Positions 1 to 40,077 of a stretch of DNA of 40,077 nt are shown here, piece by piece (positions within the stretch are counted from its first letter, which is position 1; each line of letters begins with the position of its first letter). The translations under genes and the position numbers were made by a program. Under the pieces are notes generated by a model. That model did not search any database and was not told where the DNA came from. It was given only the letters and a program-made list of their open reading frames with translations. This DNA comes from Bacteroidota bacterium (GTDB lineage: Bacteria; Bacteroidota; Bacteroidia; Bacteroidales; F082), in assembly GCA_024279935.1 (NCBI GenBank), contig JAJRQZ010000058.1, positions 1 to 40,077 on the forward strand. The letters run 5' to 3'.

Positions 1-22
1 AGAAGCATCTGGAGTGAAGGAA

Positions 23-85
23 TAGCCCTTCGCTCTCTTTGCTTCGTTTCGCTACGCTCCACTTCTCAAAGAGAGCGAAGGGCTA
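23..85. repeat. Perfect 19-bp inverted repeat (REP/MITE-like palindrome)
   Basis: The left arm 23-41 (TAGCCCTTCGCTCTCTTTG) is the exact reverse complement of the right arm 67-85, around a 25-base spacer. The element lies downstream of the cytochrome gene, which ends at 193 on the minus strand, so its transcript could also act as a 3' stem-loop. No long T-tract follows it in either direction, so it is not a typical intrinsic terminator. The last nine bases of the window (40069-40077) match the first nine bases of the left arm, which suggests a repeat present in more than one copy in this genome. Confidence 0.75.
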
Positions 86-192
86 GCATTTAAAACTATC
101 TTTTGCCCGTAAAAGTTGCATTTACTAATGGAATCTATGAGACGGCAAAACCCACAAGCAGCAAACTGTTTTGCCCTCAGGAAGCAGGACGC

Positions 193-2649
193 CTATCTTT
201 TCCTGAAAAACCATTTTATGAGATACAAGGCAGCAATCAGCAGGACAATGCCCGCCAATAGCTGTGCCCAGGCGGCTATGCGTATAGATTTGTTGAGTAT
301 GGACGAATGCCCGGCATTGTCGATTTCAACATCGGCATATTTGGCTATATGGCTCATCAGGCTGGAAGCCGGATCCTTGTCGGGTATGGTCTCATGGCAA
401 GAAATACAAACCCCCCTCCTGTCCAGTTTGTTTAACTCTTGTTTGTTTAATGGTCGGGATCCCGAAAAATGATGGCCTACTGTCTGTAGCTGATTGCCGT
501 CCTCATCCAAGAACCTGCTCCAGTCCATGCCGAGGTTTTTTATCGCATTAAACTGCGTATCAATTTTTTGAGCCAAGGGATTCCCGTTAATATCAGTCAG
601 GTCCATTATTATGTTCCTTGAAGGGTCGGAATAAAGGACACCGCCTTCTATACCATATCCCATCGACTTGGGATTATTATGGCAGCTTTCGCATGCCCTT
701 GCCTTTTTTTGTATGGTATGAGGCTGAACAGGTGCAATGTCGATGGCGAGCTGCCCTTGCTTGCCTCCGCCTTCAACATTAGGAATCTTAAAAATATGGT
801 TTAAAAGCCTGGTGTTCCCATTCTTATCGATAACGGTAACTGTTGTCTGACAACCCGGTATTGCCGGAGAAACCCGGTGTTCGCCATTTATTACCAGAGG
901 TGGGTCTTCCCAGCGCAGAAAACTTCTCTGTTCCTTTACTTCACCGCTTAAAACAATATCGGCAATATTCTTAAAGTCCTCGGCTGACAAGGCATCTGCG
1001 GTTTGACCGTTTTTATCGGGGTGCTTGGCAATCTCCACCCAATCTTTCCTTTGCGAGGTATTTGAATAATCTATTTTAATATGACATCCGTAGCATTGCG
1101 GCGCCCAGGTGGCATGGCAGGCATAACATTCCATATTTTCTATATGGCCGCTAATCTGGAGCATGGCAATCTTTCCTTCGAGGCTCAATTTATTCTCATC
1201 GGCAAGTTTCTTCAGAGGTTGCAAGACGATATCAGTCCCGCTTGCCGAATAAAGTATGATTTCGTTTCCTTTTTTAACGATATGCGGCATGGCATTGCCG
1301 CGGCATGAAATCAGATAACCATCACCCGGGGGTGCCAGCCATCCTTTCCTGAGATATTCTTCCACGCTGTCGGAAACACCTCTTGGGGATTCCATGTCAG
1401 GCCGGTTCTCAATTATCTCGTCGCCATAGCCAATAGGCAGCTCCCATGGATATTTTGTTGGTGTGCCATGACAGTCCTGACATTCTATTTCCACGGCTCC
1501 CTGTATTGCGCCCGACAAATCGCCCAAGCTGTGCATATCGCCCGATGTATGGCAATCCTGGCACAGCATTCCTTTTTTTAGATGCACGTCGGCTTGTAAG
1601 TGGATATAATTTTTTTTGTGAATTTTTTTCTGGCCCGAGCCATCGCTCATAAAAGGTGATTCATAAGATGTCTCCATCAATCCTTCATAGGAAACACCTA
1701 TCCTCCTGCCTCTATTATGGCAGGATGTACATGTCTTGGTAGGAATACCTGTATATTTTTTATCATGTATAGTAACAGTGGCATTCCTGCCCGACTGAAT
1801 GGAATGAACGAGCAGATGTCCTTTTTCAGTCTTGTTGACAGTTTTGTCGCCACCCTCATAAAGTCCTCTGTTAGAATAAGGTATATGACATGAACCACAA
1901 CCTGTCCCTCTATAGTCCCCATCCGATTTACTTCCTTTCACTCCTGTATGGCAACGCTGGCATTCGGCACGGAGGTATGTATAAACCGCCAGCGAAGGGT
2001 CTTTCTCGATCTCTTCGGGGCTTGGCGCCGGTGGCAGCTCTTTCATTTTTTTTGGAAACACCTGCGGCTCGGCATTTTTAATCTCCCTCATATAATTTTT
2101 ATAGATGCCGGAGCCCAAAAGCTCATGTGCAGCCACTTCCTCGACGGCAACATTTGCAAGATCGTGATTATAGCCTTGCCTGGCCCCGAAGCCCCATGTT
2201 GTTCCCTGGATTTTCCCGGCTTCGGTAAACATAAGGGATGTAAACTGGGTTTTTACCTGTTCCCAATGGCACATCCCGCAAGTTTTATCGTTTATCCAAA
2301 CGCTTGCCGGATCGGGGTAGAACTCCAAAGGCCCATTGTTCTCGATAAAATAACTTATGGACCCATTATGCGCCTTTTTAGCGGTTTCGGCATCGGGGTC
2401 CCCCCCATGACACACTATGCAGCTATTATCCGGATAAGCGGCCTTTGAGGCCAGGTCATTTATTTTATCCATCATCCTGCTGCCCGGCTGGCGAATATCC
2501 TCAATGCCTGCATGGCAACTTAGGCAGTTGTTGCCCAAGTTCCCGGGGCTTTTTTCTGCACCATCCGGCATCCCATTTACATTAAATTGATTTACTGTTA
2601 GTTGCAAAACGACAAATAGGGAAAAACATAGTTTTACTCTCGTGTTCAA
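193..2649 (-). CDS. Membrane-anchored dodecahaem cytochrome c
   Basis: This is an 818-residue exported multihaem cytochrome. Twelve CxxCH haem-attachment motifs are visible: CLSCH, CIVCH, CGMCH, CQRCH, CGSCH, CTSCH, CQDCH twice, CYACH, CYGCH, CESCH and CISCH. A hydrophobic stretch at residues 5-20 looks like a signal peptide, and the protein ends in one membrane helix followed by FFRKR. The haem domain should therefore sit in the periplasm, tethered to the inner membrane. Such proteins carry electrons between the quinone pool and periplasmic or outer-membrane acceptors; the actual donor and acceptor cannot be read from sequence. The start is a TTG, 21 bases after the nnr stop codon, and no ATG precedes the signal peptide, so it looks like the last gene of the operon. 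Spacing and the anchor resemble octahaem hydroxylamine-oxidoreductase or tetrathionate-reductase relatives, but the match is only to a broad class. Confidence 0.88.
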   Translation of the reverse strand: MNTRVKLCFSLFVVLQLTVNQFNVNGMPDGAEKSPGNLGNNCLSCHAGIEDIRQPGSRMMDKINDLASKAAYPDNSCIVCHGGDPDAETAKKAHNGSISYFIENNGPLEFYPDPASVWINDKTCGMCHWEQVKTQFTSLMFTEAGKIQGTTWGFGARQGYNHDLANVAVEEVAAHELLGSGIYKNYMREIKNAEPQVFPKKMKELPPAPSPEEIEKDPSLAVYTYLRAECQRCHTGVKGSKSDGDYRGTGCGSCHIPYSNRGLYEGGDKTVNKTEKGHLLVHSIQSGRNATVTIHDKKYTGIPTKTCTSCHNRGRRIGVSYEGLMETSYESPFMSDGSGQKKIHKKNYIHLQADVHLKKGMLCQDCHTSGDMHSLGDLSGAIQGAVEIECQDCHGTPTKYPWELPIGYGDEIIENRPDMESPRGVSDSVEEYLRKGWLAPPGDGYLISCRGNAMPHIVKKGNEIILYSASGTDIVLQPLKKLADENKLSLEGKIAMLQISGHIENMECYACHATWAPQCYGCHIKIDYSNTSQRKDWVEIAKHPDKNGQTADALSAEDFKNIADIVLSGEVKEQRSFLRWEDPPLVINGEHRVSPAIPGCQTTVTVIDKNGNTRLLNHIFKIPNVEGGGKQGQLAIDIAPVQPHTIQKKARACESCHNNPKSMGYGIEGGVLYSDPSRNIIMDLTDINGNPLAQKIDTQFNAIKNLGMDWSRFLDEDGNQLQTVGHHFSGSRPLNKQELNKLDRRGVCISCHETIPDKDPASSLMSHIAKYADVEIDNAGHSSILNKSIRIAAWAQLLAGIVLLIAALYLIKWFFRKR

Positions 2650-2670
2650 AACACTAAGTTTAATATTTTT

Positions 2671-4179
2671 TTATGAGATCTTTTTAAATGCAGCCGGAAT
2701 ACAATTAATGATATCACCTGCCATCATCGCTTCATGCCCGTATTTTTTTGCTGCTATATCCCCGGCAAGACCGTGGACAAACACTCCCGCAACTGCTGCT
2801 ATGGAAGGGGCATACCCCCTGGCTATAAGTCCGGTGATCAAGCCTGTAAGCACATCGCCGCTTCCACCGCAGGCCATTCCCGGATTGCCGGTCGAATTAA
2901 AATATACATCGCCACCAGGCAGGCAAACAGAGGTGTTGGCTCCTTTCAGCACCACTGCGACATTATATTTTACCGCAAACTGCCTTTGCAGTTCCAACCT
3001 CTCGAAATCATCGGCCCATTTACCTACAAGCCGTTCAAATTCTTTCGGATGGGGTGTCAAGACCGAGTTTCCTGGCAGAAAGGCAAGCCAGGTTTTATTC
3101 CCCGCAAGGATATTTAAGGCATCGGCATCGAAAACTACCGGTACGTAAGCATTCTGTATCAACAACTTAAGAGCCATTTGCGATTGGTGCTGAGTTCCCA
3201 GTCCCGGCCCTACACCGATTGCGTTATAAGGGCTTAAATCGGGGAGCTCCGAAAAATAATTATCATATCTATCGATGCTCAACATCGCCTCGGGGCAAGA
3301 GGTTTGCAATATCTGGCAGGCAAGCCCGGGAATATGTACATGCAAGAGCCCAAGGCCGGACCGCAAGGCTGCTTTGGTGGCCAATACGGCAGCACCAACT
3401 TTTCCATAGCTTCCGGCAATTAAAAGCGCATGGCCAAAACTACCCTTATGCGCAAACTTTTTTCGGGTCAGAAGGTTGGCCTGTATATCTTTTTTCAAAA
3501 CAAAAAAGTTGTTCGTTTCGGCGGCGTCGATAAAATCAGGGTGCAAACCGATATCCAGTATATGCCAGTTGCCGGTGAACTCATCGTTCTCAGGCATCAT
3601 GAAGGCAAGCTTGGGCATTTGGAAGCTCAAGGTATAGTCGGCACGAACAATGGTTTTGGCCGTTTCCCGTGATGACTTGTCGGCAAACATCCCGCTAGGG
3701 ACGTCAATGGATATTTTTATGCACTGCTGATTATTAATATATCGAATAACATCAGCGGCTAAGCCCTCGACTTCCCGGCTCAAGCCGGAGCCAAATATGG
3801 CATCGATAATTACTGTTTTCGCAGAAAGGGTTACCAGGTTTTCGTTAGACTTTATCTCGTTAACAACAATATTTCCAAGGTTTTTTAATTTATCTAGGTT
3901 TTGGGTGAAATCATCGGAAAATTTTTGAGTAAAAAGAACCAAATTCACCTCAACTTCGTAAGATAAACCACTTAACATACGGGCTAATGCCAGGCCGTCG
4001 CCGCCATTATTCCCGGGGCCCGCGAAAACAGAAACCGATGAGCCTTTCTCGATCCGTTTTTTTAACCATTTGAAGATCATTGCCGAAGCCCTCTCCATCA
4101 GGTCGATGGACTTTATTGGTTCGTTGGCAATAGTGTAACTGTCGGCAGCACGTATATCCTCAATACTCAATATCTTCAT
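2671..4179 (-). CDS. nnrD: Bifunctional NAD(P)H-hydrate epimerase / ADP-dependent NAD(P)H-hydrate dehydratase
   Basis: This 502-residue enzyme repairs hydrated NAD(P)H in the cytoplasm. The N-terminal half (about 1-215) is a YjeF_N epimerase domain with the glycine-rich GPGNNGGDGLALAR at 54-67, which converts R-NAD(P)HX to the S form. The C-terminal half (about 230-502) is the ribokinase-like dehydratase, with LTPHPKEFERL, LKGANTSV and the anion-hole/catalytic motif GNPGMACGGSGDVLTG at 431-446 (catalytic Asp442). The fusion is the usual bacterial arrangement, often labelled nnrE-nnrD or yjeF. It starts 9 bases after the carboxypeptidase stop and ends 21 bases before the cytochrome start, so it is probably co-transcribed with both. 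Confidence 0.95.
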   Translation of the reverse strand: MKILSIEDIRAADSYTIANEPIKSIDLMERASAMIFKWLKKRIEKGSSVSVFAGPGNNGGDGLALARMLSGLSYEVEVNLVLFTQKFSDDFTQNLDKLKNLGNIVVNEIKSNENLVTLSAKTVIIDAIFGSGLSREVEGLAADVIRYINNQQCIKISIDVPSGMFADKSSRETAKTIVRADYTLSFQMPKLAFMMPENDEFTGNWHILDIGLHPDFIDAAETNNFFVLKKDIQANLLTRKKFAHKGSFGHALLIAGSYGKVGAAVLATKAALRSGLGLLHVHIPGLACQILQTSCPEAMLSIDRYDNYFSELPDLSPYNAIGVGPGLGTQHQSQMALKLLIQNAYVPVVFDADALNILAGNKTWLAFLPGNSVLTPHPKEFERLVGKWADDFERLELQRQFAVKYNVAVVLKGANTSVCLPGGDVYFNSTGNPGMACGGSGDVLTGLITGLIARGYAPSIAAVAGVFVHGLAGDIAAKKYGHEAMMAGDIINCIPAAFKKIS

Positions 4180-4188
4180 TTGTAGCTG

Positions 4189-5892
4189 TTATTTAACAAC
4201 CAAATTTACAACAAATGATTTGCCTTTGTTGTTTTTTACCAAAATAATATATTTTCCTTTTGAATATCCTTGGAGGTTTAGTTGGCACTTCATACCCTCA
4301 ACAGTCTTTGAGGCAAGGGTTTTCCCCTGATTATCGATTAACGACAATAAATAAATATCATTTACAGGAAAAGAAACATTCACGAAATCAACAGCCGGGT
4401 TGGGATAAACTTCCGCCATCACGCTCTTGTTCTCGACCACGCTCACAATAGGGTCGAGCTGAACATCAAGTATGGTAGATTGAAAATCACTTACTGCAAC
4501 CGCCGGAAAAGTTTTATCATAGTACCCTAATGCAGAGAATGTTAAACTATACGAGCCAGCTTTTAGCAATCTCTTGTAATCGCCTGCGGAAGCCGTTGAA
4601 TAAACAAAAGATTCATCAATGTCGTGTGAATCGGCAAAGACCCTTGCTTTAATGGTATTGCCGTTTGCGGCATTTGTTACCACGCCGCCTACTCCATACC
4701 TAACTTCCTCCATATAGTTCAGCAAAGAGCGATAATTATAGTTCCAAAAGGAAGGAAGCTGGTTTCCCGGTGGAAGTTTAGTGGAAGACAACTCGATGGT
4801 TATCTCACGGCAATGCTTATAGTAGTTCATATAATCCTGTCTTCCGCCGCTAATGGTGTACCATTGATAACCGTTGGTTATGCCATTGTCGAGATCCGTC
4901 ATATAATTTGAATTAAAAACATGGGTTGTATCGGCATACTCCCTGCTCACCATCACCCACCAATCGTTGTCGGCAGTCAATTTCCACCATGTATCCCAAG
5001 GGTAATTAACGACTTCCGCGCCTCCATGAAAATTCGCCGACATAACAATATCGTGATTGTCGGCAAAATCCATAAATATAGTTGTTTCCGTTTGATACGG
5101 ATTGCCGTCCGGATGCGGGCCATCATCGGGGTCGGGATAGTTGCGGTTCAGGTCGATGCCATTCGAGTTGTATCTTGTGGCGCCAAAGACCGAGTTATCG
5201 CCTCCGGCAAAAGTACCGTCAGGGTTTGCCAAAGGGTTAATCCAGATATCAGTATTCCCAACTAAGTCATCCACTCTCGGGATGCTACCATAATTGCTCA
5301 ATAAATAATCTATTAACCTAAGCATCAGCACATAACCGGTAATCTCGTCACCATGCATCGAAGAAGTGTACATGAATTCGGGCTCGCCTAGGTCTTGACC
5401 GAGATTATCGCTGATATGCAGAAACAATATGTCTCTCCCTTCGTTAGTTTGCCCTATGTTCACAAGCTCGCACAGGTTTGGATAATCAGTTTCAAACTGC
5501 TCCATCATATCAAGATATTGCTGGTAATTAGGATAATAATCCCAGTCGTTGGTAGATTTCCCTTCTTTTTTATCCAACTGATCTCTGCTTAAAAGCATTG
5601 AAGGAGGGGTAAGTATCTTAAACTCGATATTTAGATTAAGGAATTTCCCATAATTATTTAGTGGGACATAAGCCTCGACTTTTGAAGTTGAGGGGTCAAA
5701 ATCAGATATCGAAACAATTCTGTTGAGCTTGCTCAGAGTTGTTTTCACATCATTTGTCTTATCGATGGAAAACTCAACAAATATTTCCTTTCTTGACAAC
5801 AGCTCGTCCGGGATATCCTTGGTATTTCCTATTTGGCAGAAACCGGAAAAGCCGGAAAAAATCAATAAAAAAACAAGCAGCAATTTATTCAT
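4189..5892 (-). CDS. Secreted M14 zinc carboxypeptidase with T9SS type A sorting domain
   Basis: This is a 567-residue extracellular metallocarboxypeptidase that should remove C-terminal residues from peptides. The open frame extends upstream to 6000, but I chose ATG 5892: it begins a clear signal peptide (MNKLLLVFLLIFSGFSGFCQ) and removes a 62-base overlap with dapA. The zinc site is H180-G-D-E183 and H289 (FHGG); E367 in EITIELS is the probable general base, and NPDG and NRNYPD are family signatures. A beta-sandwich CarboxypepD_reg-like domain (about 400-480) follows the catalytic domain. The last 75 or so residues start with VYPNPA and form a T9SS type A sorting domain, so the protein is predicted to cross the outer membrane by the Por system and be anchored or released at the surface. 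Confidence 0.93.
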   Translation of the reverse strand: MNKLLLVFLLIFSGFSGFCQIGNTKDIPDELLSRKEIFVEFSIDKTNDVKTTLSKLNRIVSISDFDPSTSKVEAYVPLNNYGKFLNLNIEFKILTPPSMLLSRDQLDKKEGKSTNDWDYYPNYQQYLDMMEQFETDYPNLCELVNIGQTNEGRDILFLHISDNLGQDLGEPEFMYTSSMHGDEITGYVLMLRLIDYLLSNYGSIPRVDDLVGNTDIWINPLANPDGTFAGGDNSVFGATRYNSNGIDLNRNYPDPDDGPHPDGNPYQTETTIFMDFADNHDIVMSANFHGGAEVVNYPWDTWWKLTADNDWWVMVSREYADTTHVFNSNYMTDLDNGITNGYQWYTISGGRQDYMNYYKHCREITIELSSTKLPPGNQLPSFWNYNYRSLLNYMEEVRYGVGGVVTNAANGNTIKARVFADSHDIDESFVYSTASAGDYKRLLKAGSYSLTFSALGYYDKTFPAVAVSDFQSTILDVQLDPIVSVVENKSVMAEVYPNPAVDFVNVSFPVNDIYLLSLIDNQGKTLASKTVEGMKCQLNLQGYSKGKYIILVKNNKGKSFVVNLVVK

Positions 5893-5938
5893 ATTCTTAA
5901 AATTAGGGACGTCATACCAATTGACAAGAAACCGGACG

Positions 5939-6817
5939 TCAAAGTTGTTTATAATTTGATATAAAGCTTTCGATTTTCCTATAATGCTCGTTTTCAACAC
6001 ATGTCATCGGCAAGCGAAGATTATTGCCCATTATTCCCATTATCTCGAGGGCAGCTTTTATTCCGGCTGGGTTTCCATCGGCGAAAAGCAAGTCGACAAA
6101 CTCAAGCAAAGAATAATGGATTGCTCTAGAATCAGTGAAGTTGTCATCGAGGCATAGTCGTATCATATCAGAGAATTGCCTTGGGAAAGCATTTGCCAGG
6201 ACGGATATAACCCCATCACCTCCCAGAGCCATCATAGGGAATGTAAGGGCATCGTCGCCAGAAAGAACGCTAAAATCCCGAGGTCGGTTTTTCAGTATTC
6301 CCATCACTTGCGACATATCGCCCGAAGCCTCTTTTACGGCAACGATATTATCAAAATCATTTGCTAGCCTCAAACATGTTGTTGTGCTGATATTCGAGCT
6401 TGTCCTTCCGGGCACATTATATAAAATTACCGGCACGGGACAATTATTCGAGATTTCGGCAAAATGAGCATAAATACCCCTTTGGTTCGGTTTATTGTAA
6501 TAAGGGGCAACCGAGAGTATCCCGTCGATGGAAGAGAAATCGGTAGCCTTTATTTTATCCACTACGGACTGGGTATTATTACCCCCCAAACCCATAATCA
6601 CCGGCATACGCTTATCAACAGTTTCCACGACGACATCCATAACCAATTGTTGCTCAGAGGCATTCAAGCATACGGCCTCACTAGTGGTGCCAAGTGAAAC
6701 TATGAAATCAACACGGCCTTCAATTATAAAATTGATCAATTTTTTTAGCGAAGCAACATCAACTTCGTTGTTTTTACCGAAAGGAGTAACTATTGCCACC
6801 CCGGTTCCTTTTATCAT
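5939..6817 (-). CDS. dapA: 4-hydroxy-tetrahydrodipicolinate synthase
   Basis: A 292-residue DHDPS/NAL-family aldolase that condenses pyruvate with aspartate semialdehyde in the diaminopimelate/lysine pathway. The Schiff-base lysine is K162 in VAVKEASG. Y133 lies in the YNVPGRT motif, which also carries the substrate-binding Arg, and T44-T45 lie in GTTSEA. Length is exactly as expected for DapA. The ATG at 6817 is 4 bases after the stop of the upstream DUF6913-like gene, so the two are probably translationally linked. Some aldolases of this family act on sialic acid or other keto acids, but the YNVPGRT and GTTSEA motifs favour true DapA. Confidence 0.95.
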   Translation of the reverse strand: MIKGTGVAIVTPFGKNNEVDVASLKKLINFIIEGRVDFIVSLGTTSEAVCLNASEQQLVMDVVVETVDKRMPVIMGLGGNNTQSVVDKIKATDFSSIDGILSVAPYYNKPNQRGIYAHFAEISNNCPVPVILYNVPGRTSSNISTTTCLRLANDFDNIVAVKEASGDMSQVMGILKNRPRDFSVLSGDDALTFPMMALGGDGVISVLANAFPRQFSDMIRLCLDDNFTDSRAIHYSLLEFVDLLFADGNPAGIKAALEIMGIMGNNLRLPMTCVENEHYRKIESFISNYKQL

Positions 6818-6821
6818 ACTT

Positions 6822-7373
6822 TTATTTTTTTATGTTCAGCATTTCCAAATTCCTGAGGGCTAAATTATAAAACGAAGCCCAATCAGTTTGCTCATTTTTA
6901 ATTTTAATTGTTAAATCGTTGTATTTAAAGTGGCTATCATCTTGATTCGCAATCCGAAACTTAGCATTGACCAAAGTATAGAGGTTGACGATCTCTGCTC
7001 TACCGTCAAGGCAAAAGTTGATAATCAGATCGAAGCCGGATTTTCCCAGATAATCTTTTAGCTCACCATGGGGGGCCCATTTATAATTAAAATCGTCACG
7101 GGTAAAAATATAGGTATTCCTGTCCGTAATTATATCTGGCGTTCTCCCGGTATCGGAAAAGGCTATCAAAGACACTTCGAATCCTTTATTATTAGCCTTT
7201 TTAAGGATTTTGCGAGCAATGTCGAGATCTTCTTTTCCGTGTATCAGGAATAATAATGCAATTTTGCGAACATCGGAAAAACTAAAATCATTTGATTTAT
7301 TGGTCGATGAATATTTAATCCTTGACAAGAAATAATCCTGTACTTCTTTTTTGATACTCTTTTTAATATCCAC
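6822..7373 (-). CDS. DUF6913-like cytoplasmic protein of unknown function
   Basis: A 183-residue protein with no signal peptide or membrane segment. It has alternating strands and helices, with hydrophobic strands such as KIALLFLIHG, FEVSLIAF and FDLIINFCLD. It resembles the DUF6913 family, which in my recollection is restricted to Bacteroidota and often found beside dapA; this was not verified by search. No catalytic motif is evident. The start codon is GTG at 7373 and no ATG is available upstream in frame. It is the promoter-proximal gene of the operon running left to the cytochrome, and lies 4 bases upstream of dapA. The divergent metallo-hydrolase begins 57 bases away. Confidence 0.75.
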   Translation of the reverse strand: MDIKKSIKKEVQDYFLSRIKYSSTNKSNDFSFSDVRKIALLFLIHGKEDLDIARKILKKANNKGFEVSLIAFSDTGRTPDIITDRNTYIFTRDDFNYKWAPHGELKDYLGKSGFDLIINFCLDGRAEIVNLYTLVNAKFRIANQDDSHFKYNDLTIKIKNEQTDWASFYNLALRNLEMLNIKK

Positions 7374-7417
7374 TTTTACCGGCTTTTGGTTGAGGGCATA
7401 AAATTAATCAGAAATAT

Positions 7418-7425
7418 TAAATTTG
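7418..7425 (+). promoter_or_regulatory. Candidate -7 promoter element (TAAATTTG)
   Basis: An exact match to the Bacteroidota -7 consensus TAnnTTTG, six bases upstream of the GTG chosen as the start of the metallo-hydrolase. No TTG lies at the preferred 19-21 bp upstream, so only half the promoter is supported. If it is used, transcription would start around 7430, almost at the GTG, implying a leaderless or nearly leaderless mRNA. Confidence 0.35.
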
Positions 7426-7430
7426 CATCC

Positions 7431-8204
7431 GTGAAATATGAAATAAAAGTTAAATTCCTGGGAACCGGCACATCGCAAGGAGTTCCGGTAATTGGCTGCT
7501 GCTGCGATGTTTGCCAAAGCAGGAGCAAATATGATAAAAGGTTACGCTCATCCGTATTGGTTGAGACGCGGGATTCACGCTTCACCATAGATGCCGGACC
7601 CGACTTCAGATACCAGATGCTAAGGCAAGGAATCAAGGACATCGACGGCATATTAATCACACATTGCCATAAGGATCATATAGCCGGCCTCGACGATGTA
7701 AGGGCATTTAATTTCCTTAAGAAGAAAGACATGCCCGTATTTGCAACTAAAAGAGACCAGGAAGCAATAAAAAGGGAATTCTCGTACGCTTTTGGCGAAA
7801 ACATTTACCCCGGCGTCCCGCGTTTCAAGTTAATAGAATTTGATGAAGATGCGTTTTATATGAACAACACTCTTATAAAGCCGCTCAAGGCACTCCACCA
7901 GCGGATGGAAGTAAGCGGTTTCAGGATTGGCGGTTTTGCCTATATCACAGATACTCATTATATTCCAGCCTCCACTCTCGCCCAGATAAGCGATTGCGGG
8001 ATTGTTGTGCTGAGCGCGGTCCGCAAGCAGGCCCACCCTTCGCATTTCAGTCTGCAGCAAGCAGTTGACATATTGGAGTTCTTAAGGCCGGAGAGAGGTA
8101 TAATAACCCATATTAGCCACTTGATGGGAAAACACGAGGATGTCAACAAGCAGCTTCCCGATTTTATAGAACTAGCCTACGACGGTATGGAATTAAATAT
8201 TTAA
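7431..8204 (+). CDS. PhnP-like metallo-beta-lactamase-fold phosphodiesterase/hydrolase
   Basis: A 257-residue cytoplasmic MBL-fold enzyme. The dinuclear metal motif is H78-C-H80-K-D82-H83, with a later ITDTHYIP and HISHL supplying further ligands. The N-terminal FLGTGTSQGVPVIG and the cluster C23-C24-C25-x-x-C28 match the PhnP/lipoyltransferase-associated group, where the cysteines bind a structural zinc. PhnP hydrolyses cyclic phosphodiesters, but in Bacteroidota the gene is normally found without other phn genes, as here, so the substrate is open. The frame continues up to a TTG at 7386; I prefer GTG 7431 because it puts FLGTGTSQG at the usual distance from the N-terminus. It converges with the LruC gene 19 bases downstream. 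Confidence 0.85.
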   Translation: MKYEIKVKFLGTGTSQGVPVIGCCCDVCQSRSKYDKRLRSSVLVETRDSRFTIDAGPDFRYQMLRQGIKDIDGILITHCHKDHIAGLDDVRAFNFLKKKDMPVFATKRDQEAIKREFSYAFGENIYPGVPRFKLIEFDEDAFYMNNTLIKPLKALHQRMEVSGFRIGGFAYITDTHYIPASTLAQISDCGIVVLSAVRKQAHPSHFSLQQAVDILEFLRPERGIITHISHLMGKHEDVNKQLPDFIELAYDGMELNI

Positions 8205-8223
8205 ATATCTGTTATTCTGATAC

Positions 8224-10128
8224 TTACGGATGATTATATATGTTTCCCGAATTTCTATATCCCGGAAGGTCCTGATACCAGTTCGGGAATAAAACGCCAT
8301 CGCTTTCCGCCCATGCGGCAAATTTCAGGTGAGCTGAGGTAATAACGGTCCGCTCGGTAGGGTAGTCGAAAGGTTCCGGTATGTTTATCGCCCACGGCAG
8401 GTTGGTCGCTGTTTTATAATATCTGTTCGACGAAGGGTCGCTGTCGTCGTCGGCATAGCCGAACTGCCAGGTGTTAGCCAGGTCGGTAGGCACATAGTCG
8501 GGAAGGTGAACCTCGTCGTTCCTGAACTTGTTTATTACCAAGAATGGGTTGAAGTTCTCTATATCCACTTGTGCCATGGTATATGTACCGGCAAAGGCAA
8601 TATAGATGTGCAGCGACTCCGGCGACACATAGGGAGCCCACTGCTCGGTGTTCACTCCTGTACCGGAACCGGGATGCTGCATTATGTTGAAGGAGTTGTC
8701 GTAAACAATAACCGTGGGCTTGGCCTGTCCTTGCTCCAATCCATTGGCAGCTAGGCTGATATAACCTTCCTGAAGGTCGTATCCGCTGACAGCGAGGTCC
8801 GATGCGGCAACATTGGCGTTAGGGAATTGAAAGCCAAAACCGTTGCGGTAGCCGGCACCAAAGGCCTTTACCTTAAAGGTAGCATAAATCTCCACCACAT
8901 TATTGGAGGCGTTGGTAACTGTTTTAAAACGATAATCAACAACCAGGTCGTTAAAATCGTAATCGCCTTTGCTGGGCCAGAGGTCCTCGAAGCCGAGTGT
9001 CCCGAAACCTCCTGAGGGGAAGAAATTGTCGAAGGCCCTCAAGGGGTCTGCCGGATAATCATCATTTGCATCGGCAACGCCGTCGCCGTCGGTATCGGTG
9101 GGCGCACTGACATATTCATAAGCGCCCATGTCAACGGTGCCGTTTACTATACGGGTGTTCCCGTCCAGATCGGGAACGCTTGCCATCCAACCAATGTTTA
9201 CGCCCGCGTCAATGGCAGGGCTTCCGGCCTGGAGGCGATAATTCTCGGAACCGGGCGTGAGATCAACGAACATAGGGACGGAATTAATGGTTGATGTTTT
9301 CTTACCGGCAGGTATTGAAGCATTTACGCATGAATTATAAAAATGGTATGAACCCCCACCTGCAACCCAGTTGTCCCCATTGTTATAATAAATTATACAA
9401 TTGTAAACATAACTGTTGTTTCTAGTTCTAATTCCTGCACCTTTTCCTGCCGGGGCCGTATTCTTGGCGATAACGCAGTTTTTAACTTTACCGGCGTTCC
9501 AGATATTGACGCCACCGCCATAACGAACGGAAGTATTTCCGGTAATCACGCAATTCCTGATCTCGCCGCCGTTAAGGAGACGGACACCACCACCATATCC
9601 GGCACCGCTTCCGTTGTTTGCAATATTGTCTGTTACATAGCAGTTTTCGAGATAACCGGAATTATCGATCGCCACGCCACCGCCATCGCGCGCCCGGTTG
9701 TTTTTTATAGTACAAAACTTCACCAGGCCTCCGTTCACGATATTAACGCCACCGCCAAACCCACTGGGGTTATAACCATTTTGGACAGTAAACCCTTCAA
9801 CAACAGCATTGGGATTGTTGATCAGCAAGCATTTTACGCTATTGTTGCCATCTATTATGGCTGCTGATGAACCATTTATGCTTTTTAGGGTAATTCCTTT
9901 GTTTATTGTCAGGGTTGACGAAAACACATAAGTTCCGTCATTAACCAAAATCACATCGCCGTTGACCGAAACCGTAACGGCAGCAGATATCGACGTTGAT
10001 GCCGTAGCCAAGGAAGTAAAGGGAAATGTATTACTCCCGGAAGGCGAAACATAGCGAGTTGTAGAAGCAAATATCGTTGCCGTTAAGAACAAGGCTATCG
10101 TAGCAAGTATTAATTTTCTTTTTTTCAT
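8224..10128 (-). CDS. Secreted beta-helix protein with LruC domain
   Basis: A 634-residue exported protein. Residues 1-22 form a signal peptide. Residues 25-345 contain repeated right-handed beta-helix rungs of the type GGGVNIxNxGxVKNCxIxxN, ending in a choice-of-anchor segment (SPAIDAG...VDMGAYEY). A calcium-binding DTDGDGVADANDD turn follows at about residue 353. The C-terminal part (about 370-634) is an LruC/DUF4842-type domain with DYDFNDLVVDYRF and the closing region TNLPWAINIPEPFDYP. LruC domains occur on surface or polysaccharide-associated proteins; no ligand is known to me. There is no T9SS sorting domain. It follows the small exported protein by 20 bases, probably in one transcript. 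Confidence 0.85.
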   Translation of the reverse strand: MKKRKLILATIALFLTATIFASTTRYVSPSGSNTFPFTSLATASTSISAAVTVSVNGDVILVNDGTYVFSSTLTINKGITLKSINGSSAAIIDGNNSVKCLLINNPNAVVEGFTVQNGYNPSGFGGGVNIVNGGLVKFCTIKNNRARDGGGVAIDNSGYLENCYVTDNIANNGSGAGYGGGVRLLNGGEIRNCVITGNTSVRYGGGVNIWNAGKVKNCVIAKNTAPAGKGAGIRTRNNSYVYNCIIYYNNGDNWVAGGGSYHFYNSCVNASIPAGKKTSTINSVPMFVDLTPGSENYRLQAGSPAIDAGVNIGWMASVPDLDGNTRIVNGTVDMGAYEYVSAPTDTDGDGVADANDDYPADPLRAFDNFFPSGGFGTLGFEDLWPSKGDYDFNDLVVDYRFKTVTNASNNVVEIYATFKVKAFGAGYRNGFGFQFPNANVAASDLAVSGYDLQEGYISLAANGLEQGQAKPTVIVYDNSFNIMQHPGSGTGVNTEQWAPYVSPESLHIYIAFAGTYTMAQVDIENFNPFLVINKFRNDEVHLPDYVPTDLANTWQFGYADDDSDPSSNRYYKTATNLPWAINIPEPFDYPTERTVITSAHLKFAAWAESDGVLFPNWYQDLPGYRNSGNIYNHP

Positions 10129-10148
10129 GACTCTAGTTTTAAGATATC

Positions 10149-10523
10149 CTAGTTGAAGTTATATTTTATTCCCCCGGTTTCCACGAGCATCCTTTTATCC
10201 TGACCTTTACAGCTCAGGACAATTTCAGAAACATAAGTTGGTATAGTAATTTTCGTGTCGAGTTTTTGCCCCGCTTTTATGAATGCTTTTAGATAGACAT
10301 CGCCTTTTACGGATTTAATAAGGGCGACAGCATCAGTTGAAGTCTGCAAGGATATATTGACATCCTTAATTGTCTTCCACCTGAAGTTGTCGCTTACGTC
10401 CAGCTCATTGATATCTTTCGATATCTCAGTTTGTCCCTCGTTCTTGAGGGTGTCGGGTTTATGGCATAGCGTAAAGCCGATGGCCACACCAATTATTAAA
10501 ACCAGAATTGTAATTTTTCTCAT
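10149..10523 (-). CDS. Small exported protein resembling the N-terminal module of LruC proteins
   Basis: A 124-residue protein with an N-terminal hydrophobic segment (ITILVLIIGVAIGFTL) followed directly by Cys, a poor but possible lipobox. The body, including DNFRWKTIKDVNISLQ, GDVYLKAFIKAGQ and ITIPTYVSEIVLSC, resembles the short beta domain that in many Bacteroidota LruC proteins precedes the LruC domain in the same chain. Here it is a separate gene 20 bases upstream of the LruC gene, so the two products may work together. A GTG precedes the ATG by one codon; I used the ATG at 10523. The similarity is from memory, so function remains unassigned. Confidence 0.7.
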   Translation of the reverse strand: MRKITILVLIIGVAIGFTLCHKPDTLKNEGQTEISKDINELDVSDNFRWKTIKDVNISLQTSTDAVALIKSVKGDVYLKAFIKAGQKLDTKITIPTYVSEIVLSCKGQDKRMLVETGGIKYNFN

Positions 10524-10799
10524 CACAGCACAATTTATAGTTAGCAGTTATCTAAGGTCAAAACCTATGCCCTTTGAAAGCAAAAAATTATAATATGTTG
10601 ATTTATCGAGTATTACAATTTTAAGGATTTTCTGAAAATCAAATTAATTGTTTCATTTCGGGAATTTTTTTCCAGATGCGGGAGGTTTGGGGCAGCACAT
10701 CCCGGAATAATAGAGCTAAGGTATGTATCTTATGGGACTGGCCTAGATATTTTTCTTATGTATATTAAAGTAGCCTCATGAGAAATCATAATTGTCGTC

Positions 10800-11642
10800 T
10801 CACATACCCTCAATATGCAATCTCACCAATTCCTCGATAGGGCTTTTAATAATCTTACCGGCATTCAGGGAATGATTTCTCAATACATCGAACAAAACAT
10901 CTTTGAAATGATGGGAAACGGAACCTACAAAATTGATCTTATGATTTTCATAATTGGAATATTTCATAATCTGAGCTTCCAGGAAATCCTCGAAATTTTT
11001 TTCGACCATTGACAAAATCCACTCATCATCCAGGTTATTAAATGCAAAAATACTTAATTGGGACATAAACTTATTAGGGTTCCCCTCTTTATAGATTTTA
11101 TCAAGGGTTGTGGCAAAACTCAGATTATAGGTTTCATAAAACGAATCGGATATTTCTTCAGGTGCATTGCCGAGCAGGATTTCCGCAAGGATGATTTTAC
11201 CCAGGTAGGTTCCGCTCCCTTCGTCGGCTAGCAGATAGCCGAGCGAGGGGACATTTTCGATTATTTCATTACCGTCCCAAAGGCACGAATTGGATCCTGT
11301 TCCCAGGATACAGGCAATTCCGGGCTGGTTTCCACAAAGGGCGATGGCGGCTCCGTACAAATCGTGGTGAAGATGAACTTTAGCCCCGGGGAATATTTCA
11401 CGGAGCGCCGATTTCACTATTGTGCAGTTATCGGGCGTTGAACATCCCGAACCATAAAAAAATATTTCTTCCACATTCGAGAACATGAGGCCGGCAAGGC
11501 TTTTGTCATCCAAAAAATACAGGTATTCCTTATTTTTATAATAGTAGGGATTGAAGCCGGGGCTCTTAAAACGGGTGAATTCGCCATCGTTTACAAACAC
11601 CCATTCGGTAGTCGTGGATCCGCTGTCAACTATCAGCATCAT
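10800..11642 (-). CDS. BadF/BadG/BcrA/BcrD-type ATPase, probable N-acetylglucosamine kinase
   Basis: A 280-residue ASKHA-fold sugar kinase. The N-terminal phosphate loop is DSGSTTTEW (6-14), the second phosphate/sugar segment is ILGTGSNSCLW (112-122), and LADEGSGTYLG (138-148) is diagnostic of the NAGK-like branch, which phosphorylates GlcNAc or related amino sugars. Length suits the compact bacterial form. Its ATG overlaps the lipid-kinase stop codon in an ATGA (11639-11642), so translation is probably coupled. A role in recycling amino sugars from peptidoglycan or glycans fits the glycosylasparaginase and FucP-type transporter elsewhere in the window, but specificity cannot be read from sequence. 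Confidence 0.85.
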   Translation of the reverse strand: MMLIVDSGSTTTEWVFVNDGEFTRFKSPGFNPYYYKNKEYLYFLDDKSLAGLMFSNVEEIFFYGSGCSTPDNCTIVKSALREIFPGAKVHLHHDLYGAAIALCGNQPGIACILGTGSNSCLWDGNEIIENVPSLGYLLADEGSGTYLGKIILAEILLGNAPEEISDSFYETYNLSFATTLDKIYKEGNPNKFMSQLSIFAFNNLDDEWILSMVEKNFEDFLEAQIMKYSNYENHKINFVGSVSHHFKDVLFDVLRNHSLNAGKIIKSPIEELVRLHIEGM

Positions 11643-12025
11643 AAAAGATCGAGTATTTTGGGAACAAAAATTACCAAGCCGGCTATTGCCGAGCAGATAG
11701 CGGCGAAAAGCACCGCTCCTGCGGCCATGTCTTTTACCAGGCCGGCTTCCGCATTGGCTTCGGGTGAGACGATATCTGTTAGCAGCTCAATCGCGGAATT
11801 GAGGACCTCGGCCGAGATCACCAAGGCAAAACAAATTATTACTGTCAGCCATTCGGCAACGCTTATCCGCAAAAACCATCCGCTAAAGATAACCAGCAGC
11901 ACCACGGCAAGATGTACCCACAGGTTATGTTGTGTTTTAACAGCATAAAAAATACCCTTGAAAGCATATTTAAAGCTCAGCAGCCTGTTTTTATACGAAA
12001 ACTTATTTTTCCTCGGCTCATCCAT
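11639..12025 (-). CDS. DgkA-family prokaryotic lipid kinase (diacylglycerol or undecaprenol kinase)
   Basis: A 128-residue integral membrane kinase with three hydrophobic helices. The family signature EVLNSAIELLTD (about 83-94) carries the catalytic and metal-binding glutamates, and the upstream FKYAFKGIFYAVKTQHNLWVHL is typical of the Bacteroidota/Gram-positive form. These enzymes phosphorylate diacylglycerol in Proteobacteria and undecaprenol in Firmicutes; which applies here is unknown. It is the first gene of a two-gene minus-strand unit with the sugar kinase and diverges from pfkB, 74 bases away. Confidence 0.9.
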   Translation of the reverse strand: MDEPRKNKFSYKNRLLSFKYAFKGIFYAVKTQHNLWVHLAVVLLVIFSGWFLRISVAEWLTVIICFALVISAEVLNSAIELLTDIVSPEANAEAGLVKDMAAGAVLFAAICSAIAGLVIFVPKILDLL

Positions 12026-12099
12026 GGCGATGCTTATGGCAAATGTTAGAAGCGTAAAAATAAATATTTAATCGATTCATTTTTCTTTATTTTTACAAT

Positions 12100-13014
12100 A
12101 TGGTTTATACTTTGGGAGAATCGTTGATGGACATCGTTTTTGACGAGTACGGCAAGATAGAATCAGGTGCTGGCGGAGCAATGCTAAACCTGTCGGTTAC
12201 TCTGGGTCGTTGCGGGACGAAGGTGAGCTTGATCTCGGAGCTCGGGGATGACAAAGTTGCCGATAAGATTACTTCATTCCTAAGAAACAATTATGTGAAC
12301 ACCTCATATATAAACTGTTACGACAAACAACCTACATCCGTCGCACTGGCTTTCCTGGACGAAAAAAGAGTACCCACCTTTATTTTTCATAAGTCGTATC
12401 CCGGCAAACGACAATTAAAGATCCCTCGGAGCATCTCCTCTTCCGACATATTGGTATTTGGCTCCATTTATTCGCTGGACGAAAAGATAAGACGGCCGTT
12501 AAGGCAGATTGTTGATATGGCAAGACTAAACAATGCCCTAATCGTTTACGACCCGAATATAAGGAACGCACATCACCTTGAAAACAATAGCCAAAGAAAA
12601 GCCCTGATGGAGAATATTGCTGTGGCAGATATAATAAAAGGTTCTGATGAGGATTTTATGAATATTTTCGGCATCGACGACGATGAAACGACAATAAAAG
12701 AAATACGGAAAATAAATTCACAGGCGATAATTTTCATCACCAAGGGCGATAAAGGGGCTAAACTGATTTGCCGGGAAAACGAATTTATCGCCGATGCGGT
12801 AAGAACGGACGTAAAGAGCACCATAGGGGCAGGGGATAATTTTACGGCAGGAATAGTTTATTTCCTTAAAAAGGAGAACATCAACAAGCAGGATCTTTCA
12901 ATAATTGATAAAATCCAGCTTGAAAACATGTTAAAAACCGGCATTAAGCTTTCATCGGAAGTATGCCGGTCTTTCGACAATTATATCAGCAAAGAATTTG
13001 CCGGCTCTTTATAA
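12100..13014 (+). CDS. PfkB-family carbohydrate kinase (fructokinase-like)
   Basis: A 304-residue ribokinase-fold kinase. The N-terminal GESLMDIVFD and GGAMLN motif (25-30) bind the sugar, and STIGAGDNFTAG (240-251) contains the anion hole and catalytic base D246. YDPNIR at 150-155 is also typical of fructokinases. No other domain is present. It stands alone on the plus strand, diverging from the DgkA gene and converging on the DUF5916 gene with 88 bases between the two stop codons. The physiological sugar cannot be determined, but the motif set fits fructose or a related ketose/adenosine kinase. Confidence 0.9.
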   Translation: MVYTLGESLMDIVFDEYGKIESGAGGAMLNLSVTLGRCGTKVSLISELGDDKVADKITSFLRNNYVNTSYINCYDKQPTSVALAFLDEKRVPTFIFHKSYPGKRQLKIPRSISSSDILVFGSIYSLDEKIRRPLRQIVDMARLNNALIVYDPNIRNAHHLENNSQRKALMENIAVADIIKGSDEDFMNIFGIDDDETTIKEIRKINSQAIIFITKGDKGAKLICRENEFIADAVRTDVKSTIGAGDNFTAGIVYFLKKENINKQDLSIIDKIQLENMLKTGIKLSSEVCRSFDNYISKEFAGSL

Positions 13015-13102
13015 TTCCATTAAGAGCAGCTTCATGGCGTCAATATTCATTTTCAACAAACAAAGACCTCTGGCAAATATCCAGGGTCCAGGGTTTCATT
13101 AT

Positions 13103-15268
13103 CTAAAAGATCATCCTATAAATTAGTTTCACAACGGCACTGGCAGTTTCCGGCTTCAGGTATTCTATTTGTTTGACAGGCTCCTCATAGCCAATATTGT
13201 AAACAAAATATAAATCGGAGCCTATTTTCGGGATCCAGTGAAGGCGGATATTGTAAATCATAATATTTTCGAGGCTGTTGAACTGGCCGAACAGAGTAAA
13301 ATTAAGCCGGGTAGTAAAAGCGTAATTTAAATATGTAGCCAGCTCATGGGTTATGAAATCTCCTTCGGGAAGGTTGACCTTGTTCCACGTATATTGTCCG
13401 TTAACATTGAAATGTTTATTAATATTAAGACCCAGCTCACTTTCAAAAGTTTTTATTTTCCCGGTATAGAAGCCGCCGGAATTAAATAACAGCGCAATCC
13501 ATATTCTTCTCGACTGATATGATTCAAACTGAAACTCATAGTTATACATCCAATATTTCCCTGTCGGGATACTAATATGATCGGTAACTTCAAAGTTTTC
13601 GTCAAGACGATCAAAGTTTTGGATAAAATTAAGCTCAAACCTTTCGCCTGATTTAAGAATCGCTCCAAAAGGCCTTGTCTCGTTTGAGACACTCTCCAAT
13701 TCACCCGTTGACAGGGTCCGATAAACGGTCAGCCCCCAGGGTTTGAACAGCATGCGCTTTACTCCCCAGCCCGTAAACCAGCGGGGAGTGATACGAAGAT
13801 ACCATGAATAAGAATTATAGTTCGATCTGCGCAGGAAACCCAATTCGGGATTGAAATCCTTCTGCATAGCAGCTACAGCCATAAAGTTATCTATCAAATC
13901 ATTGGGATAATCGACTGATATACGGTAGGTTATGGCATTTTCCCCTATGTTGAAATCCTGAAGGCTGCCAGCAATTTTTGCTTCGACAACAAGGTTCTTG
14001 TTCTTAAAAAATTTCGAAGTCTGGTAAACCGCATCCAGTCCGAACACCTGATTTGAATGATCCTTATTTATCACATTCGTGAAAATGCCGCCTATTTGCG
14101 ATTGTTTTCCAATATCCCTTTTATAACGCAATACCGTATTGTTGGTCGTAGGCGTGGTATCTATTTTTGCTTCCTGTATATTAAGGAAACCGATATTGTT
14201 TTTCCCGACTTTCCCGAAAAGCCTTGTGCCAAACAAGATAGGGACCTGTTTGCCGTCGTTGATACCAATCGTGCGCGAATAAAATGCATTGTTCCTGTCG
14301 CCGAGGTAAAAGCTATATAAATCGTAGCCCTCAAGAAAAAACTGCCGCTGTTCGGGATAGTAAACGCTAAAGCGCGAAAGGTTAACAGGTATCCTGTCGG
14401 ACTCAACTTGGGCAAAATCGGTAAATGTGGTAAGGTTTAGCTTGAGCGTGGGCGATACATTTATATTTAAATCGGCGCCGGCCTTCAGGGGATATGAGCT
14501 GCCATCATCGGGATCATACTGCCAGCCCACTAAACCATAAGGTTTGAACTCAAATTTCTTTGAATATGCGATATCGTGAATACCAATAAGCTGACCAGCA
14601 TTTACCACAGCATAAATCGAGTTGTCGCGCGACCAACCCTGCCAAAGGGCTTGTTCATTCATCGATACGATATCGCGCTCAAAATTAATGGCCCATTCCA
14701 ATACCCTGCCCTTTTTAAATTGCAGCGTGCTAAAGGGAATCTCTATTTCGGCAAACCACCCTTCCGATGTAATCGTTGTTTTTACATCCCATACACCGTT
14801 CCAGTCCTGATTTCCGTCTTCGCCGCTATATATCTGAATATCGGCCCTTGCGCCATTTGGATTGGTAACAAACAGATATCCATTCCTGTTATCGTCGAAA
14901 GGACTGATCATAAGCTGGAAATTGTCGTCCTCGCGGAAATTAAAATCCAGGTTCATGTTTTTTGCGACTATTTTCGCCGAGTCGCCGTGAAAACACCATA
15001 CTCCGACAAAGAGCGAGTTGCTGTTATATAATATTGCCACTTCAGTCCGTTCAGTAATTGGCATGCCATAATCAAGGTCGCGTTGCGTAAAGTTACTTAT
15101 CCGCTTGGCCATCTGCCATTCAGGCTCCTCGAGCACACCATCAAACTGTAGTTTACCCGGGAAGTAAAACGCGCTGATCGAAGAAGGTATCGACTTCTGG
15201 GCATATAATCCCGATCCGATCAAAAACTGAATTAAGATCAAGCACCCAAGCAAGAATATTTTTTTCAT
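13103..15268 (-). CDS. DUF5916 outer-membrane protein with family-9-like carbohydrate-binding domain
   Basis: A 721-residue exported protein with a signal peptide (1-23, ending in LYAQ). The N-terminal domain (about 35-230) resembles the family-9 carbohydrate-binding/DOMON-like fold, with KLQFDGVLEEPEWQMA and VWDVKTTITSEGWFAEIEIPF. The rest (about 245-721) is DUF5916, rich in alternating aromatic beta strands and ending in KLIYRMIF, as expected of an outer-membrane beta barrel whose last residue is Phe. Proteins of this design are common in Bacteroidota and their ligand is not known to me. It follows the macrodomain gene by 40 bases and is the last gene of the long minus-strand cluster. Confidence 0.87.
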   Translation of the reverse strand: MKKIFLLGCLILIQFLIGSGLYAQKSIPSSISAFYFPGKLQFDGVLEEPEWQMAKRISNFTQRDLDYGMPITERTEVAILYNSNSLFVGVWCFHGDSAKIVAKNMNLDFNFREDDNFQLMISPFDDNRNGYLFVTNPNGARADIQIYSGEDGNQDWNGVWDVKTTITSEGWFAEIEIPFSTLQFKKGRVLEWAINFERDIVSMNEQALWQGWSRDNSIYAVVNAGQLIGIHDIAYSKKFEFKPYGLVGWQYDPDDGSSYPLKAGADLNINVSPTLKLNLTTFTDFAQVESDRIPVNLSRFSVYYPEQRQFFLEGYDLYSFYLGDRNNAFYSRTIGINDGKQVPILFGTRLFGKVGKNNIGFLNIQEAKIDTTPTTNNTVLRYKRDIGKQSQIGGIFTNVINKDHSNQVFGLDAVYQTSKFFKNKNLVVEAKIAGSLQDFNIGENAITYRISVDYPNDLIDNFMAVAAMQKDFNPELGFLRRSNYNSYSWYLRITPRWFTGWGVKRMLFKPWGLTVYRTLSTGELESVSNETRPFGAILKSGERFELNFIQNFDRLDENFEVTDHISIPTGKYWMYNYEFQFESYQSRRIWIALLFNSGGFYTGKIKTFESELGLNINKHFNVNGQYTWNKVNLPEGDFITHELATYLNYAFTTRLNFTLFGQFNSLENIMIYNIRLHWIPKIGSDLYFVYNIGYEEPVKQIEYLKPETASAVVKLIYRMIF

Positions 15269-15308
15269 TTAATTAATTTGCACTATTATATTACTGAAAT
15301 ATAAGCTC

Positions 15309-15815
15309 TTATATCATATTTTCATAAATCATGCGATTTTCGTCATCAAAACAAACCAAATAAACCTTAAAGGGGTTTTCATTATCAACAAGGAAAGCCT
15401 TAATGGTTTCGACTGCGATTTTTGCAGCCCTTTCCTTAGGAAAACCATAAATGCCCGTACTGATATTGGAGAAGGCCACGGAATCCAGCTTGTTTTCTTT
15501 TGCGAGAACCAAGCTTGTCTTATAGCAGGATTCCAACAGTTCGTCCTCATTTGAGCTCCCTCCCCTCCATACGGGCCCGACGGCATGAATAACGTATTTG
15601 GCCGGCAAATCATATCCTTTGGTAATTTTAGCCGACCCTGTCGGGCAGCCTCCTAACGTCATGCATTCCTCCGCCAGCCCGGGCCCTGCCGCCCTGTGGA
15701 TGGCGCCGTCCACGCCACCGCCACCTGCCAGGCGCGAGTTAGCGGCATTTACGATGGCATCAGATTTCAGTTTAGTGATGTCGGTTTGAATTATTTCGAT
15801 CCGTAGTTTATCCAT
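15309..15815 (-). CDS. Macrodomain protein, probable O-acetyl-ADP-ribose deacetylase
   Basis: A 168-residue single macrodomain of the MacroD/YmdB class. NAAN at 23-26, [14 protein letters not shown] (31-44) and STGIYGFP (119-126) form the ADP-ribose pocket and the catalytic loops. Members remove acetyl groups from O-acetyl-ADP-ribose or hydrolyse mono-ADP-ribose on proteins. It is cytoplasmic and complete at family length. It lies 37 bases after NfeD and 40 before DUF5916 in the same direction; no functional link with either is obvious. Confidence 0.93.
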
Positions 15816-15852
15816 GATTAAAACTTAAAATGAATAATATCGAATTTTGATT

Positions 15853-17208
15853 TTATTTTTTCTTTTTAACGATCAGCTGAGCCGTTTGATAATTTACACC
15901 CTCCACGTCCTCATTCTTGTCGATATAACCCGTAAGGGCAGTTGCATCATACATATTGCCGTCGATAATAACTTTCCCCGCCGGGCGCAACATGGTCATT
16001 GCCTGCCCTACACGGCCAACCATCCCCACATATTCATCATCGGCAGAGGTATAGCCTTCCTCGGGATCTTGGATTTTTGCAAGTGCCAGGTTTCCAAAAT
16101 TCCTTGTTCCGAAGAGTTGTTTTGTAAGAAAAACGGAGAGCATCACCGAAGCTGAGAATGTAATGATAACGATAAGGAAAGCTTTGGTCAGCCCTGTCAA
16201 ATCATAATCGAATATTCCATCGCCCATATTTTGTACCATACTGAGGCTTAGGCCTGTAACCATAAGAAACAGCCCAAGAATCCCCGTGATACCAAATCCG
16301 GGTATCACAAAAACCTCTACCGCAATCAATATCAGGCCCACGAAAAAGATCAAAATCTCCCAATGATTGGCCAGTCCTTCCAAATAGAGGGGTGCAAAAT
16401 ATAAAAGTGCGGCTATTATCGATGCAGCAATCGGAAAGCCGATACCGGGAGTTTGAAGCTCAAAATAAATCCCACCTATTATTATCATTATAAGCACGCC
16501 GCTGAACATCGGATTTATCAGGAATCCTATAACTTTATCGGTAGCGCTAAGTTCGTGATAAGTGATCTTGAAATTTTCGATCCCGCTTTTTTCTATAACT
16601 TCCTCTATATTTTTGGCTTCGCCCTCGCAGAATTTATATTTAATGGCTTCGGAAGTGGTAAAGGTAAGCACCTGGCCCGAGTCGGAAATACCTGCAACAT
16701 AGACTTTTGGATCCACCATTGCCTGGGCTATCCGCGGGTCGCGGCCATTGGCCTCTGCTGTTGACCTCATCATGGAGCGCATATACGACTGATATTTGTC
16801 GGGCATCTGTTCCCCTTTTTGGTTTACAACCGTAGCGGCCCCAATACTAGCGCCTTCGGCCATATAAATAGAATCGCAGGCGAGGGAAATCAAAGCACCT
16901 GCCGAGGCTGCATTTTTATCGATAAAAACGTAAACGGGGATTTTTGAGTTTAGGATCTTCGTACGTATCGAGTCGGCGGCATCGAGCATGCCTCCATAGG
17001 TGTTCAGATGTATTATTATGAGGTCGTAGTTTTGTTTTTCGGCTTCCTCAATTGCGTTCTTGGTCGTTCGCCATACAGGCGGGGCAATCATCTCCTTCAT
17101 GTTGAAAGAAAATATTCTAGTTGTAACACTATCGTTTTCAGCATTTAAAGCACCGAAAAAAAGCACAAATGCCAATAACAAAGCAAATTTACTGATGAAG
17201 TTCGCCAT
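15853..17208 (-). CDS. NfeD family membrane-bound ClpP-class serine protease
   Basis: A 451-residue long-form NfeD protein. A signal peptide (1-23) leads to a ClpP/crotonase-like periplasmic protease domain (about 30-220) with the serine nucleophile S102 in NAASAG and probable lysine partner K138, the same dyad as in Pyrococcus 1510-N. Four or five membrane helices (about 230-350) precede a C-terminal OB-fold NfeD domain (about 385-451, VGMVGRVGQAMTMLRPAGKVIIDG). Such proteins work with stomatin/SPFH partners in membrane quality control; no stomatin gene is next to it here. Its ATG overlaps the DUF2061 gene by 20 bases, indicating co-transcription. Confidence 0.93.
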   Translation of the reverse strand: MANFISKFALLLAFVLFFGALNAENDSVTTRIFSFNMKEMIAPPVWRTTKNAIEEAEKQNYDLIIIHLNTYGGMLDAADSIRTKILNSKIPVYVFIDKNAASAGALISLACDSIYMAEGASIGAATVVNQKGEQMPDKYQSYMRSMMRSTAEANGRDPRIAQAMVDPKVYVAGISDSGQVLTFTTSEAIKYKFCEGEAKNIEEVIEKSGIENFKITYHELSATDKVIGFLINPMFSGVLIMIIIGGIYFELQTPGIGFPIAASIIAALLYFAPLYLEGLANHWEILIFFVGLILIAVEVFVIPGFGITGILGLFLMVTGLSLSMVQNMGDGIFDYDLTGLTKAFLIVIITFSASVMLSVFLTKQLFGTRNFGNLALAKIQDPEEGYTSADDEYVGMVGRVGQAMTMLRPAGKVIIDGNMYDATALTGYIDKNEDVEGVNYQTAQLIVKKKK

Positions 17209-17527
17209 TTCTTTTCTTTTTGATTTTCTTGATTTTCCTCAAGCGTTTCCTAGCCACCTGACGGCGCCAATATTTTCCCCAAACAATATTCGTCCACAGC
17301 CGTTCATGAAAATAATACAATATAAGCTTGGCAATAATGTCAACTGCCGTTATCATGGAAACCGCACCGACAACATCCTTAAATGCTGTTTGGGTTGCCT
17401 GTGTAAATATGGTGAAACTTATGATAAAGGTTGCCCCTGATGCGATCAGCCTCCAGCTTATGGCTTTCAACACGCTTCTGCTCGGACTATCCTTATCAAT
17501 ATGTTTGTATTTTTTTTCCTGACTCAT
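17189..17527 (-). CDS. DUF2061 small membrane protein
   Basis: A 112-residue protein with two predicted membrane helices (about 24-43 and 52-72) and the DUF2061 signature around SWRLIASGATF and YYFHERLWTNIVWG. The C-terminal 25 residues are strongly basic (RKRLRKIKKIKKKR) and probably cytoplasmic. Members are sometimes fused to or next to adenylyl-sulfate or cysteine-pathway genes; no such gene is nearby. It overlaps the following NfeD gene by 20 bases. Function is unknown. Confidence 0.85.
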   Translation of the reverse strand: MSQEKKYKHIDKDSPSRSVLKAISWRLIASGATFIISFTIFTQATQTAFKDVVGAVSMITAVDIIAKLILYYFHERLWTNIVWGKYWRRQVARKRLRKIKKIKKKRNGELHQ

Positions 17528-17610
17528 GCTATTCTAATCAATTACAATATTAAGAAAAATGACCGTTCCATTGAGGATTATTTCATTAAATAATCAGAAC
17601 AGGCTCAATA

Positions 17611-18405
17611 TTAAATATTAAAACAGGATTGCAGTTTTGCCGAGAAATCGTGGTGAGTAAGCTTATTGGACGCAATTATTTGTTTACCAAACAGATAGTT
17701 GTTCCCGTTTTTAAAATCAGTTACTTTCCCGCCAGCTTGCTCAACAAGGAAAGCGCCCGCGGCAACATCCCATGGATTAAGGCCGTATTCGTAAAACAGC
17801 TCGAACCTGCCTGCTGCCACATAGGCCAGGTCGAGGGCAGCCGAGCCCAAACGCCTCACTCCCCTGGTGGTTTGCATCAAATCCTTAAATAAATCCAGAT
17901 ATTGATCCAAAAGGGCATAATCATAGTAGGGAAATCCGGTCGCTAGCAGCGAATGATTAAGATCGGCCTGTTCCGTTACTTTAATCTCCTTTTCGTTCAG
18001 GAAGGCCGGCGCGCCTTTCCACGAGTAAAAACATTCGCCGCTGCTAATCTCATAAACTATTCCCATTATGGTCTTATCGCCATCGTTCAAGGCTATCGAA
18101 ATTGAATAAAAGGGTATCGAATGAATGAAATTCGTTGTTCCGTCCAAAGGATCGACTATCCAGTTGAACCTGTCGGCCCTTTTCAGGCCCGGATCCTCCT
18201 CGGCGATAAAACCCGCTTCCGGAAGTAATCTTGAAAGCTCGGAGATTATCATTTTCTCGGCTTGCTTATCCACATAAGTTACCATATTGTGCAAACCTTT
18301 AAACTCTATATCCGATGCAGAGAATTTCACGGATTCGGATTTAATGAATTTGCCCACGGCCCTGGATAGATTTATTATTTGAAAAGTTATGGTTTTCAAG
18401 TTCAT
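17611..18405 (-). CDS. Inositol-monophosphatase family phosphatase
   Basis: A 264-residue Mg-dependent phosphatase of the IMPase/SuhB/CysQ superfamily. The metal site is complete: E69-E70, D85-P-L-D88-G-T-T-N-F, and W212-D213-V-A-A-G. In bacteria these enzymes act on inositol phosphate, other sugar phosphates or PAP; the overall length and VDPLDGTTNF fit SuhB-type enzymes. Its ATG overlaps the lgt stop codon in an ATGA (18402-18405), so the pair is translationally coupled. Confidence 0.92.
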   Translation of the reverse strand: MNLKTITFQIINLSRAVGKFIKSESVKFSASDIEFKGLHNMVTYVDKQAEKMIISELSRLLPEAGFIAEEDPGLKRADRFNWIVDPLDGTTNFIHSIPFYSISIALNDGDKTIMGIVYEISSGECFYSWKGAPAFLNEKEIKVTEQADLNHSLLATGFPYYDYALLDQYLDLFKDLMQTTRGVRRLGSAALDLAYVAAGRFELFYEYGLNPWDVAAGAFLVEQAGGKVTDFKNGNNYLFGKQIIASNKLTHHDFSAKLQSCFNI

Positions 18406-19565
18406 GATTTCGCTTTTTTATCGTTCAGTACAAACACTAAGAAGAAGACCAAACCGGTAGTGAATATTAATGTCGAGATCACTTCGGCCTGCGTTACTTT
18501 CATGCCCATAAAACCGAAGAGGTTGTTAACTCTTATCTTCTCAATCAAAAAACGTTCTAAGCCATTAAACATCAAATATATGGAAAACAACAAACCGGGA
18601 ATCCGCAATCTTTTCCGCAAGGACCACAATAATAAAAATATTATCAGCGCCATGGCAGTTTCATAAACCGGCGTCGGGAAAACCGGCATGGACAATCGCA
18701 TACAATGCTGACCTATGCAGCCGGGTATCGGCACGCCCTCGTTTATGATATTATGGGGATAATCATAAGCCCAAAGCCAGTCGGGCAGAAACGAAAGCCA
18801 TAGTGGCTTGGGCATATTGTTTACTATCCCCCAATCCCCGTCGCCAGCCGTTTGGCATCCTATCCTTCCAATTCCGTAGGCAATTATCAATGCAGGGGCA
18901 ACAATATCGGCGATATGCCGCCAGTAAATCCCGTTTTTAGAAGTATAGCCCACCACAGCAAAGGCAGCGATAATAAGTCCCCCGTAAAAGGTTAGCCCGG
19001 CAAACGACATCAAAGAACCCATGGGGTCGGCCATAAAGGCATCCCAATTCTCGAACCAATGGAACAGCTTAGCACCAATAATCCCGAACAACACTGCTAC
19101 AAAAACTATAGGCCAGGTATGATCCCTGGCGTGAACTGTAATTTCGATTTCATGAGGTTCAGAAGGCTTCTTAAGCTTACTGCTGTAATAAACATAGAAG
19201 GTATATGCAAGGGCGAAAACAACGCCCCCCCACACATTGCCTTTCCCGGAGAGCAAAAACTCCTGCGGTTTATTTGCAAAAAAGGAATAATCAAGGAATG
19301 CCTCAACTACTTTAAACCCAATTATAAACGCAACAACAAAACTGAGCAACAACTCGATAGCAGAAACAGGCTTGTCTTTCCATATTTTCTTTGAAAGGGG
19401 ATTTATAAGGCCTTCTTTTTCCTTCCGGTCGAGTTCTTTATATAAAATCAGTGCGGCAACCAAAAAGGCCATGGCCAGGAAGAAGCCGTATGACTGTATG
19501 GGCAGGTTGATGTTCGTGCCAAACAGATCGTTTATTATGTCACTTAATTTCGGATACAATTTCAA
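18402..19565 (-). CDS. lgt: Prolipoprotein diacylglyceryl transferase
   Basis: A 387-residue inner-membrane enzyme that transfers diacylglycerol from phosphatidylglycerol to the lipobox cysteine of prolipoproteins. The Lgt signature is AYGIGRIGCQTAGDGDWG (about 224-241), and the C-terminal block with PTPVYETAMAL and FNGLERFLIEKIRVNN holds the second conserved Arg region. Seven or more hydrophobic helices are visible. It is longer than E. coli Lgt because of extra sequence between the first helices, a form I associate with Bacteroidota. The start is a TTG at 19565; a second TTG at 19559 is equally possible, and no ATG is available after the in-frame stop at 19587. Confidence 0.92.
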   Translation of the reverse strand: MKLYPKLSDIINDLFGTNINLPIQSYGFFLAMAFLVAALILYKELDRKEKEGLINPLSKKIWKDKPVSAIELLLSFVVAFIIGFKVVEAFLDYSFFANKPQEFLLSGKGNVWGGVVFALAYTFYVYYSSKLKKPSEPHEIEITVHARDHTWPIVFVAVLFGIIGAKLFHWFENWDAFMADPMGSLMSFAGLTFYGGLIIAAFAVVGYTSKNGIYWRHIADIVAPALIIAYGIGRIGCQTAGDGDWGIVNNMPKPLWLSFLPDWLWAYDYPHNIINEGVPIPGCIGQHCMRLSMPVFPTPVYETAMALIIFLLLWSLRKRLRIPGLLFSIYLMFNGLERFLIEKIRVNNLFGFMGMKVTQAEVISTLIFTTGLVFFLVFVLNDKKAKS

Positions 19566-19586
19566 TAATCTTTTATAGATGAATAA

Positions 19587-20498
19587 TTAACTCTTTTCCC
19601 TTGTCCCCATGCTTCCGGACGAAAGTATCTGCTGCAATAAAATTCCGCTTATCAGGAACACAAGCCCTATTACCGTCGAAAAATGTATTTTCTCGCCAAG
19701 GGTAAGGGCAATCCAAAACAATGCGATAAAAGGCGATAAATATACCAAATTACTTACTTTGGCCGTATCGGAGGAAAGTTTTAGCGCATTTAGCCAAATA
19801 ACGAAGCTTATGCTAAGCTCGAACAAACCGATATATGCCGACCCCAGCAATGCCTGCCATGAGGGCACTTTGATTTCGACGCCTGTAACAAACAGATATA
19901 CCGACACATAAACAAATCCTATCAATAAGTTCAAAAAGATTTTCTCCTCCGATTTCCTTTCTTTGTCCTTGAGGTTCAATATCCAGTAAACAGCCCAGAA
20001 CAAGGCGCTCAGAAGGGCAAGAAAGATCCCTAAGGGTTCGGCAATCTGCATATCGAGAGGCTTGCCGTCGGTGCCGATGACTATTATCCCAATAAAACTG
20101 ATAAAAAGGGCAAGGAAACTATAGAAGGGTATTTTTTGCTTCAAAAAAGGGACTGATAAGATTACCAGGACTATCGGCCAGGTATAATTCAGGATACCTG
20201 CAACCTGGGCCTCAAGCAGGCTGTAGGCCTTCAACAAGACTATATAATAAAGGAATGGGTTGAAGAAGCCCATCACCGCCGAGCGGACAATGTTCCGCTT
20301 GCTGAACTGATTCCTCAACCTTATGTTTTTATTGCTCATTAAAATAACCGTCAATGCTGTTATCCCGAATATAGCAGCCCAGAAGAGCAACAAATCAAAC
20401 TGGATGTACCTGAGGCTGATTTTAAAAGCCGAGCTCATTGTTGACCAAAACAGTATCGCCACCAATGCGAGGAAATAAGCCTTTTTTTGATTATGCAT
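19587..20498 (-). CDS. EamA-type DMT superfamily transporter
   Basis: A 303-residue integral membrane protein with about ten hydrophobic helices arranged as two EamA repeats. PFLYYIVLLKAYSLLEAQVAGILNY-type sequence in the first half and SFVIWLNALKLSSDTAKVSN in the second show the repeat. DMT carriers of this kind export amino acids, nucleobases or other metabolites; the substrate cannot be inferred. It sits between the SLC13 gene (64-base gap) and lgt (21-base gap) on the same strand. Confidence 0.9.
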   Translation of the reverse strand: MHNQKKAYFLALVAILFWSTMSSAFKISLRYIQFDLLLFWAAIFGITALTVILMSNKNIRLRNQFSKRNIVRSAVMGFFNPFLYYIVLLKAYSLLEAQVAGILNYTWPIVLVILSVPFLKQKIPFYSFLALFISFIGIIVIGTDGKPLDMQIAEPLGIFLALLSALFWAVYWILNLKDKERKSEEKIFLNLLIGFVYVSVYLFVTGVEIKVPSWQALLGSAYIGLFELSISFVIWLNALKLSSDTAKVSNLVYLSPFIALFWIALTLGEKIHFSTVIGLVFLISGILLQQILSSGSMGTREKS

Positions 20499-20562
20499 TT
20501 ATATCAATTTGATAATAATTTAAAAACCATTGGAACATCCGGCCCACTAACGGTCATTATCG

Positions 20563-22095
20563 CTAATGAACAGCCCAGACAGGGAAATCATCCATGCTGA
20601 TCCCAAATATCGACATGCCCCAAAAATAGGTGAAAAGCGTGATGATAATGGCACCGATCAAATTTAATATCAAGCCGTTTTTTGCCATCTGCAAGACCGT
20701 TATCCTGTTGGACCCGAACACAATGGCATTCGGCGGTGTTGCCACGGGCAGCATAAACGCCATCGAAGCACTGATGGTGGCGGGCAGCATAAACAGCAAG
20801 GGGTTTATGTGAACGCTGACGGAAAGCCCGGCCAAAACAGGCAAAAGCATTTCGGTAGTTGCCGTATTTGAAGTTAGCTCAGTTAAGAATGTCATACCCA
20901 AGGCTATGGTCAAGATTACTAAAACAGGGTGCATTCCCCCCAAGCCGCTGAGCTGTTCACCAAACCAAAGCGACAGGCCGGATTCCTTAAAGCCAGTGGC
21001 AAGTGCAAATCCGCCACCAAAAAGCAAGACTATCCCCCAGGGCAGTTTAACTGCTGTGTTCCAATCCATTATGTTTTTGTTTTTTTTCTTGTGCGAGGGA
21101 ATCAAAAACAGGATTATCGACATGGCGATTGCCACTGTGCCATCGTTAAGATACGACGGATGGTTAAAAAGACTGCTCCAGCCCGGAATCTTCACCGAGC
21201 CGAAATTCAATCCCGACCTGAACAGCCACAATAATGCAAGCAGCACAAAATCGACAAAGACTACTTTTTCCTCAAAACCTGTGGGCCCTAGTCTTTTATA
21301 CTCTTTTCCAAAGTCGATGCCCCCCAAATTATTTTTCCATGAAGTCTTGGGCTTGAAGATTACGTAAAGATATAACCAGACTATAACGAACAGCGTGATA
21401 CTTATCGGCAAAGCGAACATGAACCAGTCGGAGAAACTTATTTCAGGTGCATCGGGGAACATTATCTGAAAAATCCTGGCAAAGGACAAATTGGGGGGAG
21501 TGCCGACCAGCGTGGCTATCCCTCCTATGGAGGCACTATAGGCTATGCCGAGCAATAGCCCTACGGAATATTTCTTGAGCTCTTTCTTAGGGACGAACTC
21601 CTCAAGCTTTTGAATTATCGACAGCAAGATGGGAACCATCATCATGGCAGTTGCCGTATTGGAAATCCACATAGACAGAAAAGCGGTAGCGAACATGAAG
21701 CCCAATAAGATACGCGCGGGACTGGTGCCGGTTACCATCAATATCTTAAGGGCAATGCGCTTATGCAGATTCCATTTTTGCATCGCCAGCGCAACCAAGA
21801 AACCTCCTATGAAAAGAAAGATGACATGGTTAAAATATGTTGCTGATACTTGTTTGCCGTTCATCACGCCGAAAAGCGGAAACAAAACAACGGGTATTAA
21901 TGCCGTAACCGCCAAGGGAACTATTTCGGTAACCCACCATACGGCCATCAACAATGCAATCGCCAAGGTATAGGTAACTTCAGGTTTACCCGGCTGCAGG
22001 TCAATAAAAACCACTAAATATAAAAAAATGGACGGGGCAAGGATAAAGCCAAATAATTTCTTCAAGCCGTCTTTTCGATTAATAAATTCTAGCAT
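20563..22095 (-). CDS. SLC13/DASS-family sodium-coupled anion symporter
   Basis: A 510-residue membrane transporter with about eleven helices. The two SNT signatures of the divalent anion:sodium symporter family are present: ISNTATAMMMVP near residue 145 and TSNTATTEMLLP near residue 410. Known members carry succinate, citrate, other dicarboxylates or sulfate; VcINDY-like features favour dicarboxylates, but this is inference. It is the first gene of the long minus-strand cluster and diverges from carbamate kinase across a 137-base intergenic region. Confidence 0.9.
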   Translation of the reverse strand: MLEFINRKDGLKKLFGFILAPSIFLYLVVFIDLQPGKPEVTYTLAIALLMAVWWVTEIVPLAVTALIPVVLFPLFGVMNGKQVSATYFNHVIFLFIGGFLVALAMQKWNLHKRIALKILMVTGTSPARILLGFMFATAFLSMWISNTATAMMMVPILLSIIQKLEEFVPKKELKKYSVGLLLGIAYSASIGGIATLVGTPPNLSFARIFQIMFPDAPEISFSDWFMFALPISITLFVIVWLYLYVIFKPKTSWKNNLGGIDFGKEYKRLGPTGFEEKVVFVDFVLLALLWLFRSGLNFGSVKIPGWSSLFNHPSYLNDGTVAIAMSIILFLIPSHKKKNKNIMDWNTAVKLPWGIVLLFGGGFALATGFKESGLSLWFGEQLSGLGGMHPVLVILTIALGMTFLTELTSNTATTEMLLPVLAGLSVSVHINPLLFMLPATISASMAFMLPVATPPNAIVFGSNRITVLQMAKNGLILNLIGAIIITLFTYFWGMSIFGISMDDFPVWAVH

Positions 22096-22192
22096 GCCGA
22101 CAAAATATGTGTTTAAACCGCAAGTTAATAATTATTTGGACATTAAAATCACAAGAAATTCAAATTATAACTAATAAGATAGACTAAATTTA

Positions 22193-22200
22193 TATATTTG
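22193..22200 (+). promoter_or_regulatory. Candidate -7 promoter element of arcC (TATATTTG)
   Basis: An exact TAnnTTTG match 32 bases upstream of the carbamate kinase ATG, in the AT-rich region between the divergent SLC13 and arcC genes. There is no TTG at the expected -33 position, so it rests on the -7 box and on position alone. Confidence 0.45.
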
Positions 22201-22232
22201 TGCTTTTTTTCATAATTTAAAATTCTCTGAAT

Positions 22233-23177
22233 ATGAGAAAGTTAGCAGTTGTTGCCTTTGGAGGGAATGCTTTATTGAAAGCAGGTCAGAAAGGAACTAT
22301 TGAAGAGCAAGAAGCAAATGCCTTGTCGGCAAGCCGGAATTTGTTAAAACTCATGAAGAATAAATACAATCTTGTTCTTACCCACGGCAACGGCCCGCAG
22401 GTGGGGAACATACTTCTGGCAAATTCCGCCGGCTTCAAGGAACATGGAATACCAGAAATGCCCTTGGATATCAGCGTGGCTTATTCGCAGGGTTTTATCG
22501 GCTATCTGCTCGAACAGCAGCTGCGCAATGTATTGAGAAACAACGACATGGAACGCGACATCATCTCCATCATCACCCAAGTGCTAGTAAACAAGGACGA
22601 TCCGGCATTTGAAAATCCAACAAAACCTATTGGCCCTTATTTCTCGGAACAGGAAGCCCTTAAGATGATGAAAGACGGTAATACGGTTTTTAAGGAAGAT
22701 AAAGCCAGGGGCGGATGGCGCAAAGTAGTTGCGTCGCCCGAGCCATTGGTGATATTCAATATGCGTTCGATAGAAAAGATCGCCAACGACGGAAATATTG
22801 TCATTGCCGTAGGTGGCGGAGGCGTTCCCTGTTTTTATAAAAAGGAGAACACCCTGCAGGGCATCGATGCCGTTATCGACAAAGACCTGGCTTCGGCATT
22901 GTTGGCACAGCAAATACACGCCAGCAAGCTTTTTATCCTTACCGATGTGCCCAAGGTTTGTTTAAGCTTCAATACCCCCCAGGAAAAAACACTGGACAGG
23001 ATCAGCATAGCCCAGGCGAAAAAATACCTTGCCGAAGGACAGTTCGGGGCCGGAAGCATGGCGCCTAAGATACAGGCAGCGATAAACTTCGTGGTCCGTA
23101 GCGGTAACGACGCCATCATCACCGAAAGCTCAAGGCTCGGCATCGACAATGGCGGAACAAGGATTACTATCGTTTAG
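22233..23177 (+). CDS. arcC: Carbamate kinase
   Basis: A 314-residue amino-acid-kinase-fold enzyme catalysing ATP + carbamate to ADP + carbamoyl phosphate, normally run in reverse to make ATP in arginine or purine fermentation. AFGGNALL (8-15), HGNGPQVGNI (51-60), AVGGGGVPC and the C-terminal GSMAPKIQAAINF motif (about 275-287) are all present, and length is standard. No arginine deiminase, ornithine carbamoyltransferase or antiporter gene is adjacent, so it is an orphan copy here. It diverges from the SLC13 transporter; the next plus-strand gene lies 260 bases on, past a hairpin repeat. Confidence 0.96.
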   Translation: MRKLAVVAFGGNALLKAGQKGTIEEQEANALSASRNLLKLMKNKYNLVLTHGNGPQVGNILLANSAGFKEHGIPEMPLDISVAYSQGFIGYLLEQQLRNVLRNNDMERDIISIITQVLVNKDDPAFENPTKPIGPYFSEQEALKMMKDGNTVFKEDKARGGWRKVVASPEPLVIFNMRSIEKIANDGNIVIAVGGGGVPCFYKKENTLQGIDAVIDKDLASALLAQQIHASKLFILTDVPKVCLSFNTPQEKTLDRISIAQAKKYLAEGQFGAGSMAPKIQAAINFVVRSGNDAIITESSRLGIDNGGTRITIV

Positions 23178-23315
23178 GAAAATCGCGGAAAATGATTTTA
23201 TGAATCCCGATATTTTGTAAAGGATATTATTTACATTTGAAAAAAATAATATTATGAAACATTCACGACGGCAAACCGACACACAAGAAAATGATTATTC
23301 TGCAAAAAAACAGTC

Positions 23316-23395
23316 ATCGGATTGAGCGGATTTATCGGATGTTTTTCGCTTGCGAAAAACTAAAATCCGCTTAATCCGTGTAATCCGCTGATAAA
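23316..23395. repeat. REP-like imperfect palindrome with perfect 9-bp inner stem
   Basis: The centre is a perfect hairpin: GTTTTTCGC at 23341-23349, loop TT, GCGAAAAAC at 23352-23360. Outside it, 23318-23334 (CGGATTGAGCGGATTTA) pairs imperfectly with 23361-23378 (TAAAATCCGCTTAATCCG), and a further TAATCCGCTGATAAAT follows. The AATCCG/CGGATT motif is repeated several times inside the element. Sequences of this style are dispersed in Bacteroidota intergenic regions. It separates arcC from the hydrolase and could attenuate transcription between them. Confidence 0.6.
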
Positions 23396-23437
23396 TATAA
23401 TATACTCGATGACAATTAATTACAAAATCTTAAACAG

Positions 23438-24214
23438 ATGAATAAAATATCGATAGTTCTTTTCGCCCTTTTCTCGATGGCGTTTGTCAGCAATGCTTTT
23501 ACCGGGGATTTACCGGTGGCAGGGGCAAAAAAAGCCAAACGACCGGAAAAAGTCGAGTTTCCCTCTCGGGACGGGCTGCTTATAAGTGCCATTGTTTATG
23601 AAATAAGTGATGATGCCCCGGTGATTCTGCTCTGCCACCAGGCCAGGTTCAATAAATTCGAATACGCCGGTATTGCACGGGAATTAAACAAGCTTGGGTT
23701 TAATTGCGTTGCCATCGACCAGCGTTCGGGCGGCCCCATCTCCAACCAGCCCAACGAAACAAATCTTAGGGCTCGAAAAGCCGGGAAGCCTACGTCCTAC
23801 CTAGATGCCGAACAAGACATACTTGCCGCAATCGACTATGTTGCAAACAGATATCAAAAACCTTCGATATTGTGGGGCAGTTCATATTCCTCCACCCTTG
23901 CACTCTATATTGCCGCCTCCAACGATAAGGTCTCAGCCGTTGTCTCATTTAGCCCCGGTAATTATTTCGCTAAGGAAAAGGGGTCTCTTATAGATATTTT
24001 ACCCACTTTCAAAAAGCCCATGTTTATAACATCCTCAAAGGAGGAAATTAAATATATCGACGAGCTTTTAAGGAAGATGGACCTGAACGACAAACAGATA
24101 CATTTCAAACCCGAAGGAACAGGATACCACGGCTCGCGCTCCTTATGGCAAGGCATGCCTGGAGGCGATGAGTATTGGAAAGCGATAAAAGCGTTTTTGG
24201 CGGAGTTGAAATAA
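23438..24214 (+). CDS. Exported alpha/beta hydrolase
   Basis: A 258-residue hydrolase with a signal peptide (1-20, ending in SNA). The alpha/beta-hydrolase fold is indicated by VILLCHQAR (oxyanion region, 62-70), GFNCVAIDQRSGG (87-99) and the nucleophile elbow W146-G-S-S149-Y-S, a GxSxS variant of GxSxG. The catalytic His is probably H231 in GTGYHGSRSLW. It resembles the dienelactone-hydrolase-like group acting on esters or peptides in the periplasm; the substrate is unknown. It converges on the T9SS gene, with 6 bases between stop codons. Confidence 0.85.
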   Translation: MNKISIVLFALFSMAFVSNAFTGDLPVAGAKKAKRPEKVEFPSRDGLLISAIVYEISDDAPVILLCHQARFNKFEYAGIARELNKLGFNCVAIDQRSGGPISNQPNETNLRARKAGKPTSYLDAEQDILAAIDYVANRYQKPSILWGSSYSSTLALYIAASNDKVSAVVSFSPGNYFAKEKGSLIDILPTFKKPMFITSSKEEIKYIDELLRKMDLNDKQIHFKPEGTGYHGSRSLWQGMPGGDEYWKAIKAFLAELK

Positions 24215-24220
24215 TAAGAA

Positions 24221-25777
24221 TTACTCAACAATAAACTTACGGGTATTTAATTGCCGTTTGTTGTTTAATAAACTAACGTAATATAAACCTTTAATAAAAC
24301 TGCTGATATTTATCTTGATGTTCCCATTAAGAGGAACGTCAAGTTGCTCAACAACTTTACCTTCATTATCGTAAAGTATGATCACGCTGCCCCGAGAATA
24401 AGTTACTGAAATATTAATCTCGCTTTTTGCGGGATTTGGCCATACTTTTATCGGATTTTCATATTCTGTTTTTGACGGCAGCTCATCAATGTTAACAAAA
24501 ATGCCGCAGTTTAGATCCAGTGTGTCAGTACTTATTTGATGGTTACAAAGGCTGTCATATGTTATTGGTTGCGTATATAGGCTGTCGTCTTCAAGAAACT
24601 TGTTCATCTTCCAGAGATACATTTTTAAAGAATTTGACACATTAGGATAAGCTGCCACCACTAAAAATTTGTCATCCTTTGTCTTAAGTAATTTGTTGCC
24701 TCCACCATAATATTCATAAACAAGCCTTCTGTTTTTAAGTGTACCCAAAGTATCTGTAACAAACAGCTCCGTAAAACCTACGTCAACAGGATAATGGTTA
24801 TACTGCCAACTTCCCAATATATAAATTGAAGTATCATTATAAATTGTTAAAGGGGAGGCGCCTCCATTGGCAATTGTGTCGCCAAGAATTAGCCCATAAT
24901 AAAGCTCGTTACCGTTTTTGTCCGTTTTTAATATTGCAGGGCTGGGCTTGTGTCCGGATACAGTTAATCTTGCACCGGAGTAAAAATTACCATATTTATC
25001 CTCAACAGTATTAAATGAAATTCCACCACTTCCTTCGTCTGCTTCCCATAATGTCAGCCATTTCTCATTACCCATGGAATCGCATAATATAAAAAGAGGG
25101 TCTGATATTGCCCCGGTTACAAGATAGGATGAGTCGCTGGTTAACAATAACTTATAGCCTTCTTCATTATGAAGGTCGGGGTCTTCGTTCTGAGCCAGAT
25201 GTTGCACCCATAAAGAATTACCGAATTTGTCAAATTTAACCAAACTAATCCTTGTTGTTTCATATTGGCCTGCATAATACCTTACCAGGCCGATTACGCT
25301 CCCATCGTTTAATTCAATGGCATCGATACCAAAATCGGAACCTCCGCCATAATCCGCGTGAAGAATACTGCACCATTCAATTTCCCCGCAGCTGTTTAGT
25401 TTAATGAAAAGCGGATCCCACCAGTCAATTTCATATTTATTGGTCCATCCGGCTAGCAAATATCCATTATCAATTGTTTTTTCAACACTATTTAAGCCAA
25501 CATAGTAGTCTTCCTGTCCAAAAGTTTTTTTCCACAAAACGTTTCCGTTAACATCGGTTTTGTATAAAAATCCTAATCCCAGACCTTGATAAGCAGGCTC
25601 TTCAAATCCTGTAATCAGAATTCCGCCGTCGTAATCCTCCTCAAGTTCTTTAATGTAGTTGAAATTGTTGTCGCCAAAAATTTTTGGCCAGTCTTGTCCA
25701 AATACGCTCGCACCGACATTGAACATTAATACTGTTAAAATCGTATAACCCCAAATTTTTAAATAGTTATTTTTCAT
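24221..25777 (-). CDS. Secreted beta-propeller-like protein with T9SS type A sorting domain
   Basis: A 518-residue exported protein with an N-terminal signal peptide (about 1-28). The body (30-400) consists of repeated blades of the type GGILITGF...YKTDVNGNVLWKKTFG and DGSVIGLVRYYAG...VKFDKFGNSLW, the delta-60/PQQ-like pattern. The last 75 residues, from IKVWPNPAKSEINISV, are a T9SS type A sorting domain. No enzyme motif is visible; adhesion or ligand binding is plausible. It is 56 bases downstream of the large protease gene, which it probably follows on one transcript. Confidence 0.85.
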   Translation of the reverse strand: MKNNYLKIWGYTILTVLMFNVGASVFGQDWPKIFGDNNFNYIKELEEDYDGGILITGFEEPAYQGLGLGFLYKTDVNGNVLWKKTFGQEDYYVGLNSVEKTIDNGYLLAGWTNKYEIDWWDPLFIKLNSCGEIEWCSILHADYGGGSDFGIDAIELNDGSVIGLVRYYAGQYETTRISLVKFDKFGNSLWVQHLAQNEDPDLHNEEGYKLLLTSDSSYLVTGAISDPLFILCDSMGNEKWLTLWEADEGSGGISFNTVEDKYGNFYSGARLTVSGHKPSPAILKTDKNGNELYYGLILGDTIANGGASPLTIYNDTSIYILGSWQYNHYPVDVGFTELFVTDTLGTLKNRRLVYEYYGGGNKLLKTKDDKFLVVAAYPNVSNSLKMYLWKMNKFLEDDSLYTQPITYDSLCNHQISTDTLDLNCGIFVNIDELPSKTEYENPIKVWPNPAKSEINISVTYSRGSVIILYDNEGKVVEQLDVPLNGNIKINISSFIKGLYYVSLLNNKRQLNTRKFIVE

Positions 25778-25833
25778 CTGTGAATGTTTGTTGAAAAGGA
25801 GAAGCGCTTATAAAGCGCCTCTCCATTTATTAA

Positions 25834-28800
25834 TTAATCAATTTTCGATAGTCGTTTAGAATCCATAAGTTTATTGCCTGAGTACAAGCTAATTATATAA
25901 ACCCCGGAAGGTACATCTACCAAATCCAAGGTAATTTGGTTTTTACTTGCAGTCAAGTTATTGTATTTTATCGTAGTGCCTTTTAAGTCCCGCACAATGA
26001 TAATGCCTTTGCCAGAATCCAAACCAAGGTCATATTCTACTACAACAAAGTTTTTTGCCGGATTAGGCATTAACCTGAGCCCCGAGCTGTTCAGCTCAGT
26101 TGACGGCCTGTCGTCAGGATATATCCTTTTGCTTTTATTCGTGCTTGGCAGATAAATGCTTTCATGATAATTAATGAGCCCGCCCTTTACAAGCAATCCT
26201 CTTGCAAAAGAACTTACTAAAGGCAATTCACTATCGGCAATCCCATTTAGTATAGAAACGCTATTGCTGTCAAGACCGGAAGCCAGTAAAGTATCTGTTT
26301 TCATTTCATCTAAAATACTAAAATAATCTACATAAGCGTCATTAACTGATGATTGAAAACCATTAAGCTCAAAGTCAAGAGGGATATCGTTAATTGTACT
26401 ACTTGCAGAGGTCAAATCACCTTTGTCGGCATAAGATATTGCAAGTTTGTATTTTGAGTTGACATCCTCCTCGGCTTGATAAACATTAATAATGCTGTCA
26501 TAAGGAAAAAGGTTAGTAGTGTCTTCCATAAAAGATCTGACCAAACTGTTGAGGGCTCTGGACCGTTCGTTCTTCCAAAACTCCAACTTGCTTTGCAGCA
26601 CTTCTTTGTCCCCGACTATTTCTTTGCCTCCAAGGATTTCATTCATCATATATCCCGGCATTTCGTCAACCCTGTTGTCAATAGCATCAAGAATGGCGTC
26701 ATTCTTAGCCGACTGCGGGTTTTCTACCAACACATCCCTCAGCATAGAATTTAACAAAACATCTTCCTTTTCAATTGCCGACTTCATAACGGTATCACTT
26801 AAATAAGGCGAGTCGGCTATTAACTGATCCCTTAAAACAAGGCCTTCATCCTGAACGCTAACAGCTATATCATTGTTTGTGGCATCTGTATCGCCTCCAT
26901 CCGTTAAAGCAGCCAATTGGCTGTTATAAGAAGAAATACTTGCTGATGCGGTTGCCATTACCGTCCTTTCGTTACCCCCTGAAATATGCGAAGGACAGGC
27001 TTCAGATTTAGAATATGTAATATTGAAAGGATTATTTAATGTAATTGTTCCATCGGTATAATTATTGTCCAAAGGCATTAATTGTTTTAATAAATCTGGT
27101 GCATGATGGAAATAAGTAATATGTTCCCCCTGGTTATTGTAATTCCATAAATAATTACTATATGCAGGAACTCCATCGAACCAATCAGTAAAAGTATTGC
27201 CTGCCATCATCTCAGTATTATTAACGGGGGCTCCTTGCATACTTTTTATGCCCACTAAGCCTTTTGGATTTGGGTTTAACGGGTCTGAGACAACATATAA
27301 ATCATTTAAATTATCGTATAAATCATTGCATTTAATTGTCAGGCCTGTACTCTCGCCTTTATTTATTCCCTCGGCAATAATAGGGAAGGTTAAATTGTGT
27401 AAAGTATTATTATATATCTCATTGTCATCCTCACCCGAATCCTTAATGTAAATTCCTATTAATTTAGCGGATATAACTGCTCCTATATGATAACTACCTG
27501 AAAACTCATTTTCCTCAATAGTATAACCTGTACAACCATCAAGGTAAACTCCTCCTATATATGGGTCTGCCATATTGGATATATTTATGCTTGAGTTATC
27601 ACTAACAAACTCATTATTATACACTTTGCATTGGTTATATCCTGACATATAAATACCAACTATATTGTTGTTTAATTCAGCTTCAGTTACAGAAAACAAC
27701 TTATTTGTCCCTGTATTGAAAGCCCTTATCCCATAGCGCAGATTCTGAAATGTGGTCGGAACGCTTTGTGGACACGGAACAGTATTTGGGTCGCTGCATC
27801 CCGAGATAATGTTAACACTTGCATCAATAACTAAAATACCGGTTCCTAAATCATCAGCGATTGGGCTTGTTACTTCTGTTTGTAAAACATAATCAAACTT
27901 GCAACCTTCAACAGCAATACCATAAACTCCATTTAACTCCAAATGGTTTTCAGGAATAAAATCTACGAATGTGGAGTTGTCTGTCTCAAAAACAGTGTTT
28001 TTAAACTCGCTTTCGTTTGCGATGTATTGTGGGTCATAATACGAAAGAAATTTTACATCATTCCTGTTGTTTAGAAATGAGGAATTTCTTGAGATTATAA
28101 TCCCGCCCGATTTATTGTAATCAAGTTCACCCGAAAATGGGTCAGTTGCACCAACCAAAACAGCAGTCTCAGCAAAATTAATGCTTCCGTTATTTTTTAT
28201 CAATAAATAGCCTTGGTTTGAATGCGGTAGTTGCGGGATAGAGTTGTCTCCAATAACTTCAATGCCTTTCCATATATCATTGCATGCTTTTGTAAGAGTA
28301 CCGCCATCGATTATCAAGCGCCCACCTGGTTTAACCTTAATTATAACATCTTTCTGGATAAAAACTTTTGAGGTAATAATAAGTTCTCCTCCTGCGGTAA
28401 TACTTACTGGTTGCTCGAGAGCCATAGGGCTGTCCCAATAAACTGTAGTATTGATTGGGATTGGTGTCGTGTTGTATTGAGCGAGACATTGGCATGAGAA
28501 ATCTGCACTAAAGGAACCCAGTAGTGGATTGTTGTCGTCGCAATCGATATAATTAGACGCTCCGGGTGGTTTTGATCCAATTCCCCAATTGTCAATACCG
28601 TCCCCATCCGCATCTAATAATAATTGATCGGGTTCATTCGGGGTTAAAAATACAGGCTCATTTGCTACACCTATGTATACAAATGTACTCGGAGCAGGCT
28701 CTATACCAAATCCGCCAACCCCCCAATTGTCAGGGCCTAAATTCTCTTTATAAATAAAGTTGATTCTGCTAGCTGCTTCATCGTAAGTCCAACCAACTAA

Positions 28801-29943
28801 GGTTACAGCATGGGCACCCCCATTTTTAACCCAAGACAAAGGTCCTTTCTGTTTTAAAAGTAATTGAACATCGCTGACAGTAAGGTTTTGATCCATCCAA
28901 TGTTCTGTTACACTACCTACAGATATTTTAGTATCGGGATTGTTACAAACATCATAACAATTGCCATCACCAGATATATATGGATAGCAAGCCTCTTCAA
29001 CAACATAGTTGTTTTTAATATAACTAACGACATCAAAAGGCCATCCCCCTGCACAACTAACCATAGGGTTGCACGAAATCTGTTGTTGTTCAGATAAATC
29101 AAAATCAACTTGTTGGTTGTAGTATAGGTTAATCGTGGATTCAAGTGAGCCCAAAGTGCTAAAAACGCCACATGAACCGCATAAGTCTTGGTTTTTGGAT
29201 GGAGTTAGCCAGCCACTTCCGTATTGGGAATCTCCGTCGAAATAAGCGGACTCTGGATCATTTGCGCCATGCCTATTTCTCCAATCCCAGTTATGGATAT
29301 AATTTGTAGTGGGTACATATGCATAATTTTCGCTGCTGTTCTCATAAACACCTCCGGCATAATAATCATATCCTTTCAGGTTGTATTTTTCACCCCATCT
29401 TGCTTTCTTGTCCATATAGAATTCTTGAACGATAGAATTGTAGCCGGCCGTCCATGAATAACCATTTTCAACAATATTTGAATTAATGATGTCGATTTTT
29501 GATATGTCATTATTATACTTTGCTGTGGCTTGCAATGAAATGGCATTTTGAATCGAATTATCTGTGGTGGTCAGAAAATCAATTGTCAGTGTTGAATTTA
29601 TTATTTCAACTCTTAGAGAAGATGGTTGTATACCATCTAAATACATGGTTTCGTCACTTTTGTTTTGAACGGAATAAGCAATACTATTGCTAATTAAGGG
29701 GTATGCTTCATAAAGCATGTATTCCTCACCAGTTTGAGTTTCAAGTATTATTCTAACTAAACTAGTATCGCTGTTTAAATTTATATTTCCTGTAAAACTC
29801 AATCCAAAAATAGGATTAGTGTTAAAAGGATTGATAATTGTGTCACTTGAATAACTGTTATTTATATTAATATTTCCTGCAAACATTAGTGTTGCCAGCA
29901 AATTTATCAAAATAACAAAAACTATTAACTTGAACTTTTTCAT
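25834..29943 (-). CDS. Giant secreted C1 (papain) family protease with beta-helix and T9SS sorting domain
   Basis: A 1369-residue protein with a signal peptide (1-22). A propeptide-like region (about 25-215) precedes a papain-fold domain (about 218-430) with Q252, nucleophile C258 in CGSCG, and H378 in GGAHAVTLVGW. The canonical CGSCWAF is CGSCGVF here, and the usual KNSWG is KENLG, leaving N401 or E400 at the third catalytic position. A calcium-type DADGDGIDNWG segment (445-455) leads to a right-handed beta-helix (about 500-1000), then a helical region (about 1030-1260) and a T9SS type A sorting domain from LMPNPAKNF to the end. It is predicted to be displayed at the cell surface. A well-formed promoter and operator lie upstream at 30098-30128. 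Confidence 0.9.
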   Translation of the reverse strand: MKKFKLIVFVILINLLATLMFAGNININNSYSSDTIINPFNTNPIFGLSFTGNINLNSDTSLVRIILETQTGEEYMLYEAYPLISNSIAYSVQNKSDETMYLDGIQPSSLRVEIINSTLTIDFLTTTDNSIQNAISLQATAKYNNDISKIDIINSNIVENGYSWTAGYNSIVQEFYMDKKARWGEKYNLKGYDYYAGGVYENSSENYAYVPTTNYIHNWDWRNRHGANDPESAYFDGDSQYGSGWLTPSKNQDLCGSCGVFSTLGSLESTINLYYNQQVDFDLSEQQQISCNPMVSCAGGWPFDVVSYIKNNYVVEEACYPYISGDGNCYDVCNNPDTKISVGSVTEHWMDQNLTVSDVQLLLKQKGPLSWVKNGGAHAVTLVGWTYDEAASRINFIYKENLGPDNWGVGGFGIEPAPSTFVYIGVANEPVFLTPNEPDQLLLDADGDGIDNWGIGSKPPGASNYIDCDDNNPLLGSFSADFSCQCLAQYNTTPIPINTTVYWDSPMALEQPVSITAGGELIITSKVFIQKDVIIKVKPGGRLIIDGGTLTKACNDIWKGIEVIGDNSIPQLPHSNQGYLLIKNNGSINFAETAVLVGATDPFSGELDYNKSGGIIISRNSSFLNNRNDVKFLSYYDPQYIANESEFKNTVFETDNSTFVDFIPENHLELNGVYGIAVEGCKFDYVLQTEVTSPIADDLGTGILVIDASVNIISGCSDPNTVPCPQSVPTTFQNLRYGIRAFNTGTNKLFSVTEAELNNNIVGIYMSGYNQCKVYNNEFVSDNSSINISNMADPYIGGVYLDGCTGYTIEENEFSGSYHIGAVISAKLIGIYIKDSGEDDNEIYNNTLHNLTFPIIAEGINKGESTGLTIKCNDLYDNLNDLYVVSDPLNPNPKGLVGIKSMQGAPVNNTEMMAGNTFTDWFDGVPAYSNYLWNYNNQGEHITYFHHAPDLLKQLMPLDNNYTDGTITLNNPFNITYSKSEACPSHISGGNERTVMATASASISSYNSQLAALTDGGDTDATNNDIAVSVQDEGLVLRDQLIADSPYLSDTVMKSAIEKEDVLLNSMLRDVLVENPQSAKNDAILDAIDNRVDEMPGYMMNEILGGKEIVGDKEVLQSKLEFWKNERSRALNSLVRSFMEDTTNLFPYDSIINVYQAEEDVNSKYKLAISYADKGDLTSASSTINDIPLDFELNGFQSSVNDAYVDYFSILDEMKTDTLLASGLDSNSVSILNGIADSELPLVSSFARGLLVKGGLINYHESIYLPSTNKSKRIYPDDRPSTELNSSGLRLMPNPAKNFVVVEYDLGLDSGKGIIIVRDLKGTTIKYNNLTASKNQITLDLVDVPSGVYIISLYSGNKLMDSKRLSKID

Positions 29944-30097
29944 TTTATTGTTTTTTTAAATATTTGTGTTACTTATTTAGATTTTACAAATACATTTTTA
30001 GGAGGAGGTCTTATTATGTTGGTTAATATGGTTAACATGTATTGCTATTTGTTACAATCTCATTTTTGAATTTCATCTCATAATATTCTTAAAAGAG

Positions 30098-30128
30098 CAA
30101 ATATAGCATATATGCTATAATATAACAA
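30098..30128 (-). promoter_or_regulatory. Bacteroidota-type promoter for the C1 protease (TTG - 20 bp - TATATTTG)
   Basis: On the minus strand, TTG at 30128-30126 is followed after exactly 20 bp by TATATTTG at 30105-30098. This fits the Bacteroidota housekeeping consensus TTG-N19-21-TAnnTTTG in both boxes and spacing. Transcription should start near 30093, giving an untranslated leader of about 150 bases before the protease ATG at 29943. It is the only promoter in this window for which I found both boxes at the right spacing. Confidence 0.7.
30102..30119. promoter_or_regulatory. Perfect 18-bp palindrome, candidate XRE operator
   Basis: TATAGCATA at 30102-30110 is followed directly by its reverse complement TATGCTATA at 30111-30119. 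The palindrome covers four bases of the protease -7 box and 14 bases of its spacer, so a bound dimer would block that promoter. It also overlaps a TATAAT at 30116-30121 on the plus strand, 34 bases before the XRE start codon. Position and symmetry suit an autoregulated XRE repressor. Confidence 0.65.
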
Positions 30129-30154
30129 ATTAATTAGAACAATTTTTGTCCTTG

Positions 30155-30376
30155 ATGAATTTTAGGGACGAGGAGGTGTTATATGCTTTTGGAGAGAATC
30201 TTAAAAAGCTACGTAAGAAACGAGGTTTTTCGCAAGAAAAGCTTGCCTATTCATCAAATATTAGTCTTTCCCAAATAGCAAGAATTGAAACGGGTAGAAT
30301 AAACACAACTTTGTGTACTATCGTTAAAATTGCCGAAACTTTAGAAATTGATCCGGCTGAACTATTAAGTTTTTAG
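30155..30376 (+). CDS. Small XRE-family helix-turn-helix regulator
   Basis: A 73-residue Cro/CI-type DNA-binding protein made almost wholly of one HTH domain (about 8-70): NLKKLRKKRGFSQEKLA, SSNISLSQIARIETGRIN (recognition helix) and LCTIVKIAETLEIDPAELL. No sensor or dimer domain is attached. The frame opens with a TTG three codons upstream; I took the ATG at 30155. It diverges from the C1 protease gene, with the palindrome and promoter between them, and converges on the DEAD-box helicase gene 27 bases beyond its stop. It could be a self-regulating repressor of the protease operon or an orphan antitoxin-like regulator; no toxin gene is adjacent. Confidence 0.9.
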   Translation: MNFRDEEVLYAFGENLKKLRKKRGFSQEKLAYSSNISLSQIARIETGRINTTLCTIVKIAETLEIDPAELLSF

Positions 30377-30403
30377 GATTACTTGTTAGAGTTTTGAAAT
30401 GTG

Positions 30404-31528
30404 CTATAAATCAGACTCCTTGACCTCTTTGAACCCCAATCCCAGTTCGCGTTCCAGGTTTCTAACAAATTTGGTGTCGATGGAAGTTAATAGACATAGC
30501 GAAACCCCTTTTTTGCCGGCCCTGGCGGTACGTCCGCTACGGTGAGTATAATATTCGTTTTTTTCGGGCAGCTCATAATGAATTACAAATGACAAGTCGG
30601 CAACGTCAATTCCCCTGGCTGCGATATCGGTGGCCACGAGAATCCGGAGCTTCTCATTCTTAAAGGCTCTCATAACCTTGTCGCGCTCCTTTTGCAAGAG
30701 GTCGCCATGAATGGCGTCGGCGGCAATATTCCTGGCAATTAACTGTTTTGCAAGTTTTTGAGCGTTTGCCTTGGTACGGCAGAAAATCATGCCGCGACCA
30801 TCTTTTGATGAGCGTAAAAACCTTGCCAACACCTGAAACTTATCGTCTTTTTGCAATACAATATACTGATGCTCAATGTTTTTGTTCACTACATCTTTAT
30901 TGCCTACAACTATTCTGTGGGCATCGTCAGCAAGGTGTTGGTTTATAATCTGCTTTATTCCCTGAGGGATGGTAGCCGAGAACAACCATTTGTTTTTGGC
31001 ATTTGCCACGAAAGACAGAATACGGTCCAGTTCCTTTTTAAAACCCATGCTGAGCATTTCGTCGGCCTCGTCGAGGATTACGGTCTTAACATGGCTCAAG
31101 TCCACTGCTTTGCGATCCACCAAATCTATTAAACGGCCGGGTGTGGCAACAATAATGTGTGTGGGTCTGTTGAGGTTTGCAATTTGCTTGTCGATCTTCT
31201 CACCTCCATAAACCGACTCGGTAAATATTTTCCCGGTATATTTTGTGAACCTGAACAACTGCTTTGCCACTTGTTGGCCCAATTCCCTGGTGGGGCAAAG
31301 TATTAAGCCCTGGACCACATTTTTCTTGGCATCTATGCGATGCAATAACGGAAGCCCGAAGGCAGCCGTTTTACCGGTCCCGGTTTGCGCCTGGCCAACA
31401 AGGTCGGTATCCTTCTTGAGCAATACAGGAATTACTTCACGCTGTATCTCGGTAGGCCGTGTTATGCCCAGGTCGTTCAAGGCTTTTACAATATCTTTTC
31501 TGATACCCAGCTCTTCAAAATTGTTCAA
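30404..31528 (-). CDS. DEAD-box RNA helicase
   Basis: A 374-residue ATP-dependent RNA helicase core. Motifs in order: Q motif RPTEIQ (24-29), Walker A GQAQTGTGKTAA (45-56), PTRELGQQ (79-86), TPGRL (129-133), DEAD (153-156), SAT (184-186), MIFCRT, ATDIAARGID and HRSGRTARAG. There is no long basic C-terminal tail or DbpA RNA-binding domain, so it is a minimal-core form. The start is TTG 31528, giving MNNFEELG. An ATG at 31535 lies in another frame and meets a stop after six codons. A TACTTTTG at 31559-31552 fits a -7 box just upstream. Confidence 0.93.
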   Translation of the reverse strand: MNNFEELGIRKDIVKALNDLGITRPTEIQREVIPVLLKKDTDLVGQAQTGTGKTAAFGLPLLHRIDAKKNVVQGLILCPTRELGQQVAKQLFRFTKYTGKIFTESVYGGEKIDKQIANLNRPTHIIVATPGRLIDLVDRKAVDLSHVKTVILDEADEMLSMGFKKELDRILSFVANAKNKWLFSATIPQGIKQIINQHLADDAHRIVVGNKDVVNKNIEHQYIVLQKDDKFQVLARFLRSSKDGRGMIFCRTKANAQKLAKQLIARNIAADAIHGDLLQKERDKVMRAFKNEKLRILVATDIAARGIDVADLSFVIHYELPEKNEYYTHRSGRTARAGKKGVSLCLLTSIDTKFVRNLERELGLGFKEVKESDL

Positions 31529-31551
31529 AACTCATTCGTATTTATGAACGG

Positions 31552-31559
31552 CAAAAGTA
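31552..31559 (-). promoter_or_regulatory. Candidate -7 promoter element of the helicase (TACTTTTG)
   Basis: On the minus strand the bases read TACTTTTG, matching TAnnTTTG, 23 bases upstream of the TTG start of the helicase. No TTG lies 19-21 bp further upstream. Transcription would begin near 31547. Confidence 0.4.
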
Positions 31560-31599
31560 CTCAATAAAACCAATGAAAAAGAAATTAGTAAACTGTTGT

Positions 31600-32601
31600 T
31601 TACTTCCTGAAATAGGAATCGGCATTTATCAGGACATTTTCGCCATTTGCGCTCAAGGCATAATTAAAACCGGGCTGGAGGCTATACGCACCTGTTTCGC
31701 CTTTTTTGTTCAAAGCGATAAACCCTATTTGGTATTTTTCGTGCCCAACAACTTTATCTACTATTCGCAGTATGGCCTTTTCGCAGGCCTCCTGCGGACT
31801 TGCGCCCTTCCTCATAAACTCGACCACAAGGAAAGAGCCGAGGGTTTTCATGACCAGCTCGCCCATACCGGTTGCGGTTGCTGCCCCTATTTCGTTGTCA
31901 ACAAAAAGCCCGGCGCCTATGATGGGGGAATCGCCAACGCGCCCCCTGACTTTCCCGCCCAGGCCGCTGGTGGTGCAGGCCCCTGCCATATCCGCCGACC
32001 CATCAATGGCCAACAAACCAATTGTATCATGAAAGTCATTATGCTTTTCCTCCCAGTTAATGCGTGGCTCATAATTCTTCCTCTTAATCATTTGTTCCCA
32101 TACCTTTTTCGATTCGGGGGTCAAAAGCTTTTCTCTTTTAAACCCGTTCTCAAGCGCAAACTGGAGGGCACCTTTGCCTGCAAGCAAAACATGGGGTGTT
32201 TTTTCCATCACCATCCTGGCAACGGAAACCGGATGGACAATATCCTCCAAAAAGCAAACTCCCCCTGCATTGCCCTCCGAATCCATTATGCTGGCATCCA
32301 AAGTTACTTTTCCGTCCCTGTCGGGAATACCCCCTAATCCAACGCTGTGGTTTTTCGGGTCCCCTTCCGGTATCATAACACCTTTTTCAACAGCATCCAG
32401 CACGCTGGCGCCATTTTCAAGCAGCCTCATCGATTCAGCATTGGCAACAATGCCGTGCGACCATGTCGAAAGGATTATTGGAAACTTATTCGCTTTTGAA
32501 AGAAATGGTTTACGTTTGCCGGCAGAAACTATTTTCGAAGGCAATAAACCAATAATGCCCAGTGCGGCAGCACTTCCAATAAATTTACGTCTGTTATACA
32601 T
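31600..32601 (-). CDS. Exported N4-(beta-N-acetylglucosaminyl)-L-asparaginase (Ntn hydrolase)
   Basis: A 333-residue glycosylasparaginase-family enzyme that cleaves the GlcNAc-Asn bond of glycoasparagines. The self-processing nucleophile is T193 in HDTIGLLAID, and the downstream GACTTSGLGGKVRGRVGDSPIIGAG block with GMGELVMKT completes the substrate site. The open frame extends to 32712 but I chose ATG 32601: it begins a twin-arginine signal (NRRKFIGSAAALGIIGLLP) and leaves a 7-base gap to the transporter instead of a 104-base overlap. Export through Tat suggests the proenzyme folds in the cytoplasm. It follows the FucP-like symporter and should act on glycoasparagine in the periplasm. Confidence 0.92.
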   Translation of the reverse strand: MYNRRKFIGSAAALGIIGLLPSKIVSAGKRKPFLSKANKFPIILSTWSHGIVANAESMRLLENGASVLDAVEKGVMIPEGDPKNHSVGLGGIPDRDGKVTLDASIMDSEGNAGGVCFLEDIVHPVSVARMVMEKTPHVLLAGKGALQFALENGFKREKLLTPESKKVWEQMIKRKNYEPRINWEEKHNDFHDTIGLLAIDGSADMAGACTTSGLGGKVRGRVGDSPIIGAGLFVDNEIGAATATGMGELVMKTLGSFLVVEFMRKGASPQEACEKAILRIVDKVVGHEKYQIGFIALNKKGETGAYSLQPGFNYALSANGENVLINADSYFRK

Positions 32602-32608
32602 TGTCCTT

Positions 32609-33964
32609 TTATATTTTTTTCGGCTTATATCCTGCCAAGCCGTAAAACATGAGGTAAATATAGCTAAAAACGGGAACAATAAAAGCCATTTGAACGCCCT
32701 CGATATCGGCAACTTTTCCGCTTATAAGCGGAAGGATCGCACCGCCGAGAATCATCATCACCAATAATGATGAGCCCTGGCCGGTATATTTACCCAATCC
32801 GGCAATTGCCAAAGTGAAAATATTTGACCACATTATCGAATTGAACAAGCCAATGCCGATAAGGCTCCACATTGCAATATTTCCTGTTGAGCCAAGCACA
32901 ATAGCAAGTAATACAATATTTATGCCCGCGAAAACGTATAGGTTCCTGTTTGCTTTCGACCCGGCAAATATAAATGCTAAATAATTGAGCAATAGCAACA
33001 TGCTGAATATAGAGGCTGTTTCTAAATCTTTTATCAAACCAATAACCAGAAATGACGCAATTGGTACGATAAGCATTATGGAATATTTTTTTAATTTATT
33101 GTTGATGTCGCTGAGCGAAATGGCCCCGATAAACCGGCCTATCATCTGTCCTCCCCAGTAAAAAGCGACATAAACACTTGCTTGTGTTTTATCCAAAGCC
33201 CCAATTTCAGGCAGGTGCAGGAAGTTAATTATCATGCTTCCAATGCTCACTTCAGCACCGACATACATGAAGATGGCAAGCATTCCGAAGATAAGTTGAG
33301 GGTATTTCAAGGCCCCAAAACCTTTTACATGCTCTTCGGAGTTTGTAAAAACCGGTAGTTTGGTTTGTCTTATAAAAAAAGCGACCAGCAAAAACATGAG
33401 AGCAAATACCAGATATGGGATTTTTACCGCATCAGAGCCTATGGCATCCTTGAAGAAGGTGAAGATCAAATATCCGCCAATTACCGGCCCTATGGTGGTT
33501 CCCAGCGAATTAAACCCCTGGGCAAGGTTTAGCCGCGACGATGCTGATTTATCCGGGCCTAAAATAGCAACATAGGGATTAGCCGAGATCTGCAATAATG
33601 TAAATCCGAGCCCAAGGACAAATAATGCCGACAAGAAGAAGCCGTATATATGGTATTGGGCCGCCGGATAAAAAAGTAATGCACCCAATGCCGACAACAA
33701 AAGCCCGGCAATGATTCCTTTTTTGTACCCTATCTTGTTTATGGGGTCGCCTTTGGTTGCAGAAACTAAAAAATAAAGTAGTGAGCCTATAAAATATGCA
33801 AGGAAAAAGGCAAATTGCACCAACATAGCCTTGAAATAGTCCAGTTCGAAGACGCTCTTTAAATAAGGTATTAGGATGTCGTTTAAAACAGTCATAAACC
33901 CCCACATGAAAAATAAAATTGTCAGGCTTATAAATGCTGAAGTGTAATTTTTTTGATTTTGCAT
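32609..33964 (-). CDS. FucP/GluP-type sugar:H+ symporter (MFS)
   Basis: A 451-residue twelve-helix major facilitator of the fucose/glucose-galactose permease family. FFMWGFMTVLNDILIPYLK (about 20-38) and QISANPYVAILGP with SSRLNLAQGFNSLGTTIGP (about 127-165) are family signatures. Candidate substrates are neutral hexoses or N-acetylglucosamine, the latter favoured by the neighbouring glycosylasparaginase, which would release GlcNAc. I took ATG 33964; the frame also holds a TTG five codons earlier. It diverges from ferredoxin-NADP reductase across about 280 bases. Confidence 0.92.
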   Translation of the reverse strand: MQNQKNYTSAFISLTILFFMWGFMTVLNDILIPYLKSVFELDYFKAMLVQFAFFLAYFIGSLLYFLVSATKGDPINKIGYKKGIIAGLLLSALGALLFYPAAQYHIYGFFLSALFVLGLGFTLLQISANPYVAILGPDKSASSRLNLAQGFNSLGTTIGPVIGGYLIFTFFKDAIGSDAVKIPYLVFALMFLLVAFFIRQTKLPVFTNSEEHVKGFGALKYPQLIFGMLAIFMYVGAEVSIGSMIINFLHLPEIGALDKTQASVYVAFYWGGQMIGRFIGAISLSDINNKLKKYSIMLIVPIASFLVIGLIKDLETASIFSMLLLLNYLAFIFAGSKANRNLYVFAGINIVLLAIVLGSTGNIAMWSLIGIGLFNSIMWSNIFTLAIAGLGKYTGQGSSLLVMMILGGAILPLISGKVADIEGVQMAFIVPVFSYIYLMFYGLAGYKPKKI

Positions 33965-34208
33965 ACCACGAAAATTCAATTACTAAATCTATTTTAAGCT
34001 GGCGAAATTATTAATTTATGAGATGCAGGATAACAATAGTTCTCGCAGTTTTTGTTCCCGGCAAAGCCGCTATACCGCCAAGTGCTGATTACCAAGATGA
34101 TAATCATTTATTATATACTTTGCAAGTATTTTATAAACGGAACAAAAACAGCAGTATTTAGAAAAGCCAAAAATAATGAAACAAGGCAAATAAATACTAT
34201 AATATTTG

Positions 34209-34216
34209 TAATTTTG
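34209..34216 (+). promoter_or_regulatory. Candidate -7 promoter element of ferredoxin-NADP reductase (TAATTTTG)
   Basis: An exact TAnnTTTG match 27 bases upstream of the reductase ATG, placing the expected transcription start near 34222. The TTG box is missing at the preferred distance. Confidence 0.42.
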
Positions 34217-34243
34217 CCTTTCATATTCTCTAAATATTTTTAA

Positions 34244-35053
34244 ATGGATCTAACAGGAGAGTTAAACTGCAGAATAATACAAAACGTTCAGGTTTCGCCT
34301 ATTATGAGGATAATAAAGGTGAGCCCCGAAGGCTGGAAGTTCCCGGAATTTGAATCAGGGCAGTTTGTTGCCTTGGGGCTGACACCTGATTCGGAACGCT
34401 GTAAGGAAGCCACCGACGAGCATTCGGCCCCAAAACCGGAAAAACTAATAAAAAGGGCCTATTCCATTGCATCGGCCTCAACTGAGGATTCCCTGGAGTT
34501 TTATATTACCCTGGTGCATTCCGGACAGCTAACCCCACGCATTTTCAATCTGGAAATAGGCGACAAGATATTCATGGGCAAAAAAGCCGTCGGCATGTTC
34601 ACCCTCGATCAGGTTGACGACGAACGAAATGTTGTTCTTATTGCCACAGGCACAGGGGTTGCCCCCTATATGAGCATGCTCCGCTCCAACGCATTACGAC
34701 GCAAAGGAAGGATTATGGTTATTCACGGGGCAGCAAACTCATGGGACTTGGGCTATTCGTCAGAGTTGAAACTGCTTGCCAATATGTTCCCTAACTTTAG
34801 TTATTACCCAACTATTACCGATCCCGCTAAAGAGCCGACAGGTTGGGACGGCGACACAAGGTTTATCCAGGAAATTTGGGATGGCGGCATCGCAATGGAA
34901 AAATGGGGGGTGGAAACAACACCCGACAATACTGACTTCTTTCTTTGTGGCAACCCCAAAATGGTTGACGGAATGAAATCGGCATTGGAAAAACAAGGAT
35001 TCAAAGAACATAAAAGAAAAGAAGCTGGGCAGATACACGCTGAGGAGTTTTAA
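34244..35053 (+). CDS. fpr: Ferredoxin--NADP(+) reductase
   Basis: A 269-residue FAD-dependent oxidoreductase of the bacterial FPR type. The FAD-binding beta barrel contains RAYSIAS (about 72-78), with the flavin-contacting Tyr and Ser. The NADP domain contains ATGTGVAPYMSML (about 133-145) and the C-terminal CGNPKMVDGMKSAL. It moves electrons between NADPH and ferredoxin or flavodoxin in the cytoplasm. An insertion of acidic and charged residues (SERCKEATDEHSAPKPEK, 50-67) precedes the FAD motif. It is monocistronic, ending at a strong terminator. Confidence 0.92.
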   Translation: MDLTGELNCRIIQNVQVSPIMRIIKVSPEGWKFPEFESGQFVALGLTPDSERCKEATDEHSAPKPEKLIKRAYSIASASTEDSLEFYITLVHSGQLTPRIFNLEIGDKIFMGKKAVGMFTLDQVDDERNVVLIATGTGVAPYMSMLRSNALRRKGRIMVIHGAANSWDLGYSSELKLLANMFPNFSYYPTITDPAKEPTGWDGDTRFIQEIWDGGIAMEKWGVETTPDNTDFFLCGNPKMVDGMKSALEKQGFKEHKRKEAGQIHAEEF

Positions 35054-35083
35054 AACATTTTTAGATCCTTCAGGAACGGACAT

Positions 35084-35119
35084 AAAAAAGGCGGACTTAA
35101 TATTAAGTCCGCCTTTTTT
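35084..35119. terminator. Perfect 36-bp bidirectional intrinsic terminator
   Basis: The stretch is an exact palindrome: six A, then GGCGGACTTAAT, then its reverse complement, then T residues (35114-35120). On the plus strand it forms a GC-rich stem followed by seven T, ending the ferredoxin-NADP reductase transcript 30 bases after its stop; on the minus strand the A tract reads as T, ending the SppA transcript, whose stop is at 35134. It serves both converging genes. Confidence 0.93.
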
Positions 35120-35133
35120 TATTGTTCGGTTAA

Positions 35134-36909
35134 TTAATTTACCGAATAGAAGAACGGCAATCGAGCCTGAACGCCTCTCATATCCTGCAAAGTTTTAATT
35201 TGATCGTAATAAGTTTTAAACATCCCGAGCTCATCGCCTATAATTCTAATTTTGGCCTCGCCGGTAAGCTCAAGCATAAGTTGCTCGAAAAATTCTTTTT
35301 GCTCCGGATAGTTCCTTAATCTATAGTCGCCTTCGATATGCGCTTTTTCGGCAGCATAGGCAATGGCATCCTGCAAACCACCAATCTCATCGACGAGTCC
35401 GATCTTGATCGCATCGCTACCGGCCCAAACCCTGCCTCTTGCTATGCTGTCAACAAACTCAGGTTTTAAACCCCTTGTATTTGCAACAAGACCAACAAAG
35501 TTGTCGTAGATATTTATTATCTCAGCATTTATCTTTTCCCTTTGGAAATCGCTCATGGGAGCCATAACGTCAATAAAGCTGGCATTTTTGTTGGTGGCAA
35601 CATTGTCGAAAGTAATTCCAAGCTTATTGGTCATCAGGCCCTGGAAATTGGGAATAATGCCAAATACGCCTATGGAGCCTGTAATCGTGGTTGGCTGGGC
35701 AAAGATATAATCCGAATTAGTTGAGATCCAATAGCCTCCGGAGGCAGCAACATCACCCATGGAGACGATAAACGGTTTGGCCTCTTTTGCCAGGGCAACC
35801 TCGCGGCGTATCACATCAGAGGCCAGGGCATCGCCGCCGGGTGAGTTCACACGCATCACAATTGCCTTTACATTGTCGTCGGTTCTTGCTTTCTTTATGG
35901 CTTTGGCAATTTTTGCCGATCCCATGGACTCCTTGTTACCCTGTCCCTGCACAATACCGCCCAGGGCATAAACAACAGCTATCTTGTTTTTGGATATATT
36001 GGTTTTTCCCGCTGCCACCTTGGTATATTTTGCGTAACTAACCCATGCCAGCTTTTCGTCGCTCTCCATGCCCGTCAGTTCCTTAAGCCTGTCAACCAGC
36101 TGGTCGCGGTAAAGCAAGCCATCAACAAATTTCAGTTCTAGTGCTTTTTCAGCATTTGTAACATCCAGCTTGTCAGCTATATTATTGAGGTCTTCAATGC
36201 TTATGCCCCTGCTGTCGTGCAAAGTAAGCAGAATTTTGCCCCAAATCAAGTTCAGCAGTTGCTGATATTGCTCGCGGTTTGCCTCGCTCATCTTGTCCAG
36301 TATAAGCGGTTCCACGGCACTTTTGTATTTATTGTTGGGCCCTCTAACGATCTGCATCTCGATTTCGAGCTTGCTCAACATGTTCTTGAAAAACAACAAT
36401 TGGGCATTCAGCCCCTTAAACAGAACCATCCCTTTCGGGTTCAAATAAATCTCGTCGGCGACGCTGGCAAGGTAATAGCCTTTTTGGTCGTAGGAATTTC
36501 CGTAAGCAACAATAAACTTATCGGACTCCTTGAAGGCTTCGAGTTTATTCCTGATTTCCTCGGTAGTTGCAATTCCGGCAGGGATGGTCTCCATATCGAT
36601 GAAAACACCATCAATATCCGGATCTTTGGCGGCCTTATCGATATTAGCGAGGATCTCGTTCAAACCGGCCGGCTTGTTCGATTGCATATTGGCAAAATCG
36701 AAACCTTCGAAAGGATTGTCCGTCCCCCTGTCCCTTATGGGTGTTTTCCAGTTTAACTGGAGCACCGAATGAGGTTTTACGCTCACGGTTTCGGTTTCCG
36801 ACATGGCAACGATGCTGGAAATCAATCCGGCCATAACAAGAAAAATCAAGAGAATAGTAAGCAAAGTGCCTGCAAACGAGGCAAACATAAATTTTAAAAA
36901 CTGTTTCAT
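35134..36909 (-). CDS. sppA: Signal peptide peptidase SppA, 67K type
   Basis: A 591-residue membrane-anchored serine protease that degrades cleaved signal peptides. One N-terminal membrane helix (about 12-35) tethers two tandem ClpP-like domains. The dyad is split across them as in E. coli SppA: lysine K196 in NNKYKSAVEP in the first half and serine S390 in GDVAASGGYW in the second. TGSIGVFGIIPNFQGL and ARGRVWAGSDAIKIGLVDEIGG are further family blocks. It is of the full double-domain length. It is monocistronic, facing the reductase across the shared terminator. Confidence 0.95.
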   Translation of the reverse strand: MKQFLKFMFASFAGTLLTILLIFLVMAGLISSIVAMSETETVSVKPHSVLQLNWKTPIRDRGTDNPFEGFDFANMQSNKPAGLNEILANIDKAAKDPDIDGVFIDMETIPAGIATTEEIRNKLEAFKESDKFIVAYGNSYDQKGYYLASVADEIYLNPKGMVLFKGLNAQLLFFKNMLSKLEIEMQIVRGPNNKYKSAVEPLILDKMSEANREQYQQLLNLIWGKILLTLHDSRGISIEDLNNIADKLDVTNAEKALELKFVDGLLYRDQLVDRLKELTGMESDEKLAWVSYAKYTKVAAGKTNISKNKIAVVYALGGIVQGQGNKESMGSAKIAKAIKKARTDDNVKAIVMRVNSPGGDALASDVIRREVALAKEAKPFIVSMGDVAASGGYWISTNSDYIFAQPTTITGSIGVFGIIPNFQGLMTNKLGITFDNVATNKNASFIDVMAPMSDFQREKINAEIINIYDNFVGLVANTRGLKPEFVDSIARGRVWAGSDAIKIGLVDEIGGLQDAIAYAAEKAHIEGDYRLRNYPEQKEFFEQLMLELTGEAKIRIIGDELGMFKTYYDQIKTLQDMRGVQARLPFFYSVN

Positions 36910-37114
36910 ACTAATTATATTTTTTTGGCGAAATAAAAATTAATTACAAGATTATCAAAAACAAAATCGGCGAACTGGGGAAAATAATCGGTGAAAACGC
37001 CATTTTCCGCCCGCATTATTAAATCATTACAATATTAACATAAAATTGTGGATAATTAAGCCATGTTCTTCAGGAAACTTCAAAAACTATTATGATTTTT
37101 ATGATGTTGAAACT

Positions 37115-37867
37115 ATGATGACATTTAAGAGGATTATATCGGGGACGAGGATAAACCGCAGTGTTTTACTATCGTTGCTTATGCTGTTGATCAGTTCCGG
37201 TTCATATACCTTCTCCGGAAGCTTTCGACCCGGGATAAAGCTGGAAACCAGAAAGCCCCTTTTCCAAAAGTCGTATTCCACTGGTCTTTTCGGTATCAAG
37301 CCTGTCGGGGCCTTGGCCCTAAAAACAAAGCCGGATGCGGTTGGCAGATTCAAATCAAGACCCTCGGGCAGTATTTTAAAAAATGGTGTTTTCAGGCTCG
37401 AGGATATGGCTCGCTTTCTCCACGACAACAATAAAACCATTTCGTTTAAGAAATCCATGGAAATTGCTTCCATTTATATGGATGAGGCTAATAAGGAGGG
37501 CATTAATTATGATGTGGCGTTTAGCCAGATGTGCCTCGAAACCGGATTCCTTCATTATGGTGGTGATGTTGAGCCCGGACAAAATAATTTTTGTGGTTTG
37601 GGAGTTACCGGTGGAGGCGTTAAGGGTTTGTCGTTCGACGATGAGCGAAGCGGCATAAGGGCGCACATCCAACATCTAAAGGCCTATGCCTCCACTGAAA
37701 AATTAAATACCGATTTGGTGGATTCGCGTTTTCATTATGTTAAAAGAGGAAGCGCAAAAAAGGTAGATGACCTAACGGGCAAATGGGCGTCCGATAAAAA
37801 TTATGGAGAGAAGATAAACAACATTATCCAGCGCATCAACGATTTTGGTTCGGCATCTGTCGAATAG
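37115..37867 (+). CDS. Exported glucosaminidase-domain peptidoglycan hydrolase
   Basis: A 250-residue protein with a hydrophobic signal segment (about 16-31) and a low-complexity linker (about 35-95), followed by a glucosaminidase/FlgJ-like domain (about 110-245). The catalytic glutamate is in QMCLETGFLHYGG, followed by NNFCGLGVTGGG and GIRAHIQHLKAYAS, a block typical of Bacteroidota members. It is predicted to cut GlcNAc or MurNAc linkages in peptidoglycan. The frame opens with a TTG at 37046; the ATG at 37115, followed immediately by a second ATG, gives a better signal peptide. Confidence 0.9.
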   Translation: MMTFKRIISGTRINRSVLLSLLMLLISSGSYTFSGSFRPGIKLETRKPLFQKSYSTGLFGIKPVGALALKTKPDAVGRFKSRPSGSILKNGVFRLEDMARFLHDNNKTISFKKSMEIASIYMDEANKEGINYDVAFSQMCLETGFLHYGGDVEPGQNNFCGLGVTGGGVKGLSFDDERSGIRAHIQHLKAYASTEKLNTDLVDSRFHYVKRGSAKKVDDLTGKWASDKNYGEKINNIIQRINDFGSASVE

Positions 37868-37933
37868 AAATTTGTGATAAATATTTACGATTAGATAGAA
37901 ATGAGCATGCTGGACTAATCAATTCATAATTAG

Positions 37934-39223
37934 TTAATAATTTTTTATACAGCGAACAGAGTTCCCAACATTTTTCAAAGTTGAGCCTAAAAATATTTGA
38001 TTATTCTGTCCAAAGCTCAAATACCATACCCAATCGTAAGTCAATTTTGTTGATGAATGAAAAACCGAATTTGTTGTTAATTGTTCAAACTTTGTGGTGT
38101 TCTGTCTATATCCCGCACCTAAAACTGTTAACCCCTTTTTGTTGTCGCCACCTACATTGAATCCGGGCGACCAGTGTTCACTTCCCCTCTCTTTGCATCC
38201 AAGGCCGTCAAAGTCTTCTATCAGAGTGAAATATTCAACTTTTGTTGGAATATGCCAACCCTGAGGACAAATTCCCTGTGTGGCTTCTTCCTCTTGATAA
38301 TTCATGAGTTCGTGCCATTGATAAAGCCCACCATATTCAGCGCAATTTAAAGTATCATTATCATAACAATATTTCTCAATAATTCCATTGTCCGACATTG
38401 TACTATCACCAATAATCATCGTCCCGACATTAAGGTTTTCCTTAAACCAGCAATTCCCGTAAATTTCAACGGTAGGATAAAGATGCCCTGCATATTTAAC
38501 CGCAACATTATCGGGGCAGGGCAATCCCTCCACTATATAAAAACGCCTGTGTTCCTTTATAATCGGGACACCTTCCAATACATCGCTTCCGGCAATATCA
38601 TAAGGTGTTTTAGCATAGCCCACATACCAAAGAGTGTCGCCGGGCTCATACCAGAAACCACCTAATGTTTTTTCTTGTTTTAGATTGCTTGCCAAATGCC
38701 CGGAAACCAAATTTATATCAAAAGCTTCACTGTTGCTTGAACCCTTGTTAATAATTTTCAGGCTTCGGCATTCGTTTCCGAAAGCAGCCTTTAAAATATA
38801 AGATCCTTGCCTTCCAAGAGTTAATTGAAATTTATAATTGCCGCCTGAAAGCCATTTGTTTTGTGAGAGCAACTTCCTGCCCATCAAATCGAACAGTTCA
38901 AGTATTAAAGTCCCTTGTTTATTTAAGTGTACATTAAAATAAGAATGTCCGTTTCCGGCGGGGTTGGGATAAACCTTTGAAACAAGGCTGTTTTCATGAA
39001 TAGTATTATCATCTGTTCCAACATAGAAATTGTAATACAGAACGGTATCGGGAGCATAAAGCATGGTGTCGCAATTGCGATTGATGTTTTTTATCAAAAT
39101 ACTGTCGAGGCCAATATCCTGGCCCTGATAATGACGCGCCTCGAAACTTAAGGTCAGGCTTTGTTGAGCTTGCAAAAATAAAGTAGCAATACATAATAAG
39201 GTTAAAATGATTTTTTTCTTCAT
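37934..39223 (-). CDS. Secreted FISUMP-domain protein with an internal T9SS-type sorting-like domain
   Basis: A 429-residue protein whose signal peptide begins at MKKKIILTLLCIATLFLQAQ (ATG 39223; the frame runs to 39292 but that would overlap the upstream gene). Residues about 85-160 (SKVYPNPAGN, LILELFDLMGRKLL, GSYILKAAFG) look like a T9SS type A sorting domain but lie in the N-terminal half. The C-terminal half (about 240-429) is the Fibrobacter succinogenes major paralogous (FISUMP) domain with NCWFKENLNVGT, ICPQGWHIPTKVEY and SVRCIKNY. FISUMP proteins are secreted lectin-like or structural proteins of unknown ligand. It follows the small secreted gene by 59 bases. Confidence 0.85.
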   Translation of the reverse strand: MKKKIILTLLCIATLFLQAQQSLTLSFEARHYQGQDIGLDSILIKNINRNCDTMLYAPDTVLYYNFYVGTDDNTIHENSLVSKVYPNPAGNGHSYFNVHLNKQGTLILELFDLMGRKLLSQNKWLSGGNYKFQLTLGRQGSYILKAAFGNECRSLKIINKGSSNSEAFDINLVSGHLASNLKQEKTLGGFWYEPGDTLWYVGYAKTPYDIAGSDVLEGVPIIKEHRRFYIVEGLPCPDNVAVKYAGHLYPTVEIYGNCWFKENLNVGTMIIGDSTMSDNGIIEKYCYDNDTLNCAEYGGLYQWHELMNYQEEEATQGICPQGWHIPTKVEYFTLIEDFDGLGCKERGSEHWSPGFNVGGDNKKGLTVLGAGYRQNTTKFEQLTTNSVFHSSTKLTYDWVWYLSFGQNNQIFLGSTLKNVGNSVRCIKNY

Positions 39224-39282
39224 AATACATTTCATTAAATGATTCTGCGAATCAGTTAAAGATTCGCAGAATCGGATATTAA

Positions 39283-39723
39283 TTAATAACAAGGACTAGG
39301 GTAAGGAGGTGATCCTGATGTTACATGGCAGTTCCACCATTCATCCTCATAAGAACCATTGTCAAAGTATACTCGAACGTTGAGTGTTAATAAAAAACCA
39401 TCACCTCCGAATCCACTTTTAGGTATCATTTCTATAATACCGTTATTGTTGTACCAAACCTCTGCTGTTTGGCTATCCCAATAGTGGTCTATTAGAGGTG
39501 TTTTGTTGTTTAAATCAACATCAGTTAAAGTGCAATCCCCATCTATTAGAAAGGAAAAATCATAATTGTACGGACAACCTTGTTCTCCATTATATGCATC
39601 AAAATCATCTCCTGAGTCAGCACATCCGGAAGATTGGAAGTCCAAGTTTAGATTTGGGTTACTTGCTGCAATAAAAAATGCAGGGACTAAAAGCAACATC
39701 CATAAAAAATTCTTTTTGTTCAT
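39283..39723 (-). CDS. Small secreted protein of unknown function
   Basis: A 146-residue protein with a signal peptide (MNKKNFLWMLLLVPAFFIAAS). The mature part is acidic and aromatic, with five or so cysteines (SSGCADSGDDFD, EQGCPYNYDFSF, GDCTLTD, WWNCHV, SPCY) that may form disulfides. It has no recognisable family, lipobox or T9SS sorting domain. It precedes the FISUMP gene on the same strand and both are exported, suggesting a shared surface role. Confidence 0.75.
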   Translation of the reverse strand: MNKKNFLWMLLLVPAFFIAASNPNLNLDFQSSGCADSGDDFDAYNGEQGCPYNYDFSFLIDGDCTLTDVDLNNKTPLIDHYWDSQTAEVWYNNNGIIEMIPKSGFGGDGFLLTLNVRVYFDNGSYEDEWWNCHVTSGSPPYPSPCY

Positions 39724-40077
39724 TTTACTATTTTTTAAAATTAATAATGTTCGTTTTTTTTATCCCTACAAATTCAAAATAGTATTTTTCATATGCCTTA
39801 CCAATTAAATAGTATTAAAATTAATTATTTAAGAAAACTATTCATGCCACTCCGGTCGGTAAATTGGGATAAGTTAAGCCGAAGTGGCTAATTAAATAAA
39901 CTTATTCTTTCCTAAATAATAAAATTTCCTATAAATATTTTGGCTCTATGTCAAATATAGTGGGTAATCAAATTTCAGTTTGCCACATGTAAAGTAAATC
40001 ATATTGATAAAATTGTTTATATTTCCGTATCCCCTAGCTCTTTTTTTAGCAAGTTGTATTTTAGAATTTAGCCCTTC
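39724..40077. other. AT-rich intergenic region with possible leader hairpin and terminal repeat fragment
   Basis: No gene of reasonable length is visible. A minus-strand TATATTTG at 39959-39952 fits a -7 box for the small secreted gene, though no TTG is at the right distance. A stem-loop pairs 39846-39855 with 39879-39888 (one G-U wobble when read as minus-strand RNA) and would lie in that leader. The last nine bases, TAGCCCTTC, match the first arm of the 23-85 inverted repeat. Confidence 0.45.

Follow-up and report, generated by a model that had tools for sequence, protein, structure and literature searches.

A small XRE-type regulator and the palindrome in front of it probably form a self-regulating unit, in which a single site also shuts the divergent promoter of an exported protein. 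The pair lies in a 40,077-nucleotide stretch of DNA from a Bacteroidota bacterium (contig JAJRQZ010000058.1; hereafter the window). In the proposed mechanism, the one-domain XRE protein, presumably a dimer, would bind the palindrome as its operator. The operator would serve the XRE promoter first: it lies ~42.5 bp ahead of the predicted start, in the place expected for the -33 contact, and the XRE protein could there activate or tune its own synthesis, as do lambda cI at PRM and the C proteins. The same DNA also underlies the divergent promoter's spacer and -7 box, and a bound dimer would block the gene opposite, here a C1 protease with a T9SS signal, and perhaps also the T9SS gene behind it. 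In nearly all genomes tested the unit has a single site, and it is joined to different, often exported, proteins in different Bacteroidota. We infer binding, self-activation and partner repression from this geometry and from the presence of C.AhdI, C.BclI and CylR2 among the closest solved proteins.

Table 1. Features of the XRE-protease locus (window coordinates; a dot marks features without a strand)
Feature	Position	Strand	Remarks
XRE regulator gene, 73 aa, one HTH_3 domain	30155-30376	+	ATG at 30155 opens the 73-codon frame
Perfect 18-bp palindrome TATAGCATATATGCTATA	30102-30119	.	proposed XRE-family operator, consensus TATAGCA-n4-TGCTATA
-7 box TATATTTG of the divergent (protease) promoter	30098-30105	minus	TATA common to box and palindrome
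-33 element TTTG of the divergent promoter	30126-30129	minus	plus strand reads CAAA; spacer of 20 to the -7 box
Predicted XRE -7 box AATTTTTG	30141-30148	+	putative; 5 of 6 letters; mRNA start predicted at ~30153
Alternative, weaker protease -7 box TGTATTTG	29987-29994	minus	5 of 6 letters; outside the palindrome; leader of ~39 nt
1369-aa protein, papain-type (Peptidase_C1) with T9SS sorting domain	25834-29943	minus	domain scan
518-aa protein, T9SS sorting domain, downstream of the protease	24221-25777	minus	domain scan
Block of T9SS gene, protease and XRE	24216-30402 (ends approximate)	.	congener G003 lacks it between the same two flanking genes

The initial annotation had described a perfect palindrome, a minus-strand promoter and a 73-residue XRE gene running in the opposite direction, and all three are borne out. 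The palindrome consists of two arms of 9 with zero loop and 100% complementarity. The promoter follows the Bacteroidota -33/-7 consensus (PMC7366714, PMC6847099) in both boxes and spacing, with plus-strand letters CAAATATA at its -7 box and a predicted start at ~30093. For the XRE gene, a longer alternative frame begins with TTG at 30146. By itself this anatomy is only suggestive and would not carry the claim, because the palindrome is marginal in an AT-rich gap and unremarkable in 40 kb: when the 211-bp intergenic stretch is dinucleotide-shuffled 20000 times, arms of at least 9 appear in 0.57% of cases, and when the whole window is shuffled, 38 of 200 sequences contain a palindrome that long. 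Likewise, 2.7% of shuffled intergenic stretches contain the pattern TTG-N19-21-TAnnTTTG on one strand or the other, and the whole window has 6 matches. The exact palindrome word is present as a single copy in its own genome, where 3 matches are found at up to 3 mismatches, not above the backward control (4). It is the comparative evidence that makes the association of palindrome and XRE a real observation. The window contains further palindromes, one of 18 bp (32716-32733) and one of 36 bp (35084-35119); the latter is perfect, lies between the convergent ORFs 34244-35053 and 35134-36909, and is probably a bidirectional terminator. A 13-nt direct repeat, GAGGAGGT[C/G]TTAT (12/13), flanks the XRE promoter region at 30002-30014 and 30170-30182, 168 nt apart; it resembles a Shine-Dalgarno-like word, of which the phylum is said to be devoid.

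The protein belongs to the XRE group by its HTH_3 score (50.2 bits against a curated cut-off of 23) and is the only match in its own genome at E<=1e-10. The recognition segment SQ[IV]ARIET is present in the window XRE and in the relatives listed, a result that is partly circular, as one of the two search patterns for relatives demanded the segment. When a profile of six XRE relatives is compared with solved proteins, C.AhdI is the best match, and C.AhdI, a quorum-sensing controller, C.BclI, HipB and CylR2 rank first. An improbable alternative is that the XRE is the remnant of an antitoxin or mobile-element repressor, with the operator as the usual autorepression site and the neighbours as accidents of insertion. 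The window XRE shares its HTH superfamily with RstR- and HipB-type repressors, HipB is among its solved relatives, and its best NCBIfam matches are the phage RstR and Y4mF/HipB antitoxin models; however, both scores are under the curated cut-offs (45.5 of 80 bits, and 40.2 of 71.65 bits for HipB/Y4mF), which leaves the protein outside the latter family, and no phage partner or toxin gene is recognised among the three neighbours scanned (protease, T9SS protein and DEAD helicase). Mobility gives a similarly divided picture: relatives below 60% identity occur on 23 of 72,556 plasmid records, four of them from Hymenobacter, but a search of 50,697 phage records with the relative in genome G009 returns a single match, at 43%. 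At least 120 viral-contig stretches carry the operator pattern, and among the 120 listed none has an XRE, by motif, 28-39 nt behind it. In one viral contig, L202, the operator pattern occurs four times within 1.4 kb, with no XRE by motif behind any of these sites.

The initial annotation had staked its reading on the palindrome recurring beside related XRE genes, and it does recur. Relatives were collected by searching 84,980 species genomes with six close XREs, giving 85 loci of which the best 80 were named; these include re-finds of the same sequence (G009, G456, G618, G682 and G596), which add no evidence. Near-duplicates were cut to 41 representatives at below 75% identity, and kinship inflates all counts, those of the 41 representatives included. 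Among the best 80 of 85, TATAGCAnnnnTGCTATA is present upstream at 12 or more of 14 letters in 71 and with all 14 letters in 56, compared with 0/80 shuffled and 0/78 downstream stretches at the same threshold. The relatives without the operator are L145, L147, L154, L161, L164, L167, L168, L169 and L174 (9/80). The gap from operator end to start codon is 31-36 nt in 72 of 72 sites, the window included at 35 nt (mode 33), the start codon being taken as the in-frame start nearest 33 nt within 26-41 nt; by sequence and spacing alike the window belongs to the operator-sharing group. Within the same family, G009 has an XRE relative of 52% identity with TATAGCACACGTGCTATA at the same place, situated between a 131-aa ORF and, by eye, a threonyl-tRNA synthetase-like gene, with no T9SS gene seen adjoining. 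That the palindrome is merely a chance AT-rich one, as the whole-window shuffles might allow, is rejected by this conservation beside the XRE, and has next to no probability given that the exact window word recurs letter for letter, at the same place, in 8 of the best 80 relatives (L163, L170, L171, L173, L176, L179, L180 and L181). The palindrome thus appears to be the binding site of the adjoining XRE. As 79 of the best 80 named loci are labelled Bacteroidota, the gene-and-site pair recurs across the phylum and looks like a widespread small control unit, not a one-off protease switch. The exception, L163, is on a contig labelled Rickettsiales that nevertheless encodes a member of this XRE group preceded by the window's exact operator, and is possibly a misassigned contig.

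The regulator is apparently local, because genomes generally hold one site, which is the XRE's own. In 30 chosen XRE-bearing genomes (that of the window plus 29 from among the 80 loci), exact sites number one in 26, two in 2 and none in 2, while the backward control gives 0/30; by contig ranges and positions, each of the 26 single sites is the one next to the XRE. The two genomes with no exact site (L117 and L160) carry variant operators, and the two-site genomes are G844 and G832, where the second G844 site also precedes an XRE (L171). A global regulon is not supported by these single sites (26 of 30 genomes). A blind search of 393 genomes of the order finds the exact word in 11, compared with about 12 for the backward control (our own count), and thus no excess; the site precedes an XRE in 5 of the 11, and the other 6 have no XRE-like ORF starting 15-74 nt after the site on either strand. 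Conversely, an XRE at E<=1e-11 is present in 8 of the 393 genomes, 5 with an exact TATAGCA-n4-TGCTATA immediately before the gene and one with a TATGGC variant there. The idea of one core shared by every XRE relative is rejected, since some have other palindromes: G081, G376 and G305 have GTAGG-n8-CCTAC instead (with one mismatch in G081), G807 and G804 have others again (by eye), and upstream of the XRE relatives in G349 and G313 no palindrome is identified. The operator centre lacks both a C as first base and a G as last base in 16 of 17 relatives with Cys at one protein position (the window XRE has Cys there) versus 7 of 54 with Ser, a contrast that was picked after looking, leaves one relative unclassed and may be explained by kinship. 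Five of the nine operator-less loci (L154, L161, L164, L169 and L174) have divergent exported genes of one cluster, to which the operator-bearing L159 also belongs; by eye, the five share other upstream words and perhaps represent a sister unit under another control.

The position of the operator points to the XRE gene's own promoter. A TAnnTTTG -7 box spans -12 to -5 relative to the first mRNA base (PMC9723704, PMC6847099), and in the 41 representatives, lined up by their start codons, positions -8 to -6 read TTT and position -5 is mostly G or C; therefore the XRE mRNA should begin at, or a few bases from, the start codon, and is predicted to be leaderless or nearly so. Such mRNAs are few: according to the surveys in question, leaderless mRNAs make up 5.5% in Flavobacterium psychrophilum (PMC9723704) and leaders below 10 nt ~3.7% in Bacteroides thetaiotaomicron (PMC7366714). 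Within the 22 nt before the start codon, a box with 5 of 6 letters is found in 39 of 72 loci and one of 4 letters or fewer in 33, while a complete box (6 of 6) is found in none of the 72. Across the 39 boxed loci, the distance from the operator centre down to the predicted start is 42.5 bp in 35, 41.5 bp in 3 and 31.5 bp in 1, ties being settled in favour of the box nearest 4 nt before the start codon; the window gives 42.5 bp, with a box that has no -33 element. Counted without a tie rule, 20 of the 41 representatives have a box giving 41.5-43.5 bp, compared with a null mean of 2.7 and a maximum of 9 in 500, whereas the presence of such a box anywhere is less telling (30 representatives versus 18.6 in the null). 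In L128, L140 and L177 a second operator with 12-13 of 14 letters follows 7 bp further on, over the -7 region, while shuffles of the 72 sites reach 10 of 14. The initial annotation had added that the XRE probably represses its own gene too; with the site locked to the XRE start and predicted promoter whatever the neighbour, control of its own gene becomes the likely main function.

The fixed distance to the XRE start, and not to the partner, is also the first argument for the strongest alternative, which is that the XRE controls only itself, that the overlap with the divergent promoter is incidental, and that the protease uses the promoter with the -7 box at 29994-29987. We regard this as unlikely, though deserving of real weight. 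The operator is kept at L111, L119 and L181, where the nearest upstream ORF runs in the same direction, and control of a divergent neighbour is therefore not a constant function. The alternative box would give the protease a far shorter leader than the 150 nt from the palindrome-side promoter, the median leaders reported for two Bacteroidota being 24 and 32 nt (PMC9723704, PMC7366714). Against this alternative, the window has the exact -7 box and TTTG, properly spaced, directly on the palindrome, and 27 of the 41 representatives have an exact divergent TAnnTTTG box no more than 34 bp from the palindrome (shuffle mean 1.9, maximum 7), while 14 have none and the right flank gives 0/41. A -33 TTG at a spacer of 17-23 accompanies only 4 of these 27 boxes, the window's among them. 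The gaps between box and palindrome are -4 (window, L163 and L181), 5-7 (14 cases), 13-16 (9 cases) and 20 (one case), roughly a helical turn from one group to the next. With such spacing the bound protein would sit on a single face relative to the polymerase. This is suggestive only, as the phasing is weakened by kinship and by the AT-rich motifs at -18 and -28 described as general in Flavobacterium johnsoniae promoters (PMC6847099), which could produce 10-bp phasing and which also fit the view that the XRE acts on itself alone.

Divergent partners are exported more often than other genes. For signal peptides we used a simple rule of our own, which misses several seen by eye, and ORFs below 80 aa were excluded on both sides. 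In the best 80 of 85 loci, 64 have a divergent ORF of at least 80 aa starting within 420 nt of the matched XRE stretch, and these fall in 44 sequence clusters. A signal peptide is called in 40 of the 64 partners; among the other ORFs the rule calls one in 101 of 458, and among the genes that come first downstream in 15 of 77. By cluster, the figures are 27 of 44 partners versus 72 of 336 others. At operator-bearing loci, 35 of 58 partners have one, versus 7 of 52 genes of other divergent pairs at the same loci, and 23 of the 58 partners are not called exported. This excess speaks both against an XRE that controls only itself and against a remnant with accidental neighbours. Of 50 partner proteins chosen for a Pfam scan, including the window's protein and two second genes (L105 and L177), five have the T9SS signal Por_Secre_tail and one has CHU_C. 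The remaining partners include PKD, LamG, sulfatase-modifying and DUF proteins. Also found are histidine kinases and a glycosyltransferase, none of them cargo. The notion of a switch dedicated to T9SS cargo, as first put forward, is thus too narrow, with a sorting domain in 6 of 50 diverse partners, the window's included. In L090 (the same sequence as L118), a second ORF with a leader-like start lies behind the divergent exported gene from 2663 onward; by eye it resembles C39/AvrRpt2-type cysteine proteases (QEHSNWCWDAS), and is perhaps another protease in the L090 unit.

Known systems offer partial parallels to the unit favoured here, a self-regulating XRE whose site also shuts a divergent promoter. 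As described in PMC4824078, C proteins are small regulators of XRE type whose own promoter contains a palindromic operator and whose mRNA is commonly leaderless; they activate at low and repress at high level. The window XRE resembles C.AhdI and C.Csp231I in size, operator placement and predicted leaderless mRNA, and the tandem operators of C genes (PMC4824078) have a counterpart in the three relatives with a second site. The geometry would fit C-protein autogenous activation upstream of a leaderless promoter. Unlike C proteins, the XRE usually has one operator, with a different half-site, and a partner that lies opposite and is often exported; no restriction or methylase gene is found among the three neighbours scanned, which sets it apart from restriction-modification systems. 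CylR2, a small XRE-type repressor of the enterococcal cytolysin operon, is encoded divergently from a secreted product whose operator it binds (PMC5454873), and the window XRE, a relative by solved structure, is likewise divergent from a product with an export signal. CylR2 differs in working with the membrane protein CylR1 from the same transcript, while no CylR1-like gene lies in the 27 nt that separate the XRE stop from the helicase ORF, and the window XRE is not assigned to this type. At lambda OR one region serves two back-to-back promoters, and the activating cI dimer is centred near -42 of the leaderless PRM. The predicted layout here is alike in both respects, and the XRE could activate from the site near -42 in the same way; unlike cI, the window XRE has no second domain, and no prophage is seen.

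No description of such a unit was found in open-licence full-text literature, operator words included, nor anything joining XRE and Bacteroidetes or F. johnsoniae with divergence, lipoprotein, operator or leaderless. A bolder reading, which we offer tentatively and consider rather less probable than its being wrong, is a plug-in switch used throughout the phylum, in which a single XRE gene with one operator would activate its own leaderless transcript and silence a back-to-back exported-protein gene, producing a two-state surface phenotype. The switch would have been exchanged between unrelated lipoprotein and T9SS-cargo genes, and newly gained surface genes would be silent in most cells. The favoured unit itself already turns a local guess into a prediction at the scale of the phylum. 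If that unit is right, many accessory exported proteins of Bacteroidota would be run by one recognisable switch that can be found by its operator letters, and a lambda-like circuit would exist in a phylum with a different promoter code, for which few local regulators of T9SS cargo were found in print.

At the protease locus itself, the palindrome is found to follow the XRE and not the protease. The motifs CGSCG, GAHAVTLVGW and KENLGPDNWG, seen by eye in the protease, are presumably those of papain. Its closest relative, in G020, is a single unbroken match of 51%, and four further genomes (G005, G007, G017 and G024) match both protease ends at lower identity; none of the five has an XRE relative at E<=1e-10, as expected if the XRE controls only itself. 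The initial annotation had proposed looking for the palindrome beside protease homologues; G020 has neither an adjoining XRE nor the palindrome in the stretch examined, so an operator belonging to the protease is not supported. From the promoter overlap and the divergent -7 boxes of relatives, repression of the C1 protease by the XRE is plausible. The case for the window's protease is good, with promoter and operator overlapping more closely than in most relatives, while the long leader and the alternative box speak against it. What stands of the initial interpretation is accordingly the link of XRE and palindrome, while control of the protease stays at the level of a plausible prediction.

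The block that contains the XRE, the protease and the T9SS gene looks inserted, as a mobile remnant would. In G003 the same hydrolase and helicase genes lie 24 nt apart with nothing between them; among the other congeners, a close helicase in G001 has different genes around it, and at the threshold applied nothing above 44% matches the helicase in G002 and G004. The block has a GC content of 36.6%, compared with 43.5% and 41.7% in the flanks, and GC3 values of 0.27-0.35 versus 0.51-0.55 in three flanking genes. Composition, the sole basis here, makes it likelier that the window's lineage gained the block than that G003 lost it. At E<=1e-10 the four congeners (87-98% complete) have no relative of the XRE, and overall only 1 of 60 relatives has one. 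The C-terminal two thirds of the protease (approximately residues 490-1368), or parts of it, have 11 more matches in the same genome at E<=1e-30 (L027, L038 and others), and this region forms a multi-gene family there.
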